This document shows positions 1-64,000 of a stretch of DNA of 64,000 nt, piece by piece. The stretch lies in the NCBI GenBank assembly GCA_902586125.1, contig CACIGI010000004.1, positions 1 to 64,000 of the forward strand, written 5' to 3'. Below the pieces are notes generated by a model. It did not search any database. It had not been told where the DNA came from and saw only the letters and a list, made by a program, of their open reading frames with translations. This DNA comes from an uncultured Pelagibacteraceae bacterium. Lineage in GTDB: Bacteria > Pseudomonadota > Alphaproteobacteria > Pelagibacterales > Pelagibacteraceae. How positions within the stretch are numbered: position 1 is the stretch's first letter; each line of letters opens with the position of its first letter. The position numbers and the translations under genes are program-made.

Positions 1-1
1 A

Positions 2-577
2 GGTCTTCTTGATGAGGGAAATGAGGTCTACTTGCTTAAAAATGATAATCCAAAGAGAAAATTAAAATATGGTTTAGAATTGATTAAAGCGAGGAATAAT
101 TTAGTTGGTGTAAATACTCATATGGCCAACAAAATTGTTGATGACGGTTTAAATGCTAATTTAATAAATGAATTAAAAAACAGTGATAATATTAAAACAG
201 AAGTTTTTTATAACAAAGAAACAAGATTTGATTTTTTAATTGAGAAAAAAAACCAAAAAAGTTTTATCGAAGTTAAAAACGTGACTCTTTTTAGGGACAA
301 AAAAACTGCTGAATTTCCTGATGCAATTACCTCAAGAGGATCTAAACATCTTCTTACACTTATTGATGCCATAAAAAAAGGTTATAAATCATACTTGATT
401 TTTTTAGTTCAGATACAAAATATGGAAAACTTTAAAATTGCTAAAGATATAGATGAAGAATATTATAAAAACTACCTTAATGCGAAAAAAGCTGGTGTTA
501 ATTTTCTTGCTTATAGATGTAAACTAAATTCAAAAGAAATAACAATAGAAAAAAAGTTAAAAATTATAAATGAATAG
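2..577 (+). CDS. sfsA: SfsA family protein (5' end outside window)
   Basis: The frame stays open to the left edge of the window, so the gene begins upstream. About 192 codons are visible, against about 230 for a usual SfsA, so roughly 40 N-terminal residues are missing. SfsA proteins bind DNA and carry a nuclease-like fold, and were named from an effect on maltose genes in E. coli; the cellular role is poorly defined. Visible family hallmarks are 'VGVNTHMAN', 'RFDFLI', the acidic/lysine motif 'FIEVKNVTL', and 'FPDAITSRGSKHL'. The last codons overlap the ATG of map by 8 bases, which suggests co-transcription with the purine genes downstream. Family assignment is firm; function in this organism is inferred only from homology. 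Confidence 0.9.
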   Translation, partial: GLLDEGNEVYLLKNDNPKRKLKYGLELIKARNNLVGVNTHMANKIVDDGLNANLINELKNSDNIKTEVFYNKETRFDFLIEKKNQKSFIEVKNVTLFRDKKTAEFPDAITSRGSKHLLTLIDAIKKGYKSYLIFLVQIQNMENFKIAKDIDEEYYKNYLNAKKAGVNFLAYRCKLNSKEITIEKKLKIINE

Positions 578-1343
578 TTATTCAGAAAAATTTGAAAAAA
601 TGAGAATTGCAGGAAAACTTGCAGCTCAGACCTTAGATATGCTTACTGAAAATATAAAAGAAGGTATTTCAACTGCAAAAATTGATAAACTTAGTTACGA
701 ATTTATTAGAGACAACGGAGGATACTCTGCTCCACTTTACTATAGAGGCTTTACAAAATCATTATGTACATCATTAAATCATGTTGTCTGTCATGGAATT
801 CCCTCTGAGGAAAGAATTTTAGAAGAAGGCGATGCAGTCAATGTAGATGTCACAGCAATCATTGATAACCACCACGGAGATACAAGTAGAATGTTTTGTA
901 TAGGCAAAACCTCTGTTAAATTAAATAATCTTATAGATGCAACTCATGAGTCTTTGATGAGAGCTATAAAAATTTTAAAACCAGGAAAAAAACTTGGAGA
1001 TATTGGTCATGAAATTCAAACATTCGTAGAAGAAAAGGGTTTTTCAGTTGTTAGAGATTTTTGTGGACATGGTATAGGTACGACTTTTCACGAGTCACCT
1101 AATATTTTACATTACGGAACTAAAAATACCGGAATGGAACTTAAACCAGGAATGACATTTACAATTGAACCCATGATTAATGCAGGTAAATTTGCAACAA
1201 AAATGCTTAATGATGGTTGGACAGCAGTTACAAAAGATAAATCTTTGTCTGCACAATTTGAACATACAGTGGGAATTACTGAAAATGGTTATGAAATTTT
1301 TACAGAATCTGCTAAAGGTTATTCAAAGCCTCCATATTTATAA
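570..1343 (+). CDS. map: methionine aminopeptidase, type I
   Basis: Removes the initiator methionine from new proteins in the cytoplasm. The length of 257 residues fits type I enzymes without an N-terminal extension. All metal ligands of the pita-bread fold are present: Asp93, Asp104, His167 (in 'CGHGIG'), Glu200 (in 'TIEPM') and Glu231 (in 'FEHTV'), with the substrate-side His75 in 'CHGIPS'. The ATG overlaps the end of sfsA and the stop lies 3 bases before purB, so it sits in the same likely transcript as the purine genes. No functional link to purines is implied; it is a housekeeping gene in a compact operon. Confidence 0.97.
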   Translation: MNSYSEKFEKMRIAGKLAAQTLDMLTENIKEGISTAKIDKLSYEFIRDNGGYSAPLYYRGFTKSLCTSLNHVVCHGIPSEERILEEGDAVNVDVTAIIDNHHGDTSRMFCIGKTSVKLNNLIDATHESLMRAIKILKPGKKLGDIGHEIQTFVEEKGFSVVRDFCGHGIGTTFHESPNILHYGTKNTGMELKPGMTFTIEPMINAGKFATKMLNDGWTAVTKDKSLSAQFEHTVGITENGYEIFTESAKGYSKPPYL

Positions 1344-1346
1344 TTA

Positions 1347-2639
1347 ATGATTAAAAGATATTCGAGAAAAGAACTTGCTGATATTTGGTCAGAAGAAAAT
1401 AAATATAGAATTTGGTTAGACGTAGAGATAGCTGCAGCGCAAGCTATGGAAAAATTAAATCAAATTCCTAAGGGAGTCTCATCAATTGTTAGAAAAAAAG
1501 CGAGAATTGATGTTAAAAGAATTCACCAAATTGAGTCTCAAGTTAAACATGATGTTATAGCTTTTTTAACTTCTGTTACAGAGAAAGCTGGAATTAAAGC
1601 AAGGTACCTTCACCAAGGAATGACATCATCAGACGTTTTAGATACGAGTTTCAATATTCAATTAGTTCAATCAGGAAAAATAATTCTTAAAGACATTGAC
1701 CAAATTTTAAAAGTATTAAAAAAACAGGCAAATAAATATAAATTTACACCATGCATGGGAAGAAGTCATGGTATACATGCTGAACCAATTACTTTCGGTT
1801 TAAAACTTGCCTCTTTTTACGCAGAATTTAAAAGAAATAGAAAAAGATTAGTCGATGCAATAGATGAAGTTTCTACATGTGCTATTTCAGGTGCAGTTGG
1901 AACATTTGCCAATATAAATCCAAATGTAGAAAAACATGTTGCTAAAAAACTTGGCTTAAAAGTTGAACCGATTTCAACTCAAGTTATTCCAAGAGATAGA
2001 CATGCTTTTTATTTCTCGGTTCTTGGAATTATTGCGGGTTCTGTAGAGAGAGTAGCTACAGAAATCAGACATTTACAAAGAACTGAAATTTACGAGCTAC
2101 AAGAATTTTTTTCAAAAAAACAAAAAGGTTCATCTGCTATGCCACATAAAAAAAATCCTATCTTGAGTGAAAATTTAACAGGTCTCTCAAGAATGGTTAG
2201 AAGTACTGTAATTCCTGCACTTGAAAATATAGCATTATGGCACGAAAGAGATATTTCACATTCAAGTGTAGAGAGAAACATTGGCCCAGATGCTAATATA
2301 ACTATTGATTTTGCTTTAGTAAGATTAACCAATATTTTAGATAATATGATTGTTTATCCAAAAAAAATGTTGGAGAACTTGAACATAACGAAAGGTTTAA
2401 TTTTTTCACAGGAGTTGATGCTTGAACTTACAAAAACTGGATTAACCAGAGAAAAATCATATAGAATGGTTCAAAATTTTTCAAAAAAGTGTTTTGCTGA
2501 AAATTTGAATTTATTTGATATAGCACAAGCTGACAGATATATAATGAGTAAAATTTCAATAAAGAAATTAAAATCAATATTTAGCTATTCAAAACATATG
2601 AAAAATATCAATTTTATTTTTAGAAGAGTCATAAAATAA
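1347..2639 (+). CDS. purB: adenylosuccinate lyase
   Basis: Catalyses two fumarate-releasing steps of purine synthesis: SAICAR to AICAR, and adenylosuccinate to AMP. The fumarase/aspartase superfamily signature is visible as 'GSSAMPHKKNP' around residues 263-273, preceded by 'TSSDVLDT' near residue 92 and the catalytic-loop histidine region 'GRSHGIHAEP' near 140. The length of 430 residues matches the short bacterial PurB type. Its last base is the first base of the purC ATG, so translation is likely coupled. It opens the five-gene purine run B-C-S-Q-L. Confidence 0.97.
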   Translation: MIKRYSRKELADIWSEENKYRIWLDVEIAAAQAMEKLNQIPKGVSSIVRKKARIDVKRIHQIESQVKHDVIAFLTSVTEKAGIKARYLHQGMTSSDVLDTSFNIQLVQSGKIILKDIDQILKVLKKQANKYKFTPCMGRSHGIHAEPITFGLKLASFYAEFKRNRKRLVDAIDEVSTCAISGAVGTFANINPNVEKHVAKKLGLKVEPISTQVIPRDRHAFYFSVLGIIAGSVERVATEIRHLQRTEIYELQEFFSKKQKGSSAMPHKKNPILSENLTGLSRMVRSTVIPALENIALWHERDISHSSVERNIGPDANITIDFALVRLTNILDNMIVYPKKMLENLNITKGLIFSQELMLELTKTGLTREKSYRMVQNFSKKCFAENLNLFDIAQADRYIMSKISIKKLKSIFSYSKHMKNINFIFRRVIK

Positions 2640-3424
2640 TGAAAAAAGGGAAAAAACTATACGAAGGAAAAGCTAAAATTATTTATGCAACTTCTGATAA
2701 AAATCTTGTTATTCAATATTTTAAAGATGATGCAACGGCATTTAATAATCAAAAAAAAAGTACTATTGAGGGAAAAGGTGTTCTTAACAATAGAATTTCA
2801 GAACATATACTCTCAAACTTGAATCAAATTGGAATTAAAAATCATTTAGTAAAAAGACTAAATATGAGAGAACAACTTGTGAAACTTGTGGATATAATTC
2901 CTATTGAGTTCATTGTAAGAAATATTGCAACTGGATCTTTAACAAAAAGATTAGGTATCGAAGATGGAACTGTACTTGACTATCCATTAATAGAGTATTG
3001 TCTCAAAGATGATAAATTGGGTGATCCAAACATAAGTAGAGAACATATTCTGGCATTTAATTGGCTTAACGCTATTCAGCTTGATTTAATTGATGAAAAT
3101 TTAAAACGTCTGAATGACTTTTTATTGGGTTTATTTCGAGGCGTTGGAATTAAACTAGTCGATTTTAAAGTAGAATTTGGCTTCACACATGATAGTGGAA
3201 AAAACGAAATTATTTTAGCAGATGAAATCAGTCCTGATACTTGTAGATTGTGGGATTCAATTTCTGACAAAAAACTTGATAAGGACAGATTTAGAAAAAA
3301 TTTGGGAGATTTGATACCAGCTTATACTGAGGTTGCAAAACGACTTGGTATTCTTCATGAACAATCCAACGTATCCGCTGTTAACGTAACAAAACTTTCT
3401 TCAATAAAAAAAAAGAGTAAATGA
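2639..3424 (+). CDS. purC: phosphoribosylaminoimidazole-succinocarboxamide synthase
   Basis: SAICAR synthetase joins aspartate to CAIR using ATP, immediately before the PurB step. The N-terminus 'KKLYEGKAKIIY' is the classic ATP-grasp-like start of this family; 'EFIVRNIATGSLTKRLG' near residues 89-105 and 'DFKVEFG' and 'LADEISPDTCRLWD' near 175-205 are conserved. The enzyme is 261 residues with a short lysine-rich C-terminal tail. Its stop overlaps the purS ATG by four bases (ATGA). Confidence 0.97.
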   Translation: MKKGKKLYEGKAKIIYATSDKNLVIQYFKDDATAFNNQKKSTIEGKGVLNNRISEHILSNLNQIGIKNHLVKRLNMREQLVKLVDIIPIEFIVRNIATGSLTKRLGIEDGTVLDYPLIEYCLKDDKLGDPNISREHILAFNWLNAIQLDLIDENLKRLNDFLLGLFRGVGIKLVDFKVEFGFTHDSGKNEIILADEISPDTCRLWDSISDKKLDKDRFRKNLGDLIPAYTEVAKRLGILHEQSNVSAVNVTKLSSIKKKSK

Positions 3425-3663
3425 GAGTTTCCGCAATAATAACATTAAAAAAGGATGTTTTAGATCCACAGGGTAAAGTCATCCATCAAGCCCTAGATGG
3501 AATGGGTTTTGAAAATATAAGTGAAGTAAGACAAGGTAAATATTTTGAAATAGACGTAAATGAAAATGATCCAAACAAAGCAAAAGCTGTCGTAGAGGAC
3601 ATGTGTAAAAAACTTTTAGCTAATCTTGTAATCGAAAACTTTAAAATTATTGAAACACAATAA
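3421..3663 (+). CDS. purS: phosphoribosylformylglycinamidine synthase subunit PurS
   Basis: Small structural subunit (80 residues) of the three-part FGAM synthase; it bridges the PurQ glutaminase and the PurL synthetase. The sequence shows the PurS signature 'LKKDVLDPQGKVIHQALDGMG' in its first third, then a beta-alpha-beta fold with 'VEDMCKKLLANLVIENF'. It is encoded directly before purQ and purL, as expected for organisms with the split enzyme. Confidence 0.95.
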   Translation: MRVSAIITLKKDVLDPQGKVIHQALDGMGFENISEVRQGKYFEIDVNENDPNKAKAVVEDMCKKLLANLVIENFKIIETQ

Positions 3664-3666
3664 TTA

Positions 3667-4350
3667 ATGAAGTCATCTGTAATAACTTTTCCTGGTTCAA
3701 ATTGTGATAGAGACATGGATGTTGCACTCAAGAAATTTGGTTTTACCAACAAGATGGTTTGGCATGATGATAATAAGCTCCCTAAAAGTGATTTAGTTGT
3801 GCTTCCAGGTGGTTTTTCATATGGAGATTACTTACGATGCGGAAGTATGGCATCAAAGTCTAAAATTATGCAATCGGTAATAAATTTTGCAAAATCTGGA
3901 GGATTGGTAATGGGAATTTGTAATGGATTTCAAATACTAGTTGAAACAGGTTTAGTACCGGGAGTTTTGTTAAGAAATAAGTATTTGGAGTTTATATGTA
4001 AAAATGTCTTTGTGAAATTGGACAACAAAGAAAATACTTATTTTAAAAATCTTAATAAAGATGTTTTAGAACTTCATATAGCTCATAATGAAGGAAATTA
4101 TTTTTGTACCAAAGATCAATTGAAAGAAATCAAGGATAATAATCAAATAGCAATTTATTATTGTAATAGTGATGGCAAGATAGAAGATCAATATAATCCA
4201 AACGGTTCACTTAAAAATATTGCAGGCATTTTTAATAAAGAAAAAAATGTTTTAGGGATGATGCCTCACCCTGAAAGAATGATAGATGAAAGTTTATCTG
4301 GTGAAGATGGGTCTTTGTTTTTTAAAAATCTTTTAAATAATATTAGATGA
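3667..4350 (+). CDS. purQ: phosphoribosylformylglycinamidine synthase, glutaminase subunit PurQ
   Basis: Class I glutamine amidotransferase that releases ammonia for PurL. The nucleophile is Cys85 in 'GICNGFQIL', and the catalytic His/Glu pair is in 'MMPHPERM' near residue 200. The length (227) is normal for free-standing PurQ. The end overlaps the start of purL by four bases, which fits coupled translation of interacting subunits. Confidence 0.97.
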
Positions 4351-6539
4351 TGGAAGTTAATGAACAAATCGCTATAGATCATGGTCTCAAGTCTGAAGAG
4401 TATAAAAAAATTTGTAAGTTACTAAAAAGAACTCCAAATATTACTGAACTTGGAATTTTTTCTGCAATGTGGAATGAACATTGTTCATACAAATCATCAC
4501 GACTTCACCTTAAAAAGCTACCAACTAAAGGGAAAAAAGTAATTCAAGGTCCAGGAGAAAATGCAGGTATCATTGATATTGAAGATGGTGATGCAATCGT
4601 TTTTAAAATTGAAAGTCATAATCATCCTTCATTTATTGAACCATATCAAGGGGCTGCAACGGGTGTTGGTGGAATTATGAGAGATGTATTCACAATGGGA
4701 GCAAGACCAATAGCTAATTTGAATTCGATACATTTTGGATCTCCACAACACAAAAAAACAAAAAATCTCTTACGTGGTGTAGTACATGGTATCGGTGGCT
4801 ATGGAAATTGTATGGGTGTGCCAACTATAGCTGGACAAACTTCTTTTGATAGTTCCTATAATGGAAATATTTTGGTCAACGCAATGACACTAGGTCTGGT
4901 TAAAAAAAATAAGATTTTTTACTCTAAGGCTGCGGGCTTAAATAAACCTGTGATTTATGTGGGCTCCAAGACTGGTAGAGATGGAATTCATGGTGCAAGT
5001 ATGGCTTCAGCTAGTTTTGATGAGAAGATTGAAGAAAAAAAACCGACTGTACAAGTTGGTGACCCTTTTACAGAAAAACTTTTATTAGAGGCATGTTTAG
5101 AATTGATGGCTGGAGATTCAATTATTGCAATTCAAGACATGGGAGCTGCTGGTCTTACGTCCTCGAGTATTGAAATGGCATCAAAAGGAAATTTAGGTAT
5201 TGAAATTGATTTAAACAAAGTTCCTTGCAGAGAAACTAAAATGACCCCCTATGAAATCATGTTGTCTGAAAGCCAAGAACGAATGTTAATAGTTTTAGAA
5301 AATGGTAAAGAGGAAACCGCTAAAAAAATATTTGATAAATGGAATTTAGATTTTGCGGTTATTGGAAAAACAACAAACTCAAAAAACATTGAATTATTTT
5401 TTAACCAAGAGCAAGTAGCAAAAATACCTGTTAATATTCTTGTCGAAAATTCTCCTATGTATGATCGTAAATGGAAAAAATCAAAGTTGCCCAAAAAAAA
5501 TAAAATTAAAAATGAAGTTCTGAATAAATTAAAAATCAAAGATGTGCTTAAGAAGGTTTTGTTAAATCAAAATATATGTAGTAAAGAATGGATCTGGCAA
5601 CAATATGACCATACAGTTATGGGTGATACTATTCAAAAACCAGGTGGAGACTCTGGGGTTGTAAGAGTACATGGAACAAACAAAGCTGTGGCAGCATCAG
5701 TGGACTCCTCAGCAGTATATTGTTGGGCTCACCCATTAACGGGAGGTAAACAAGTCGTAGCTGAAAGTTGGAGAAATTTAATTTCAGTTGGAGCAAAACC
5801 AATCGCTATTACGAATTGTTTAAATTTTGGAAGTCCAGAAAAAGAAGACAACATGGGTGAATTTGTAGAATGCGTTCAAGGTATAGGTGAAGCTAGCAAA
5901 TATTTAAATTTCCCAGTGGTATCTGGCAATGTATCTTTTTACAACCAAACAAAAGAAGTTGGGATTAAACCAACTCCATCAATTGGTGGTGTGGGTCTTA
6001 TTAAAGATTACAAAAAGATGATTTCAATGGATTTAAAAGAAATTGATAATTTAGTTTTAATCATTGGTAAGACTGAGGGACATATTGACCAAAGTTTATT
6101 TGCCAGAACAATTTTAGATGAAAAAAATGGACCTCCACCAGAAGTAAACCTTTTTAATGAAAAAAATAATGGAGAGTCAATTTTAAATTTAATTGATAAA
6201 GGATACGTGAAAAGTGCCCATGATATATCTTTAGGAGGTCTATTGGTTGCGATAAGTAAAATGTGCATCAAAGGCAATAAGGGAATTAAGATTAATAAGT
6301 CAAAGAATTTAATTAATGAAATTGAGTATTTTTTTGCAGAAGACCAAGGCAGATATTTAATAGAAGTGAATAAAAAAGATTTAAAAGAAGTTACAAAAAT
6401 TTTAAACAAAAACTCTGTACACCATGAGGAATTGGGTATTATCACACAAAACGATATGATTATTAATGAAAAGACAAAAGTTACAATTGACGAATTAAAG
6501 TCTTATTATACAAATTGGCTATCAAAGTATATGAGTTAA
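4347..6539 (+). CDS. purL: phosphoribosylformylglycinamidine synthase, subunit PurL
   Basis: ATP-dependent synthetase subunit converting FGAR to FGAM. At 730 residues it is the short PurL type without a fused glutaminase, consistent with separate purS and purQ upstream. Visible hallmarks are '[12 protein letters not shown]' near the N-terminus, the nucleotide-binding '[20 protein letters not shown]' near residues 87-106, '[12 protein letters not shown]' near 265, and the second half-repeat '[11 protein letters not shown]' and '[12 protein letters not shown]'. It carries two tandem AIRS-like halves as usual. The gene ends 3 bases before bolA. Confidence 0.97.
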
Positions 6540-6542
6540 ACA

Positions 6543-6773
6543 ATGGCAATGGACTTAAAAGAAATCGAAAAATACATCAAAGAAGCAATGCCAGATGCTG
6601 TGATAGATATTCAAGATCTAGCTGGAGATGGTAATCATTATTCAGCGACTATAACATCTTCCCAATTTGTGGGTAAAAGTAAAATTGAGCAACATAAAAT
6701 GGTTTATAATTCATTAAAGGGTAAGATGGGAAATGAATTACACGCTTTAGCAATTAAAACAAAGGAACAATAA
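6543..6773 (+). CDS. BolA/IbaG family iron-sulfur protein
   Basis: Small (76 residues) BolA-fold protein. The signature is 'GDGNHYSATITSSQFVGKSKIEQHKMVY', in which the histidine in 'EQHKMVY' is the conserved cluster ligand. BolA proteins form [2Fe-2S] heterodimers with CGFS glutaredoxins, and the next gene, sharing one base (TAATG), is exactly such a glutaredoxin. The pair therefore very probably acts together in Fe-S trafficking. I cannot tell BolA from IbaG by sequence alone. The position at the end of the purine operon suggests shared transcription; PurF-type enzymes often need Fe-S clusters, but that link is only an inference. Confidence 0.93.
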   Translation: MAMDLKEIEKYIKEAMPDAVIDIQDLAGDGNHYSATITSSQFVGKSKIEQHKMVYNSLKGKMGNELHALAIKTKEQ

Positions 6774-7105
6774 TGGATGATCAAACAAAAAGTTTAATTC
6801 AAAATCATATTGATACTAATGATGTGTGCCTTTTTATGAAAGGTACGCCAGATCAACCACAATGTGGTTTTTCAATGACTGTTTCAAATATACTTAAAAT
6901 GTTAGAAATAAATTTTAAGGGTGTAAATGTATTAGAAGATCAATCTCTAAGAGATGGAATTAAAGTATTCAGTGACTGGCCAACTATCCCACAACTTTAT
7001 ATCAAAAAAGAATTTATTGGTGGATGTGACATCATTAAAGAAATGTATGAGAGTGGAGAATTAAAAAAAGTATTTGATGATAAAGGTATTAATTATAAAA
7101 AATAG
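6773..7105 (+). CDS. grxD: monothiol glutaredoxin (Grx4 family)
   Basis: 110-residue glutaredoxin with the monothiol 'CGFS' active site (Cys31) inside 'KGTPDQPQCGFSMTVSNIL', the GSH-binding 'WPTIPQLYI' near residue 65 and 'GGCDII' near 84. Members of this family carry a glutathione-coordinated [2Fe-2S] cluster and pair with BolA-type proteins, here encoded directly upstream. The gene ends 3 bases from the convergent rpsD gene; no hairpin terminator is visible in that gap. Confidence 0.95.
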   Translation: MDDQTKSLIQNHIDTNDVCLFMKGTPDQPQCGFSMTVSNILKMLEINFKGVNVLEDQSLRDGIKVFSDWPTIPQLYIKKEFIGGCDIIKEMYESGELKKVFDDKGINYKK

Positions 7106-7108
7106 TTA

Positions 7109-7726
7109 TTATCTAGAGTAATATTCAATTACTAAATTTGGCTCCATAACAACTGGATATGGTACTTCCTCAAATTTTGGAATTCTAACAAACTTAAATT
7201 TTTTATTTTTTTCATCCATTTGAATATATTCTGGAGCTTCTCTTTCTTTGCTGGCTAATGCAATGTCAATTATCGCAAGTTGTTTTGACTTATCTCTAAT
7301 TTCTATAGTGTCCTCTTCTCTTACAGAATAACTTGATATGTTTACTTTTTTTCCGTTAACTTTTACATGTCCATGGTTAATTAATTGTCGTGCAGAAAAA
7401 ATTGTAGTTGCAAACTTTGCTCTATATATCACTGAATCTAACCTTCTTTCCAATAAACCAATTAGGTTTTCACTTGTGTCACCTTTAAGCATGCTAGCTT
7501 TTTTATAAATATTTCTAAATTGTCTCTCATTAATATTTCCATAATACGCTTTCAATTTTTGTTTGGCTTGCAATTGGATTCCATAATCCGAGGGTTTTGA
7601 GGTTTTTGTCTGACCATGTTGGCCAGGTCCATATGCTCTTGTATTAAATGGACTTTTAGGTCTTCCCCAAAGATTTACTTTTAATCTTCTGTCAACTTTA
7701 TGTTTAGAGTTCAGTCTTTTTGTCAT
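7109..7726 (-). CDS. rpsD: 30S ribosomal protein S4
   Basis: Primary 16S rRNA-binding protein of the small subunit, 205 residues, as in other bacteria. The N-terminal block '[19 protein letters not shown]' and the S4 RNA-binding domain '[38 protein letters not shown]' (described, residues about 93-130) are clear. The usual zinc-binding cysteines near the N-terminus are absent, which is the C-minus form common in alphaproteobacteria. It is convergent with grxD. Confidence 0.97.
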
Positions 7727-7766
7727 TTAATAGATGGCTTTATAAACTTACTCATTATTTTGTCAA

Positions 7767-8480
7767 TCAACGTTTTTTTCCTAAACTTGCAAATACACCA
7801 GATAATATACGTGTTTCTTTATCAGATAAATCCATTTTGTAAAAAATATTTCTTAGATTTTCTAACATTTTCGGTCTCTTCTCTTTGGGTCTAAAAAAAT
7901 TTATTTCATCTAAATTTTTAATACAAAGGCTTAACATTGATTGAAGTTCTTTTTTACTTGCTGATTTAACCTTTTTTGATTTTCTAAATGGAATATTTTT
8001 TAATTTGATAAGATTAGCTACAAATTGAGCAATTATAATTAAACTATGAGATAAATTTAATGACTTGAAATCAGGATTAGTAGGTATTTGTAAAGTGTAA
8101 TTTGCATAACTCACCTCATCATTTGATAAACCTGATGCTTCTGACCCAAATAAAAACCCAACTCTCTTCTTAAAATTAATCTTTTTTAAGTCCGCTAAAT
8201 TAATATGTTTTATATTCTTGTTTCTAAATCTTGCTGAAGTAGCAATTAAAATATCAATCTTTCCTAAAGCTTTTTCTAAATTATCATATTTTTTACTTTG
8301 ATTAATGATATCTTTTGCTCCAACAGATGTGGCTAAGATTTTATCATTTGGGAAAATAGGTTTTGGATTGATTAAAACTAATTTTTTAAAATTAAAATTT
8401 TTTATTGCTCTAGCGCATGCACCAATATTTTCTGATAATTGAGGTTTATGTAAGATAAATGAGATGTTATTTTTACTCAT
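7767..8480 (-). CDS. trmJ: SPOUT-class RNA methyltransferase (TrmJ-like)
   Basis: Probable tRNA/rRNA 2'-O-methyltransferase of the SpoU/TrmH family, 237 residues. SPOUT knot motifs are visible: 'ENIGACARAIKNF' (motif 1, residues 17-29), 'FLFGSEASGLSNDE' (motif 2, near 110) and 'SLNLSHSLIIIAQ' (motif 3, near 140). The C-terminal helical extension with 'ASKKELQSMLSL' and 'MLENLRNIFYKMDLSDKE' is typical of TrmJ, which modifies tRNA position 32. TrmJ is the best guess, but the substrate cannot be proved from sequence. It lies directly upstream of rpsD and directly downstream of cimA on the same strand. Confidence 0.85.
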   Translation of the reverse strand: MSKNNISFILHKPQLSENIGACARAIKNFNFKKLVLINPKPIFPNDKILATSVGAKDIINQSKKYDNLEKALGKIDILIATSARFRNKNIKHINLADLKKINFKKRVGFLFGSEASGLSNDEVSYANYTLQIPTNPDFKSLNLSHSLIIIAQFVANLIKLKNIPFRKSKKVKSASKKELQSMLSLCIKNLDEINFFRPKEKRPKMLENLRNIFYKMDLSDKETRILSGVFASLGKKR

Positions 8481-10082
8481 TTATTTACTAGCTGGAGCAT
8501 TATCCTTAAATAATTTATAATCTAAGCTATCAATTAATGCTTTGAAAGAAGCATCGATAATGTTTGTTGATACACCAATAGTAAACCAATTTTTTCCATT
8601 AGAGTCTGTGCTTTCAATAGACACTCTAGTAACAGCCTCTGTGCCTGTATTTAAAATTCTAACTTTATAATCAACTAGTTTTAAATCTTTTAAATATTGT
8701 GAATATTTTGCAAGTTTATCAACATTTTGCCTTATAGCGTTATCTAATGCATTTACTGGTCCATTCCCCTCTCCTTCACACATAATTTTTTCCCCATCAA
8801 CTTCTAATTGAGCTTTTGCAGAAGAAACTATTTTTCCAGACTTATTTTTTTTAACAGAAACGTCATATTCATTAATTGAAATATACCTTGGTATTTCTCC
8901 AATAATTCTTCTAGCCAATAATTCAAAAGAGGCATCAGCACCATCATAGCTATAACCAATAAATTCCCTATCTTTTACTTCATCTAGTAATTTTTTAATT
9001 TTTGGATCACTTTCCTCAATGTAAATTTTAATACTTTTTAACCTAGATATGATATTTGACTTTCCAGATTGATCTGAAACAACAATATTTCTAGTATTAC
9101 CAACTTCCTCTGGATTAATATGCTCATAAGTTTTTGGATCTTTTTGCACAGCGGATACATGTAATCCTCCTTTATGTGAAAAGGCTGCAGCACCAACATA
9201 AGGTAAATGCTGATTAGGTTTTCTGTTTAAAATTTCATCTAATAATCTCGAACATTCAGTTAAATTCTTAATATTTTCTGATTTGATACTGATTTCAAAT
9301 TGAGATGAAAAATCTTTTTTCAAAAAAAATGTTGGGATTAATGACATTAGATTTGCATTACCGCATCTTTCACCTAAACCATTAATTGTCCCTTGAATTT
9401 GTCTAACACCAGATAATACTGCAGCTAAAGAATTTGCAACTGCATTGCCAGTATCATTATGTGCATGGATACCCAGGTTTTTGCCTGGAACAACTTTAGA
9501 GACTTCTTTAACAATTAGTGAAACTTCATGAGGGAGCGTTCCTCCATTTGTATCACATAGAATAATCCACCTTGCACCTTGATCATATGCAGCTTTTATA
9601 CAAGACAATGCATATTTTGGATTTGCTTTATAGCCATCAAAAAAATGCTCTGCATCAAACATAAATTCTTTTTTTGCTTTTACGAAATGCTTGGTACTCT
9701 CAGAAATATTATCTAAATTTTCTTTGTTTGTTATTCCTAATGCTACATCAACATGAAAATCCCAGGACTTTCCTACCAAACAAACAGCAGAGGTGTTTGA
9801 ATTCATGATTGCTGATAAACCAGTATCATTTTCTGCACTTCTTCCTGTTCTTTTAGTCATACCAAATGACGTTAATTTTGAGTTTTTAAAATTATGTTTT
9901 TTTTGAAAAAATTCTGTATCTGTTGGATTAGCCCCGGGCCATCCTGCCTCAATATAGTCAACACCTAAATTATCTAGAGCTAAAGCAATTTTTTCTTTAT
10001 CCTCCAAAGAAAAATCTACACCCTGTGTTTGAGCTCCGTCTCTAAGAGTTGTATCAAATATATATAATCTTTCTTTGCTCAT
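8481..10082 (-). CDS. cimA: citramalate synthase
   Basis: Condenses pyruvate and acetyl-CoA to citramalate, the threonine-independent entry to isoleucine synthesis. The 533-residue protein has an HMGL-like TIM barrel starting 'FDTTLRDGAQTQGVDFS' (residues 9-25), metal-site 'HAHNDTGNAVANS' near 207 and 'GLGERCGNANL' near 240, and a LeuA-type allosteric C-terminal domain (about 390-530). The long linker and 'GTEAVTRVSIES' region match the CimA-type (TIGR00977-like) rather than 2-isopropylmalate synthase; a LeuA-like specificity cannot be excluded from reading alone. It overlaps cysS upstream by four bases and abuts the methyltransferase gene downstream. Confidence 0.9.
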   Translation of the reverse strand: MSKERLYIFDTTLRDGAQTQGVDFSLEDKEKIALALDNLGVDYIEAGWPGANPTDTEFFQKKHNFKNSKLTSFGMTKRTGRSAENDTGLSAIMNSNTSAVCLVGKSWDFHVDVALGITNKENLDNISESTKHFVKAKKEFMFDAEHFFDGYKANPKYALSCIKAAYDQGARWIILCDTNGGTLPHEVSLIVKEVSKVVPGKNLGIHAHNDTGNAVANSLAAVLSGVRQIQGTINGLGERCGNANLMSLIPTFFLKKDFSSQFEISIKSENIKNLTECSRLLDEILNRKPNQHLPYVGAAAFSHKGGLHVSAVQKDPKTYEHINPEEVGNTRNIVVSDQSGKSNIISRLKSIKIYIEESDPKIKKLLDEVKDREFIGYSYDGADASFELLARRIIGEIPRYISINEYDVSVKKNKSGKIVSSAKAQLEVDGEKIMCEGEGNGPVNALDNAIRQNVDKLAKYSQYLKDLKLVDYKVRILNTGTEAVTRVSIESTDSNGKNWFTIGVSTNIIDASFKALIDSLDYKLFKDNAPASK

Positions 10083-11425
10083 TTAAATTTCCAAAGTGTT
10101 TTATCATCTTTGTCTTCTATTAAAACACCTTTGTCTAAAAGTTCTTCTCTAATTCTATCTGCCTCTTTATAATTCTTATTTTCTCTTGCTTTATCTCTTA
10201 AACTAAGCATTTTTTCAATTTCAGACTCACTAATGGATGCTTTATTCTTTTTAAAATTATTCCATTGCTCTCTACTTTCATTCATCAAGCCAACAAATTG
10301 ACATGCTGATACAAATAAATCTATATCCTTATTTTCATTAGTTTTTTCGAATAAATTATGCAAATTTGCAATATAACCAGGCGTATTCAAATCTTCGTAT
10401 AATGGCTTTAATATTTCATCTGGAACTTTAATAGATTTAAAGTTAGATGAATACACTCTGTACCATTTATCTAAAGTATTTTCACAATCGGTTAATAACT
10501 TATCATTCCAATCAAGTGGTTGTTTATAATGTGTGCTCATTAAAGCTAATCTGATTATTTGACCACTAATTTTATTTCTAAAATGTTTAATCTTCAGAAT
10601 ATTACCTTGGGACTTAGCCATTTTTTCATTAGACATTGTAATAAAAGCATTATGAATCCAATAATTGGCAAAAACTTTTGTTTGATTCGCACATCTAGAT
10701 TGAGCAATTTCATTTTCGTGGTGTGGAAAAATTAAATCTATACCACCCCCGTGAATATCAAATTCATTGCCTAAAAATTTTTTGGACATTGCAGAACATT
10801 CTAAATGCCAACCAGGTCTACCTTTTCCCCAAGGAGATTCCCAGTACGGTTCGTTATTAATCGATGGTTTCCATAAAACAAAATCCTCAGGATTTTTTTT
10901 ATTTTCACTAACTTCTATTCTTGATCCAGTAATCAACTCATCTAAATTTTTATTTGATAATTTTCCATAATCAGCAAATTTTTTTACTTCAAAATAGACA
11001 TGATTTTGATTTTCATAAGCAAAACCTTTTTCAATAAGTTCAGTAATCATCTCTATCATTAGATTTATATGTTCTGTAGCTTTAGGTTGATGAGTTGGAT
11101 TTTCACAATTCAAAAATTCACAATCTTTTAGAAAACTTGAAGTTACTTTTTCGGTAAGTTCTTTTGTGGAAATTTTTTGTTCTTGGGACGATTTGATAAT
11201 CTTGTCATCAATATCAGTTATATTTCTAACGTAAGTTACTTTTGAAAAATTATTTTTAAGTAATTTAAATAAGATATCAAATACAACTAATGGTCTTGCA
11301 TTACCAATGTGCGGATCATCATAAACAGTTGGTCCGCAAACATACATCCCTATTTTTTCTTTATTTTTTGGAATGAACTTCTCTTTTTTATTCGTTAAAT
11401 TATTTGTTAAAAAAATATCCATCAT
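10079..11425 (-). CDS. cysS: cysteinyl-tRNA synthetase
   Basis: Class I aminoacyl-tRNA synthetase, 448 residues. The HIGH motif appears as 'DDPHIGNARP' near residue 40 and the KMSKS loop as 'KMAKSQGN' near 270, an accepted variant. Zinc ligands are represented by 'CGPTVYD' (N-terminal), 'HLECSAM' and 'HHENEIAQS'. The start has tandem ATGs ('MMDIF'), so the true start could be one codon later. It is followed by cimA with an ATGA overlap. Confidence 0.97.
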   Translation of the reverse strand: MMDIFLTNNLTNKKEKFIPKNKEKIGMYVCGPTVYDDPHIGNARPLVVFDILFKLLKNNFSKVTYVRNITDIDDKIIKSSQEQKISTKELTEKVTSSFLKDCEFLNCENPTHQPKATEHINLMIEMITELIEKGFAYENQNHVYFEVKKFADYGKLSNKNLDELITGSRIEVSENKKNPEDFVLWKPSINNEPYWESPWGKGRPGWHLECSAMSKKFLGNEFDIHGGGIDLIFPHHENEIAQSRCANQTKVFANYWIHNAFITMSNEKMAKSQGNILKIKHFRNKISGQIIRLALMSTHYKQPLDWNDKLLTDCENTLDKWYRVYSSNFKSIKVPDEILKPLYEDLNTPGYIANLHNLFEKTNENKDIDLFVSACQFVGLMNESREQWNNFKKNKASISESEIEKMLSLRDKARENKNYKEADRIREELLDKGVLIEDKDDKTLWKFK

Positions 11426-11473
11426 TGATGATTAAGAAATATACTTTATTTAGGGGTTTGTTAATCTAATTGA

Positions 11474-12211
11474 TTAACTGGGAATCTTGCAAACTGGAAT
11501 AGGCTCCATTTTATGCAAGTTTTGATTTCTAATTTTTTCGTATTGGTCTTTATGTGGTGAGTTTGGGTTGCTCATTGCATCTTCCAACTCACTATAACTG
11601 AATCCTAACTGACCTTCATCTGTTCTGCCGTCATCCCACAAGCCATCAGTAGGGGGAGCATCGATTATCTCTTTTAATATTCCAAGTTCTTTACCTAATT
11701 CCCAAACTTCTGTTTTGTTACAATCTGCTATTGGAGAAATATCAACACCTCCATCACCATATTTTGTGTAAAAACCAACACCAAAATCCTCAACTTTATT
11801 TCCAGTTCCAACAACAATACCTTTATTAGCTGCTGCTACTTGATAAAGAGTTGTCATTCTTAACCTTGCTCTAGAATTCGCATAACCATGTTCATTGTCA
11901 AACTTATTCAAAGTAGTGGAAAATGTTTCAAATAATTTATCTAAACTAATAGTATGAGCTTCAACATTTTTAAATTTTTTTGTTAACCATTCCTGGTGTT
12001 TTAAACTTAAATCGTGCTGATTTTCTTTTTGTTTTATTGGCATCGTTAGAACAATCGTTTTTAAACCTGTCATGGCGCTCAAAGTGCTTGATACAGAGGA
12101 ATCAATACCCCCCGAGATACCAATCACTAAAGATTGAGCTTTGTTTGGCATTTGATCAACATAGTTCTTGATCCAACTAGATATAAATTTTACTTTTTTT
12201 TCAGGACTCAT
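11474..12211 (-). CDS. nadE: NH3-dependent NAD+ synthetase
   Basis: Amidates nicotinic acid adenine dinucleotide to NAD+. The PP-loop ATP pyrophosphatase motif 'GISGGIDSSVSST' is at residues 29-41; 'GTGNKVEDFGVGFYTKYGDGGVD' (around 136-158) is the conserved deamido-NAD site. At 245 residues it lacks the N-terminal nitrilase/glutaminase domain of the long NadE type, so it should use free ammonia. 48 bases separate it from cysS, and 38 from the upstream DAHP synthase gene. Confidence 0.95.
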   Translation of the reverse strand: MSPEKKVKFISSWIKNYVDQMPNKAQSLVIGISGGIDSSVSSTLSAMTGLKTIVLTMPIKQKENQHDLSLKHQEWLTKKFKNVEAHTISLDKLFETFSTTLNKFDNEHGYANSRARLRMTTLYQVAAANKGIVVGTGNKVEDFGVGFYTKYGDGGVDISPIADCNKTEVWELGKELGILKEIIDAPPTDGLWDDGRTDEGQLGFSYSELEDAMSNPNSPHKDQYEKIRNQNLHKMEPIPVCKIPS

Positions 12212-12249
12212 ACTTAACTTCTAATCAATATAAATTTGAAAACAACAGT

Positions 12250-13629
12250 CTAAGATGCCGCTTGAATAGCATTTTTTGAATAGCTGCTATTCTTTTTAAT
12301 CTCATCAGAGATTAAGAATGCTAATTCAATTGCTTGATCTGAGTTTAAACGAGGATCACAATGAGTGTGATATCTGCTAGATAAGTCAGCATCAGATATT
12401 TTTCTTGCACCACCTGTACACTCTGTCACATCTTGACCTGTCATTTCAACATGTAAACCACCTGCGTAAGATCCTTCTGACTGATGTACACCAAAAACAT
12501 TTTTAACCTCGTTGACTACATTGTTAAATGGTCTCGTTTTAAAGCCTGTGGTAGATACAATTGTATTTCCGTGCATCGGATCACATGACCAAATAACATT
12601 ATGCCCTTCTTTTTTAACTCGTCTAATGAGCTTAGGTAAAAACTTTTCTACATTTTGATGACCAAATCTTGATATTAAAGTTATTTTTCCTTTTTCATTT
12701 TTTGGATTTAATACTTCACAAATTTTTGCAATTTCTTCAGGTTTAGAAGTTGGACCACACTTTATTCCAATAGGATTTTCTATTCCTTTACAAAATTCAA
12801 CATGTCCGCCATCTAATTGTCTTGTTCTATCACCGATCCACACAAAATGAGCAGAGGTATCATGATATTCACCGGTAGTAGAGTCCACTCTGGTCATGCT
12901 TTCCTCGAATGGTAAGTGCAATGCTTCGTGTGATGTCCAGAAATTCACAGTGTACAATCTGTTATTAAAGTCTGACGTTATCCCGCATGCTTCCATAAAA
13001 GCTAACGCATCAGCAATTTTATCCTCTAAGTCTTTAAATTTTTTAGCTTGAGGACTTTTCTTAATGTAATCTAAGTTCCATAAATGAACTTTATTTAAAT
13101 CTGCAAAACCGCCTTTTGAAAATGCTCGCAAAAGGTTTAGTGTTGAAGCTGATTGAGAATATGCTTTGAACATCCTTTTTGGATCTGGTCTTCTAGCTTT
13201 TTCATTAAAATCTATTGAATTAATGTTATCACCTAAATAACTTGGTAATTCTATATCACCTTGTTTTTCTGTTGGGGCACTTCTCGGTTTAGAAAACTGT
13301 CCTGCAATCCTACCAAGTTTAACAATAGGTAATGAGGCTGAATACGTCATGACCAAAGCCATTTGTAGTATTACTTTAAAAGTATCTCTAATGTTATCAG
13401 GATGAAATTCTGCAAAACTTTCAGCACAATCACCGCCTTGTAATAAAAAAGCTTTGCCGTCAACTACTTTAGCTAGTTGATCTTTAAGATGTCTGGTCTC
13501 ACCTGCAAATACAAGTGGTGGAAATGTTTTTAATTTATTTAAAACACTATTAAGTTCCGTCTCATCATCATATTTTGGCACATGTTTGACGGGGTATTTT
13601 CTCCAACTGTTAACTTTCCAATTTTTCAT
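12250..13629 (-). CDS. aroG: 3-deoxy-7-phosphoheptulonate synthase, class II
   Basis: First enzyme of the shikimate pathway, condensing PEP with erythrose 4-phosphate. The 459-residue length and the blocks 'LQGGDCAESFAEF' near residue 80, 'RIAGQFSKPRS' near 107, 'GDRTRQLDGGHVEF' near 268, 'WSCDPMHGNT' near 345 and 'GGARKISDADL' near 410 identify the plant-like class II (AroA-II) type, unrelated in sequence to E. coli AroF/G/H. The symbol follows common usage for this family in alphaproteobacteria. It is transcribed as a single gene or with nadE downstream. Confidence 0.93.
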   Translation of the reverse strand: MKNWKVNSWRKYPVKHVPKYDDETELNSVLNKLKTFPPLVFAGETRHLKDQLAKVVDGKAFLLQGGDCAESFAEFHPDNIRDTFKVILQMALVMTYSASLPIVKLGRIAGQFSKPRSAPTEKQGDIELPSYLGDNINSIDFNEKARRPDPKRMFKAYSQSASTLNLLRAFSKGGFADLNKVHLWNLDYIKKSPQAKKFKDLEDKIADALAFMEACGITSDFNNRLYTVNFWTSHEALHLPFEESMTRVDSTTGEYHDTSAHFVWIGDRTRQLDGGHVEFCKGIENPIGIKCGPTSKPEEIAKICEVLNPKNEKGKITLISRFGHQNVEKFLPKLIRRVKKEGHNVIWSCDPMHGNTIVSTTGFKTRPFNNVVNEVKNVFGVHQSEGSYAGGLHVEMTGQDVTECTGGARKISDADLSSRYHTHCDPRLNSDQAIELAFLISDEIKKNSSYSKNAIQAAS

Positions 13630-13697
13630 AACTCAACTTTAAGTCGAATATATAACGAAATTATGAAAAAAGAAAAGAGAACAATTGAATACGTCTT

Positions 13698-15518
13698 TTA
13701 CTCAACAGTAACAGATTTTGCTAAATTTCTGGGCTTATCAATGTCATACCCTTTTTTTAAAGCTGAATAATAAGCTAATTTTTGCAAAGGAATTGTCAAA
13801 AGAAAAGGTAGTAAATCTTCATTGGTGCTTTCAACTTCTATCGTTTCCCAAATATTTTCAGAAATAATTTCATCTTTACTTTTATTTGTAATTAATAAAA
13901 CTTTAGCCCCTCTTGCAATTACCTCCTGCATATTAGAAATCGTTTTTTTATAATAATTGTCTCTTGGAGCCAAAACCACAACTGGCATACCTTCCTCTAT
14001 CAAAGCAAGAGGTCCGTGTTTCATCTCCCCAGCCGGATAACCTTCGGCATGAACATATGATAATTCTTTTAGTTTTAATGCACCTTCAAGAGCAATTGGA
14101 TAAGAAAAACCACGTCCCAAAAACATAGAGCCCTTTGCCTCATTAAAAGTATTTGAAATTGTTTGTATTTTGTTATCAATCAATAACGTTTGTTCTATAA
14201 GTTTTGGTAAATTTTTAAGATCATCAATTTTTTTATCAAAATGAATCTTTTCAATATCTTTTCTCAATAAAGCAAGTTTCAAAGCTAGAAGATATAAAAT
14301 TAGTATTTGCCCAAGAAAAGCTTTAGTTGAAGCAACACCTATTTCAGTTCCACAATGTATTGGTAATACAAATTCAGAGTCTCTGGCAATTGAGCTTTCC
14401 ACTACATTTACAACTGCACACGTTTTAACACCGTTTTGTTTACAAAGATCTAAAGCAGCATAAGTATCCGCTGTTTCTCCAGATTGTGAGACGAATACAT
14501 AAAGTATATCTTTTTTAAATCTATTTTTTCTGTATCTAAATTCTGATGCTATATCTATATTTACATCTAAAGATGTTATTTCCTCAAACCAATATTTTGC
14601 CATTAAACATGAATGATATGCTGTTCCACACCCAATTAAGGTTATTGAAGTAATCTCGTTACTTTTCCAAGGAAAGTTATAAATATTAATATCTTTATTT
14701 GACATATCTATATACTCATTAATTCCATTTCTAATTGTGTTTGGTTGTTCCTCAATTTCTTTAGCCATAAAATGTTTGTAATCACCTTTGTCATATTTTT
14801 CTTCGGTAGAGGACAACTCCAAAACTTTTTTATTTATTTTAGTTCCTTCCTCACTAAAAAATTCCACATGATCTTTTTTAATAATACAGAACTCACCATC
14901 ATTTAAATACGTAATCTTATTTGTCATCGATTTAAGGGCATAAGAGTCTGAACCTAGATAATTTTCATTAGGACCATAACCAACCGCTAAAGGCGAACCC
15001 CTTCTTGCACCAACAATTAAATCTGGTTGATCTTTAAAAATTATACCAAGTGCAAAGCTTCCATGTAACGACTTCAAAGTTTTTTGAATTGAATTAACAA
15101 TGTTATCTGTTTTAAGATTTTCAGTAATTAAATGGACTATTACCTCTGTATCAGTTTGAGATTTAAATTTGTGACCTTTTCCAATTAAAAATTTTTTTAA
15201 TATTGTTGAGTTTTCAATAATTCCATTATGAACAACTGAAACATTCTGGGAAGAATGTGGATGAGCATTGATACTGTTAGCAAGCCCGTGTGTTGCCCAT
15301 CTCACATGACCAATTCCGATAGTTCCCGCCATACTTTGAGCCAAGGAATTTTTTTCCAAATTTTCTACTCTTCCCTCAGATTTTACCTCATTTATCAATC
15401 CATTATAGAGAGTTGCAATACCAGCTGAGTCATAACCTCTATACTCTAATTTTTTTAGAGAATTAATTATAGTTGCTGATACAGGTTTATTGCTATTAAT
15501 TCCAATTATTCCACACAT
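13698..15518 (-). CDS. glmS: glutamine--fructose-6-phosphate aminotransferase
   Basis: Makes glucosamine 6-phosphate from fructose 6-phosphate and glutamine, the entry to amino-sugar synthesis for peptidoglycan and LPS. The mature N-terminus starts 'CGIIGI', with Cys1 after Met as Ntn nucleophile; 'GHVRWATHG' and 'HNGIIEN' belong to the glutaminase domain. Two SIS domains follow (about 285-420 and 455-595) with 'SQSGETADT' and the C-terminal 'LAKSVTVE' tail. The length of 606 is standard. It lies 2 bases downstream of a GlmU acetyltransferase-domain gene, so two steps of one pathway are co-transcribed. Confidence 0.97.
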   Translation of the reverse strand: MCGIIGINSNKPVSATIINSLKKLEYRGYDSAGIATLYNGLINEVKSEGRVENLEKNSLAQSMAGTIGIGHVRWATHGLANSINAHPHSSQNVSVVHNGIIENSTILKKFLIGKGHKFKSQTDTEVIVHLITENLKTDNIVNSIQKTLKSLHGSFALGIIFKDQPDLIVGARRGSPLAVGYGPNENYLGSDSYALKSMTNKITYLNDGEFCIIKKDHVEFFSEEGTKINKKVLELSSTEEKYDKGDYKHFMAKEIEEQPNTIRNGINEYIDMSNKDINIYNFPWKSNEITSITLIGCGTAYHSCLMAKYWFEEITSLDVNIDIASEFRYRKNRFKKDILYVFVSQSGETADTYAALDLCKQNGVKTCAVVNVVESSIARDSEFVLPIHCGTEIGVASTKAFLGQILILYLLALKLALLRKDIEKIHFDKKIDDLKNLPKLIEQTLLIDNKIQTISNTFNEAKGSMFLGRGFSYPIALEGALKLKELSYVHAEGYPAGEMKHGPLALIEEGMPVVVLAPRDNYYKKTISNMQEVIARGAKVLLITNKSKDEIISENIWETIEVESTNEDLLPFLLTIPLQKLAYYSALKKGYDIDKPRNLAKSVTVE

Positions 15519-15520
15519 AA

Positions 15521-16144
15521 CTATTTAGACTTTCTTTTATAATTTTTGATTTCAGTCTGTGAACTTCTTGTTAATGCTAATGATTTTTTCTTCACATTTT
15601 TTGTTATAACCGAACCAGCCCCAACCATACTATTCTCATCTATTGTAACTGGTGCTACTAATGATGAATTTGAACCAATAAATACATTGTCTTTTATTTT
15701 AGTTTTACTTTTTTTCACTCCATCATAATTACAAGTAATTGTCCCAGCACCAATATTTACTGATTTTCCAATTTGACTATCACCGATATATGTTAAATGG
15801 TTTACTTTTGAATTTATACCTAAAATACTTTTTTTGATTTCAACAAAATTTCCAATTTTTGAGCCACTTTTTAAAACTACACCCGGTCTTATTCTAGCAA
15901 ATGGCCCAATATCAACTTTATTTTCTATTTTACAATTTTCTAAATGGGAAAAAGATTTTATTGTAACATTGTTTCCAATTTTCACTTTTTGACCAATCAC
16001 CACATAAGGTTCGATAACTACACCCTTACCTATCTTAGTATCATTCGAAAAAAAAATTGTATCAGGACCAATCATTTTTACACCAACTTTTAAAAATTTT
16101 TTTCGGAGATTATTTTGAAGCTTTTGTAAATTTAATTGTTTCAT
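15521..16144 (-). CDS. free-standing GlmU-type glucosamine-1-phosphate acetyltransferase domain
   Basis: 207-residue left-handed beta-helix protein equivalent to the C-terminal half of GlmU. It begins in what is normally the linker ('LQNNLRKKFLKVGVKMIGP') and contains the hexapeptide repeats and the acetyltransferase site: 'PFARIRPG' (81-88), 'FVEIKKS' (100-106), His116 in 'NHLTYIGD', and 'GAGTITCNYDG' (132-142). Residues needed for acetylation look intact, but the N-terminal pyrophosphorylase domain is entirely missing, and only 71 bases separate the start from the divergent gph. The uridylyltransferase must be supplied by another gene, or this protein modifies a different sugar phosphate. 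Its location directly before glmS supports the UDP-GlcNAc pathway. Confidence 0.88.
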   Translation of the reverse strand: MKQLNLQKLQNNLRKKFLKVGVKMIGPDTIFFSNDTKIGKGVVIEPYVVIGQKVKIGNNVTIKSFSHLENCKIENKVDIGPFARIRPGVVLKSGSKIGNFVEIKKSILGINSKVNHLTYIGDSQIGKSVNIGAGTITCNYDGVKKSKTKIKDNVFIGSNSSLVAPVTIDENSMVGAGSVITKNVKKKSLALTRSSQTEIKNYKRKSK

Positions 16145-16215
16145 CTATAAAATCCTTTATATTAAGTTTACATGTTTCTTAATTCACATAATATTTCTTA
16201 AAAAAACTTTTAATT

Positions 16216-16899
16216 ATGCAACAAAATTTTACAATTCTTTTTGATTTAGATGGAACTTTAGTTGATACAGCACCAGATTTAATGCGTGCACATAATCATG
16301 TAATGAAAAAATTTGGTTATCCCACTAAGTCTACTGAGGAAATAAGAAATCTTGTTGGTCAAGGTGCAGGTGCAATGCTTGGAAGATCAATTTGGGGGCA
16401 AGCTAAAAAAGAATTTGGAAAAGTGCAAGATGAGAAGGTTAAAAAAGAGATGATAAAAGATTTTACTGACTTCTATGGAAAAAACATTGTAAACGAAAGT
16501 ACTTTGATAAATGGTGTCAAAGAATTTTTAATATGGTCAAAAAAAAATAATATTTCTATGGCTGTTTGTACAAATAAGACTGATTATCTGGCTGTCGATC
16601 TTTTAAAAAAAATTGGGATTTATGATTTTTTTGAATACGTTGCTGGACATAACACGTTCGATTATTGTAAGCCTGACCCAAGACATCTAACATCTGTAAT
16701 TGAAATATTACAAGGTGATATAAAAAAATCGTTAATGATTGGAGATAGTGAGACTGACGCAAATGCTGCTAAAGATGCCGGGTTACCAGTTATCCTTATG
16801 GAAGATGGATATACTGAAAAAAAAACGAGTGAAATTTACCATAATCACTTAATAAAAGACTTTATTGGTATCGAAAAGATAGTATCAAAATATCTTTAA
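16216..16899 (+). CDS. gph: HAD phosphatase, phosphoglycolate phosphatase-like
   Basis: HAD superfamily hydrolase of 227 residues. Motif I 'FDLDGTLVDT' is at residues 9-18, motif II 'VCTNK' near 118, the lysine of motif III in 'CKPDP' near 156, and motif IV 'MIGDSETDANAAKDAG' near 175-190. The cap domain is helical and of the Gph/PGP type. Phosphoglycolate is the usual substrate in annotation, but close relatives dephosphorylate other sugar phosphates, so the exact substrate is open. It is divergent from the glmU-like/glmS pair and precedes the prp genes by 54 bases. Confidence 0.85.
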   Translation: MQQNFTILFDLDGTLVDTAPDLMRAHNHVMKKFGYPTKSTEEIRNLVGQGAGAMLGRSIWGQAKKEFGKVQDEKVKKEMIKDFTDFYGKNIVNESTLINGVKEFLIWSKKNNISMAVCTNKTDYLAVDLLKKIGIYDFFEYVAGHNTFDYCKPDPRHLTSVIEILQGDIKKSLMIGDSETDANAAKDAGLPVILMEDGYTEKKTSEIYHNHLIKDFIGIEKIVSKYL

Positions 16900-16931
16900 T
16901 ATTGATTATTTTTTTTTAACTATTAAAAACA

Positions 16932-16950
16932 AACTCGTCATTTAGGAGTT
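16932..16950 (+). promoter_or_regulatory. small stem-loop overlapping the prpD ribosome-binding site
   Basis: AACTC (16932-16936) can pair with GAGTT (16946-16950) across a 9-nt loop. The likely Shine-Dalgarno AGGAG of prpD is at 16944-16948, so half of it would be inside the stem. The prpD start codon TTG follows 5 bases after the AGGAG. A five-pair stem is weak, and this could be chance. Confidence 0.3.
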
Positions 16951-16953
16951 ATT

Positions 16954-18456
16954 TTGATAGTTCATAAAATTAAAGTTTACCCATCTAAAATTTATTTACC
17001 AAAAAAAAAACAGCTTGCATGGAAAATTGCAGAAATTGCAAGTGATAATGCTAAGTTAAATAAAGATGCAGTTGAAATGTCTATTAATAGGATAATTGAT
17101 AATGCATCTGTAGCAATAGCCTCTCTTAACAGAAGACCTGTTGTTTCATCTAGAGAAATGGCCTTAAAACATTCAAGAAAAAATGGAGCAACATTATTTG
17201 GTATTAATAGTAAATTAAAATTTGATTGTGAGTGGGCGGCTTGGTCTAATGGAACTGCTGTAAGAGAGCTAGATTTCCATGATACTTTTTTAGCAGCAGA
17301 CTATAGTCATCCTGGAGACAATATTCCTCCTCTTATAAGCGTTGCTCAACAAAATAAAAAAAGTGGTTTAGATCTACTAAAAGGAATTATAACTGCTTAT
17401 GAAGTTCAGGTTAATTTAGTGAAAGGAATATGTTTACATAAACATAAAGTAGATCATATAGCTCATCTTGGTCCAAGTGTTGCAGCTGGGATTGGTTCAA
17501 TGTTAAGATTAAAAACCGAAACTATCTATCAAGCCATCCAGCAAGCATTACATACAACAATTTCAACAAGACAATCTAGAAAGGGTGAGATTTCAAGTTG
17601 GAAAGCTTATGCTCCAGCTCATGCGGGAAAACTTGCTATTGAGGCTGTTGATAGAGTTATGCGTGGTGAAGGAGCGCCAAGTCCAATTTATGAAGGTGAG
17701 GATAGTGTGATAGCAAGAATTCTTGATGGAAAAAAGGCTTTATATAAAGTTCCATTACCAAAAAAAGGTGAAACAAAGAAAGCAATTCTTGAAACTTATA
17801 CAAAAGAATATTCTGCAGAATATCAATCTCAAGCTTTAATAGACTTAGCAAAAAAACTTAAAAAAAAAGTCAAAAATTTTAATCAGATCAAAAAAATTGA
17901 TATTTTTACAAGTCATCATACCCACTATGTTATTGGCACAGGTGCAAATGATCCACAAAAAATGGACTCTAATGCAAGCAGAGAAACTTTAGATCACTCA
18001 ATAATGTATATATTTGCCGTTGCACTCGAGGATGGCACATGGCATCATGTAAAATCTTATACAAAAGCAAGAGCTAAAAAAAAGAGTACAATTAAAATAT
18101 GGAAATCAATTAAAACTCATGAAGATAAAAAATGGACTAAAAAATATCATAATCCTGATCCTAGAAAAAAAGCATTTGGTGCAAAAGTAGTAATAACTCT
18201 CAATAATGGAAAAAGAATTACTGAAGAACAAGGTGTAGCAGATGCTCATCCTTATGGTTCACGTCCTTTCAAAAGAAAAAATTATATTAATAAATTCTTA
18301 ACTTTGACTGAAAATATCTTAGATAAAAAAGAAAGTGATAGATTTTTGAAAATAGTGCAAAATTTGAAAAAATTAAAAAAAGGTCAACTTGATAAATTAA
18401 ATATTGAGGTAAAAAAGAGTAAACTTAAAAGAAATTTTAAAAAAGGTATTTTTTAA
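16954..18456 (+). CDS. prpD: 2-methylcitrate dehydratase
   Basis: Dehydrates 2-methylcitrate to methylaconitate in the methylcitrate cycle of propionyl-CoA oxidation. This is a 500-residue MmgE/PrpD-family protein with '[27 protein letters not shown]' (about residues 90-116), '[12 protein letters not shown]', and '[21 protein letters not shown]' (about 211-231). The start is a TTG preceded by AGGAG at a 5-base spacing; no in-frame ATG lies near the conserved N-terminus '[10 protein letters not shown]'. The stop overlaps the prpB ATG by one base, and prpC follows, which makes the PrpD role firm here in contrast with the second MmgE/PrpD gene near 41 kb. Confidence 0.95.
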
Positions 18457-19352
18457 TGCACTTTATAGAAAAAGACCCAGCCCAAAAAAGAAAAGATTTT
18501 GTTGAAAAATTAAAATCTGGTAAGATTTTAAGAGTTCCAGGAGCATACAACCCTTTAACTGCAAAGTTAATTGAGGAAATTGGATACGATGCAGTTTATG
18601 TATCTGGTGGAGTTATGGCAAATGATCTTGGCTTTCCAGATATTGGTTTAACTACTCTTCAGGATGTAAGTACACGATCTTATCTTATTTCAAGAGTTAC
18701 CAACCTTCCAACAATTGTTGATATTGATACTGGATTTAAATCTTGTAAAGAAACTATTGAAACTTTTGAGGAATTTGGAATTACAGCTGTTCATTTGGAG
18801 GATCAAATTGAGAGAAAAAGATGTGGACACCTTGATAATAAAGAACTCATATCAACAGATGCGATGGTTATAAAAATTAAAGAATGTGTATCAGCAAGAA
18901 AAAATGAAAATTTCAAAATTATAGCGCGATCTGATGCCAAGAGTGTAGAAGGAATAGATAAAATGATAGAAAGATGTAAAGCCTATATCGACGCTGGAGC
19001 GGAAATAATTTTTCCGGAGGCTTTACAAGATGAAAAAGATTTTGAGAAAGTAAGAAAAGAACTTTCTTGTTACTTACTTGCCAATATGACTGAATTTGGT
19101 AAATCAAAATTATTTAATTATAAAGAATTAGAAAAATTTGGTTACAACATTGTAATTTATCCAGTAACCACACAAAGACTAGCTATGAAAAATGTTGAGG
19201 ATGGATTACGAGACATTTATGCAAATGGACATCAAAATAATATCATAGATAAGATGCAAACTAGGAAAAGGCTATATGAGCTTGTTGAATATGAGAAATA
19301 CAATAGTTTAGATGAAAAAATTTATAATTTTAGTACTAAAGGACATGAATAA
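18456..19352 (+). CDS. prpB: methylisocitrate lyase
   Basis: Cleaves 2-methylisocitrate to pyruvate and succinate. It belongs to the PEP mutase/isocitrate lyase superfamily: 'AYNPLTAKLIEEIGYDAVYVSGG' near residue 30, Mg-binding 'VDIDTGF' near 90, 'VHLEDQIERKRCGHL' near 110-125 with the catalytic Cys of the K(K/R)CGH loop, and 'IARSDA' near 155. The length (298) is typical. It overlaps both neighbours by one base (TAATG), so prpD-prpB-prpC is one translationally tight unit. Confidence 0.95.
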   Translation: MHFIEKDPAQKRKDFVEKLKSGKILRVPGAYNPLTAKLIEEIGYDAVYVSGGVMANDLGFPDIGLTTLQDVSTRSYLISRVTNLPTIVDIDTGFKSCKETIETFEEFGITAVHLEDQIERKRCGHLDNKELISTDAMVIKIKECVSARKNENFKIIARSDAKSVEGIDKMIERCKAYIDAGAEIIFPEALQDEKDFEKVRKELSCYLLANMTEFGKSKLFNYKELEKFGYNIVIYPVTTQRLAMKNVEDGLRDIYANGHQNNIIDKMQTRKRLYELVEYEKYNSLDEKIYNFSTKGHE

Positions 19353-20476
19353 TGAGTGATGATATTAAAAAAGGTTTACTAGGAATAGTTGTTGATGAAA
19401 CAGAAGTTTCTAAAGTTATGCCCGAAATTAACTCTCTAACATATAGAGGTTATGCAGCCCAAGATTTATGTGAATATTGTAAATTTGAAGAAGTGGCTTA
19501 TCTAATTTTAAATAAGGATTTACCAAACACAATACAACTTAGAAAATTTGAAAAAGAGGAAAAAAATAACAGAGATTTGTCCAAAGATCTTTATTCAATC
19601 ATTAAAAAAATGCCAAAAAAATCTCATCCAATGGATGTTGCGAGAACAGCAGTAAGCATAATGGGGCTTGAAGACAAAGAGACTACTGACTCCTCAGAAG
19701 AAGCTAATATGAGAAAGGCTACAAGAATTTTGGCAAAAACCCCAACTGCATTAGCTGCTTTTTACAGAATAAGAAAAGGTAAAAATATCATTAAACCTAA
19801 GAAAAATCTAAATATAGCGGAGAATTTTTTCTATATGTGCTTTGGGAAAGTTCCACAAAAAGAAATTGTAAAAGCATTTGATGTATCTTTAATTTTATAT
19901 GCTGAACATAGCTTTAATGTTTCAACATTCACAGCGAGAACTATCACTAGTAGCTTATCGGATATTCATGGAGCAATAACTGGAGCAATAGCTAGTTTAA
20001 AGGGCCCTCTTCATGGTGGTGCAAATGAAGAAGTAATGCATATGATGAATAAAATTAAATCTCCAAATAATGCTCTAAAGTGGATAAATAATGCTTTAGA
20101 TAAAAAAGAGGTAGTGATGGGTTTTGGGCATAGAGTTTATAAATCAGGGGACTCAAGAGTACCAACCATGAGAAAATATTTTGCTAAAGTTGCAAAAATA
20201 AAAAAGGACAAAAAATTTGAAAAAATTTACGATATTGTTGAAAAAGTAATGATTGACAGAAAAAATATTCATCCAAATGTCGATTATCCAACTGGTCCCA
20301 CTTACCATTTAATGGGTTTCGACACTGATTTTTTTACACCAATATTTGTAATTTCAAGAATCACAGGTTGGTCGGCACACATAATGGAGCAACACGCTGC
20401 AAATAAACTTATTAGACCACTAGCGAGCTATAAAGGTAACAAACACAGAAAAGTATTACAATTAAATCAGAGATAA
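19352..20476 (+). CDS. prpC: 2-methylcitrate synthase
   Basis: Citrate-synthase family enzyme of 374 residues condensing propionyl-CoA with oxaloacetate. Catalytic and binding segments are 'HSFNVSTFTARTITSS' near residue 187, 'GPLHGGANEEVM' near 217, 'MGFGHRVYKSGDSR' near 255 and 'FTPIFVISRITGWSAHI' near 330. The short citrate-synthase subtype and the position after prpD and prpB support 2-methylcitrate rather than citrate synthase; bifunctional use cannot be excluded. It is convergent with the FkbM-family gene, with a 4-base gap. Confidence 0.94.
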   Translation: MSDDIKKGLLGIVVDETEVSKVMPEINSLTYRGYAAQDLCEYCKFEEVAYLILNKDLPNTIQLRKFEKEEKNNRDLSKDLYSIIKKMPKKSHPMDVARTAVSIMGLEDKETTDSSEEANMRKATRILAKTPTALAAFYRIRKGKNIIKPKKNLNIAENFFYMCFGKVPQKEIVKAFDVSLILYAEHSFNVSTFTARTITSSLSDIHGAITGAIASLKGPLHGGANEEVMHMMNKIKSPNNALKWINNALDKKEVVMGFGHRVYKSGDSRVPTMRKYFAKVAKIKKDKKFEKIYDIVEKVMIDRKNIHPNVDYPTGPTYHLMGFDTDFFTPIFVISRITGWSAHIMEQHAANKLIRPLASYKGNKHRKVLQLNQR

Positions 20477-20480
20477 ATAT

Positions 20481-21092
20481 CTATTTGCTTGCCAAGATAT
20501 TCTCTTTATCTATTTGCTGAAGTTTGTAGCCGTATGACTTAAGTTTTTCTTCAATTTCTTGTAATTTTTTTCCCTCAATAAAAGTACCATCAAAATGTTT
20601 TGATTCAAAAAGTATTTTGTTTATCTCTATTTTATGAAAATTTATTGAATTCAAAATTTTATATTCTGCACCTTCTACATCTATTTGAAGTTTATCAATT
20701 GATTTAATTGAATATTTTTGAATTAAATCATCAAAAGTAATAAATTCAATTTGAATAGTTTCTATATCATCTTCTTTTATATCAAATCTTTTATTTTTAT
20801 GATTTAGAATATGATTTTTATCAAAAGATCCTATTTGACTCGCCCAATGCTTTCCAAGTTTAGCTATCGACTCTTTTTTCACATAATAAAAAAAATCTTT
20901 TTTAGATTTATCTATTATTGCATTTTTACAAATTGCAATTTTTGAGTCATTTTTGTATTCAGAATCTAATACTTCATAATTATACGGAACAGGCTCAATT
21001 AAAAGTATGTTTCTGTCTTGATATTCATCTATTAGATCTTTTAAATAAAGTCCTGAATGTGCTCCAATAACTACTAGACCAAAGTCCTGCAC
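20481..21092 (-). CDS. FkbM family methyltransferase
   Basis: 203-residue SAM-dependent methyltransferase of the FkbM type, usually found in glycan or secondary-metabolite methylation. Visible parts are 'VVIGAHSGLYLKDLI' (SAM-binding motif I, residues 7-21), 'ILLIEPVPYNYEVL' (29-42), 'ITFDDLIQKYSIKSIDKLQIDVEGAEYKIL' region near 117-146 with the characteristic 'DVEGAE', and 'ILFESKH' near 157. The start is a GTG directly after an in-frame stop, so the protein cannot be longer. It follows nrdB by 6 bases on the same strand with no obvious functional link. Confidence 0.85.
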   Translation of the reverse strand: MQDFGLVVIGAHSGLYLKDLIDEYQDRNILLIEPVPYNYEVLDSEYKNDSKIAICKNAIIDKSKKDFFYYVKKESIAKLGKHWASQIGSFDKNHILNHKNKRFDIKEDDIETIQIEFITFDDLIQKYSIKSIDKLQIDVEGAEYKILNSINFHKIEINKILFESKHFDGTFIEGKKLQEIEEKLKSYGYKLQQIDKENILASK

Positions 21093-21098
21093 TTGATA

Positions 21099-22115
21099 TT
21101 AACTAAATGCTTCTACCCAAGTCCCTTGAGTTGATGCTTTAGAATATTCTGTTGCACGACCTTCAAAAAAGTTCATATGTTCAACAGCATTTAACATTGT
21201 ATCGAGCCATCCTAGAGGATTTTTTTCTACATCATAGATCGGTTCAAGACCTAGTTGAACTAATCTTCTATTTCCAATAAATCTAATGTAATCTTTAACC
21301 TCTTGTGCAGTTAAACCTTCCATCGGACCCATCTCAAAAGCTAAATCAATGAAAGAATCTTCATGCTCAATTATTGTTCTGCATGCTTCATAAAGTTCTT
21401 TCTTTAGTTTTGGTGTCCAAATTTCAGGATTTTCTTTTATAAACTCTTTAAAAATTCTTATCATAGAATTACAATGAAGAGTTTCGTCTCTAACCGACCA
21501 AGTTACTATCTGACCCATACCTTTCATTTTATTGTGTCTTGGAAAATTTAACAGAATTGCAAAACTTGCAAATAACTGGAGTCCTTCTGTAAAAGCACTA
21601 AATACAGCAACAGTTTTAGCAATATCTTCTTTCGAGTTAACATTAAATCCTTGCATGTAATCATATTTATCTTTCATCTCTTTATATTTCATGAAAGCTG
21701 AATATTCTGACTCAGGCATTCCAATTGTATCAAGTAAATGAGAATAAGCTGCTACGTGAACTGTTTCCATAGATGCAAAAGCAGTCATCATCATTAAAAC
21801 TTCTGTTGGCTTAAACACTGTTGTGTAATGTCTTAAGTAACAATTATTTACTTCAACATCTGCTTGAGTAAAGAATCTAAAAATTTGAGTTAAGAGATTT
21901 TTTTCTGGTTGAGACAAGTTTTTTTGCCAGTCTCTTACATCATCTCCAAGAGGGACTTCTTCTGGCAACCAGTGTATTCTTTGTTGAGTTAACCAAGCAT
22001 CATAACACCAAGGATATCTGAATGGTTTGTATACAGGGTTTTCAACTAATAGACCCATCTTTTTAGGTTGAATTATTTCTTTATTTTCTGTCTTAATTTT
22101 ATCTGCTACTGACAT
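21099..22115 (-). CDS. nrdB: ribonucleotide reductase class I, beta subunit
   Basis: Radical-generating subunit (338 residues) of class I RNR. Diiron ligands and the radical tyrosine can be read: 'FTQADVEVNN' (Asp), 'METVHVAAYSHLL' with Glu, His three residues on and Tyr seven on, 'FTEGLQLF' (Glu) and 'RDETLHCNSM' (Glu, His). I place the start at the ATG inside the last codons of nrdA, with GAGGAG eight bases upstream; a GTG three codons earlier lies too close to that site. The 10-base overlap with nrdA implies coupled translation of the two subunits. Confidence 0.96.
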   Translation of the reverse strand: MSVADKIKTENKEIIQPKKMGLLVENPVYKPFRYPWCYDAWLTQQRIHWLPEEVPLGDDVRDWQKNLSQPEKNLLTQIFRFFTQADVEVNNCYLRHYTTVFKPTEVLMMMTAFASMETVHVAAYSHLLDTIGMPESEYSAFMKYKEMKDKYDYMQGFNVNSKEDIAKTVAVFSAFTEGLQLFASFAILLNFPRHNKMKGMGQIVTWSVRDETLHCNSMIRIFKEFIKENPEIWTPKLKKELYEACRTIIEHEDSFIDLAFEMGPMEGLTAQEVKDYIRFIGNRRLVQLGLEPIYDVEKNPLGWLDTMLNAVEHMNFFEGRATEYSKASTQGTWVEAFS

Positions 22116-24046
22116 GATAAACACTCCTCATATTCTAGTTGATCGTTAGTTTGTTGGTTTTTTGATTTATATACATTGGCTGTCACATCAGTCGATTTTG
22201 CGTTGTTGATATTTTCAGCTCTTTGAATTGATTTTGATCTGCAATAGTAAAGGCTTTTAAGACCTTTTTTCCATGCATCAAAATGAATTCTATGTAATTC
22301 TTTTTTATGAACATCAGCTGGTAAAAATAAATTTACCGATTGTGCTTGAGAGATATATTGAGTTCTGTCTCCACTCAGTTCAACAATCCATTTTTGGTTT
22401 AACTCAAAAGCAGTTTTAAAAACATCTTTTTCTAAATCAGTTAAAAAATCTAAATGAGATACTGACCCTTGATTTGTCGTAATTGTTGACCAGGTTTCAT
22501 CATCATTTTTACCATGGCTTTCTAAAATTTCTTCTAGATATCTATTTCTAACATTAAAAGATCCCGATAAAGTTTTATGCGTATAACTATTAGCTGCAAT
22601 TGGTTCAACACCTGGAGAAGCTCCTCCACAAATAATAGAAATAGAAGCTGTTGGCGCTATTGCTGTTTTGTTAGAAAATCTTTCATTAAATCCGTATTCA
22701 GCCGCATCCGGACATGCACCTCGCTCTTCAGCTAATTCTTTTGATGCTTTATTAACTTGTTCATCAATTTGTTTGAATATTTTTTTATTCCAAGATTTAG
22801 CCATTACAGACTCAAGTGGAATTCTATGCTTTTGCAAAAAGGAGTGAAAACCCATAACTCCAAGACCAACACTTCTTTCTCTCTCTGCAGAATATTTCGC
22901 ATCTTTAAATTGATCTGGAGCCTTATTAATAAAGTCTGATAAAACGTTATCTAAAAATCTCATTACATCACTAATCATGTTTGGATCATCTTTCCATTCA
23001 TCATATTTTTCAAGATTTAAGGATGATAAACAACAAACTGCTGTTCTATCTCTTCCATCTTTATCAATACCTGTAGGGAGAGTTATTTCACTACAAAGAT
23101 TAGAAGTTTTTACAGTTAAGTTTGCAAGTTTATGGTGTTGTGGAATTTGTCTATTAACTGTATCAATATAAATAATGTACGGCTCACCAGTTTCAATTCT
23201 AGCTGTTAACAACCTAATCCATAAATTTCTTGCAGATATAGTTTGCTGAATAGATCCATCAGCCGGACTTTTAAGTGCCCACTGATCATCGGTTTCAACA
23301 GCCCGCATGAATGCATCTGAAACTAAAACTCCATGATGTAAATTTAAAGCTTTTCTATTTGGATCACCCCCAGTTGGTCTTCGCATTTCAATAAACTCTT
23401 CTATTTCAGGATGATCAATAGGAAGATAACAAGCTGCTGAACCTCTTCTTAAAGATCCTTGACTGATTGCCATAGTTAAAGAGTCCATAACTTTAATAAA
23501 TGGAATTATCCCAGAAGTTTTTCCGACTTTACCAATCTTTTCTCCAATTGATCTTAAATTACCCCAATAACTTCCTATGCCTCCACCCTTCGCAGCAAGC
23601 CAAACATTTTCACTCCAAAGATCTAAAATACCACCTAGACTATCTGAAGCTTCGTTTAAAAAACATGAAATGGGTAATCCTCTTTTGGTTCCGCCATTCG
23701 ACAAAACTGGAGTTGCAGGCATGAACCAAAGGTTACTAATGTAATTGTAAATTCTTTGAGCGTGTAAATTATCATCAGCATATGTGCTTGCTACTCTTGC
23801 AAACAAGTCTTGATAAGACTCATTGTGACCAAGATATCTATCTTTCAAAGTTGCCTTACCAAAATCAGTTAAGTTTACATCTCGAGAACGATCTATTTTG
23901 ATTATGATACCTTTATCATTCTGAAAAAGTTCAGTTTCATTGTTAAGTGAAAAAAGGTCTGGTCTATTATTTTTTTCTACTTCTTTAACTTGTGGGCTAT
24001 ATTCAGAGACAGCTTTCTTTAGGGCCTGCGATAGAATTTTATTCAT
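22106..24046 (-). CDS. nrdA: ribonucleotide reductase class I, alpha subunit (no ATP-cone)
   Basis: Catalytic subunit reducing ribonucleotides to deoxyribonucleotides. Active-site cysteines are recognisable in 'PISCFLNEASDS', 'NLCSEITLPTG' (thiyl radical Cys and Glu) and 'CCLSSLNLE', and the C-terminal shuttle pair in the terminal 'CLSCQ'. The chain is 646 residues, about 100 shorter than E. coli NrdA, because the N-terminal ATP-cone (overall activity site) is missing; the protein moves directly into the ten-stranded barrel region. NrdB lacks an ATP-cone too. Candidate NrdR boxes lie 33-80 bases upstream of the ATG. Confidence 0.96.
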   Translation of the reverse strand: MNKILSQALKKAVSEYSPQVKEVEKNNRPDLFSLNNETELFQNDKGIIIKIDRSRDVNLTDFGKATLKDRYLGHNESYQDLFARVASTYADDNLHAQRIYNYISNLWFMPATPVLSNGGTKRGLPISCFLNEASDSLGGILDLWSENVWLAAKGGGIGSYWGNLRSIGEKIGKVGKTSGIIPFIKVMDSLTMAISQGSLRRGSAACYLPIDHPEIEEFIEMRRPTGGDPNRKALNLHHGVLVSDAFMRAVETDDQWALKSPADGSIQQTISARNLWIRLLTARIETGEPYIIYIDTVNRQIPQHHKLANLTVKTSNLCSEITLPTGIDKDGRDRTAVCCLSSLNLEKYDEWKDDPNMISDVMRFLDNVLSDFINKAPDQFKDAKYSAERERSVGLGVMGFHSFLQKHRIPLESVMAKSWNKKIFKQIDEQVNKASKELAEERGACPDAAEYGFNERFSNKTAIAPTASISIICGGASPGVEPIAANSYTHKTLSGSFNVRNRYLEEILESHGKNDDETWSTITTNQGSVSHLDFLTDLEKDVFKTAFELNQKWIVELSGDRTQYISQAQSVNLFLPADVHKKELHRIHFDAWKKGLKSLYYCRSKSIQRAENINNAKSTDVTANVYKSKNQQTNDQLEYEECLSCQ

Positions 24047-24078
24047 ATTTTTTATTATATTTTGTTATTAGTACGAAA

Positions 24079-24126
24079 ACAACTATATGTTGTGTGCGTT
24101 TAGCGTTAATACACTATATAAACAAC
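24079..24126 (-). promoter_or_regulatory. candidate tandem NrdR boxes upstream of nrdAB
   Basis: Two AT-rich partial palindromes lie 33-80 bases upstream of the nrdA ATG. The proximal one is ACAAC-TATAT-GTTGT (24079-24093, a perfect inverted repeat). The distal one, ACACTATATAAACAAC (24111-24126), read on the minus strand ends in TATATAGTGT, the right half of the NrdR consensus. The start-to-start distance is 32 bp, three helical turns, which is the spacing known for paired NrdR boxes. The proximal box matches the consensus only partly. Confidence 0.6.
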
Positions 24127-24204
24127 AAATCAACAGAACATTTATAGAACACAAGGAAAAAAAATCAATAAAAAAATTAAAAAAAATGTAAGTAATTAAC
24201 AATA

Positions 24205-25659
24205 ATGTCAGTAAATTTAAAAATCGACCCCTATGGTTTTAGAGAGTATGACGCTCGATGGTTGTACGAAAAAGACATAAATCTCCCAGGCATAACGAAT
24301 CTTGGTAAAGGACTAGGCACACAAATTATAAAACAAACAAATAAAACGAATCCAAAAGTAATTGTTGGTCATGATTATCGATCATATAGTGAAGATATAA
24401 AAGCAGCACTTAAAAAAGGTTTAGTTTCAACAGGTTGCTATGTTGAAGATATAGGTTTGTCTTTGTCTCCGATGGTTTATTTTGCACAATTCCATTTTAA
24501 TTCTGATGCTGTTGCAATGGTAACTGCAAGTCATAACGACAATGGTTGGACGGGTGTAAAAATGGGTATTAGGAAAGGATTAACACATGCACCTGAAGAA
24601 ATGAGAGAATTAAAAGAAATAACATTAAGTGAAAACTTTGTAAACGGACAAGGTCAGGAAAAAAAAATAGAAAATTTTCAAGACATATATAAAAAAAGTT
24701 TAATAGATAACAATAAAATCAAAAAAAAAATTAAAGCAGTAGTAGCATGTGGTAATGGGACTGCGGGAATTTTTGCTCCTGATATTTTGCGTGGAATTGG
24801 TTGTGAAGTAATAGAACTTGATTGTAATTTAGACTGGACCTTCCCTAAATATAATCCTAATCCAGAAGACTTAAAAATGTTACATGCAATTTCTGATGCT
24901 GTTAAAAAAAATAATGCTGATATCGGGTTTGGATTTGATGGTGATGGTGACAGAGTAGGTGTAATTGATGATGAAGGGAATGAAATATTTTCAGATAAAA
25001 TTGGATTATTAATTGCAAGAAGTTTATCAAATAAATATAAAAATTCTATTTTTGTAGTGGATGTTAAGTCAACAGGATTGTATGCGAATGATGAATTATT
25101 AAATTCTAATAAATGTAAAACAATTTATTGGAAAACTGGTCATTCACATATCAAAAGAAAAGTTAACAATGAAAACGCTTTAGCAGGATTTGAAAAAAGT
25201 GGACACTTTTTTTTTAATCAACCTTTGGGTTACGGGTATGATGATGGTATTAATTCAGCGATCCAAATTTGTCATTTATTAGATAATCAGAACAAAAAAA
25301 TGAATGAAATAATTAAAGAAATCCCAAAAACTTTTCAAACACCTACTATGGCTCCTTATTGCAAGGATGAGGAAAAATATGCTTTGGTCGATAAAATTGT
25401 TAAAGATATTGAAAAAATTAAAAAAGAAAAAATTAAAATAGATGACCAAGAAATTGATGAAATTTTAACAGTAAATGGTGTCAGATTTTCATTTAAAGAT
25501 GGCTCATGGGGTTTGATTAGAGCCTCCTCTAATAAGCCTTCTTTAGTGATTGTAACAGAAAGTCCTACGTCTGATGAAAGAAAGTTAAAAATATTTAAAT
25601 TTATAGATTCCTTACTTCAAAAAACAGGCAAAATTGGTGAATACGACCAAAAAATTTAA
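24205..25659 (+). CDS. phosphomannomutase/phosphoglucomutase
   Basis: Alpha-D-phosphohexomutase of the AlgC type, 484 residues, interconverting hexose 1- and 6-phosphates for nucleotide-sugar synthesis. Key sites: 'REYDARW' at the N-terminus, the phosphoserine loop 'TASHNDNGWTG' (around residues 109-119), the metal loop 'GFDGDGDRVG' (around 247-256), the sugar loop 'GFEKSGHFFF' (around 330) and the phosphate-binding 'RASSNKPSLVI' (around 436). Specificity for mannose or glucose cannot be read with certainty. It is divergent from nrdAB and convergent with the charged-helix gene; the two genes abut with no gap. Confidence 0.92.
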   Translation: MSVNLKIDPYGFREYDARWLYEKDINLPGITNLGKGLGTQIIKQTNKTNPKVIVGHDYRSYSEDIKAALKKGLVSTGCYVEDIGLSLSPMVYFAQFHFNSDAVAMVTASHNDNGWTGVKMGIRKGLTHAPEEMRELKEITLSENFVNGQGQEKKIENFQDIYKKSLIDNNKIKKKIKAVVACGNGTAGIFAPDILRGIGCEVIELDCNLDWTFPKYNPNPEDLKMLHAISDAVKKNNADIGFGFDGDGDRVGVIDDEGNEIFSDKIGLLIARSLSNKYKNSIFVVDVKSTGLYANDELLNSNKCKTIYWKTGHSHIKRKVNNENALAGFEKSGHFFFNQPLGYGYDDGINSAIQICHLLDNQNKKMNEIIKEIPKTFQTPTMAPYCKDEEKYALVDKIVKDIEKIKKEKIKIDDQEIDEILTVNGVRFSFKDGSWGLIRASSNKPSLVIVTESPTSDERKLKIFKFIDSLLQKTGKIGEYDQKI

Positions 25660-26730
25660 CTATTCACTCTTTTCTTCAGGTTCATCTTTATCTAATGAGT
25701 TGTCACTATAAAATTTTTTAATTAATTCTTCCTCTTTCTTTTTTTGCTCTAAATCAAATTTTTCCTCCCACTCTTTCAATCTTCTTTCTTCTTCTAGTAT
25801 TCTTTGTTCTTCTTCTAATTTTTGTTTAATTTCTAGTTCTTTTTCCTCTTCTATTCTTTTTTGCTCCTCTTCTTCTTTTCTTAATTTCTCTGTTCTCTCG
25901 TATTCCTCTTTTTGACGTAAAAATCTCTCCTCTTCTTCTGCTTTAATTTTTTCTTCTTTGAGTCTTAACTCTTCCTCTTTAACTCTCTGTTCTGCTTGTT
26001 CTTTTAAAATTTGTCTTTCTATCTCTTTTTGTCTCTCATTTTCGATCTCTTTTAACCTTATTTCTGACTCTTTAAGTTTTTCCTCTTCATATTTTAATCT
26101 TTTCGCAGCTTCTCTTGTTCTTTGTTCTTCATCTAATCTTTTTTGTCTCTCTATCTCATTAAGTCTAATTTGTTCTTGTCTTTCTCTTTCTTTTTCCTCT
26201 CTTAATTGCTGTGATTTAATCTCCTTTTCTTTTAAAGCTTGTTCTTTTGCTTTTATTTTTTCTTCTCGAGCTCTTTGTCTCTCAAGCATTCTTAATCTGA
26301 GTTCTTCCTCTTTGATCTTTCTAGCATCCTCTCTTATTTTTTTAGCTTCCTCATCTTTTATTTTTTGTTGTTCAATAAATATTCTTTTAGCTTCAATTTT
26401 TTTTCTTTTTTCCTCATTTTTTTTAATTTGCTTTTCATTTTCAATAACCAGTCTTCTTTGCTCAAGAATTTGTTTTTTTTCCTCTTTTATTCTCTCTTCT
26501 TTTTCTCTTTGAGCTTGTTTTTTTTGGTTCTCAAGTTCTTTTTTTTCGTTGATAATTCTCTGTCTTGCTGATCTCTCCTTGCTTATTTTTCTTTCTTTTT
26601 GGAGCTTTGTATAAAAATTCTGTAATTTATTTTTACCTTGTTCAATGAAATTAAATGGGTTCATATCAAATTTCCCCTTTTTTCTATCTCGACTATCAGA
26701 TTTATTGTTATCTCTTTTTTTTTGAGCCAT
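25660..26730 (-). CDS. extremely charged long-helix/coiled-coil protein of unknown function
   Basis: A 356-residue protein that from about residue 45 to 340 is almost only Glu, Lys, Arg, Gln, Ile and Leu, with repeated units of the kind 'EEEQKRIEEEKELE' and 'LREEKERERQEQ'. No Pro or Gly occurs in that span, so it should form one very long helix, either a coiled coil or a single stable alpha-helix of the ER/K type. The N-terminus 'MAQKKRDNNKSDSRDRKKGK' is basic. There is no signal peptide or membrane segment. I start it at the ATG at 26730; an in-frame GTG five codons earlier is less likely. The antisense strand has long open frames caused only by the biased composition. No family is recognised. 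Confidence 0.8.
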   Translation of the reverse strand: MAQKKRDNNKSDSRDRKKGKFDMNPFNFIEQGKNKLQNFYTKLQKERKISKERSARQRIINEKKELENQKKQAQREKEERIKEEKKQILEQRRLVIENEKQIKKNEEKRKKIEAKRIFIEQQKIKDEEAKKIREDARKIKEEELRLRMLERQRAREEKIKAKEQALKEKEIKSQQLREEKERERQEQIRLNEIERQKRLDEEQRTREAAKRLKYEEEKLKESEIRLKEIENERQKEIERQILKEQAEQRVKEEELRLKEEKIKAEEEERFLRQKEEYERTEKLRKEEEEQKRIEEEKELEIKQKLEEEQRILEEERRLKEWEEKFDLEQKKKEEELIKKFYSDNSLDKDEPEEKSE

Positions 26731-26835
26731 ATTAAAAGGTAACACTATTTAAATTATTTTAAATATAAACCATGTGTTTAAATTGAGGTTTTTTGATTAT
26801 TTCAATTTTTACGTGCACAATAGGATAATTTTTTT

Positions 26836-26920
26836 TAAAAAAATATTTTGATTCGCAAGGAGAATCGAATAACTTTTAAATATGGGTGGTAGAGGGAGAC
26901 TGAAGCCACCCTTTTTTTTT
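26836..26920 (+). ncRNA. candidate small RNA with intrinsic terminator
   Basis: The 182-base gap between two minus-strand genes contains a plus-strand signal set. A promoter-like TTCAAT (26801-26806), 17-base spacer and GATAAT (26824-26829) would start transcription near 26836. A stem of eight pairs (26847-26854 with 26862-26869, one G-U) closes a 7-nt loop GCAAGGA. GGGTGG (26884-26889) pairs with CCACCC (26906-26911), followed by nine T (26912-26920), a typical intrinsic terminator. No open frame of note lies within. No known RNA family is recognised. On the minus strand the hairpin is not followed by a T run, so it is not a terminator for the gene at 26928. Confidence 0.5.
26884..26920 (+). 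terminator. intrinsic terminator of the candidate small RNA
   Basis: Six-pair GC-rich stem GGGTGG/CCACCC with a 16-nt loop, followed by TTTTTTTTT on the plus strand. It is one of the few GC-rich hairpins in a very AT-rich background. Confidence 0.6.
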
Positions 26921-26927
26921 GATACTT

Positions 26928-27569
26928 CTAATTCTTAATAACTTTATACTCAAAGTTTTGAGTTGTTTCATTTACACTAATCAGTTTAGCACCATTTTTA
27001 ATATGAAATTTATAAGCCATGTCTGTTAAAGGAGACAAAGTAACTAGTCTGTTGAGATGGTTTGATCTTTTTATTTTGTTAAATACCTCTTTGACAATTA
27101 ATTTACCACCCCCCTTTTTTTTAGACCAAACAGTATAAGCAATAGCAATTTTACCTACATTCTGTCCTCTTAAAGTACTTTGTAAGTGAGCGTCTTGACT
27201 CATAATATCTAGCTCCTCAACAGACTTTGGTATTTCATTTGTATAAGCAAAACACATGACGGCATGGATTTCTCCTTTATACTTAACCCCAAAAATTTTT
27301 CTTCCATAACTTCTTCTAAAAGTATTATCAAGTTCTGGTCTCACAGGATCTTCTTTAGTATTACATTCTTTCAACTCAACTAACTCTGCGCCTTTAATCC
27401 AGTCAAAAAAATTACCAATATTTTTACCAATAATTTGTCTATTCTTTCTAATTCTTGCTTTTATTCTTGGCTTAAATTTCCTAGCTTTCTTTGAATAGTT
27501 TTTAATAGAACCATCTTTCAAATATTTAGCTACAAGTTTTTCTTTAACAACTTTAATAATTTCTCTCAT
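26928..27569 (-). CDS. GNAT-like acyltransferase fold protein, function unknown
   Basis: 213 residues. The first 60 are very basic ('KKARKFKPRIKARIRKNRQ'), which suggests nucleic-acid or membrane-surface contact. The rest reads like a divergent GNAT domain: a beta strand 'EIHAVMCFAYTNEIP', a central 'LRGQNVGKIAIAYTVWSKKKGGGKLIVKEVF' region in the place of the acetyl-CoA pyrophosphate loop, and 'SPLTDMAYKFHIKNGAKLI' matching the usual last helix and strand (near 180-198). No catalytic assignment is possible. The N-terminal 'VKEKLVAKYLKDG' resembles 'VKEKLIARYLEKD' in the small protein at 57.7-57.9 kb. It is 13 bases downstream of a TauE-type permease gene. Confidence 0.65.
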   Translation of the reverse strand: MREIIKVVKEKLVAKYLKDGSIKNYSKKARKFKPRIKARIRKNRQIIGKNIGNFFDWIKGAELVELKECNTKEDPVRPELDNTFRRSYGRKIFGVKYKGEIHAVMCFAYTNEIPKSVEELDIMSQDAHLQSTLRGQNVGKIAIAYTVWSKKKGGGKLIVKEVFNKIKRSNHLNRLVTLSPLTDMAYKFHIKNGAKLISVNETTQNFEYKVIKN

Positions 27570-27582
27570 AATTTTAGATTAG

Positions 27583-28416
27583 TTATAAACTAAAATATCT
27601 AAATATAAAAATTGTCCCAATAACATAGAGAAAAACTCCAAACATTCTTTGAGCCTTAATTTTACTCATTTTATGTACTGTATTAACTCCTACTCTTGCC
27701 ATTATAGTTGTTATTGGAATAAATATTAAAAAAGCTGGGATATTTACAAAACCAATGCTTAAAGGCAGACTAGCATCCAAATAAAGTCCCGTTGAAAAAA
27801 ATCCTATTGTTCCTGAAATGGAAATAACCCAACCGATTGCAGCAGCGCTCCCAATAGCTTTTGTAATTGGGTATCCAAAAAATCTTAATATAGGTACATT
27901 CATCATTGCACCTGTAATACCCATTGGAGCAGAAATTGAACCAGATATAAAGCCTAAAACAGCTTTAGAGAAAAAACCAAAACTAGGTTTAATTTTATTT
28001 GAATTTTCTTGTTGTAAAAGCAAGTAAGCACCAAATATGAAAACAACAATTGAAAAAAAAAGAACTAAATATTTCGTTTTTAAAAAAGCTGCTAAAAAAG
28101 ATCCAAAAAATACTCCTAAAATAACAAATAATCCAAAAATTTTTAAAACACCAAAGTCTACTGCATTATGCTTTCTATGAGTAAGAACGGAAGCTGTTGA
28201 GGTAAAAATAGTAATGAAAAATGCAGTTCCAACAGCTAAATGCATTGTGTAATCCTCGGTAAGATTCAAAAGGTCGAATATAAAAAAAAGAAATGGAACT
28301 GATATTAAACCACCTCCGATCCCAAAAAGCCCTGCAAAAAAACCAACAGGTATAGCAGCCATGACCATCAAAATAATCAAATAAAAATAATTGAGATTTG
28401 TAAGGGAGTCAGTCAA
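27583..28416 (-). CDS. TauE/SafE family permease (second of tandem pair)
   Basis: 277-residue inner-membrane protein with about eight hydrophobic segments and the duplicated family motif: 'GFFAGLFGIGGGLISVPFLF' near residues 24-43 and 'GSISAPMGITGAMMNVPILRFFGYP' near 155-179. TauE/SafE proteins export or import sulfite, sulfoacetate and related organosulfur anions; the substrate here is not determined. It is 12 bases downstream of a paralogue of nearly equal length, so the two may act as a pair or transport different anions. Confidence 0.88.
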   Translation of the reverse strand: MTDSLTNLNYFYLIILMVMAAIPVGFFAGLFGIGGGLISVPFLFFIFDLLNLTEDYTMHLAVGTAFFITIFTSTASVLTHRKHNAVDFGVLKIFGLFVILGVFFGSFLAAFLKTKYLVLFFSIVVFIFGAYLLLQQENSNKIKPSFGFFSKAVLGFISGSISAPMGITGAMMNVPILRFFGYPITKAIGSAAAIGWVISISGTIGFFSTGLYLDASLPLSIGFVNIPAFLIFIPITTIMARVGVNTVHKMSKIKAQRMFGVFLYVIGTIFIFRYFSL

Positions 28417-28428
28417 TTTTTTATATTT

Positions 28429-29265
28429 TTAATTTATACTTAAATACTCGATAAAAGATCGTATTGATACTAAAATTAAAAATATTCCAAAAATTTTACT
28501 AAGTAATTTTTTATCAATTTTATGAACAACTTTAGCTCCTATACGAGCCATAAGCATCGTAACAGGGACAAATACTGCAAATCCTAGTAGATTTATGTAA
28601 CCAACACTATAGGGAGTATTGACATTATCAATTATTTTACCACCAGTTATCATTGTAATAGTTCCTGTTACAGCAATTAAAAAACCAACTGCTGCTGCTG
28701 TGCCAATTGATTTTCTAATGTCATAACCAAAAGTCCTCATAAATGGAACCATTAAAGATCCTCCCCCGATACCTAAAGGCACAGATATAAATCCAATAAC
28801 GACGCCAGAAATATTTTTCACAAGAACTGAAATTTGTTTTGGGTTATCTACTAGTTTTTCTCTTAAAAAAATAAAAAACAATCCAACCATCAGTGCAAAG
28901 ATTGAAAAAAATAAAACTAATATGGGAGTTTTCAAATTAACAGCTAAGAAAGTTCCACCGATGACACCTACTAAAATAAAAACACCAAATGATCTTACCA
29001 TTTTAAAATCAACAGCATCGTACTCTTTATGAGTCATTGTTGAAATGATTGAAGTAGGAATAATTATTGCTAGTGATGTTCCAACTGAAAGATGCATTCT
29101 CGTTACAATATCGAAATCCAAAACAGTAAACGCATAATAAAGCGCAGGAACCATTACAATACCACCACCTACTCCTAACAATCCAGCCATGAAACCTGCT
29201 CCCGCAGCCGCAACTGCCAAAACAAATAATAAATTTATTAATTCAGCAGTAGCAATTGTTTCCAT
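28429..29265 (-). CDS. TauE/SafE family permease (first of tandem pair)
   Basis: 278-residue paralogue of the following gene. Motif halves are 'GFMAGLLGVGGGIVMVPALYY' (about 24-44) and 'GFISVPLGIGGGSLMVPFMRTFGYD' (about 153-177). It is a predicted multi-pass inner-membrane anion exporter. The ATG shares one base with the end of dusA, so dusA and the two permeases may be on one transcript starting at the TRAP genes. The substrate is unknown; sulfonate or sulfite export is the family role. Confidence 0.88.
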   Translation of the reverse strand: METIATAELINLLFVLAVAAAGAGFMAGLLGVGGGIVMVPALYYAFTVLDFDIVTRMHLSVGTSLAIIIPTSIISTMTHKEYDAVDFKMVRSFGVFILVGVIGGTFLAVNLKTPILVLFFSIFALMVGLFFIFLREKLVDNPKQISVLVKNISGVVIGFISVPLGIGGGSLMVPFMRTFGYDIRKSIGTAAAVGFLIAVTGTITMITGGKIIDNVNTPYSVGYINLLGFAVFVPVTMLMARIGAKVVHKIDKKLLSKIFGIFLILVSIRSFIEYLSIN

Positions 29266-30269
29266 TAGGAACTTACTTGATTGGCTTTTTCATTATTTTG
29301 AACAATAGTCATAATATGTTTTGCTTTTTGAAAATCAGAATCTCTCGCCATCATATTATCACTTAAATATCTTTTCCAATCTTTGGAACCTACCTGACCA
29401 TGGTATAAACCAACTGTGTGTCTCATTATATGATTTACTTTAGTTCCCTTCTTTACTTCATCATCCAAATATTCTAAAAGTTTTTTAACCACTTCTTCTC
29501 TTGAAGGATTGTCATTTGTTTTGAATATCTCTTTTTCAATTTCAACTAGTGAATATGGGTTTTGGTAGATTGACCTACCAATCATTACGCCGTCACAAAA
29601 TTTCATGTGATCATTTATTTCGCTTACTTTAGTTATACCACCATTTATAATTATTTCTAAATCTGGATTTGCTTTTTTAATCTGATAAACCATGTTGTAA
29701 TTTAACTTTGGGATATTCAAATTTTGCTTTGGTGACAATCCAGAAAGCATTGCTTTTCTTGCATGCAAAATGAATGTTTTAGTGCCTACGTCTCTTAATT
29801 TATGAATAAAATTATTAAGATATTCAAAATCTTCAATATCATCAAAACCTATGCGAGTTTTAGCTGTTACAGGAATTTTACACACTTTAACCATAGAATG
29901 AATACATTCTGCTACTAAATCTGGTTCCTTCATTAGACATGCGCCAAACTTATTTTTTTGAACTTTTTTACTTGGGCATCCAAGATTAATATTTATTTCA
30001 TCATACCCCATGTCCTCTGCAATTTTTGCAACCTCTGCCAATTCATTTTTGTCAGAACCACCAACCTGTAAAGCTAAAGGTTTTTCCTCTGGGCTAAATG
30101 ATAAAATTTTATTTCTATCTCCATGAATTGCAGATTTTGTAGCGACCATCTCTGTATAAAGCATTACATTTTTGCTCATTAATCTCAAAAAAAAACGATC
30201 GTGCCTATCGGTGCAATCCATCATTGGAGCTACCGAAACTTTTCTATTAATTTTTTGTTTAGTATCCAA
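29265..30269 (-). CDS. dusA: tRNA-dihydrouridine synthase A
   Basis: FMN enzyme reducing uridine in the tRNA D-loop. Family blocks are 'KVSVAPMMDCTDRHDRFFLRL' at the N-terminus, 'INLGCPSKKVQKNKFGACLM' (catalytic Cys in 'GACLM'), 'KTRIGFDD', 'LHARKAMLSGLSPKQN' and 'NGGITKV'. The 'TDRH' and 'HARKA' blocks fit DusA rather than DusB/C. No ATG precedes the conserved start. I choose the TTG at 30269, which overlaps dctM by 11 bases; another in-frame TTG at 30308 would give 13 more residues and a 50-base overlap. Confidence 0.92.
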   Translation of the reverse strand: MDTKQKINRKVSVAPMMDCTDRHDRFFLRLMSKNVMLYTEMVATKSAIHGDRNKILSFSPEEKPLALQVGGSDKNELAEVAKIAEDMGYDEININLGCPSKKVQKNKFGACLMKEPDLVAECIHSMVKVCKIPVTAKTRIGFDDIEDFEYLNNFIHKLRDVGTKTFILHARKAMLSGLSPKQNLNIPKLNYNMVYQIKKANPDLEIIINGGITKVSEINDHMKFCDGVMIGRSIYQNPYSLVEIEKEIFKTNDNPSREEVVKKLLEYLDDEVKKGTKVNHIMRHTVGLYHGQVGSKDWKRYLSDNMMARDSDFQKAKHIMTIVQNNEKANQVSS

Positions 30270-31590
30270 GTGCTTTACCCATGATTTTATCAGGTAACCA
30301 CGTAACAATCTCAGGAAAAATACAGAGAATTAAAATAGCCAATGCCATAATTATCATGAAGGGAATAGAGCCTTTTAAGATTTCAGATAAACTCACATCT
30401 GGGGTGATGCCCTTTATAATATAAAGATTTAATCCAACAGGAGGAGTTATTAATCCTATTTCCATATTTATAGTGAACACTATTGCAAACCAATAAGGAT
30501 CAAATCCTAAGGTTGTTATTACAGGCAACAAAATTGCAGAGGTCATAACTATGACTGCAACAGGAGGTAAAAAGAAACCAGCGATTAAAAGAAATATATT
30601 TATTAATATAAATACAACCCATTTATTTGAACTTAACTCAACCATACTTTGAGCTAAAGATTGAGTTACGTAAAGTTGTGAAAGAGTGAATGCAAAAAGA
30701 TAAGAGGCTGCGATAATAAACATTATCATTACACTTTCCTTCATTGATACTTTAACAATGTTCCAAATCTTTTTTGGCTGATAAATTTTATAAACAACAG
30801 CGATCAAAACGAAAACTAAGAATGCTCCAACTCCAGATGCCTCAGATGGAGTAGCAACCCCACCATACAAAACATATAAAACACCAGCAATAATTGCGAG
30901 GAATGGAAGAATTCTTGGTAATACTTCAAGTTTTTCTTTTAATGTTGGCTTTACCCTGTTTCTCAAAGCTTTTGCAGCATCTTTATCTATAAAATAACTA
31001 TGAATGAGTGCCCAAATTGCAAACATTCCGGCCAACATAAAGCCGGGTACTAATCCACATAAAAATAATCTTCCAATTGATGTTCCAGTAGCAATTCCAT
31101 AAACAATTAGAACAATGCTTGGAGGAATTAAAACTCCTAGTGTTCCACCGGCTGCAATAGTTCCAGTAGCTATTTGATCTGAATACCCTCTTTTTCTCAT
31201 TTCGGGTATTCCCATAGTTCCAATGGCTGCACAGGTTGCAGGACTTGATCCACTTAATGCAGCAAAAATTGAGCATGCTCCAATATTAGAAATAACAAGT
31301 CCACCTGGCACTCTCCAAAGCCATCTATCTAATCCTGTATATAAATCTTTACCCGCAGGAGAATTAGCAACAGCCATTCCCATTAATATAAACATTGGTA
31401 TTGAGAGTAAAACGAATGAATTTAATCCAGCAAAGAATGTTTCAGCAAAAACATCAAGCATTTGAAAACCTTCAAATGATACTAAAAGAACTATTGATAC
31501 AAAACTCAAACCAAAAGCGATTGGAATTCCAGAAAAAAGGACCAGCAAAGTAAAAACCGCTACAATTAAAGCTATTATCAATGGGTCCAT
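30259..31590 (-). CDS. TRAP transporter large membrane subunit (DctM-like)
   Basis: 443-residue integral membrane subunit of a tripartite ATP-independent periplasmic transporter, with about twelve hydrophobic helices. Family marks include 'FSGIPIAFGLSFVSIVLL', 'GSSPATCAAIGTMGIPEM' near residue 113, 'GGTLGVLIPPSIVLIVYGI' near 147, and 'GLITPPVGLNLYIIKGI' near 382. It uses an ion gradient to move the ligand delivered by the periplasmic protein. It follows dctQ with a one-base overlap (TAATG). The substrate is not readable; C4-dicarboxylates or other organic acids are typical. Confidence 0.93.
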   Translation of the reverse strand: MDPLIIALIVAVFTLLVLFSGIPIAFGLSFVSIVLLVSFEGFQMLDVFAETFFAGLNSFVLLSIPMFILMGMAVANSPAGKDLYTGLDRWLWRVPGGLVISNIGACSIFAALSGSSPATCAAIGTMGIPEMRKRGYSDQIATGTIAAGGTLGVLIPPSIVLIVYGIATGTSIGRLFLCGLVPGFMLAGMFAIWALIHSYFIDKDAAKALRNRVKPTLKEKLEVLPRILPFLAIIAGVLYVLYGGVATPSEASGVGAFLVFVLIAVVYKIYQPKKIWNIVKVSMKESVMIMFIIAASYLFAFTLSQLYVTQSLAQSMVELSSNKWVVFILINIFLLIAGFFLPPVAVIVMTSAILLPVITTLGFDPYWFAIVFTINMEIGLITPPVGLNLYIIKGITPDVSLSEILKGSIPFMIIMALAILILCIFPEIVTWLPDKIMGKALGY

Positions 31591-32084
31591 TAATTATAAT
31601 CCTTATTATCAGTGAGTTTAATAATTTCAGCTATATATTGAAGAATCATTAGTATAGCGCCCAAAGCCATAGAGGAATATGGTATCCATAAAGGCGGATC
31701 CCAAACAGTCCCTGTTGAATAATTTTTGGTAAATGCTTCTTCAACCATTAAAAATCCAAAATAAAATAAAATAAGAAAAAATAATAAACTTAATAAGGAA
31801 GTAAAAATTTTTAAGCGAATGATATTTTTTTTGGACAGAAAATCATAAATCCATTCCATACTAACATGGGCTTTTTCACTAAGTACGTAAACACTTCCTA
31901 TAAAAGTTGATGCAACTAATAACATGGTAACCAATTCTGTTTGCCAAGTAATTGCTCTTTGAAAAAAATATCTCTCAAAAACTAACTCTACAATAACTAA
32001 AATTGATAAGAGCAATGCTAATACCGCAAAAGCACCACAAGCTTTTGCTATAAAATCACAAAACTTAAGATATTTTTTTTTCAT
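31590..32084 (-). CDS. TRAP transporter small membrane subunit (DctQ-like)
   Basis: 164-residue protein with four predicted membrane helices and the typical DctQ pattern 'ITWQTELVTMLLVASTFIGSVYVLSEKAHVSMEW' (described, about residues 40-73). The start codon ATG follows a 12-pair hairpin and a T run by only 5 bases. There is no normal ribosome-binding site; a GGGG inside the hairpin's 3' arm is the only purine-rich tract. This predicts poor or conditional translation relative to dctP. Confidence 0.9.
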   Translation of the reverse strand: MKKKYLKFCDFIAKACGAFAVLALLLSILVIVELVFERYFFQRAITWQTELVTMLLVASTFIGSVYVLSEKAHVSMEWIYDFLSKKNIIRLKIFTSLLSLLFFLILFYFGFLMVEEAFTKNYSTGTVWDPPLWIPYSSMALGAILMILQYIAEIIKLTDNKDYN

Positions 32085-32089
32085 AAAAA

Positions 32090-32120
32090 AACCCCTATTT
32101 AATAAGAATAAATAGGGGTT
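32090..32120 (-). promoter_or_regulatory. strong stem-loop between dctP and dctQ
   Basis: AACCCCTATTTA and TAAATAGGGGTT form a perfect 12-pair stem around a 7-nt loop. On the coding (minus) strand it starts 14 nt after the dctP stop and is followed by T residues and then the dctQ ATG, 5 nt beyond the stem. It could act as a partial terminator or as a 3'-end stabiliser of the dctP message, so that binding protein is made in excess. It resembles the intergenic hairpins seen in two other transporters of this window. Confidence 0.8.
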
Positions 32121-32134
32121 CTTTATATATTATT

Positions 32135-33145
32135 TTATTTAACTGCTAAAGCCATTTCCATCAGCTTATCGCCACCTGGAACTTTATCAGCAAATGCTTT
32201 GTGAGATGATTTTTTTGCAATCTCTACCCACGCAGCATGATCTTTTTCGTTCATGTATACTAATTTAACACCTGCAGCTTTATAAGCCTCTTCAAACTTT
32301 TTATCTAAGTTTTCTACTTGAGCTGTCATGTATTTTTCAGCAACTTTTCCTGCCTTCATTAAAGCTTTTTGCTGCTTAGAATTTAGAGCATCAAAAGACT
32401 TTTTAGACATCAGAATTGGCTCATACATAAACCATAATCCAAATTTTCCTGGGGGTGTTGCGCATGAAACTTGCTCATAAATTTTGTAACTTACAAAACT
32501 TCCTGAACTAGTATTAGCACCTGTTAATACACCTGTTTGTAAACCAGTATAAATTTCAGATGATGGCATACTTTGTATACCTGCTCCTGCGGCTTCTAAC
32601 ATTTGGTTAAATGCTTTACCAGCAGCTCTCATCACCTGTCCTTTTGCATCGTTAGGATTTTTAATACATTTTGTTTTTGAAGCAAAACCACCACCTAACC
32701 AAGCATCAGATAAAACTACAACACCAGCGTCATTAATAATTTTTTTAATTTCAGTCATCATTGGACCTTTATTAAATCTTAATGCGTGATCATGATTTTT
32801 TACAGTTCCTGGCATTAACGTTGCATCAAATTCTGGATGAAACTTAGATGCGTATGCTAAAGGAAAAGCAGAAATATCTAACTGACCAGTTGTCATAGGC
32901 TTCCACTGTTCTTTTGGTTTGTATAATGATTTAGCTGGATAAATTCTGATATCTATTCCAACATTTGCTTTTTTAATCTCGTCAGCAATGATTTGAACCA
33001 TTTCATGACGTGGATCAAAAGATCCATCAGCTCTTGGAGTACCAGGCCATTGGTGACTTGCTTTTAGCGTAACTGCATAAGCAGAACCAATAGTAGTAAA
33101 AACAAAAACTAATGAAGTTAAATATAAAGATATTCTTTTTAACAT
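32135..33145 (-). CDS. TRAP transporter periplasmic substrate-binding protein (DctP-like)
   Basis: 336-residue periplasmic solute receptor. It has a signal peptide: Lys-Arg at residues 3-4, hydrophobic core 'ISLYLTSLVFVFTTIG' and likely cleavage after 'SAYA' (residue 24). The mature start 'VTLKASHQWPG' and the DctP-type 'MRAAGKAFNQMLEAAGA' and 'SSEIYTGLQTGVLTGANT' regions (about 165-220), which contain the conserved carboxylate-binding arginine, identify the family. A consensus-like promoter and GAGGG ribosome-binding site precede it. It is the first gene of the operon dctP-dctQ-dctM-dusA. The ligand is unknown. Confidence 0.93.
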   Translation of the reverse strand: MLKRISLYLTSLVFVFTTIGSAYAVTLKASHQWPGTPRADGSFDPRHEMVQIIADEIKKANVGIDIRIYPAKSLYKPKEQWKPMTTGQLDISAFPLAYASKFHPEFDATLMPGTVKNHDHALRFNKGPMMTEIKKIINDAGVVVLSDAWLGGGFASKTKCIKNPNDAKGQVMRAAGKAFNQMLEAAGAGIQSMPSSEIYTGLQTGVLTGANTSSGSFVSYKIYEQVSCATPPGKFGLWFMYEPILMSKKSFDALNSKQQKALMKAGKVAEKYMTAQVENLDKKFEEAYKAAGVKLVYMNEKDHAAWVEIAKKSSHKAFADKVPGGDKLMEMALAVK

Positions 33146-33180
33146 TATTTTTTCCCTCTATTGTTATTTTTATAAATTTA

Positions 33181-33209
33181 ATTAAAATAAACTTATTAAT
33201 AAGAGTCAA
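33181..33209 (-). promoter_or_regulatory. sigma70-type promoter of the dctP operon
   Basis: On the minus strand TTGACT (33209-33204), a 17-base spacer and TTTAAT (33186-33181) match the consensus at 5 of 6 positions each. The predicted transcription start lies near 33174, giving a leader of about 29 bases with GAGGG before the dctP ATG at 33145. Confidence 0.6.
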
Positions 33210-33240
33210 GTCGACAAAAACCCTTATAAGATGAAGTAAT

Positions 33241-34386
33241 ATGGATGGACCATTAAAAGACCTGTTAGTAATTGATTTAACAAGAGTTTTAGTTGGTCCT
33301 TATTGTACTATGATACTATCAGATCTAGGGGCCAGAGTGATTAAAATTGAGGCACCTGAGATAGGGGATGATTCAAGAAAATTTGGACCATTTATAAAAA
33401 ATTATTCTGCTTATTTCATGTCTCTTAATAGAGGGAAGGAAAGTATTGCTCTTAATTTAAAAAATGAAGAGGACAAAAAAATTTTTGAAAAAATTTTATC
33501 TAAAGCAGATATTTTAGTTGAAAATTTTAAACCTGGAACTTTAGAAAAATGGGGATTTGGCTGGAGAGATGTTAATAAGAAATATCCAAAATTGATTTAT
33601 GCTTCAGCATCAGGCTTTGGTCAAACTGGTCCACTTAAAGAATTACCTGCTTACGACATGGTAGTTCAAGGTATGGGCGGTTTAATGAGTGTTACTGGTC
33701 AACCAAACTCTGAACCTACTAGAGTTGGAACCTCAATTGGAGATATTACTGCTGGGCTTTTTACTGCGATAGGTATTAATGCAGCTTTATATGATAGACA
33801 AAAAACTGGAAAAGGAATGTTCATAGATGTTTCTATGCTTGATTGTCAAATAGCTATACTAGAAAATGCTATAGCACGTTATCTATCTAAAAATGAAATT
33901 CCAAAACCAATGGGATCAAGACATCCATCAATTGCACCCTTTGAAGCATTTAAGACTCAAGATAGTTACATAATCATTGCAGCTGGAAATGATAAACTTT
34001 TTGAAAAACTTTGTAATCTTCTTCAAATCCCAGAAGTAAATAAAGATCCAAAATTTTCAGATAATTCATCTAGGGCAAAAAATATGGATGAGCTTAAAAA
34101 AATTTTAGAGGAAAAATTATTAAATAAAAAAACAAGTGATTGGGTTAGTGAAATGGAAAAAGATAAAATTCCATGTGGACCAATTTTTAATATCAAAGAG
34201 GCTGTTGAAAACCCTCAAATAGAGTCTAGAAACATGATTGTTAAAGCATTTCACAAAGTTATTGGAGATTTTAAACTTGCTGGTAACCCAATTAAAATGT
34301 CGTCCTATAAAGATGAAAAAAAAAGAGGTGACATACCTGATTTAGATGAACATCGACAAAAAATTATAAAGGAATTTTGTAACTAA
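33241..34386 (+). CDS. CoA transferase, class III (CaiB/BaiF family)
   Basis: 381-residue class III CoA transferase, moving CoA between carboxylic acids. Features are 'DLTRVLVGPYCTMILSDLGARVIKIE' near the N-terminus, 'FKPGTLEKWGFG', 'GFGQTGP', and the catalytic aspartate in 'FIDVSMLDCQIA' (near residue 200, Asp of 'IDVSMLD' by analogy with formyl-CoA transferase). The C-terminal 'IPCGPIFNIKEAVENPQIESRNM' is typical. It is divergent from the TRAP operon, with a 95-base shared upstream region, so it may activate the acid imported by that transporter; this is an inference from position only. Confidence 0.9.
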   Translation: MDGPLKDLLVIDLTRVLVGPYCTMILSDLGARVIKIEAPEIGDDSRKFGPFIKNYSAYFMSLNRGKESIALNLKNEEDKKIFEKILSKADILVENFKPGTLEKWGFGWRDVNKKYPKLIYASASGFGQTGPLKELPAYDMVVQGMGGLMSVTGQPNSEPTRVGTSIGDITAGLFTAIGINAALYDRQKTGKGMFIDVSMLDCQIAILENAIARYLSKNEIPKPMGSRHPSIAPFEAFKTQDSYIIIAAGNDKLFEKLCNLLQIPEVNKDPKFSDNSSRAKNMDELKKILEEKLLNKKTSDWVSEMEKDKIPCGPIFNIKEAVENPQIESRNMIVKAFHKVIGDFKLAGNPIKMSSYKDEKKRGDIPDLDEHRQKIIKEFCN

Positions 34387-34392
34387 TAAATT

Positions 34393-34920
34393 TTAAGAGT
34401 TTGAAGAGTCAGTGTCGTCTGCTGCTTGATCTTCACTCTCAGAAACTTGATCTAAAGAAAAGTCTCCCTGTTCTGTTTCAGTATCTTCAGATAAAGAAGC
34501 TTCTGGCACTTCAGGCTTAGCTGTTTCAGACAATTCTGCTAAATCATCTTTAGAAACTTGAATTTTTTCTGGAGCTTTTCTTGCTCTTTTAGATGGTAAA
34601 ATAGGTGTTCCACTTTTTGAAATCTCACCTTTATATAAACTTTCAAAATCGTCACCAACATCCTCATCAGCCTCAGCACCATCATCAACTTGTTCTACAT
34701 GTTTTCTTAATTTATAGACAGCACTTTCAGTTAAATCATCTACTTTGATATTTTCTTCAGCTATTTCTCTTAATGCAATGACTGTATTTTTATCGTTATC
34801 ACGGTCTAAAGTTGGTTCTATTCCTGTATTGAGTTGAGTTGCTCTTTCTTTTGCAACCAAAACTAGTTCATATGGACTATCTACTTTATCAATACAATCT
34901 TCTACTGTAACTCTCGCCAT
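34393..34920 (-). CDS. rpoZ: RNA polymerase omega subunit with long acidic tail
   Basis: The N-terminal 60 residues are the omega fold: '[13 protein letters not shown]', '[17 protein letters not shown]' and '[15 protein letters not shown]', the segment that clamps the beta' C-terminus. The remaining 110 or so residues are unusual: after about residue 75 the chain is rich in Asp, Glu and Ser ('[18 protein letters not shown]', then an acidic Ser/Asp end) and looks disordered. Total length 175, against about 90 in E. coli and commonly 100-140 in alphaproteobacteria. The core function, assembly of RNA polymerase, is firm; the tail's role is unknown. Confidence 0.93.
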
Positions 34921-34962
34921 GCGGGTTATCTATAAGCTGTGGTTAAAAAAAGCAAGTATTAT

Positions 34963-36171
34963 TTAAATATATTCTGGATTTAACCTATTTCTAACCGCGA
35001 ATAAGGCAATTAAGGATAAGAAAATATATACAAATGAAATCACTGCTATTTGTTCAATACTAAAGCCTTTGTCAATTAACAATCCAAATAAAGCAGTGCC
35101 AAAAGCAGTTGAAAATACCATTAATGCAGTTGTTAATGCTTTAATTGATCCAATATGTTTTACACCATAAATCTCAGCCCAAGTCGAAGAACCCAAGACA
35201 TTGGCAAGCCCATTTGAAATTCCAATCAAACCAAGGAATATAAAAGCAGAAATAGAAATATCTAAATAAAACAAAACTACCATTGAAATCAACAAAGGTA
35301 TGTTCATAAAGATCAATAATTTTCTACTTGTAAATTTATCGATTAAAAAACCAGAGCCTAATAAAGTAATGACCGATAAGACAGAATAAGCCATAAATGA
35401 TTGTGCTATGACAAATTCACCCCACTCTTTTGATTCTGTTATGTATGATTGATAAACAAATACACCAGTAGCAATCCAAGGCATTGCTAACATATTTAAA
35501 CAAACTATATAAAATCTATAATCTTTTAGAACTTCTACACGTGTCCAATTTTTAATTTCCTTTTCAACAAAATTTTGATCATTTACATCTTCTCTTGAGT
35601 CAAAGTTCAAATTTTTGATTAATGCAAAAGAAATAAATGGTAAAAAAAATAATATTAATACAGAAATAAATTGCCAAATGTTTTGCCATGTGATTATAGT
35701 AAGTAAATAGACAATTAAAACTGGTAAAATAAATTCTGCAGTTGATAATCCAAACCAACCGACACTTAGAGCTTTCCCCCTAGATTTGGTAAAAAATCTT
35801 GAAATCGTTGTAGTTGCTGTATGAGACATTAATCCTTGGCCAGAAAATCTCATTAAAAAAATAGCAATAAATAAAAAAATAATTGATGAAATTTTTGAAA
35901 AGAAAAAACAAGAAAAAGCTAACAAAAGAGTTACATATAATGCAAATCTAAAAATATTTATGTCATCAATTTTTTTACCAACCCAAATTAAAAGAAAGCT
36001 ACTCAATAATGTTGCCGAAGCATAAATTGAGCCAAATTGTCCATGAGTTATTGAAAGTGTTTCTCTAATACTTGAATTAAATAGACCAAGAAAAAAACTC
36101 TGTCCAAAACTAGAAAAAAATGTAAAGATAAAACCAAATATAATTACTTTTAAACTTAAACTTTTAAACAT
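34963..36171 (-). CDS. major facilitator superfamily transporter
   Basis: 402-residue protein with about twelve hydrophobic segments in two six-helix halves separated by a charged loop near residues 185-210 ('NLNFDSREDVNDQNFVEKE'). The pattern after helix 2 ('LIWVGKKIDDIN') and 'GWFGLSTAEFILPVLIVYLL' are MFS-like, of the group resembling oxalate/formate antiporters. The substrate cannot be assigned. It is divergent from the HIBADH-family gene with an 8-base gap, and behind rpoZ on the minus strand. Confidence 0.82.
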   Translation of the reverse strand: MFKSLSLKVIIFGFIFTFFSSFGQSFFLGLFNSSIRETLSITHGQFGSIYASATLLSSFLLIWVGKKIDDINIFRFALYVTLLLAFSCFFFSKISSIIFLFIAIFLMRFSGQGLMSHTATTTISRFFTKSRGKALSVGWFGLSTAEFILPVLIVYLLTIITWQNIWQFISVLILFFLPFISFALIKNLNFDSREDVNDQNFVEKEIKNWTRVEVLKDYRFYIVCLNMLAMPWIATGVFVYQSYITESKEWGEFVIAQSFMAYSVLSVITLLGSGFLIDKFTSRKLLIFMNIPLLISMVVLFYLDISISAFIFLGLIGISNGLANVLGSSTWAEIYGVKHIGSIKALTTALMVFSTAFGTALFGLLIDKGFSIEQIAVISFVYIFLSLIALFAVRNRLNPEYI

Positions 36172-36179
36172 AAAAAAAA

Positions 36180-37049
36180 ATGAGTTGTAATGTTGCTTTC
36201 ATAGGTCTTGGTGTAATGGGCTATCCAATGGCAGGATATATATCAAAAGGCGGTCATAATGTAACTGTTTTTAATCGTACAAAATCAAAAGCAGAAAAAT
36301 GGATTGGAGAATACAAAGGTAAAATGGCTGAAACTCCAGCTGATGCAGCTAAAAATGCTGAATATATTTTTACCTGTGTTGGGAATGACTATGACTTAAG
36401 AGAAGTAACCTTTGGTGACAAAGGAGCTTTTAAAACCATTAGAAAGGGTGCAGTATATATTGATAACACTACAGCATCCGCAACAATTGCTAGAGAAATT
36501 TATGAATACGCAAAAAAAAATGGATTTGGTGCATTAGATGCTCCTGTATCTGGTGGACAAGCTGGAGCAGAGAATGGTGCATTAACAGTTATGATCGGTG
36601 GTGATCAAACTGACTTTGATAAAGCAAAAGATAAAATTGATTGCTTTAGCAAAAAAATGAAATTACTCGGAAAAGCTGGTTGTGGACAATTAGCTAAGAT
36701 GGTTAATCAAATTTGTATAGCGGGACTTGTTCAAGGTTTATCTGAAGGAATAAATTTTGGAATGAAAGCTGGATTAAATATGGAGGATGTAATTGAAGTA
36801 ATTTCAAAAGGTGCAGCTCAGTCTTGGCAAATGGAAAATAGATACAAAACAATGATTGATGATAAGTTTGATTTTGGTTTTGCAGTTGACTGGATGAGAA
36901 AAGACTTAAAGATTGCAATGGATGAAGCAAAAAATAATGGTTCATTGTTGCCTGTTACAGAACTTGTAGATAAGTTTTATGGAGAAGTACAAGGACTAGG
37001 AGGTAATCGTTGGGACACTTCAAGCTTAATTAAAAGATTCAGAAAGTAA
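36180..37049 (+). CDS. 3-hydroxyisobutyrate dehydrogenase family NAD(P)-dependent oxidoreductase
   Basis: Beta-hydroxyacid dehydrogenase of 289 residues. The Rossmann motif 'GLGVMGYPMAGYI' is at residues 9-21, with 'FNRTKSKAEKW' after strand 2; 'APVSGGQAGAENGALTVMIGG' (around 120-140) is the substrate-binding signature, and the catalytic lysine is in 'GQLAKMVNQI' (about 171). The C-terminal half is helical. It could act on 3-hydroxyisobutyrate, tartronate semialdehyde or another beta-hydroxyacid; the reading cannot separate these. It lies 3 bases before a flavin-domain gene on the same strand. Confidence 0.9.
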   Translation: MSCNVAFIGLGVMGYPMAGYISKGGHNVTVFNRTKSKAEKWIGEYKGKMAETPADAAKNAEYIFTCVGNDYDLREVTFGDKGAFKTIRKGAVYIDNTTASATIAREIYEYAKKNGFGALDAPVSGGQAGAENGALTVMIGGDQTDFDKAKDKIDCFSKKMKLLGKAGCGQLAKMVNQICIAGLVQGLSEGINFGMKAGLNMEDVIEVISKGAAQSWQMENRYKTMIDDKFDFGFAVDWMRKDLKIAMDEAKNNGSLLPVTELVDKFYGEVQGLGGNRWDTSSLIKRFRK

Positions 37050-37052
37050 TGT

Positions 37053-37652
37053 ATGCAGCCGGCATACTATGAAAATCTAAAGGAAATTCAAAATAAGTAC
37101 TGGTCTATGCTCGATGATGCTGTGACTAATAGAGCTTCTCCTTTCAGAATTCCTGTCTTTATTTGTACTCACCAAGATGAAGTGGATGGAAGAATTGTTG
37201 TTCTAAGAAAATCAGATAGAGCAAGCAATCTATTACAATTTCATACTGATTTAAGATCACCGAAAGTAGAAATTCTTAAGAAAAATAATAACGCTTCTCT
37301 AGTTTTCTACGATAAGGAAGAAAAGATACAATTAAGAGTAAAAGTTGAGTGCGAAATAAATAATCAAAATTCTACGACAGAAGAATCTTGGAAAAAAACT
37401 CAACATATCAGCAGAAGATGTTATCTAACTGATAATCCTCCAGGAACTGCATCCGAAGATCCAACATCAGGCATGATATCGAAATTAGAAGACTTTGATT
37501 ATACAATGGAACAAAGCGAGGAAGGTTACAAAAACTTTACAGTTATAAAATGTAAAATAAAGTCTATTGAATGGTTATATCTTGCAGCAAAAGGACATCG
37601 AAGAGCTAAGTTTGATTTTAAAAATAACAAAAATAGTTGGTTAGTACCATAA
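37053..37652 (+). CDS. pyridoxamine 5'-phosphate oxidase-like flavin protein
   Basis: 199-residue split-barrel FMN-binding protein. 'GRIVVLRKSDRASNLLQFHTDLRSPKVEILKKNNNASLVFYDKEEKIQLRVKVE' (described, about residues 48-101) contains the FMN phosphate and strand pattern of PNPOx-like proteins, and 'WLYLAAKGHRRAKFDF' is close to the usual end. It lacks the full PNPOx C-terminal dimerisation domain, so I do not call it PdxH. It probably reduces or binds a small ligand through flavin. It appears co-transcribed with the preceding dehydrogenase. Confidence 0.82.
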   Translation: MQPAYYENLKEIQNKYWSMLDDAVTNRASPFRIPVFICTHQDEVDGRIVVLRKSDRASNLLQFHTDLRSPKVEILKKNNNASLVFYDKEEKIQLRVKVECEINNQNSTTEESWKKTQHISRRCYLTDNPPGTASEDPTSGMISKLEDFDYTMEQSEEGYKNFTVIKCKIKSIEWLYLAAKGHRRAKFDFKNNKNSWLVP

Positions 37653-37670
37653 AATAAGTTATAAAATTAA

Positions 37671-38036
37671 ATGGATTTACAAACATCAATCAAAACTTGT
37701 TTTAACAAGTATGCTATTTTTTCAGGGAGAGCATCACGATCTGAATTTTGGTGGTTCTTCTTGTTTGGCATTTTAGGCGGTATCATTGCTGCTATTATTG
37801 ATGTAATGATATTTGGTTATTCAATCGAAGTTACTGGACCAATAGGTTGGATTTTTACAATTGTTATTTTTTTACCTTCATTTGCAGTTGGAGCAAGACG
37901 ACTGCATGATACTGATAAAACTGGATGGTGGCAATTACTATGGATTACTATTATTGGTGGAATAATAGTTATCATATGGCAAGCAACTATGGGTGAAAAA
38001 AAGAAAAATCGATACGGTCCACCTGTTAAAAAATAA
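37671..38036 (+). CDS. DUF805 family membrane protein
   Basis: 121 residues with three to four membrane helices and the family signature 'FSGRASRSEFWWFFLF' near residue 18 and 'GARRLHDTDKTGWW' near 75. Members are widespread inner-membrane proteins of unknown function. It ends with a short basic tail 'MGEKKKNRYGPPVKK'. It is 18 bases after the flavin-protein gene and convergent with the carbonic-anhydrase-like gene. Confidence 0.88.
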   Translation: MDLQTSIKTCFNKYAIFSGRASRSEFWWFFLFGILGGIIAAIIDVMIFGYSIEVTGPIGWIFTIVIFLPSFAVGARRLHDTDKTGWWQLLWITIIGGIIVIIWQATMGEKKKNRYGPPVKK

Positions 38037-38045
38037 TTTAATTTT

Positions 38046-38558
38046 CTAAAAAATTGATTTAGAATATTTTTTCCAATTCTCTTGATAGTGCTTTGTGTTT
38101 TCAAATACTGCTTTCTTTTCCTCTTCAGTAACTTCTCTTACAACTTTACCGGGTGAGCCTATTACCAAAGAGTTATCTGGTATCTCTTTGTTTTCAGTAA
38201 TTAAAGCTTTTGCGCCAATGATACAATTTTTTCCAATCTTAGCGTTATTAAGTATCACTGCACCAATTCCAATTAAACTATTATCTCCTATCGTGCATCC
38301 ATGAAGCATAACCATATGACCTACAGTTACATCTTTGCCAACTTTAATGGGATATCCAGGGTCGGTGTGCAAAACACATCCATCTTGAACATTTGATCCC
38401 TCCCCTATATGAATATTCTCAATATCTCCTCTAAGAGTTGCATTAAACCAAACACTTGTATTTTTTTCTAAAGTCACATCACCTATAACAACCGCATTAG
38501 GCGCTACCCAATTTTCGCCAGAGTTTTTTGGTTTTTTATCTTTTAAATCATAAAACAT
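38046..38558 (-). CDS. gamma-carbonic anhydrase family protein
   Basis: 170-residue left-handed beta-helix protein. The hexapeptide repeats run from about residue 15 to 140, with the metal ligand histidines in '[13 protein letters not shown]' and '[14 protein letters not shown]' as in YrdA/PaaY/CaiE-like gamma-CA homologues. Whether it hydrates CO2 is uncertain for this subfamily. The C-terminus is a long helix '[23 protein letters not shown]', which is common for the trimer. It is divergent from the thioredoxin-like gene with a 20-base gap. Confidence 0.88.
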
Positions 38559-38578
38559 AATTTATATATTATTACATT

Positions 38579-39133
38579 ATGCCAATACAAACTCCAATAT
38601 GTGATTTCGGTCAAAAGGCACAAGACTTTAAGCTTAAATCAACTGATAATAAAATTTTATCTTTAAAAGATGTGAAAGGTGAAAATGGCACCTTAATAAT
38701 GTTTATATGTAATCATTGTCCATATGTTAAGGCAGTTACAAAAGATATTACTGAGGATACCAAAAAATTGAAAGATTTAGGAATTAATGCTGTAGCAATC
38801 TGTGCAAATGATGCTGAGAATTATCCAGAAGACTCGTTTGAAAATATGATTGAATTTGCAAAAAAAAATCAATTCAATTTTCCATATTTAGTTGATGAAA
38901 CACAAGAAATAGCCAGAGCTTATGATGCTGTATGTACTCCCGATTTTTTTGGGTACAACAAAAATTTAGAGCTTCAATATCGAGGTAGATTAAGAGAATT
39001 AAAAAATTTAGTTCCTGTAAGAGATGGTGATAGCGATTTATTTAATGCAATGAAACAAATTGCTGAAACTAGTAAAGGTCCTGAAAATCAAACTCCGAGT
39101 GCTGGCTGTAGTATTAAGTGGAAAAATAGTTAA
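38579..39133 (+). CDS. thioredoxin-like (AhpC/TSA type) protein
   Basis: 184-residue thioredoxin-fold protein with a redox motif 'CNHCPYVKAV' (Cys-Asn-His-Cys near residue 43), preceded by the TlpA/Prx-like 'AQDFKLKSTDNKILSLKDVKGENGTLIMF'. The later 'VCTPDFFGYNKNLELQYRGRL' contains the cis-proline-type loop, and a further Cys occurs near the C-terminus ('AGCSIKW'). There is no signal peptide, so it acts in the cytoplasm. Its TAA shares one base with the ATG of the glycosyltransferase gene. The reductant and partner are unknown. Confidence 0.87.
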   Translation: MPIQTPICDFGQKAQDFKLKSTDNKILSLKDVKGENGTLIMFICNHCPYVKAVTKDITEDTKKLKDLGINAVAICANDAENYPEDSFENMIEFAKKNQFNFPYLVDETQEIARAYDAVCTPDFFGYNKNLELQYRGRLRELKNLVPVRDGDSDLFNAMKQIAETSKGPENQTPSAGCSIKWKNS

Positions 39134-40215
39134 TGTATTTAATCGTTACAAGATCTTTTCCACCAGAGGTGGGTGGTATGCAAAGTTTGATGTGGGGTTT
39201 GGCCAAAGAAATGTCTAAAAACTTTATGATCAAAGTTTTTGCTGATCACTACGAAAATCATAAAGAATTTGACAAAAAAGAAAATTTTTCAATTGAAAGA
39301 GTTGGTGGAATTAAATTTCTAAGAAAAATTAGAAAAGCACAGCTAATTAATGAATGTTTAAAAGAAAGTAAAGTTCAAGGTATTATAGCTGATCATTGGA
39401 AAAGTTTAGAATTAATAGAAACCAATAAAAAGAAGTATTGTTTAATTCATGGAAAAGAAATCAATCACACCAAAGGAAGCTCTTTAAATAAAAGAGCAAA
39501 TAAAGTTTTAAATAGTGTTGAAAAAGTAATAGCAAACTCTGAGTATACAAAAAATTTAGCCATACAAAATGGTGTAGAACAAGAAAAAGTTATTGTGATA
39601 AATCCAGGAATTAGCCCTGCCAAAGAATTAAATAAGACGTCATTAACTAAGGTTGAAAGCTTACTTAAAACAAAATCACCACGTTTAATAACAGTTTCAA
39701 GATTTGATAAAAGAAAAAATCATGAAAAAGTTTTGATGGCTGTAAGAAACTTAAAACAAATTTATCCAAATATTGTTTACATTTGCATTGGCTATGGAGA
39801 GGAAGAACAAAATTTAAAGGATTTGGTTAATGAACTCGGTTTAAATGGGCAAGTTATGTTTTTTAAAGAAATAACTGATGACCTTAAAAATGCTTTAGTA
39901 GCAAAATCAAATATATTTGTCATGCCATCGATAAAATATAAAAGCTCAGTTGAGGGTTTTGGTATAGCTTATATAGAGGCTGCACAATACGGAGTGCCTT
40001 CATTAGGTGGAGCTGATGGAGGTGCAGCAGATGCAATTCAACATGATAAAACTGGATTAATATGTGATGGAAATAATCTAGATGAAATTTATTCATCATT
40101 AAATTCTATGATTGAAAATAAGAAATATTTACATTTTGGTAAAAATGCAAAAGAGCTATCATCCAAATTCGATTGGTCCAATACTTTTGATGAGTATAAG
40201 AAAGTTTTAGTTTAA
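39133..40215 (+). CDS. glycosyltransferase family 4
   Basis: 360-residue GT-B fold enzyme. The N-terminal acceptor lobe starts 'TRSFPPEVGGMQSLMWGLA', which is a typical GT4 glycine-rich loop; the donor lobe has 'LITVSRFDKRKNHEKVLMAV' near 190-210 and the nucleotide-sugar E-x7-E motif 'EGFGIAYIEAAQYGVPSLGG' near 275-294. It probably builds a cell-surface glycan; donor and acceptor are not assignable. It overlaps the upstream thioredoxin-like gene by one base. Confidence 0.88.
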   Translation: MYLIVTRSFPPEVGGMQSLMWGLAKEMSKNFMIKVFADHYENHKEFDKKENFSIERVGGIKFLRKIRKAQLINECLKESKVQGIIADHWKSLELIETNKKKYCLIHGKEINHTKGSSLNKRANKVLNSVEKVIANSEYTKNLAIQNGVEQEKVIVINPGISPAKELNKTSLTKVESLLKTKSPRLITVSRFDKRKNHEKVLMAVRNLKQIYPNIVYICIGYGEEEQNLKDLVNELGLNGQVMFFKEITDDLKNALVAKSNIFVMPSIKYKSSVEGFGIAYIEAAQYGVPSLGGADGGAADAIQHDKTGLICDGNNLDEIYSSLNSMIENKKYLHFGKNAKELSSKFDWSNTFDEYKKVLV

Positions 40216-40220
40216 GATTT

Positions 40221-40239
40221 CTTTTTCGAAAAAGTTTTT
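40221..40239 (+). terminator. possible weak terminator after the GT4 gene
   Basis: The palindrome CTTTTTCGAAAAAG (40221-40234) directly followed by TTTTT lies 5 bases after the glycosyltransferase stop. The stem has only A-T and one or two G-C pairs, so termination strength is doubtful. Confidence 0.3.
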
Positions 40240-40325
40240 AAGATATGCCAAAGAACAATTAGAATTATAGTATAAATTTGGATTTAACCTTAATTTCAAA
40301 ACACAACTTTAGATTAAATATTAAA

Positions 40326-41750
40326 TTATTTACTTAATAATTTTCCAAGAATTCTTACATCTCTAATATTTTCTAGGTCTTTAACTAATTTAATTATTTT
40401 TTTAGATTTTAAAATTGGCCATTTGGCAAATTCTGCACAACCCAAAAATTTATCTGCAACTTCATTATAAGACATTGGTATAGCAGGACTTCCTTTTCCA
40501 AAGTCTCCCCGACCAGAAATTTTTTTTCCATTTTTCAAATAGATATCGATTAAGGTTGTCATTTTATCATAACCTGCAGCCTCAGCAGCTTTATTTTTAT
40601 AGAAATTAACTTTTCTCAGCATTTTTTGTACATCAGATTTATTAATTCTTTTATCTTGATATTCTGGAATATAAGCTCTTTTCTCAATTAATAAAATTGC
40701 CATTGAATATTCCATACTGAATTTTGCCTGAAATTCATTTGTTGGCCGATGGTGTATAAGAGCATTTTGCATATTATGATTTGTTCCTACATCTACTTTC
40801 AAAACTTGATCAGACGTTATGTTGTGTTTTTTAATTAATTCTAACATCTTTGTCATACCTGGATGGGTTAAAGACCCACACGGATGAGGTTTAATTGATA
40901 TGCCTGGCTTTGAGAAGGTCCATGGTCTACCAAGTTTTCCTTTAATAGCTTTAATATCATAGCCACCTCCATGAGCTTGAAAAAAACCCCTTGGAGATTC
41001 TAAAATTTTATCTGTTGATGACCAGCCGTAATCAGATAAATCACAAGCAATTATACCACTCTCTGCCGCTCTTCCAGCGTGCAATGGTTTGGTCATAGTT
41101 CCAAAATTTTCTCTCAATCCAGCGCTTAAAGAGGCAGCGATTCCAATAGATCTTAAAGTTTTATCAAAACTATATTTTCTAATTTTTGAAGCTGCCGCCG
41201 CAGATGCAAATGTTCCACATGTTGCTGTAGAATGAAAACCATGTTGATAGTGTCTTGGAGACATTGCTTCTGAAATTTTACATTCCACATCAACACCGAT
41301 TAAATAGGCATTAAGAAAATCTTTACCATTTATCTTATGAATTTCACCTTCTGCGAATGCACTTGGTAAGCATGGTGCTGTTGGGTGAGTTAACAAGCCA
41401 TATACCCTATCTTTTGCAACAGCTAATTGAGTATCGTCATAATCATCTGAGTGAATACCCACTCCATTTGCCAAGGCAGCAAACTGACTTGGTAATTTCA
41501 TAGTCGAACCAATGACAGTAGCTTTTCCTTTTGCTGAATTTTTCTTTATGTGTTTAAATAAATATTCACCAGTTCTTGCTACAGAACCTGATAATGCTAA
41601 TCCAAATCCATCTAAAATATGTTTTTTTGCTAATTCAATAACATTTTTTGGAATATTTTTATATTTATTTCCATATATAAATTTAGCAACATATTTAGTT
41701 AAATCTTTTCCCTTTTTCGATTTAATATTTGGGGTGAACGCTTTACTCAT
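40326..41750 (-). CDS. MmgE/PrpD family protein (not PrpD proper)
   Basis: 474-residue member of the 2-methylcitrate dehydratase / cis-aconitate decarboxylase superfamily. Features are 'KKHILDGFGLALSGSVARTGEYLF' near residue 45, 'ANGVGIHSDDYDDTQ' near 95, 'GTMTKPLHAGRAAESGIIACDL' near 220 and 'KPHPCGSLTHPGM' near 285. It overlaps tctA by 8 bases, so it belongs to the tricarboxylate transporter operon and likely acts on the imported acid, for example dehydrating, decarboxylating or isomerising it. The genuine prpD is at 16.9-18.5 kb in this window. The substrate is unknown. Confidence 0.85.
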   Translation of the reverse strand: MSKAFTPNIKSKKGKDLTKYVAKFIYGNKYKNIPKNVIELAKKHILDGFGLALSGSVARTGEYLFKHIKKNSAKGKATVIGSTMKLPSQFAALANGVGIHSDDYDDTQLAVAKDRVYGLLTHPTAPCLPSAFAEGEIHKINGKDFLNAYLIGVDVECKISEAMSPRHYQHGFHSTATCGTFASAAAASKIRKYSFDKTLRSIGIAASLSAGLRENFGTMTKPLHAGRAAESGIIACDLSDYGWSSTDKILESPRGFFQAHGGGYDIKAIKGKLGRPWTFSKPGISIKPHPCGSLTHPGMTKMLELIKKHNITSDQVLKVDVGTNHNMQNALIHHRPTNEFQAKFSMEYSMAILLIEKRAYIPEYQDKRINKSDVQKMLRKVNFYKNKAAEAAGYDKMTTLIDIYLKNGKKISGRGDFGKGSPAIPMSYNEVADKFLGCAEFAKWPILKSKKIIKLVKDLENIRDVRILGKLLSK

Positions 41751-43224
41751 CTTTTTTTCCTTTATATATCAAATTTTTTATCGGTCTATAAAATAAACTC
41801 AAAAAAGTTAATCCAAAAAATAATAAACATATTGGTCTTGTGAAAAACATAAAAATATTTTGATCAAAAATTATTATAGATTGAGCTAAAGAATTTTCAA
41901 CTAATTCTCCTAAAACAATACCCATTATAATCGGCGCAGGAGAAAAACCATAACGTCTTAAAAAGAAACCCATTACTCCTGAAATTAGCATAATGTAAAC
42001 ATCAACCATTGATTGGGATAAGCCATATGATCCTACTAAACAAAAAACGAAAACAGATGGCCACAAATAACCCCTAGGTATAAGAGAAATTCTAGAGAAA
42101 ATTTTAGCACCCATAAGTCCAAAAATTAAAAAAATAAAATTAGCTAAAAGCATTCCATAAAAAATTGTGTATAAAAGATCTGGTTGTTGCTCAAAAAGGT
42201 AAGGTCCTGCTCTTAATCCATGAATTTGGAATCCTCCAAGTATTACAGCAGTTGTTGCTGATCCAGGAATTCCAAGAGCAAGTGTTGGTATCATTGCTCC
42301 ACCTGTTGCAGCGTTATTTGCTGACTCAGGTGCAGCAACTCCTTCTATTTCCCCTTTTCCAAAATTTTCTTTATTCTTAGACCATCTTCTAGCCTCATTA
42401 TATCCAATCATTGCACTAACTGTTCCACCTTCAGCTGGTAAAATACCAATAAAAGTTCCAATACCTGATGATCTTAAAATTGATTTACCACAACTTTTAA
42501 ATTCATTTATAGAAGGTAACTTAATTGCCGAAAATTTTATTCTCTCCAACAACAGTTCGCTTTTAGATGCCTGCACCAATATCTCTGACATAGCAAATAA
42601 TCCAATTAAAACTGGAACGAAACTTATTCCTTCAAATAATTCATCAACACCAAAGGTAAATCTTGAAATTCCTGTGGTTAAATGAACACCAATAGTTGCA
42701 ACAAATAATCCTATCAGACCGCCAATTAAATTTTTGACTGGTGATTTAGAACTTATGGAAGCAAGCATTGATAAGCCAAATATAGCTAATGCAAAATATT
42801 CTGGGGGTCCAAATTTATAAGCAATACGAGCAAGTGTTGGAGCAAATGTGATTAAAACCATTAAAGATATAACACCACCAACAACACTTGATACTGCTGC
42901 CATGCCTAATGCTTTTCCAGCTTGTCCTTTTTGAGCCATAGGAAAACCATCGAAAGCTGTAGCTGCTGCAGGTGGAGCTCCTGGCGCATTAATAAGTATT
43001 GCTGTTATTGACCCACCAAATGTACCACCACAATATAAAGCTGCCATTGCTGCAATTGCTTGACTCGGCTCAAGATATATTGTGAAAGGCAATAGCAAGG
43101 CAATCGCCATTCCAGAACTAAGACCAGGTAAAGCTCCAATAAGGACTCCAGTGATAGTCGAGCCCAAGATTAAAGCTAGCGTCTTTGCGTCTAATATTAA
43201 TGAAATGTTAGAAAATATATCCAT
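41743..43224 (-). CDS. tctA: tripartite tricarboxylate transporter, large membrane subunit TctA
   Basis: 493-residue integral membrane protein with about twelve hydrophobic helices. TctA hallmarks: 'GSTITGVLIGALPGLSSGMAIALLLPFT' near residue 20, 'YCGGTFGGSITAILINAPGAPPAAATAFDGFPMAQKG' (described, about 64-100), 'GTFIGILPAEGGTVSAMIGYNEARRWS' near 257, and 'GIPGSATTAVILGGFQIHGLRAGP' near 318. It uses a cation gradient for uptake of the ligand bound by TctC. It overlaps tctB by one base. Confidence 0.95.
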   Translation of the reverse strand: MDIFSNISLILDAKTLALILGSTITGVLIGALPGLSSGMAIALLLPFTIYLEPSQAIAAMAALYCGGTFGGSITAILINAPGAPPAAATAFDGFPMAQKGQAGKALGMAAVSSVVGGVISLMVLITFAPTLARIAYKFGPPEYFALAIFGLSMLASISSKSPVKNLIGGLIGLFVATIGVHLTTGISRFTFGVDELFEGISFVPVLIGLFAMSEILVQASKSELLLERIKFSAIKLPSINEFKSCGKSILRSSGIGTFIGILPAEGGTVSAMIGYNEARRWSKNKENFGKGEIEGVAAPESANNAATGGAMIPTLALGIPGSATTAVILGGFQIHGLRAGPYLFEQQPDLLYTIFYGMLLANFIFLIFGLMGAKIFSRISLIPRGYLWPSVFVFCLVGSYGLSQSMVDVYIMLISGVMGFFLRRYGFSPAPIIMGIVLGELVENSLAQSIIIFDQNIFMFFTRPICLLFFGLTFLSLFYRPIKNLIYKGKKDE

Positions 43225-43688
43225 TAATAAAAATTCCTAATTATAAAATCCTCTAGAATTCCTTGTGGAAACTTTAATTGTAGGACTAAGGTAAAAAAAA
43301 CAAATACAAATATCGTCATGGAAAGTGAATATAGAGTAATTTTTACATAATCTTTCCTTTGCCAAAGAATTGGCGTGATTAAAGTAAAAAGAAATACAGA
43401 TATTAAAAAACCTAATTTATCAGCAATCAAAACTATAAACAAGGTATATCCAAAAGTAATAAACGCATTTCCTTTAATGATATTTTTATTTTCTGATTTA
43501 AGTGATTTGTTTTGATAAATCTGAAAAAAACACAAAAAAATTATAAGCGAAAAAATTAACCTTGGCATCATTGTGGGTTGCATACCTTGTGCTAAAATTT
43601 CAGGAACTTCATCAAATGTAAATGTATAACCGAAAAGTATTAACGAAATAAATATTATTACGCCTAAGATTTTAATATCTTTTATCAT
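43224..43688 (-). CDS. tctB: tripartite tricarboxylate transporter, small membrane subunit TctB
   Basis: 154 residues with four predicted membrane helices and the TctB-like 'MQPTMMPRLIFSLIIFLC' segment near 36. TctB partners with TctA. Its ATG comes 10 bases after a 9-pair stem-loop, and no Shine-Dalgarno is seen in those bases, as for dctQ and the ABC permease in this window. Confidence 0.88.
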   Translation of the reverse strand: MIKDIKILGVIIFISLILFGYTFTFDEVPEILAQGMQPTMMPRLIFSLIIFLCFFQIYQNKSLKSENKNIIKGNAFITFGYTLFIVLIADKLGFLISVFLFTLITPILWQRKDYVKITLYSLSMTIFVFVFFTLVLQLKFPQGILEDFIIRNFY

Positions 43689-43698
43689 TAGAAAATAT

Positions 43699-43723
43699 CA
43701 ACGGGAGCTGAACACTCCCGTTG
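43699..43723 (-). promoter_or_regulatory. stem-loop between tctC and tctB
   Basis: CAACGGGAG and CTCCCGTTG pair perfectly (9 pairs) around the 7-nt loop. On the coding strand it begins 13 nt after the tctC stop and ends 10 nt before the tctB ATG. No T run follows, so termination is unlikely; RNA 3'-end protection or processing is more plausible. Confidence 0.75.
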
Positions 43724-43736
43724 AATATGAATGTAG

Positions 43737-44714
43737 CTATTTAGCTAAACCTAAACTTACTAAAGCTGCTCTTGCTTCTTTGTAAATTGATTTAATTTCA
43801 GTGTCCCAAGCTTTCGAGCCAGCAACACTAGATGAATCTAAACCTGCACCTTGTAAATAGTTTTGATATACTGGGTGCTTCATAGCTTTTAGAAATCCTT
43901 TTTCAAGTTTATCAATTGCACTTTGAGGTGTACCTTTTAATACAACAACCCCTCTAACAGTTGCAAAAGATGCATTGATACCTTTTTCTTTTAAAGTAGG
44001 AGTATCAGGGAGTGCAGCCATTCTTTGATCTGCCATAACAGCTAATACTCTTAATTCTCCAGCATCAAGTTGATCCTTACCTTCATCTAGGTTAAGACCT
44101 GCAGCTTCAATTTGATTTCCTACCAAACTTGTCATAATTGCTCCACCACCCTCAAAAGGTACAAAAGCAATTTTAGTTTTTGCCTCTCTTGCAAAAATTA
44201 AACCTGAAATATGGTCAACGCTTCCAACATTTGTTCCGCCGTATTTAATAGGTTTTTTATTTCCAGCTTTAATCAAATCCTCAATTGTTTTGTAAGGACT
44301 TTTAGCGTTTACGAAAATAACAATTGGATCAACTGTAGTTCTGGCAACTCCAACAAAATCATCTATTGTCAATGCCGCCTCACCCCTCGCCATTCTAAAT
44401 AAATGAGTAGGTGTAATAGCTAAAACTGTATGACCGTCTTTTGGCTTAGATTTAACATATGCCATGGCTTTGTTTCCACTATCTCCCTTTTTTGGAGTTA
44501 TATAAGCATTATTTTTAAGATTTTTTCTTGTTCGAATTAATAACATTCTTGCTGTAGTGTCAGTACCTCCACCTAAACCAGCATGAGTTACAACCTCAAT
44601 TGGTTTTGACGGAAATTCTGCAGCTACTGCAACAGTTGCAACTTGTCCCATACCTACAAAAGAAGTAACTACTATCGCGAAGCATAAGAAAATACTTTGT
44701 ATTTTTTTGATCAT
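43737..44714 (-). CDS. tctC: tripartite tricarboxylate transporter substrate-binding protein TctC
   Basis: 325-residue periplasmic receptor of the BugT/TctC family. A long signal peptide (residues 1-32, 'MIKKIQSIFLCFAIVVTSF...') ends with 'VAVAAEFPSKPIEVVTHAGLGGGTDTTARML', where the family loop 'GGGTDTTAR' binds the ligand carboxylate. 'YGGTNVGSVDHISGL' and 'FVPFEGGGAIMTSLVGNQIEAA' are typical. GAGGG lies six bases before the ATG. First gene of tctC-tctB-tctA-mmgE/prpD. The ligand is probably a di- or tricarboxylate, but Bug proteins are diverse. Confidence 0.93.
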   Translation of the reverse strand: MIKKIQSIFLCFAIVVTSFVGMGQVATVAVAAEFPSKPIEVVTHAGLGGGTDTTARMLLIRTRKNLKNNAYITPKKGDSGNKAMAYVKSKPKDGHTVLAITPTHLFRMARGEAALTIDDFVGVARTTVDPIVIFVNAKSPYKTIEDLIKAGNKKPIKYGGTNVGSVDHISGLIFAREAKTKIAFVPFEGGGAIMTSLVGNQIEAAGLNLDEGKDQLDAGELRVLAVMADQRMAALPDTPTLKEKGINASFATVRGVVVLKGTPQSAIDKLEKGFLKAMKHPVYQNYLQGAGLDSSSVAGSKAWDTEIKSIYKEARAALVSLGLAK

Positions 44715-44746
44715 TTTTATCCCTCTAATTAATTAATATATTCAAA

Positions 44747-44774
44747 ATTAACCTTAAATAGAAACTCGAGTCAA
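44747..44774 (-). promoter_or_regulatory. possible promoter of the tctC operon
   Basis: On the minus strand TTGACT (44774-44769) with a 16-base spacer to GTTAAT (44752-44747), 4 of 6 matches to the -10 consensus. The -35 is the same TTGACTC as in the dctP promoter. It lies in the 138-base region shared with the divergent AbrB-type gene, which otherwise shows only AT-rich sequence. Confidence 0.4.
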
Positions 44775-44852
44775 TATGCAATATGAATAAAAAAAATTGT
44801 CGGTAATTAAAGTCTATTTTTTTAACTTATTTAATATAAACACTAATCATTA

Positions 44853-45932
44853 ATGTCTAATTTTAATATTTTTTTTCAGTTTTGCGAAATTTTAAAAGAT
44901 TTAAAAAAAAGTTATAAGGCTTTATTAATTGGTATAATTGGTGGATATATTGGAACTTTAATTGGTTTGCCACTTCCTTGGCTACTTGGTTCATTAGGTC
45001 TAAATCTGTGTTTTGCTTTTACTAAATACGATATAATTTTTCCGACTAAATTATTAAATCCTGTCTTTTTAATTGTTGGAATAATATTAGGCGGAACTTT
45101 AAATGTCACTTTATTATATAAAATACATTTATGGATTTATTCATCGATAGCAATGCTAATATGTACTTTTATTAGCACAATACTTGCTGGATATTATTTT
45201 TATAAGATTTGTAAATTTGAAAAACTAGTATCTGTTCTTGCAGCACTGCCTGGTGCGTTCGTACCTATTTCTGCAGCTTTATTAGAATTTGGAAAAAAAA
45301 ATAATTATAAGGGAGTATTAATTCCACAAGCAACGAGAGTAATTTTCATTGTCAGTTTTGTCCCAATATTATTTATAAACAATTTTGGGTTTTCTGAAAT
45401 GACTGGTTATAACTTCACGAATATTTATGACATAAAATATTTTTTAGAAATTATATTTCTAATTATTGTTTGTGTAGTATTTGCTTCTTTCTTAAAGAAA
45501 CTAAAAATACCCTCACCAACATTAATTGGTGCAATGGCCCTATCAGGCCTTCTATATACATTTGAGATAGTAAACGCTAGATTTCCCAATACTTTTATAA
45601 ATATAGCTTTTATATTTTTAGGAACAGCATTAGGAAGCAGACTCAATGGTTTAAAAATAAGAGAATTACTTTTTTTTATATTTCATGGAATAATTGTTAG
45701 TACTATTTTAGTAATAGTTGCAATGATTACTGCTTACTTGCTGCAAGAATTTTTAGGATTTAATTTTATACCCACTTTTTTAAGTTTTGCCCCAGGTGGT
45801 ATACATGAAATGGTAGTAATTAGTGTTGCTTACAATATTGATCCAATATTTGTTAGTTATCATCATTTTTTAAGAATTATATCGATTGTAATTATTTTGC
45901 CTTTTATTTTGAAAAAATTTAAAAGAAATTAA
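44853..45932 (+). CDS. AbrB family putative transporter
   Basis: 359-residue membrane protein with about ten helices of the AbrB ('ammonia monooxygenase regulator' misnamed, PF05145-type) family. It has two repeats beginning 'GGYIGTLIGLPLPWLLGSLGLN' (residues 30-51) and 'IPSPTLIGAMALSGLLYTF' (about 225), and 'LAALPGAFVPISAALLEFG' near 130 with the matching 'FAPGGIHEMVVISVAYNIDPIFVSYHHFLRI' near the end. It is predicted to be a permease. The substrate is unknown; the divergent position next to tctC hints at organic acid metabolism. Confidence 0.85.
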   Translation: MSNFNIFFQFCEILKDLKKSYKALLIGIIGGYIGTLIGLPLPWLLGSLGLNLCFAFTKYDIIFPTKLLNPVFLIVGIILGGTLNVTLLYKIHLWIYSSIAMLICTFISTILAGYYFYKICKFEKLVSVLAALPGAFVPISAALLEFGKKNNYKGVLIPQATRVIFIVSFVPILFINNFGFSEMTGYNFTNIYDIKYFLEIIFLIIVCVVFASFLKKLKIPSPTLIGAMALSGLLYTFEIVNARFPNTFINIAFIFLGTALGSRLNGLKIRELLFFIFHGIIVSTILVIVAMITAYLLQEFLGFNFIPTFLSFAPGGIHEMVVISVAYNIDPIFVSYHHFLRIISIVIILPFILKKFKRN

Positions 45933-45935
45933 TAT

Positions 45936-46874
45936 TCAGATATTTTGTAAAATTCTTTCAAACACTTTTTGAGCGCTAAGATTTTTAAGGTCACTTACCT
46001 CAATAGGTTTAAAATTTTTTCTTTCTATACTTACATTGTACGCAGTCGTATGTTTTCCAAACAAAGTCAAACCCTTAGCACCTATATGAGCAGCGATGTG
46101 AGCAGGTCCTGTATCGTTTGCAATTATAAATGAACTATCTTTGATTAGTGAAGTTAATTGAGAAATATCTAGTGCTTTTTTATTGTCTAAAATACTTATT
46201 GCATCAATTTCTTTTGCTTCACTTATCTCCTGAGGGCCGGGTGCTATTAAAACTTTAAATTCCTCTCCAAACTTATTCAGTAAAAGTTTTATTAAATCGT
46301 TGTAATAAGGCCATTTCTTAAGTGTTAAATGTGGTGAGCAAAAGGGGAATAATAAGATGTATTTTTTTAAATTATATTGTCTTTTAATTTCTGTTATGTC
46401 TGAAGCCGCCCAATTAAAATCTGGTTTCAAAGTATTAAATGTTTTTAATCCAGAACTTTTTAATTGAAAATCAAATCTTTCAAGTACAGAACTCTTATCA
46501 AATTCATTTTTGCTTTTATCAACTGGAAGAGTTGTATGAGTGCTCGACCAAATATCAGAAGATGCTTTAGGAAAAAGAATATTTTTGTAAAATAATGTTC
46601 TTGATGAATTTTGTAGGTCATAAACTTTTGAAAATTTAAATTTTTTAATTTCTCGCATTAAAAAATAAAGGTAAACTAAATTATATTTAGGTAGCCTTTT
46701 GTCCAAAATTACTTCCTGAATAAAAGGGTTTTTTTTAAATAATTCGAGGTAAGGTTTAGTTGTCAATAAATAAATTTTATCATTTTTATGATTTTCATAT
46801 ATATCTTGAATTGCACCACTGGCTTGAGCTATATCTCCTAATGATCCGTGTTTAATAATTAAAATATTAGACAT
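45936..46874 (-). CDS. glycosyltransferase family 9 (heptosyltransferase-like)
   Basis: 312-residue GT-B enzyme resembling ADP-heptose:LPS heptosyltransferases. 'IIKHGSLGDIAQASGAI' at the N-terminus is the GT9 'xxGDxxxxxP'-type start, and 'SSFIIANDTGPAHIAAHIGAKGLTLFGKH' near residues 248-276 is the donor-binding block. It likely transfers heptose or a related sugar to the LPS core at the inner membrane. It is divergent, by 32 bases, from a DUF6165 gene that is often found beside such enzymes. Confidence 0.88.
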   Translation of the reverse strand: MSNILIIKHGSLGDIAQASGAIQDIYENHKNDKIYLLTTKPYLELFKKNPFIQEVILDKRLPKYNLVYLYFLMREIKKFKFSKVYDLQNSSRTLFYKNILFPKASSDIWSSTHTTLPVDKSKNEFDKSSVLERFDFQLKSSGLKTFNTLKPDFNWAASDITEIKRQYNLKKYILLFPFCSPHLTLKKWPYYNDLIKLLLNKFGEEFKVLIAPGPQEISEAKEIDAISILDNKKALDISQLTSLIKDSSFIIANDTGPAHIAAHIGAKGLTLFGKHTTAYNVSIERKNFKPIEVSDLKNLSAQKVFERILQNI

Positions 46875-46906
46875 ATTTATAACAAGATAGCACAGTATTA
46901 AATTTT

Positions 46907-47296
46907 ATGAATAAAATTATAGTAGAAGTCTCAATAGGTGAACTTTTAGATAAGATTTCAATTTTAGAAATCAAACAGGGAAAAATTAAAGACACTGAAA
47001 AACTAAAATTTATTAACAACGAACATTCTAATCTAAAAAATCAGTTAGAAAAGAATGTAAGATCTGATGATAAACTGAATGATCTTTATCAGTCATTAAA
47101 AGAAATAAATTCTAAACTATGGGTTATTGAAGATGACAAAAGACAATGTGAAAAAGAAAAAGATTTTGGTGAAAAATTCATTAGACTTTCAAGGGATGTG
47201 CATTTCCTTAACGACGATCGAGCAAAAATAAAACTTGAAATTAATAACCACACTGGTTCAGTCATAAAAGAAATAAAAGAATATACTAGTTACTAA
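46907..47296 (+). CDS. DUF6165 family protein
   Basis: 129-residue cytoplasmic protein, mostly helical, starting 'MNKIIVEVSIGELLDKISILEIKQGKI' and including 'LWVIEDDKRQCEKEKDFGEKFIRLSRDVHFLNDDRAKIKLEIN' (described). The 'GELLDKISILEIK' and 'FI.L.R.VY..ND.R' pattern is the mark of DUF6165, a family I know mainly from LPS/glycan gene neighbourhoods. Function unknown; the adjacent GT9 gene fits a role in surface glycan synthesis. Confidence 0.8.
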   Translation: MNKIIVEVSIGELLDKISILEIKQGKIKDTEKLKFINNEHSNLKNQLEKNVRSDDKLNDLYQSLKEINSKLWVIEDDKRQCEKEKDFGEKFIRLSRDVHFLNDDRAKIKLEINNHTGSVIKEIKEYTSY

Positions 47297-47305
47297 ATCA
47301 TTCTG

Positions 47306-48457
47306 ATGGCGCTCCATTTTTCAAAAGAAGAGTTTTCTAATAGAAAAAGTAAAGTATTAAATTATATGCAAGAGCAAAACCTTGATGCTCTTTTAATGTT
47401 TAGACAAGAGTCCATGTATTGGTTGACTGGTTATGACACATTTGGTTTTGTTTTTTTTCAAACATTAGTTTTAGATAAAGGTGGAAATATAATACTACTC
47501 ACAAGAGCTCCTGATTTAAGACAAGCTCAAAATACATCCAACATAGATGATATTAGGATATGGGTTGATAAAGATGGATCAAATCCAACCGATGATCTTA
47601 AAGCTATTTTGAATGAATTAAATCTTAAAGGAAAAAAGTTAGGAATTGAATATGAAGCTTACGGTTTAACCGGTCGTAATGCTCTTCGATTAAACAAATC
47701 TCTAGAAAATTATTGTTCTCTTGAGGATAAATCAGACCTAATAACAAAATTACGAGTAGTAAAATCTAAAGAGGAAATTGTTTATGTTAAAAAAGCTGCA
47801 GAGCTTGCTGATAAAGCCTTAGACGAAGTGTGGAAACATGCAAAAGCTGGTGTTAGTGAATCTAAGATATTAGCAGAAATGAACAGAGTTATATTTGAGG
47901 GTGGTGGAGATTATCCTGCAAATGATTTTATAATTGGCTCTGGTAAAAATGCACTCCTTTGTCGTTATCAAGCAGAAAAACAAATTTTAGACAATCAAGA
48001 TCAATTAACTATTGAATGGGCTGGTACTTATAGACATTACCATTCTGCAATGTTTAGAACTATTCCTATTGGTAAAGCAAATCCTAAACATCATAAAATG
48101 CATGAAGCATGTGTTGAGGCTCTTAAAAATTGTGAAGGTAAATTAAAACCTGGGAATAAAGTCGGAGAAGTTTTTGATATTCATGCAAAAACGTTTGATG
48201 ACCTTGGTTTTAAAAAAGCTCGAATGAACGCTTGTGGTTACTCATTAGGAAATACTTTTTCTCCAAACTGGATGGATTGGCCAATGCTTTACGCTAATAA
48301 TCCTTACGTAATCCAGCCTGGAAATGTTTTTTTTATGCATATGATATTAATGGACTCTGAAAACCAATTAGCGATGAACCTAGGTGAAACTTATTTAGTT
48401 ACAGAAAATGGTAATGAAAGACTTGGAAATCGAAAGTTAGACTTAGTTATACTCTAA
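47306..48457 (+). CDS. M24 pita-bread fold hydrolase, creatinase/ectoine hydrolase-like
   Basis: 383 residues with an N-terminal creatinase domain (about 1-150; 'QESMYWLTGYDTFGFVFFQ') and a C-terminal pita-bread domain. The canonical metal ligands are altered: where Xaa-Pro peptidases have D-x10-D, this protein has Glu and Ala ('IEWAGTYRHYHSAMFRT', near residue 236), and the catalytic 'GHGIG' is 'CGYSLG' (near 312). That pattern resembles metal-independent members such as creatinase and ectoine hydrolase (DoeA); 'SPNWMDWPMLYANNPYVIQPGNVFF' also resembles DoeA from memory. I expect C-N bond cleavage of a small compatible solute rather than a peptide. It converges with the ABC permease, overlapping by 4 bases. 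Confidence 0.75.
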   Translation: MALHFSKEEFSNRKSKVLNYMQEQNLDALLMFRQESMYWLTGYDTFGFVFFQTLVLDKGGNIILLTRAPDLRQAQNTSNIDDIRIWVDKDGSNPTDDLKAILNELNLKGKKLGIEYEAYGLTGRNALRLNKSLENYCSLEDKSDLITKLRVVKSKEEIVYVKKAAELADKALDEVWKHAKAGVSESKILAEMNRVIFEGGGDYPANDFIIGSGKNALLCRYQAEKQILDNQDQLTIEWAGTYRHYHSAMFRTIPIGKANPKHHKMHEACVEALKNCEGKLKPGNKVGEVFDIHAKTFDDLGFKKARMNACGYSLGNTFSPNWMDWPMLYANNPYVIQPGNVFFMHMILMDSENQLAMNLGETYLVTENGNERLGNRKLDLVIL

Positions 48458-49128
48458 TTAAAACTATATTTTTTCTCTAAAAATTTGATGAGATTGTGAA
48501 TAATAAAAGTCATAAATAGATAAATTCCACCAGCAACTATAAATACCTCAATGGGTTTAAAAGTCGTTGAAATTATATATTTTGCAACACCTGTAAGATC
48601 CATAATTGTAACTGTACTCGCTAAAGAAGTTCCTTTCATCATCAAGATAATTTCATTTCCATAAGCTGGTAAAGATTGTCTGATAGCGATAGGTATCTGA
48701 ATTTTATAAAAGATTACTTTATTAGAAATACCTAAACTTTTACCTGCCTCTATTATTCCAGGTTTAATTGTTTGAAATGCCGACCTTAATATCTCTGAAG
48801 TGTAAGCACCTGTGTTAAGAGCAAAAGCAATAATTGCACACCAATATGGTTCTTTCAAAACTACCCATAGAACTGTTGATCTTAGACTTTCAATCTGACC
48901 TAATCCAAAATAAATTATAAAAATTTGAACCAAAAGTGGAGTGCCTCTAAACACATACGAATATCCATAAGATAATCTATTGATAAGTATATTTTTATTT
49001 AATCTTAGAATTGCAAAAAATAAGCCAATGAATAATCCAATTATTAAAGAAACTGAAAGAAGTTTTAAAGTTATTACAGTAGCATTAAGTAACTTTGGGA
49101 AACTATTAATCATTAATTCAAGATCCAT
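48454..49128 (-). CDS. polar amino acid ABC transporter permease (HisM/OccM-like)
   Basis: 224-residue permease with about five membrane helices. It starts 'MDLELMINSFPKLLNATVITLKLLSVSLIIGL' (typical HisMQ N-terminus), has 'YVFRGTPLLVQIFIIYFGLGQ' near residue 60, and the EAA loop for the ATPase, 'GIIEAGKSLGISNKVIFYKIQIPIAIRQSLPAYGNE' (described, near 123-158). It forms a heterodimer with the preceding permease. It shares one base with that gene. Confidence 0.92.
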   Translation of the reverse strand: MDLELMINSFPKLLNATVITLKLLSVSLIIGLFIGLFFAILRLNKNILINRLSYGYSYVFRGTPLLVQIFIIYFGLGQIESLRSTVLWVVLKEPYWCAIIAFALNTGAYTSEILRSAFQTIKPGIIEAGKSLGISNKVIFYKIQIPIAIRQSLPAYGNEIILMMKGTSLASTVTIMDLTGVAKYIISTTFKPIEVFIVAGGIYLFMTFIIHNLIKFLEKKYSFN

Positions 49129-49820
49129 TAGTACCCCCTGCTATATTTAGCTTCTAATCTGTTGATTAATTTCATGCTCACAAAAGTAAGTAATAAATAT
49201 AAAACTGCGGCAAATGAATAAAAGAATAATGGATCTCTCGTTGATCCAGCAGCAATATAAGATTGTCTCATGATTTCAACTAAACCTGTAACTGAAATTA
49301 GAGAAGTATCTTTCAGCGTTATTTGCCAAACATTACTTAGATTTGGAATAGCTAATCTTAATGTTTGAGGTAAAATAATCTTAAAAAATTTTCCAAATTT
49401 ATTTAGACCTAATACATTAGCAGCTTCAAACTGACCTTTGTCGATTGATTGAATAGCTCCTCTAAAAACTTCTGTTGAATAAGCGCCAGAGATTATTCCA
49501 ATTGCAAATGCACCTGTAATGAATGCATTTATTTCAATATATTCATTATAACCAAATATTGATGCAACAAACATAACTGCACCAGTTCCGCCAAAAAAGA
49601 AAAGGTAAATGACTAATAATTCTGGAACACCTCTTATTATGGTTGTGTAAGAATTGGCGATAAAATTTAAAAACTTATTTTTAGATAATTTTAATGGAGT
49701 AAAGATTAATGCAAAAAGAAAACCTATAAACATTGCTGTTATTGAAACAGCTATAGTCATTAGGGTTGCATAAAATAATTCATCACCCCAACCAGTATCT
49801 CCAAATGCTAGAAGTTCCAT
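49128..49820 (-). CDS. polar amino acid ABC transporter permease (HisQ/OccQ-like)
   Basis: 230-residue permease. 'FGDTGWGDELFYATLMTIAVSITAMFIGFL' at the N-terminus, 'TIIRGVPELLVIYLFFFGG' near 65 and the EAA loop 'QFEAANVLGLNKFGKFFKIILPQTLRLAIPNLSN' (described, near 137-170) match HisQ/OccQ. The start codon comes 7 bases after a strong stem-loop, without a visible Shine-Dalgarno. No ATPase gene of this system is present before or after; it must be encoded elsewhere. Confidence 0.92.
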   Translation of the reverse strand: MELLAFGDTGWGDELFYATLMTIAVSITAMFIGFLFALIFTPLKLSKNKFLNFIANSYTTIIRGVPELLVIYLFFFGGTGAVMFVASIFGYNEYIEINAFITGAFAIGIISGAYSTEVFRGAIQSIDKGQFEAANVLGLNKFGKFFKIILPQTLRLAIPNLSNVWQITLKDTSLISVTGLVEIMRQSYIAAGSTRDPLFFYSFAAVLYLLLTFVSMKLINRLEAKYSRGY

Positions 49821-49827
49821 ACAGATC

Positions 49828-49850
49828 GGCGACTATACATGATAGTCGCC
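49828..49850 (-). promoter_or_regulatory. stem-loop between ABC binding-protein and permease genes
   Basis: GGCGACTAT pairs perfectly with ATAGTCGCC (9 pairs, 5-nt loop), and a further AGAT/ATCT pairing (49823-49826 with 49853-49856) extends it over a small internal loop. On the coding strand the core stem starts 15 nt after the binding-protein stop and ends 7 nt before the permease ATG. No T run follows. Confidence 0.75.
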
Positions 49851-49865
49851 AAATCTAAAATTTAA

Positions 49866-50693
49866 TTACATAGAAGCGTCGAAACCAAACCACTTAGTAG
49901 CAATTCTACTAATGTCTCCGTTTTTTCTCGCTTTATTGATAGCGGCGTTAAACTTTTTCAAAAGTTCAGTATCATCTTTTCTAATACCTACTCCAACACC
50001 ATTTCCAAATGCACCACCTGAGAAAGTTGGTCCAGTTAAGACAACTGGCTTACCAGATTTTTCTGCATAATCACTGAATGCGACAGCAGCAGCTAATGCA
50101 GCATCACATCTTCCAGATGCTAAATCTAAGTTAACTTCGTCTTGTGTTTTGTAAGTTCTTACATTTATTTTTCCTACATCACCAGAGTCTAAAAAGTTTT
50201 GGTGGATCGTAGCAGTTTGTACACAAACAGTTTTACCTGCTAATGCAGCAGTAAGTGTTTTAAGATCTTTTTTAGCTGCAGCATTTGGTTTCGTAAGATT
50301 TATCCCAGCAGATGTATCTAAACCTTCTAGGCTAGATCCTTTCATGACTGCTAAAGATGCAACTTCATCTGCGTAACCTTGAGAAAAGCTAATAGCTTTT
50401 TGTCTTTCTGCAGTAATTGACATACCTGCCATTATTGCATCAAACTTTCTCATGATTAACGCTGGTATCATCCCGTCCCAGTCTTGCTCAACTATTACAC
50501 ATTGCTGCCCAATGTATCTACAAAGTGTATAAGCTAATTCAACTTCAAAACCGATTAACTTACCTGCTTCATTTTTTGAGTTCCATGGAGGATAAGCACC
50601 CTCTGTTCCAATTCTTATTTTATCAGCATTAACGTTTCCTATTACTAATAGAGAAAGTAAAACTGAAAAAAAAGTTTTTTTGAATATATTCAT
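49866..50693 (-). CDS. polar amino acid ABC transporter substrate-binding protein
   Basis: 275-residue periplasmic receptor with signal peptide (cleavage probably after 'GNVNA', residue 23). The mature sequence 'DKIRIGTEGAYPPWNSKNEAGKLIGFEVELA' and 'DWDGMIPALIMRKFDAIMAGMSITAERQKAISFSQGY' (described) are of the lysine/arginine/ornithine-histidine-octopine type, and 'GNGVGVGIRKDDTELLKKFNAAINKARKNGD' is the usual C-terminal block. Basic amino acids or opine-like compounds are the family's ligands. AAGGAG seven bases before the ATG is one of the best ribosome-binding sites in the window. Confidence 0.93.
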   Translation of the reverse strand: MNIFKKTFFSVLLSLLVIGNVNADKIRIGTEGAYPPWNSKNEAGKLIGFEVELAYTLCRYIGQQCVIVEQDWDGMIPALIMRKFDAIMAGMSITAERQKAISFSQGYADEVASLAVMKGSSLEGLDTSAGINLTKPNAAAKKDLKTLTAALAGKTVCVQTATIHQNFLDSGDVGKINVRTYKTQDEVNLDLASGRCDAALAAAVAFSDYAEKSGKPVVLTGPTFSGGAFGNGVGVGIRKDDTELLKKFNAAINKARKNGDISRIATKWFGFDASM

Positions 50694-50754
50694 CGTTATC
50701 TCCTTTAATAAAAGAAATATTATTTCACAGATTAGGTATATTAAAAAGAAAAAA

Positions 50755-51795
50755 TTAATGATTTATCGATGATGAGAAATTCCAAGAACAATCAAAACTA
50801 GGTATGTAAACTCTTGATAAATTAGTGTTTCCAAAATGGTGATTAAAAACGCTTAACCAATTTTCAACTTGAAGAGGTTTTTTGTCTTGGCTACCAACTT
50901 GAGCAGTAATAACTCCTTTAGGTTTCAATATTCTAACTAAGGAGTCCATATTTTTAGCAGCAAGGTCTATGCAAAACTGGTCATCATTTAGATCAACAAA
51001 AATATGATCATAAGTATCTTCGTTCACTGTCTTTATGCTTGCAAAAGCATCACCCCAGACACATTTTACAGAATTTTTTTCTGTAGCTTTTCTTCCTATA
51101 TCACCAAGATGTTTGTTGCAAACTTCAACAACTTCTGGATCTAATTCATACCAATCTATAAAATTAAATTTTTTTGAAATACATTCCCTTGCAACACCAC
51201 CATCACCACCACCGATTATTGCTGCCCTTTCAATTTTTTTATTTAACTTAAGACCAGCTCCTACAAAAGTTGAGCTATATAAATGTTCATCTGAAGCAGC
51301 AACTTGTATTTCACCATCGATAAATAGAGATTTTCCAAATTGTTCTAACTCTAAAATTTCAATGTGTTGACCAACTTTTGATTTAAAATCTTCTAGAACT
51401 TCATTGACTATATATGATTTTTGTAATCCAGGTGAACTATAAATATCATGGTAAAGAGATCTGGTATCTCTATTGAATTCTTTTTTTACAATTCTTTTAT
51501 GTTCAAATTCTTTTTTAACAATATCGATTGCTACTGATGGGCTTATTTTTCCACAAGTAAAAAAATCAAAACTAATTATTCCATTTTCTGGAAATGTATG
51601 AAAACTGATATGACTTTCAGCTAATAAAGCTAAAATAGTAAAACCCTGAGGTTCAAATTTATATTTTGAAATATTTAAAATAGTTACATTAGCTGCTTTA
51701 GCTATTTTATGTATAGCTTTTTCATAAACTGAAGGATCGTACTCTTTTGTAGTGCCTATAATATCTAAAGTAATATGTTCCCCAACTTTAATCAT
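50755..51795 (-). CDS. speD-speE: fused S-adenosylmethionine decarboxylase - spermidine synthase
   Basis: 346 residues in two parts. Residues 1-115 are a class 1B AdoMet decarboxylase: 'AESHISFHTFPENGIISFDFFTCG' (described, 59-82) holds the self-cleavage site before Ser61, which becomes the pyruvoyl group, with His66 and Cys81. Residues 130-346 are an aminopropyltransferase: 'LFIDGEIQVAASDEHLYSSTF' (described, 157-177), SAM-site 'AIIGGGDGGVARE' (192-204), 'ELDPEVVEVC' and 'FVDLNDDQF'. Two usual residues vary: the His after 'DE..Y' and the Pro of 'D..DP'. Together the halves would make decarboxylated AdoMet and pass its aminopropyl group to putrescine, releasing methylthioadenosine. It is last in an operon with MTA salvage genes, one base after the aldolase gene. 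Confidence 0.9.
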   Translation of the reverse strand: MIKVGEHITLDIIGTTKEYDPSVYEKAIHKIAKAANVTILNISKYKFEPQGFTILALLAESHISFHTFPENGIISFDFFTCGKISPSVAIDIVKKEFEHKRIVKKEFNRDTRSLYHDIYSSPGLQKSYIVNEVLEDFKSKVGQHIEILELEQFGKSLFIDGEIQVAASDEHLYSSTFVGAGLKLNKKIERAAIIGGGDGGVARECISKKFNFIDWYELDPEVVEVCNKHLGDIGRKATEKNSVKCVWGDAFASIKTVNEDTYDHIFVDLNDDQFCIDLAAKNMDSLVRILKPKGVITAQVGSQDKKPLQVENWLSVFNHHFGNTNLSRVYIPSFDCSWNFSSSINH

Positions 51796-51796
51796 C

Positions 51797-52453
51797 TTAC
51801 CCTTTTTTATAATTCTTAGCTTTATCTAAAACTTTTTTCATTTCTTCAAATGAAAGAATTTTAGGTTCACCTAACTTTAGAGCAATAGTGTATTGATGAC
51901 AAATATTTTCTATCTCTTGTGCAAGTTCAAATGCATCCTCTAAATTTTTTCCAAAAGCAACCTGACCGTGATTAGACATTAAGCAAGCTTTTCTATTCTC
52001 TAAAGCTTTGATAACATTTTTAGATAACTCCTCTGTTCCAAAAGTAGCGTATTCTGCACATTTGATGTCATCTCCGCCTGCAAGAGCAATCATATAATGA
52101 AATGGTGGAATTGGTTTTCCATGTGAAGATACAGCTGTAGCGTGTGGAGAGTGAGCATGAACGATAGCTTGTGCTTCTTTTTTATTTGCATAAATATCAC
52201 GATGAAATCTCCATTCGGAAGAGGGCTTATTGGTTGAAAAGTTTTTTTCTTTATCTTCATTTAAATCCATAAAAACAATATCTTCGGGTTTTAGTGTTTC
52301 GTATTTTTTTCCCGATGGAGTAATTAAGTATCCTTCTATATTATCCTCTATTCCTCTCAATGATATATTACCCGACCTAAGAGGTGAAAGATTTGTTGAA
52401 TTTAATTTTAGCGAATATTCAATAATCTGATTTCTTTGATCTAAATTCTTCAT
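51797..52453 (-). CDS. class II aldolase (FucA/Ald2-like), probably 5-methylthioribulose-1-phosphate aldolase
   Basis: 218-residue zinc class II aldolase close to L-fuculose-1-phosphate aldolase. The catalytic Glu80 is in 'PSSEWRFH', zinc ligands are His99, His101 ('VHAHSPHATAV') and His162 ('SNHGQVAFG'); 'HYMIALAGGDDIKCAEYATFGT' is very FucA-like. It overlaps mtnA by four bases. Together with MtnP and MtnA this matches the DHAP shunt, in which methylthioribulose-1-P is split to DHAP and methylthioacetaldehyde. The alternative, MtnB dehydratase of the methionine salvage cycle, is less likely because of the FucA-like sequence and the absence of mtnC/D/E genes nearby. Confidence 0.82.
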   Translation of the reverse strand: MKNLDQRNQIIEYSLKLNSTNLSPLRSGNISLRGIEDNIEGYLITPSGKKYETLKPEDIVFMDLNEDKEKNFSTNKPSSEWRFHRDIYANKKEAQAIVHAHSPHATAVSSHGKPIPPFHYMIALAGGDDIKCAEYATFGTEELSKNVIKALENRKACLMSNHGQVAFGKNLEDAFELAQEIENICHQYTIALKLGEPKILSFEEMKKVLDKAKNYKKG

Positions 52454-53520
52454 TTAAATAATTCTTTAAGTCCTTTTTCTGATGCTTCACATACTCCTTT
52501 TTCAGTTATTAATCCCGTAACATATTTTGCTGGAGTTACATCAAAAGCTAAATTCATAGCTTTACTTTTTTTTGGATAAATTTGTATTTTTTTTATATCT
52601 CCTTTTTCATCTAATCCTTCGATGTGAGATAATTCATCTGAATTTCTCTCTTCGATTGGAATATCTTTATGATCTTTGATATTCCAATCAATTGTTGAGC
52701 TTGGTAGTGCAACATAAAAAGGAATCTTATTATCATGAGCTGCTAGTGCTTTTAGATATGTTCCAACTTTATTACAAACATCTCCATTGGCTAGAGTTCT
52801 GTCTGTTCCTACAATACACATATCAATCTCTCCCCTTTGCATCAAAATTCCACCTGTGTTATCTGCAATAATTGTGTTCTTAATTCCTTCTTCACTTAAT
52901 TCATAAGAAGTAAGATTTGCTCCTTGATTTCTTGGTCTAGTTTCATCTGCCCATACATGAACAGGAATTCCTTTTTTGTGTGCATGATAGATAGGAGAAG
53001 TTGCGGTCCCCCAATTTATTGTTGCAAGCCAACCTGCATTACAATGGGTTAATATATTAACTGTATTTTTTTTTTTATTGTAAATTTCCTCTATTATTTT
53101 AAGACCATTTAATCCTATACTTTCACAAAATTTTACATCTTCTTCACATATATCTTTAGCTTCATTAAGAGCTATTTCTAAAATTTTATCACTATTTAAA
53201 CCTGATAATTTATTCATCATTCTATCAACAGCCCATTTTAAATTTATTGCTGTAGGTCTTGAACTAATTAAATCATCTGCAGATTTTTTTAAAAATGATT
53301 GTTCTTTATTTTCGATCATAGCTAAAACTAATCCATAAGCTGCAGTAGCACCTATCAAAGGTGCACCTCTTACTTCCATTGTCTTTATAGCGTTAATAGC
53401 ATCTTTAACTGTTTTTAAATCTTTTATAATAAATTGATGTGGAAGTTTTGTTTGATCAATAATTTTTACAACATTGTGTTCAAACCAAATAGTACGATAC
53501 TCTTTTCCCTCTATTCTCAT
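52450..53520 (-). CDS. mtnA: S-methyl-5-thioribose-1-phosphate isomerase
   Basis: 356-residue member of the eIF2B-like sugar isomerases. 'VRGAPLIGATAAYGLVLAM' near residue 53, 'LTHCNAGWLATINWGTATSPIYHA' near 160 with the catalytic Cys, 'VWADETRPRNQGANLTSYEL' near 190, and 'CIVGTDRTLANGDVCNKVGTY' near 238 with the catalytic Asp. It converts methylthioribose-1-phosphate from MtnP to methylthioribulose-1-phosphate for the next enzyme, whose gene overlaps by 4 bases. The start overlaps the mtnP stop by four bases. Confidence 0.95.
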   Translation of the reverse strand: MRIEGKEYRTIWFEHNVVKIIDQTKLPHQFIIKDLKTVKDAINAIKTMEVRGAPLIGATAAYGLVLAMIENKEQSFLKKSADDLISSRPTAINLKWAVDRMMNKLSGLNSDKILEIALNEAKDICEEDVKFCESIGLNGLKIIEEIYNKKKNTVNILTHCNAGWLATINWGTATSPIYHAHKKGIPVHVWADETRPRNQGANLTSYELSEEGIKNTIIADNTGGILMQRGEIDMCIVGTDRTLANGDVCNKVGTYLKALAAHDNKIPFYVALPSSTIDWNIKDHKDIPIEERNSDELSHIEGLDEKGDIKKIQIYPKKSKAMNLAFDVTPAKYVTGLITEKGVCEASEKGLKELFK

Positions 53521-54389
53521 TTATTTAAAACCCTACCAGCAACAGTTTTAAGTTTTTCTATTGTCTTTTTTGTTCTTTTTTCTGGACTAGTAATAATTGC
53601 AACATCTAAACAAATATTAGTTGGATCATTAGGATCAATATGATTTTCAAAATTTTCTATTAAGTTTTTAATCATATTTTTTGCTTTTGCAGCATTTCCT
53701 AAAAGTACTTTTATTACTTGTTGCACATCTACATTTTCATGATCTGGATGCCAGCAATCATAATCAGTTACCATTGAAACAGATGCATACCTAATTTCTG
53801 CTTCTCTAGCTAATTTAGCCTCTGGCATATTTGTCATACCAATCACATCAGCTTTCCACGATCTATAAAGATTAGACTCAGCTAAAGTTGAAAATTGTGG
53901 CCCTTCCATTACTACATAAGTTCCACCTCTTTGATATTCAATTTTTTCTTTCTTAATAGCTTCTTCACACGCATTCATTAGACCATTTGATGTTGGATGA
54001 GCCATAGAAACATGAGCAACGATTTCGTCATCAAAAAAAGTTTTATTTCTTGCAAAAGTTCTATCTATAAATTGATCAACAATTACAAATTTACCTGGTG
54101 GTAAGTCTTCTTTCAAAGACCCGACAGCCGATACAGAAACAATATCGGAAACACCTAATTGCTTTAACGCATCAATATTAGCTCGAAAATTTATTTTTGA
54201 AGGTGAAATAAAATGTCCTCTTCCATGTCTTGGTAAAAAATAAACCTCTTTATTTTTATATTTTGTCTTTAAAATTTGATCTGAAGGTTTTCCCCAGGGG
54301 GTTTGTAAATCAACTAACTCTCGATTTTCAAATTCCTCAACATCATATAAACCGCTTCCACCAATGATTGCTAATTTATTTATTTTCAT
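53517..54389 (-). CDS. mtnP: S-methyl-5'-thioadenosine phosphorylase
   Basis: 290-residue PNP/MTAP family enzyme splitting methylthioadenosine with phosphate to adenine and methylthioribose-1-phosphate. 'IGGSGLYDVEEFEN' at the N-terminus, phosphate site 'PRHGRGH', 'SVSAVGSLKEDLPPG' near 92, 'EGPQFSTLAESNLYRSW' near 172 and 'VTDYDCWHPDHENV' near 213, where the acidic pair reads the 6-amino group and so favours MTA over 6-oxopurines. First gene of the operon mtnP-mtnA-aldolase-speDE, divergent by 42 bases from apt, which can recycle the adenine. Confidence 0.94.
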   Translation of the reverse strand: MKINKLAIIGGSGLYDVEEFENRELVDLQTPWGKPSDQILKTKYKNKEVYFLPRHGRGHFISPSKINFRANIDALKQLGVSDIVSVSAVGSLKEDLPPGKFVIVDQFIDRTFARNKTFFDDEIVAHVSMAHPTSNGLMNACEEAIKKEKIEYQRGGTYVVMEGPQFSTLAESNLYRSWKADVIGMTNMPEAKLAREAEIRYASVSMVTDYDCWHPDHENVDVQQVIKVLLGNAAKAKNMIKNLIENFENHIDPNDPTNICLDVAIITSPEKRTKKTIEKLKTVAGRVLNK

Positions 54390-54431
54390 ATAAAAATTTT
54401 TTAATTAATTATTAATATATAATTTACTCTT

Positions 54432-54959
54432 ATGAATTTAAAAGATTTTATTAGATCAATTCCAGATTATCCAAAAAAAGGTATATTATTTAGGGATATA
54501 ACTACACTAATAAAAAATGAAAAAGCATTTTCTGAAACAATTAATCAGATAGTTGAGAGAAGCAAAAATATAAAATTTGATAAAATTGCTGCTATTGAGT
54601 CAAGAGGCTTTGTCTTTGCATCTGCTGTCTCTTACATTTTAAAAAAACCCTTTGTAATGCTTAGAAAAAAAAATAAATTACCAGCTGATGTTCATTCAAT
54701 AGATTTTGAACTCGAATATGGAACAGCTACCATAGAGATTCATAAAGATTCTATTGATGAAAATGACAATGTGTTAATTATTGACGATTTAATTGCTACC
54801 GGGGGTACTGCAGAAGCTGCTGCTAGGCTAGTTGAAATTTCTAAAGGGAGGGTTGCTGCTTTTATTTTTGTTATTAATTTATTTGATCTCAGTGGTGCGG
54901 ACAAATTATTAAAAAAAGGTTATAAAGTTGAAAACCTTATTGATTTTCCAGGTCATTAA
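54432..54959 (+). CDS. apt: adenine phosphoribosyltransferase
   Basis: 175-residue purine salvage enzyme making AMP from adenine and PRPP. Family blocks: 'FIRSIPDYPKKGILFRDITTLI' at the N-terminus, 'AAIESRGFVFASAVSYILKKPFVMLRK' near 55-80, and the PRPP loop 'VLIIDDLIATGGTAEAA' near 117-133. It is divergent from mtnP, whose reaction releases adenine, so placement and function agree. A methyltransferase gene follows 2 bases later. Confidence 0.95.
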   Translation: MNLKDFIRSIPDYPKKGILFRDITTLIKNEKAFSETINQIVERSKNIKFDKIAAIESRGFVFASAVSYILKKPFVMLRKKNKLPADVHSIDFELEYGTATIEIHKDSIDENDNVLIIDDLIATGGTAEAAARLVEISKGRVAAFIFVINLFDLSGADKLLKKGYKVENLIDFPGH

Positions 54960-54961
54960 AA

Positions 54962-55639
54962 ATGGAAAAATTAAATAAAATTTCTAAAATATTTAATAAG
55001 ATTTATTACAATCTTTTCGTTGAAAATTTTAGGGGTAAACTTAATTATAATTTTCCATCAAATTATTTTCGTTGGGATCTTATTGAATATTTGATTAACA
55101 AATATGGTTATTCTGATTACTTAGAGATAGGTTGTGATCAAGATCAATTGTTTTCAAAAATTAAAATACAAAATAAAGTTGGTGTAGACCCAAGTAGTGG
55201 TGGGAATGTGAGAAAAACAAGTGATGAATTTTTTAAGGAAAATAAGAATAAATTTGACATAGTTTTTATCGATGGCCTTCATACCTATGATCAAGTAAAA
55301 AAAGATATTCTAAATTCAATAAATTGTTTAAAAGAAAATGGTATTGTCTTGGTTCATGATTGTATGCCCGATAGTCTAGGTAAACAAGCTGTTCCGAGAT
55401 ACAGGATGATATGGAATGGGGATGTTTGGAAAGCAATAGTTGACTTGAGACAAAGAAAAGATTTAGAAATTTTTACATGTGAAATGGATCAAGGTATAGG
55501 AATAATAAAAAAAGAAAAAAATACCTCTATCTTAGAAATTAAAAAACCTGCGAGAAATCTAAAGTTTCAAGATTACTATGCTAATTACAAAAAGTTTCTA
55601 AGAGTTATAAGTGTAGAAGAATTAAAAGAGAAATATTAA
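54962..55639 (+). CDS. class I SAM-dependent methyltransferase
   Basis: 225-residue Rossmann methyltransferase of the group with 'DIVFIDGLHTYDQVKKDILNSINCLKENGIVLVHDCMP' (described, near residues 98-136), a pattern of the Methyltransf_24 type found in cell-surface polysaccharide loci. Motif I is 'YLEIGCDQDQLFSKI' near 57. Substrate unknown. It overlaps the convergent epimerase gene by four bases and leads into a small glycan gene group. Confidence 0.82.
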   Translation: MEKLNKISKIFNKIYYNLFVENFRGKLNYNFPSNYFRWDLIEYLINKYGYSDYLEIGCDQDQLFSKIKIQNKVGVDPSSGGNVRKTSDEFFKENKNKFDIVFIDGLHTYDQVKKDILNSINCLKENGIVLVHDCMPDSLGKQAVPRYRMIWNGDVWKAIVDLRQRKDLEIFTCEMDQGIGIIKKEKNTSILEIKKPARNLKFQDYYANYKKFLRVISVEELKEKY

Positions 55640-56652
55640 ATTTCTTTGTTTTTCCAAGTATCTGGAGTTAAATCATTATCAATCTCAATAGTTAAACGAT
55701 AATTGAAATCTTTAGGTCCTCTTTTTTTTATATAATCATAAGTTTTTTTTACACCCTCACTTAAACTTACTTTTGTCTCATAATTTAATAATTTTCTTGC
55801 TTTGTCAGCAGAACAAGTGGCATACTTCACCTCTCTTGGCCTGTCTTCTTTATAAACCGGCTCAAGATTTGAACCAGTTATGTTTGAACAAATTTCAACC
55901 ACTTTATTCACAGTCACAAATTCTTCATCAGGTCCTATGTTGATAACCTGTTTGTTTAGGTTTTTCTGATCTAACATTGGAACTAAGCAGCTTAAACAAT
56001 CATCAATATATGAAAAACATCGTTTTTGCTCGCCATCACCATAAACTATTGGAGGTTTTCCTTGTAACATTCTATTTAAAAATATAGAGACCACATTTCT
56101 ATACGGATCAGTATAAATTTGTTTAGGCCCTATAATATTATGGGGAACAGCAATTACCCACTCAATATTATTTAAATCACAAAGATTCTTTAATACATCT
56201 TCAGCTGCCACCTTAGAAATGCCATAAGGGTCAACAGGTTTGGGCGTCATATCTTCTGTAAAGGGTGTTTGTTGATCCCCATATCTTGCCATAGAGGAAC
56301 AAAAAATTATTCTTTTTACTTTTTCATTAATTGCTGCAGAAAAAATTGAAACTGAAGCAAGGTAATTATTTTTTGTAATTTCATAAGGTGAAAATACTGA
56401 TAAACCTTCATGAGCTGTTGCTGCACAATGATAAACTACGTCAATATTTTTCATTATTTTTTTAACTTTCGAAAAATCACTGCAATCAAAATTATGAAAC
56501 TCTATATTTTTATGTATATTGTCTTCATATCCACCAATCATATTATCTACACCAACAACTTTATGTCCAAGATCTAATAATTTTTCTGACAAATGAGAAC
56601 CTAAAAAACCTGCTACACCAGTTATTAGAATATTGTACTTAATCGTCATCAA
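55636..56652 (-). CDS. NAD-dependent sugar-nucleotide epimerase/dehydratase
   Basis: 338-residue extended SDR. NAD motif 'GVAGFLGSHLSEKL' (residues 12-25), 'HCAATAHEGLSVFSP' near 75, active-site 'CSSMARYGDQ' and 'YGISKVAAEDVL' (Tyr-x3-Lys near 142-146), and substrate region 'NVVSIFLNRMLQGKPPIVYGDGEQKRCFSYIDD' (described). It resembles UDP-glucose 4-epimerases and UDP-N-acetylglucosamine 4-epimerases. Probably supplies a sugar nucleotide for surface glycan; the exact sugar is unknown. A GT2 gene lies 20 bases upstream on the same strand. Confidence 0.88.
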   Translation of the reverse strand: MMTIKYNILITGVAGFLGSHLSEKLLDLGHKVVGVDNMIGGYEDNIHKNIEFHNFDCSDFSKVKKIMKNIDVVYHCAATAHEGLSVFSPYEITKNNYLASVSIFSAAINEKVKRIIFCSSMARYGDQQTPFTEDMTPKPVDPYGISKVAAEDVLKNLCDLNNIEWVIAVPHNIIGPKQIYTDPYRNVVSIFLNRMLQGKPPIVYGDGEQKRCFSYIDDCLSCLVPMLDQKNLNKQVINIGPDEEFVTVNKVVEICSNITGSNLEPVYKEDRPREVKYATCSADKARKLLNYETKVSLSEGVKKTYDYIKKRGPKDFNYRLTIEIDNDLTPDTWKNKEI

Positions 56653-56672
56653 AAATCTAAATTATTATACAT

Positions 56673-57515
56673 TTAAAGCTTAGGTCTATACCATGATTTT
56701 CTCAATAAAACAGAATTAATAATGCCTGATAATCTGTGTTTATAAATTTCACTTTTATACTTTTGAAATGTTGTTAAAAAAATTATGAATTTTATTAAAG
56801 ATGAAGATAATTTTGGTAGAATTTTGAGTAATGCGGATAAGTACCCATAATGCTTTTTATGAAAATAAAATGTTGACCACATCCAGTGCCAATTTCTAGA
56901 AAGCTCCATAGGATTTTCAATTTCTGAATTATGTGACGTGCCACCTAAATGGCTTACTTTGATTGTGGGATCTATAAATATTTTTGAATTATTTTTTTTT
57001 AATCTTCTACACAAATCTATTTCCTCAAAATAAAGAAAAAAATTTTCATCAAAAAAATTAACTTGCTTAAGATTTTTCATATTCAAAAACATTGCAAAAC
57101 CTTTGACATTATCTACCTCTTTAATTTCTTTATCGTCATTAATATTAAAATTATTATATTTTTCATTTTGAGATATTGGAGCAATAATTCCGAAATCTTC
57201 TAAATTATTGATGCTTAAAAAAAATTTATTTATTGCGTCGTTATTTAAAGTCACATCAGGGTTTAGTATTAAAGCATAACGAGTTTCAACCTTTGATAAA
57301 CCTAGATTATTTCCTGCTCCATATCCTAAATTTTCTTTTGACAAAATACATTCCACATTTTGATATTTAGAATGAATTTCCTCCTTTAATTTTCCATCAT
57401 TTGAATTTTCAATAACGATGATTTTAATACTTTTTTCAATTGACTCTATACAATTAAAAATTTTATCACTGCTATGAAATGAAGTAATTATGATAGTTAA
57501 ATCAAAAGTTTTCAT
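56673..57515 (-). CDS. glycosyltransferase family 2 (rhamnosyltransferase-like)
   Basis: 280-residue GT-A enzyme. 'LTIIITSFHSSDKIFNCIESI' at the N-terminus, 'NLGYGAGNNLGLSKVETRYALILNPDVTLN' near 62-91 with the DxD-like 'NPDV', and 'FFLYFEEIDLCRRLKKNNSKIFIDPTIKVSHLGGTS' (described, near 165-200), which is typical of WbbL-type rhamnosyl or fucosyl transferases. A C-terminal hydrophobic stretch ('LSSSLIKFIIFLTTF') may sit at the membrane. Donor sugar not assignable. Confidence 0.88.
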   Translation of the reverse strand: MKTFDLTIIITSFHSSDKIFNCIESIEKSIKIIVIENSNDGKLKEEIHSKYQNVECILSKENLGYGAGNNLGLSKVETRYALILNPDVTLNNDAINKFFLSINNLEDFGIIAPISQNEKYNNFNINDDKEIKEVDNVKGFAMFLNMKNLKQVNFFDENFFLYFEEIDLCRRLKKNNSKIFIDPTIKVSHLGGTSHNSEIENPMELSRNWHWMWSTFYFHKKHYGYLSALLKILPKLSSSLIKFIIFLTTFQKYKSEIYKHRLSGIINSVLLRKSWYRPKL

Positions 57516-57527
57516 ATAAAATTAAAA

Positions 57528-57604
57528 TGGTAGCGGGAAGTGGGATCGAACCACTGACCTCGGGCTTATGAGTCCCGCGCTCTAACCAACTGAGCTACCC
57601 CGCC
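57528..57604 (-). tRNA. tRNA-Met (anticodon CAU, elongator type)
   Basis: 77 nt including an encoded CCA (57530-57528). Acceptor stem GGCGGGG pairs with TCCCGCT with G-U at both ends. The D arm contains AGCTCAGTTGGTTAGAGC, the anticodon loop is CTCATAA, and the T arm is AGTGG-TTCGATC-CCACT. The first pair is G-U rather than the unpaired C-A of initiator tRNA, so I call it elongator methionine; tRNA-Ile2 (lysidine-modified CAU) is the alternative. The last pair of the anticodon stem (31-39) is an A-G mismatch. Confidence 0.93.
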
Positions 57605-57696
57605 TTTTGATCAGATTTATAATAGTTTAATAATTTGATTCAATGTTTATTAATTAGGCAAAAGTTATAAATTTAAGAAAATTTACTAATTTTTTC

Positions 57697-57903
57697 TTAA
57701 AAAATGATTAGACCAAATAAAATCAACCCTGTTGAAGCAGCTGCTGAGAAATATAATTTTTTTCTATTTTCATTTTTTTTATTAACTGCAATTCTATTTA
57801 AAAGAACGTTTATGTTGCTACTTTTTGATTGAGTTGATGGCGGATCTTTTTCAAGGTATCTGGCTATAAGCTTTTCTTTGACGTTAATACCTGAATTTTT
57901 CAT
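57697..57903 (-). CDS. small tail-anchored membrane protein, unknown
   Basis: 68 residues. A basic cytoplasmic part ('INVKEKLIARYLEKDPPS' then 'NINVLLNRIAVNKKNENRKK') is followed by one hydrophobic C-terminal helix ('LYFSAAASTGLILFGLIIF'). No known family. The region 'NIN-x-L-x-x-R-I ... RKKLYF' lines up with 'DIN-x-L-x-x-K-L ... LKKNIF' in the next small gene, so the two look like distant relatives. It lies between tRNA-Met and that gene, 40 bases apart, on the same strand. Confidence 0.62.
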   Translation of the reverse strand: MKNSGINVKEKLIARYLEKDPPSTQSKSSNINVLLNRIAVNKKNENRKKLYFSAAASTGLILFGLIIF

Positions 57904-57943
57904 ATTATTATTTAATCACGTAAAATTGATTTTTGCAAATTTG

Positions 57944-58165
57944 TTAGAAAGAAAGATAAACTCCAAAGGCTCCCGCACCAATTATCAGCAACGATAAAAT
58001 GAAAATATTTTTTTTGAGTTCCTTCGCTTCTGTTTCCTCTAGCTTTGACTTCAGGATATTTATATCAACTCTCTTCTTTAATGTTTTTAAAGGCTTTTCA
58101 GCAACAGCAACATCATTTGGGGTCTCGATGCTAGTATGTGTCTCTGCAAAGCCTTTATTACTCAT
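57944..58165 (-). CDS. small tail-anchored membrane protein, unknown
   Basis: 73 residues: a polar N-terminal part with many Thr/Lys/Glu, then 'RVDINILKSKLEETEAKELKKN' predicted helical, and a single C-terminal membrane helix ('IFILSLLIIGAGAFGVYLSF'). No family recognised. It shares layout and a short motif with the neighbouring small gene. Gene status rests on the sensible composition and the repeated architecture; the start ATG lies 45 bases from the repeated operator of the divergent regulator. Confidence 0.6.
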   Translation of the reverse strand: MSNKGFAETHTSIETPNDVAVAEKPLKTLKKRVDINILKSKLEETEAKELKKNIFILSLLIIGAGAFGVYLSF

Positions 58166-58210
58166 AGCAGGATTAGTACATTAAAATATCTATCGAACAA
58201 TTTTACTGAA

Positions 58211-58262
58211 GTTCAATTTGGGTCACTATTAGATTGACATGTGTTCAATTTGGGTCAATATT
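58211..58262 (+). promoter_or_regulatory. direct-repeat operator bracketing the promoter of the HTH gene
   Basis: The 15-mer GTTCAATTTGGGTCA occurs at 58211-58225 and 58243-58257; including the next five bases the match is 19 of 20. The start-to-start distance is 32 bp (three turns). A perfect -35 box TTGACA (58234-58239) lies between the copies, and AATATT at a 17-base spacing (58257-58262) falls in the second copy, so transcription would start near 58269, ten bases before the ATG. A protein bound to both repeats would block this promoter. Confidence 0.7.
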
Positions 58263-58278
58263 CTCAAATTCAAATTTT

Positions 58279-59259
58279 ATGAGTTTAGAACAAATCGATT
58301 TCAGTAAAACCTTAACCGACGATCAGGTTTATGAAAGTATAATGAATAACTACTCTGATTTAGCTAATGAGTGGATATCACATCAATGGAATTGGATTAA
58401 CAACGTGTACTGGGCGTTTAATGATCATTACAAATACATGATTATAATTTCATTAATAGAAAAAACACTTCAATTTTATGATCAAATGAATGTTCAGCAA
58501 TCGTATGAAGAATATTATTCTAAATCATTTGTTCAAATAGAAAAATTTAGTATTACTGAATTATGTGAGAAATTAGATCTACCAAAAGAAACTATAAGGA
58601 GAAAGGTTTTAGAACTTGAAAAAGAAGGCGTCATTAAAAGAAATAAAAAAAAGATTATAATTGATGGTAAAGCTTTTGCTTTTGTAAAACCTCAAAACCA
58701 AATTAAACTTTCATCAAAATATATCTATTTAGTGGCTGAAGCTTTATATAGAGAAAAGCACTTTTCAAAAAAAATAGATGTTAAGTTAATTGAAAATTTA
58801 ATCAAAAAAAAATTTACATTATGTTGGCGATGGTTTTATCGAATGCAAATACCGTTGGTAATTGGGTATCACAAATTCATGCAAGATCTAAGCACGTTTC
58901 ATGTCTGGGGAACTATTTGTATGAACCAATCATTGAATGTCACAAAAAATTTGAAAAATTCAGATACAAAAAAATTACCATTAGATCATGGAGCTGCGAG
59001 TAAAATACTTATTGATAATGTTGGCTCAACTTCAGGAATAAGCGCAATGTCTATTTCAGACATGACATTAATACCAAGAGCAACAGTAATAAGAAAATGC
59101 AAATACTTAATAAAAAATGATTTAATAAAACTTAATGAGAAAAAACAATACGTTTTATCCTCATTTAATTTTAAGAAAATTTTACCTTACCAAACTGAAG
59201 CTTTTAAGTTTAAAGCTAAATTTATACGTAAAGTTCTTAATCTTCTTGTAATTTCATAA
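58279..59259 (+). CDS. regulator with two winged-helix-like segments
   Basis: 326 residues from the ATG at 58279. An upstream in-frame TTG is actually the -35 box, so the shorter start is preferred. The N-terminal 85 residues are Trp/Tyr-rich and helical ('NEWISHQWNWINNVYWAFNDHYKYM'). A winged helix-turn-helix follows ('FSITELCEKLDLPKETIRRKVLELEKEGVIKRNKKKIII', described, about 95-135). A second, similar segment is at the C-terminus ('MSISDMTLIPRATVIRKCKYLIKNDLIKLNEKKQYVL', described, about 255-292), aligning at P-x-x-T-x-x-RK ... L-x-K-x-x-(V/L)IK-x-N-x-KK. No family name is recognised. The repeated operator at its promoter suggests self-repression. Confidence 0.72.
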   Translation: MSLEQIDFSKTLTDDQVYESIMNNYSDLANEWISHQWNWINNVYWAFNDHYKYMIIISLIEKTLQFYDQMNVQQSYEEYYSKSFVQIEKFSITELCEKLDLPKETIRRKVLELEKEGVIKRNKKKIIIDGKAFAFVKPQNQIKLSSKYIYLVAEALYREKHFSKKIDVKLIENLIKKKFTLCWRWFYRMQIPLVIGYHKFMQDLSTFHVWGTICMNQSLNVTKNLKNSDTKKLPLDHGAASKILIDNVGSTSGISAMSISDMTLIPRATVIRKCKYLIKNDLIKLNEKKQYVLSSFNFKKILPYQTEAFKFKAKFIRKVLNLLVIS

Positions 59260-59303
59260 ATCTTAAATAAATTATATACGTTATACTATTACACAAAGGG
59301 GTC

Positions 59304-60155
59304 ATGGAAATAGTAACAAAAATAGCACCTATCATACTCGCATTAATAATGTTGGGTTTAGGTTTGGGATTAAAGATTGATGATTTTACGAGAATATTAA
59401 AAACTCCAAAGGATTTTTTTGTAGGTTTTTTTTCTCAATTAATTATTCTTCCATTAGTTGCTTACTTATTAATTATTATTTTAAAAGTACCACCTGAAAT
59501 AGCAATTGGAGTTATGATTATCGCTGCTGCACCAGGTGGAGTTACATCTAATATATTAACAAAATTTGCTAATGGAGATGTTGCTTTATCTATTTCTTTA
59601 ACAGCTGTAATCAGTTTAATTTCTATTATTACCGTTCCTCTTATAATTTTTACATCTGCTGATTTATTTGGAATTACTGATATTTCTCAAAATATTTCAA
59701 TGACTGGTATAGCGCTAAAAATGTTTTTGGTTGTAACTGTTCCGGTAATCTTAGGGATGATTATAAGAAAATTTGCTGAAAATTTTGTAAATTCGAAAAT
59801 TCAAATATTTGAAAAACTCAACATAATATTATTTGTTATTTTTTTTATAGCTGCATTTTATGAAGAAAGAGAGAGTTTTATAGATTTTCTAATGCAAGCA
59901 GGTTTCATTACTTTTATTCTAAATATAACAATGATGATTGTGGCTTATTACCTTGGTAAAACTTTTGCCTCAGGAATAAAACAACAAAAATGTATTGCTT
60001 TAGAATGTGGATTACAAAATGGTACTTTAGCAATATTTGTTTCTACACAAATATTCGGTACAGATATAGTCTACATAACTCCAACAGCTGCATATGCTTT
60101 GATTATGTACATCACTGGTTTTATATTTGTTTTTCTTTTAAAAAATAAAGTTTAA
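59304..60155 (+). CDS. bile acid:sodium symporter (BASS) family transporter
   Basis: 283-residue membrane protein with about nine to ten helices. Family marks are 'MLGLGLGLKIDDFTRILKTPKDFFVGFFSQ' near the N-terminus, 'IAAAPGGVTSNILTKFANGDVALSISLTAV' near residues 73-102, a sodium-site region, and 'ALECGLQNGTLAIFVSTQIFG' near 232-252. BASS proteins take up organic anions such as bile acids, pyruvate, pantoate or 2-keto acids with sodium; the substrate is not readable. AAAGGGG before the ATG is a good ribosome-binding site. It is convergent, with a 4-base overlap, with the dimethylglycine dehydrogenase gene. Confidence 0.9.
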   Translation: MEIVTKIAPIILALIMLGLGLGLKIDDFTRILKTPKDFFVGFFSQLIILPLVAYLLIIILKVPPEIAIGVMIIAAAPGGVTSNILTKFANGDVALSISLTAVISLISIITVPLIIFTSADLFGITDISQNISMTGIALKMFLVVTVPVILGMIIRKFAENFVNSKIQIFEKLNIILFVIFFIAAFYEERESFIDFLMQAGFITFILNITMMIVAYYLGKTFASGIKQQKCIALECGLQNGTLAIFVSTQIFGTDIVYITPTAAYALIMYITGFIFVFLLKNKV

Positions 60156-62593
60156 TTTGTCTTAAAATTGGTCTGTTTTATTGGTTTATTAATCAATTTA
60201 ATTTCGTATTTTCTTTTCTCAACCTCGATAAATAATTTACTATCTCTCAATTTTTCATTGGAAAAATCATTTTTGATGTAACCAAAAGTCAGATTTTTCT
60301 TAAAGTTAAAAGAGTAATTCCCTGAAGTTGATCTACCTATTATCTTATCTTCTAAATAAATAGGCTCATCATGAAGTAATAGTGGTTCTCCAGGTTTACT
60401 ATCTTTTAATGTAAACATAGCAAATCTAGTTTTAATCTTTTCTTTATCAATCTTTTCAAGAGCTGACTTACCGATAAAGTCTACATTTTTTTTATTACTG
60501 ATTGTAAAAGATAAACCTGCTTGATATTGATTTTCCTCAGGTGAAATATCGTGTCCCCAATGTAGAAAGCCACTTTCCATTCGCATAATATCCATTGCGT
60601 GCATACCACAATTTGAAAGATTAAAATTTTTACCTTTTTCTATAATTAATTCATAAATTTTTTTGGCATCTTTAGCTTCAACGTAAAGCTCATAACCTAA
60701 TTCTCCGACATAAGACAATCTTTGAACCCAAATTTTAGTATCTGTGATTGAAATAAATTTTGCTGTTCCGAATTTGAAATTTTCATTATCAAAATTATCT
60801 TTACTTAACGAACTTAAAAGATCTCTGCTTTTGGGTCCAAATAAACCAAAAACACAGTAATCATCAGTTACATCTTTCAATTCAATATCTTTATTTAAAT
60901 GTTTTTTGATGTGGTGTTTGTCTCTTTCTCTTGTTGCGGCAGAACTAATTATTCTAAAATGGTTTTCATCTATCGCCACTATAGTTAAATCAGTCTCAAT
61001 ACCGCCATCGGAATTTAACATATGAGTATAGGTACATTTACCAACATCTTTCTTAATATTTGCAGTACAAATTCTTTGTAATTCTTGATGAGCTTTATCA
61101 GATTTAATTTCAAACTTTGAAAAAGGAGTTAGATCAAATAAACCAACATTTTTTATTGTATTACTTGTTTCATACTCAGCTGAGGGATACCAACTTTGAT
61201 AGTTATAACTATATTTATACTCTGCTTTTTCACCATCTAGTGCAAACCACATAGGTCTTTCATATCCACCAGAGACACCAAAGCATGCTCCAAAACTTTT
61301 CAAATTATCATGATGTGGAAGTTTTTTTATATCTCGAGAAGTTTTGTGTTGTTTAAAGGGCCAATGCATTCCATACAAATCTCCTAATGATTCTGTAATT
61401 CTTTTTTTGATAAAACCTAATTCTGAATGAAACTTTTGAAATCTTTTTATATCATAACTAAAAATATCTTCATTAATATGACCAGTCATCAACCACTCCG
61501 CTGTAACTTTACCAACACCACCGCCACTGCCAATTCCAATACTATTTAACCCACAACATACAAAAAAATTCTTAACCTCAGGTACTTCTCCTAATAAAGT
61601 GTTGGTATCAGGAGTAAAAGATTCGGGTCCTGAAAAAAATTTTCTAATTCCAGCAGTTTCTAAAATTGGAAATCTTTTGATTGCTGAAGCTAAATAAGGT
61701 TCAAAATGCTCAAAATTTTCTTGAAACTCACCAAAAGAAAAATCTTCTGGAACCTTATTAGTTTTATTCCAAGCAGGAATTGAATTTCCCTCAAAAATTC
61801 CAACGAGTATTTTTCCTGCATCTTCTTTTATATAAGTTCGATTATCAAAATCTCTTACTACTGGTAAAGTTTTAGATAAATTTTCAATTGGTTCAGTAAT
61901 GATGTAAAAATGTTCTGCAGGATATAACGGAATACTGACACCGGCCTTTTCTCCTATTTGCCTAGACCACATACCTGAAGCTAAAACAATATATTCACAC
62001 TCAATTTTTTGACCTTTAACTTTAACTCCAGAAATTTTTCCATCTTTCGTTAAAATTTCCTCGACCGGTGACTTTTCAAAAATTTGGGCACCTTCCATTC
62101 TTGCTGCTTTAGCCAACATATGAGTAACACCTGAAGGATCTGCAGCACCATCGCCTGGCATTAAAATTCCTCCTATGACTTCATCTGTGTTGATTATGGG
62201 GTAGTCTTTTTTAATTTGATCTTTATTTAAAATTCTTACATCAACATCATAAAGTTGTGCGGTCGTTGCTTGTCTTTGAAGTTCTTGCCATCTGCCTTTA
62301 TGTTGAGCGATTGAAAGTGCTCCGTTTAATCTTAACCCTGCAGAATGATCAACTTTTTTCTCAAGTTCTTTATATAAATCTAAAGTATATTTTCTAATTT
62401 TTGTAACTGCTGCTGTTGGACCCAATTGACTTACCAAGCCTGCTGCATGCCAAGTTGTTCCTGAAGTTAATTGATCTCTTTCTAAAAGAATTGTATCTTT
62501 CCAACCAAATTTAGCTAAATGATAAGCAACAGAGCAACCTACAACCCCACCTCCAATCACAATTACTTTTGTTGAACTTGGTATTTCCCTCAT
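60152..62593 (-). CDS. dimethylglycine/sarcosine dehydrogenase family flavoprotein with GcvT domain
   Basis: 813 residues. FAD domain first: 'VIVIGGGVVGCSVAYHLAKFGW' near the N-terminus, then 'TSGTTWHAAGLVSQLG' whose His is the covalent flavin site in DMGDH. The FAO_M linker is around 370-425 and GcvT-like tetrahydrofolate-binding domains occupy about 430-810 ('SSAATRERDKHHIKKH', 'VGELGYELYVEAKDAKKIY', 'DIMRMESGFLHWGHDISPEENQYQAGL'). It should demethylate dimethylglycine or sarcosine from glycine betaine and deliver methylene-THF. I use the ATG at 62593, which forms an ATGA overlap with the small membrane gene upstream; an in-frame TTG two codons earlier is less likely. Confidence 0.9.
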   Translation of the reverse strand: MREIPSSTKVIVIGGGVVGCSVAYHLAKFGWKDTILLERDQLTSGTTWHAAGLVSQLGPTAAVTKIRKYTLDLYKELEKKVDHSAGLRLNGALSIAQHKGRWQELQRQATTAQLYDVDVRILNKDQIKKDYPIINTDEVIGGILMPGDGAADPSGVTHMLAKAARMEGAQIFEKSPVEEILTKDGKISGVKVKGQKIECEYIVLASGMWSRQIGEKAGVSIPLYPAEHFYIITEPIENLSKTLPVVRDFDNRTYIKEDAGKILVGIFEGNSIPAWNKTNKVPEDFSFGEFQENFEHFEPYLASAIKRFPILETAGIRKFFSGPESFTPDTNTLLGEVPEVKNFFVCCGLNSIGIGSGGGVGKVTAEWLMTGHINEDIFSYDIKRFQKFHSELGFIKKRITESLGDLYGMHWPFKQHKTSRDIKKLPHHDNLKSFGACFGVSGGYERPMWFALDGEKAEYKYSYNYQSWYPSAEYETSNTIKNVGLFDLTPFSKFEIKSDKAHQELQRICTANIKKDVGKCTYTHMLNSDGGIETDLTIVAIDENHFRIISSAATRERDKHHIKKHLNKDIELKDVTDDYCVFGLFGPKSRDLLSSLSKDNFDNENFKFGTAKFISITDTKIWVQRLSYVGELGYELYVEAKDAKKIYELIIEKGKNFNLSNCGMHAMDIMRMESGFLHWGHDISPEENQYQAGLSFTISNKKNVDFIGKSALEKIDKEKIKTRFAMFTLKDSKPGEPLLLHDEPIYLEDKIIGRSTSGNYSFNFKKNLTFGYIKNDFSNEKLRDSKLFIEVEKRKYEIKLINKPIKQTNFKTN

Positions 62594-62814
62594 TTCCAAA
62601 AAGTATGTTGAGCTATCATACCAAATAATATTAACACTATAAGTTTACCGATCATTCCAATTTGTTGAATTTTAGGATAAATATGATCCATATAAAAAGT
62701 AATATTTAGACTATCCGTAATCATAATTATTATACCAAAACCTAAAAATACCATAAATCCTTTAGCCAAATATCTCAATAGAAGAGGAAAAATTTGTTCA
62801 AATGTGATTTTCAT
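62590..62814 (-). CDS. small two-helix membrane protein, unknown
   Basis: 74 residues with two hydrophobic segments ('YLAKGFMVFLGFGIIIMITDSL' and 'IGKLIVLILFGMIAQHTF'). It sits between alanine dehydrogenase (6 bases upstream) and the dimethylglycine dehydrogenase gene (ATGA overlap downstream), which supports a real gene in the operon. No family is recognised. A role as an accessory of amine or alanine metabolism is only suggested by position. Confidence 0.65.
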   Translation of the reverse strand: MKITFEQIFPLLLRYLAKGFMVFLGFGIIIMITDSLNITFYMDHIYPKIQQIGMIGKLIVLILFGMIAQHTFWK

Positions 62815-62819
62815 TGAAC

Positions 62820-63938
62820 TTAGTTATTGATTGCATCTCCTGGATTAACATATTCATGTCCAAAAACATCTGCAACCGCTTTATAAGTCACATGACCTTT
62901 GTGAACGTTAAGTCCTGCTAGAAAGTTTTTGTCTTCTCCAAGAGCTTTTTGATAACCTTTGTTAGCTAATTTTACTAAATATGGAAGTGTTGCTTTATTT
63001 AATGCAATAGTAGAGGTTCTTGGAACTCCACCTGGCATGTTCGCTACACAATAATGAACGACATTATCCACTATAAAAGTTGGATCATTAAAAGTTGTTG
63101 GTTTACTTGTTTCCACACACCCACCTTGATCGATTGCAACATCAACAATGACAGAACCTCTTTTCATTAATTTAAGCATATCTTTAGTAACTAACTTTGG
63201 TGCCTCTGCTCCAGGGATTAAAACTCCACCCACTATTAAGTCCGCCTCGGCTACTAACTTTTTTAAATCTATTTTTTCACTTTGTTCTGGAATAATTTTA
63301 TCTCCAAACATTTCAACTAATTGTTTTAATCTTGCTTCTGATTTATCAACAACATGAACTTTTGCCTTCATACCAGTTGCTATTGTTGCAGCATTTTCTC
63401 CAACAACCCCTCCACCTAAAATCAAAACATTTGCAGGCTCACCACCAGGAGCACCTCCTAACAAAACTCCTCTACCTTTTTGGTTTTTTTCTAGACAATG
63501 TGCTCCTGCTTGAACTGACATACGACCAGCTACAGCACTCATTGGTGCTAGTAAAGGAAGTCGACCATTATCATCAGTAATGGTTTCGTAAGCAATATTA
63601 ATACTTTTTGATTTTACCAAACCCTCAGTTAATTCTTTTGCAGCAGCCAAATGTAAATAGGTATAAACAATTTGATTTTCCCTAATCATTTCAACCTCAA
63701 CTTTTTGAGGCTCTTTAACTTTAACAATTATCTCAGCGTCATTAAAAATATCGGTAGCTTTTTCTATAATTTTGGCCCCGGCATCTTTGTACTGATCATT
63801 ATCGAAACCTGCTTCAAAACCTCCATTATTTTCAACTAAAACTTCATGACCCTCTGAAACGAGAGTTTTTACACTATCCGGTGTCAGGCCAATTCTATTT
63901 TCTTGAGGTTTTATTTCTTTAGGTACGCCAATTCTCAT
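62820..63938 (-). CDS. ald: alanine dehydrogenase
   Basis: 372-residue NAD-dependent enzyme interconverting alanine with pyruvate and ammonia. 'MRIGVPKEIKPQENRIGLTPDSV' at the N-terminus, substrate residues in 'VKVKEPQ' and 'TYLHLAAAKELT' (Lys and His), the NAD motif 'VLILGGGVVGENAATIATGMKAKVHVVDKS' near 170-200, and 'VVDNVVHYCVANMPGGVPRTSTIALN' near 290-315. It is followed by the small membrane gene and the dimethylglycine dehydrogenase gene on the same strand, forming an amino-acid catabolic group. Confidence 0.96.
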   Translation of the reverse strand: MRIGVPKEIKPQENRIGLTPDSVKTLVSEGHEVLVENNGGFEAGFDNDQYKDAGAKIIEKATDIFNDAEIIVKVKEPQKVEVEMIRENQIVYTYLHLAAAKELTEGLVKSKSINIAYETITDDNGRLPLLAPMSAVAGRMSVQAGAHCLEKNQKGRGVLLGGAPGGEPANVLILGGGVVGENAATIATGMKAKVHVVDKSEARLKQLVEMFGDKIIPEQSEKIDLKKLVAEADLIVGGVLIPGAEAPKLVTKDMLKLMKRGSVIVDVAIDQGGCVETSKPTTFNDPTFIVDNVVHYCVANMPGGVPRTSTIALNKATLPYLVKLANKGYQKALGEDKNFLAGLNVHKGHVTYKAVADVFGHEYVNPGDAINN

Positions 63939-63947
63939 TAACGAAAT

Positions 63948-64000
63948 TTAATTCTTTTTACTCTTTGCGTAATTAGTAATTCCAGTTCTTAGTTTTTCTA
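63948..64000 (-). CDS. 3' end of a gene entering from the right edge
   Basis: A minus-strand frame is open from the right edge to a TAA at 63950-63948, coding 'EKLRTGITNYAKSKKN'. Its stop lies 9 bases before the ald ATG on the same strand, the spacing usual for this genome. Too short to identify. Confidence 0.35.
   Translation of the reverse strand, partial: EKLRTGITNYAKSKKN

Follow-up and report, generated by a model that had tools for sequence, protein, structure and literature searches.

A conserved pair of direct repeats as predicted operators between a duplicated winged-helix regulator gene and a small-membrane-protein gene in Pelagibacter

The locus and its repeat pair

The stretch of Pelagibacteraceae DNA analyzed here (64 kb of a Pelagibacter (SAR11) contig; hereafter the window) contains, at 58279..59259 on the plus strand, a gene for a 326-residue protein that is recognizable as a regulator from Pfam searches, alignment of its two halves, and an AlphaFold2 (AF2) model. 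Its start codon is the ATG at 58279, from which the orthologs align. Divergent from it is a conserved partner gene (57944..58165, minus strand) encoding a 73-residue protein with a single transmembrane (TM) segment and the motif RVDINILKSKL, followed in the same direction by a tandem paralog of 68 residues (57697..57903, minus strand). Each of the small proteins shows a single apparent membrane segment toward its C-terminal end, and a Pfam search with them gave no convincing family. A tRNA gene (57531-57604, minus strand), whose anticodon looks by eye like CAT, lies beside them. Downstream of the regulator gene is a gene of the SBF family (bile acid:Na+ symporter-like; 59304..60155, plus strand; Pfam SBF, 9.7e-38), which is the usual third neighbor.

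Between the two divergent genes the 15-mer GTTCAATTTGGGTCA occurs exactly at 58211-58225 (copy 1) and at 58243-58257 (copy 2), both on the plus strand and 32 bp apart. The original prediction had described two 20-bp direct repeats at this spacing, and this description holds: the copies of GTTCAATTTGGGTCA are identical over 15 nt and the repeat extends to 20 nt at 95% identity. Such repeats were said to be rare in the window, and indeed no other exact 15-mer recurs in these 64 kb at a distance of 15-100 bp; first-order Markov simulations lead one to expect a mean of 0.07 such close-spaced repeats per window. These simulations, together with a reversed-pattern control over 201 genomes, rule out a chance origin of the pair. 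The possibility of an RNA element was likewise dropped, as an Rfam search at the repeats gave no family, just the nearby tRNA. A search of the genome for the 15-mer had been proposed as a way to find a regulon. No wide regulon emerged in the window's own genome: GTTCAATTTGGGTCA has no further match with 0-1 mismatches in the 977-kb genome bin, where the box is no commoner than the reversed-pattern control.

The predicted -35 of the regulator gene, TTGACA (58234..58239, plus strand), lies between the two copies as had been claimed, and the predicted -10, AATATT (58257..58262, plus strand), starts on the last base of copy 2, so that the earlier placement of the -10 in the second copy is right insofar as the two overlap. 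The expectation of an almost leaderless transcript also fits, the predicted leader being about 9-11 nt before ATG 58279. With their 17-bp spacer these hexamers match the consensus at 10 of 12 positions. Shuffling the region produces a match of this quality about once per shuffle, so the promoter call rests on conservation in the clade and not on match quality.

The divergent gene also has a recurrent predicted promoter, the elements of which were read by eye from the aligned sequences. Across loci it consists of TTGnnn, a spacer of 16-17 bp, and a TTTAAT-like -10 preceded by TGn, with an ATG 6-7 nt later. The corresponding elements in the window are TTGTTC (58195..58200, minus strand) and ACTAAT with TGT before it (58172..58177, minus strand), about 6 nt upstream of the ATG. 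Since the start codon follows the predicted -10 so closely, the small-membrane-protein mRNA is probably leaderless. Copy 1 starts 44-46 bp from the start codon of this gene in most loci; in the window its center is about 52 bp from that codon, on the side of the divergent promoter, and copy 2 falls within the regulator's core promoter.

Distribution and rearrangement of the boxes

Absence of the repeat upstream of orthologs had been named beforehand as one of two observations that would refute the proposal, and the proposal survived this check. In a set of 109 full-length, non-redundant orthologs (<90% identical), a degenerate pair of boxes GTYCANNNTGGGT, allowing at most 3 mismatches in total, lies upstream of about 84 at a spacing of 31-32 bp, down to about 30% protein identity. 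The search itself returned 83 (77 at 32 bp, 6 at 31 bp), and it overlooked one further ortholog (L098) solely on account of a long open frame. When spacings of 16-59 bp were permitted, almost exclusively 31 and 32 bp were recovered. Alignment of the loci yields the core TGTYCAWWWTGGGTY, and within CANNNTG of copy 1 the C, T and G vary hardly or not at all. Nine boxes carry A at the second position, and in each of them the third is C, which hints at a palindrome within the box.

The pair (at most 1 mismatch) is found in 94 of 201 Pelagibacter genomes, once in each apart from a single genome with two, and the reversed-pattern control pair in none. All 94 carry both the regulator and the small membrane protein. 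Orthologs of the regulator are present in 149 of the 201 genomes; in a count of co-occurrence, to be read with the non-independence of the genomes and the incompleteness of many of them in mind, 140 had both regulator and partner, 2 the regulator only, 11 the partner only, and 48 neither. The flanks of 199 regulator loci contain 279 exact boxes upstream of the regulator (2 for the reversed control), 8 shortly after it, where the partner gene starts (reversed 0), 5 upstream of SBF (reversed 0), and 3 elsewhere (reversed 8). The SBF gene has a box of its own in four loci. Most of this comparison lies within one genus and the loci share ancestry; two genomes from a different genus of this family (g9) have boxes at both genes, reversed at the regulator. 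The boxes are thus conserved, are exclusive to this gene pair, and segregate with both of its members.

The relation of the boxes to the promoter differs between clades. In that of the window TTGACA begins 23 bp past the start of copy 1, and copy 2 is mostly followed by the ATG after about 22 nt; in the other main clade TTGAC begins 12 bp past the start of copy 1, with the ATG mostly about 8-14 nt after. The -35 is thus shifted by about 11 bp, nearer to copy 1, with boxes and spacing unchanged. That the -35 moves by about one helical turn while the boxes stay argues for an operator and not a core-promoter element.

Natural rearrangements separate the two copies. In 13 loci the small-membrane-protein gene is downstream of, and convergent to, the regulator gene. 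Most of these have a box at the start of the membrane-protein gene, sometimes with a second, degenerate copy, and 12 of the 13 regulators have no box at their own promoter, which makes autoregulation dispensable. Membrane-protein genes parted from the regulator retain a box near their -35, and the regulators that left their partner (L178, L187, L190, L303, L172) have kept one over their own promoter, as a moved regulator gene usually does; in L178 and L190 there are two boxes about 20 bp apart, not 32. Five genomes have the regulator and partner unlinked, with a recognizable box at either gene. Three of these (G188, G082, G178) have the genes on different contigs with other genes around each; in G104 and G151 the distance is about 37 kb and 35 kb, respectively. 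In G151, G082 and G178 one of the two boxes deviates at a single position. The genome G145 was left out of these cases because the contig with the partner gene stops right after the box, and a box common to G188, G104 and G151 was discarded because it is inside conserved coding sequence. Only 5 changes of the head-to-head arrangement fall on the tree, and a sign test on the independent rearrangements had too few independent pairs for significance. Since the boxes stay with both genes when these are separated, they are almost certainly operators, of a small shared regulon; by the same comparison copy 1 is the one that goes with the small-membrane-protein gene and copy 2 the one that goes with the regulator. 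The operator reading of the original prediction therefore stands, with its scope widened: the boxes appear to serve also the divergent gene, which it did not mention.

Several features of the surroundings were recorded. The relocated regulators of L178, L187 and L190 follow, at a distance of a few hundred bases, a phosphatase-like gene (assigned by eye to the SpoIIE type) and a conserved ORF of about 95 aa. In G188 and G104 (L379, L381) the separated partner and an ammonium-transporter/SpoIIE fusion gene face each other. Extra copies of the small-membrane-protein gene adjoin a GCV_T/DAO oxidoreductase gene at L378 and L391-L393, with no box at their start.

In the cultured strain HTCC1062 the regulator ortholog is SAR11_1248, its partner is SAR11_1249, and SAR11_0047 is a divergent paralog. 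These names were assigned via the coordinates of intergenic regions in PMC2704228, where the regions of SAR11_1248/SAR11_1249 and SAR11_0047 appear with no explanation. In PMC2217521, SAR11_1248 is 'winged helix dna-binding', SAR11_0047 is 'lexa/cap', and the SAR11_0047 region is given as hypervariable. The passages searched in these two papers contain no operator, duplication, or partner linkage for SAR11_1248, SAR11_1249 or SAR11_0047. SAR11_0047 sits between an autotransporter gene and the symporter gene SAR11_0048, and variant boxes GAYCAAAATGGGT occur at SAR11_0047 itself and at SBF. Those at the HTCC1062 SBF gene are 21 bp apart over the promoter, with TTGACA inside the pair. Two further exact boxes in this genome, one between a pilin gene and a STAS-domain gene (L376, ~66430) and the other before a PilM-like gene (L377, ~75862), are leads only; both are within 18 kb of SAR11_0047, and the reversed control gave none in HTCC1062. 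Exact boxes were also seen in genome G224, before two DUF4347 adhesin genes and a gene for a large putative surface protein with an apparent signal peptide (L384, L385, L386), the first two within 13 kb of a divergent regulator homolog.

The regulator protein and a model for its action

The two similar winged-helix segments noted originally are confirmed at residues ~76-129 and ~237-293 and are homologous to each other. Because the two halves of the protein align by hhalign over 145 columns (E 1.4e-15), the duplication comprises a whole helical/winged-helix module of about 160 aa and not just the winged helix. The AlphaFold2 model has high confidence (pLDDT 90, pTM 0.89). The most conserved residues are located in both recognition helices; among the invariant ones are E104, R107, R108 and K109 of the first and P266, R267, R272 and K273 of the second. 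The two helices are only distantly alike. The first winged helix alone passes Pfam gathering scores (HTH_24, 25.2 with a cut-off of 21.9; HTH_DeoR, 24.5 with a cut-off of 21), and the MarR models fall below theirs on the window protein (MarR_2, 22.8 bits vs 27; MarR, 13.6 vs 24.6). No named regulator family of NCBIfam exceeded its curated cut-off (best Sta1, 22 bits vs 80), and a PDB sequence search gave weak winged-helix matches only (best AspA, E 0.0028). The best fold matches are CRP-type and MarR-type winged helices at Z 6-8, scores too low for the family to be named from the fold; MepR is among the best for the whole model (Z 7.3, 118 aligned residues), with values of Z <8 not discriminating. 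The protein may resemble a single-chain MarR-like dimer, and it matches no named family.

Shorter proteins of about 160-210 aa, related to the regulator through one module, occur in this genus and in others; those at L023 and L025 and the matches in genera g5 and g7 are possible relatives of an unduplicated ancestor. In genus g8 (L285-L291, L293, L294) a regulator homolog is followed by SBF, apparently in one operon, with neither box nor small membrane protein.

We consider the following model probable as a whole. Each repeat would be a separate operator box, GTYCA-N3-TGGGT, for the protein of the adjacent gene, which is the likely binder. This protein would work as a covalent pseudo-dimer, one box per molecule, a reading favored by the occurrence of single boxes at several promoters and left unproved by the boxes themselves, which are weakly palindromic (column-permutation p 0.15, so that a palindrome in each box is suggestive only). 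A molecule at copy 2 would sit in the core promoter of the regulator gene and is likely to repress it. Autorepression had been the original proposal: its operator and the autoregulation are well supported by the orthologs and the relocated regulators, and the repressing sign is what we infer. A molecule at copy 1, just upstream of the divergent -35, would control the small-membrane-protein gene; that it activates rather than represses is a guess that we rate slightly better than even. The constant spacing of 32 bp, three helical turns, would place both molecules on one face of the DNA, where they could help each other to bind and so couple the two genes.

The most serious competitor, which we regard as a real possibility and the lesser one, keeps the same operator and binder and has both divergent promoters repressed, so that derepression would yield the small membrane protein as output. 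Repression to both sides is common among divergent regulators, the boxes lie in the regulator core promoter, and the box variants of HTCC1062 SBF cover a promoter with TTGACA inside the pair. Copy 1, however, is outside the -35 and -10 of the partner gene, about 52 bp from the start codon, where activators more usually bind.

Two other explanations seem improbable to us, and about equally so. One, put forward in the original prediction, has a single chain bridging both repeats with one winged helix on each. Two homologous winged helices and two boxes of the same orientation at constant spacing are what it would call for. It is made unlikely by the boxes that occur alone, at separated partner genes and at some relocated regulators, that is, at both kinds of promoter; moreover the recognition helices are only distantly alike, the spacing is about 20 bp in L178 and L190 and 21 bp at HTCC1062 SBF, and the protein looks like a fused dimer. 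The other assigns the boxes to a different regulator that always co-occurs with the gene pair, the double winged-helix protein being a bystander. Local conservation alone cannot name the binder, and independent rearrangements are few; against this, all 94 genomes with the pair carry the regulator gene, there is no excess of boxes elsewhere in the window's own genome, boxes occur at unlinked regulator and partner genes, and the divergent paralog is paired with a variant box. Finally, a reading of the repeat as part of the core promoter or of an mRNA leader, as the overlap of copy 2 with the promoter and its conserved position near the start codon might suggest, is hardly tenable given the ~11-bp difference in -35 offset between clades, the occurrence of boxes in either orientation and upstream of the partner's -35, and the lack of any Rfam family here.

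Returning to the model of two boxes with one pseudo-dimer on each, a speculative extension, to which we give a small chance, is that the regulator makes up a closed switch together with the small membrane protein, which would be tail-anchored and would signal the state of the envelope, for example by tethering the regulator there. Surface structures would, in some lineages, be under the control of the same regulator family. This last part comes from the boxes of HTCC1062 at the pilin/STAS and PilM-like genes and those of G224 at the DUF4347 and surface-protein genes.

Relation to known systems

SAR11 bacteria, the most abundant heterotrophs of the surface sea, have been described as having few transcriptional regulators (PMC13198564). 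The present analysis adds a regulator family present in about 70% of the Pelagibacter genomes studied (often incomplete ones), with a predicted box, two defined target promoters and a partner gene. Natural rearrangements set apart what each of the two boxes does, which brings the circuit within reach of assays that need just one protein and some short DNA probes.

The kind of element is a known one, the autoregulated local operator: a conserved site lies over the regulator's own promoter in orthologs, except for 12 of the 13 loci of the rearranged clade. What we did not find in the literature searched are the duplicated regulator family, its box, the proposed shared control of a small-membrane-protein gene, and the natural dissection of the two sites.

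Three groups of proteins invite comparison. Members of the MarR family such as MepR and MexR autoregulate locally, often beside a divergent target gene. Helical and winged-helix modules are common to them and the present regulator, and MepR is among its best whole-model fold matches; here, however, two modules are fused in one chain, the boxes are weakly palindromic, and Pfam MarR_2 is below its cut-off. Plasmid replication initiators of the RepE/Pi type also have two winged helices in one chain and bind directly repeated iterons. They share with our case this arrangement of protein and sites, and differ in that the genes here are chromosomal and there are only two boxes, at promoters; at the locus there is no replication-origin context or array of several iterons: the contig is chromosomal, and the divergent promoter with its two boxes has metabolic genes on either side. 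In LysR-type divergent promoters, one shared operator region serves a regulator that represses itself and controls the divergent gene. The protein architecture here is unrelated and the sites are two fixed boxes of 13-15 bp, but the proposed logic, a self-repressing regulator and a divergent gene governed from a common operator region, is the same.
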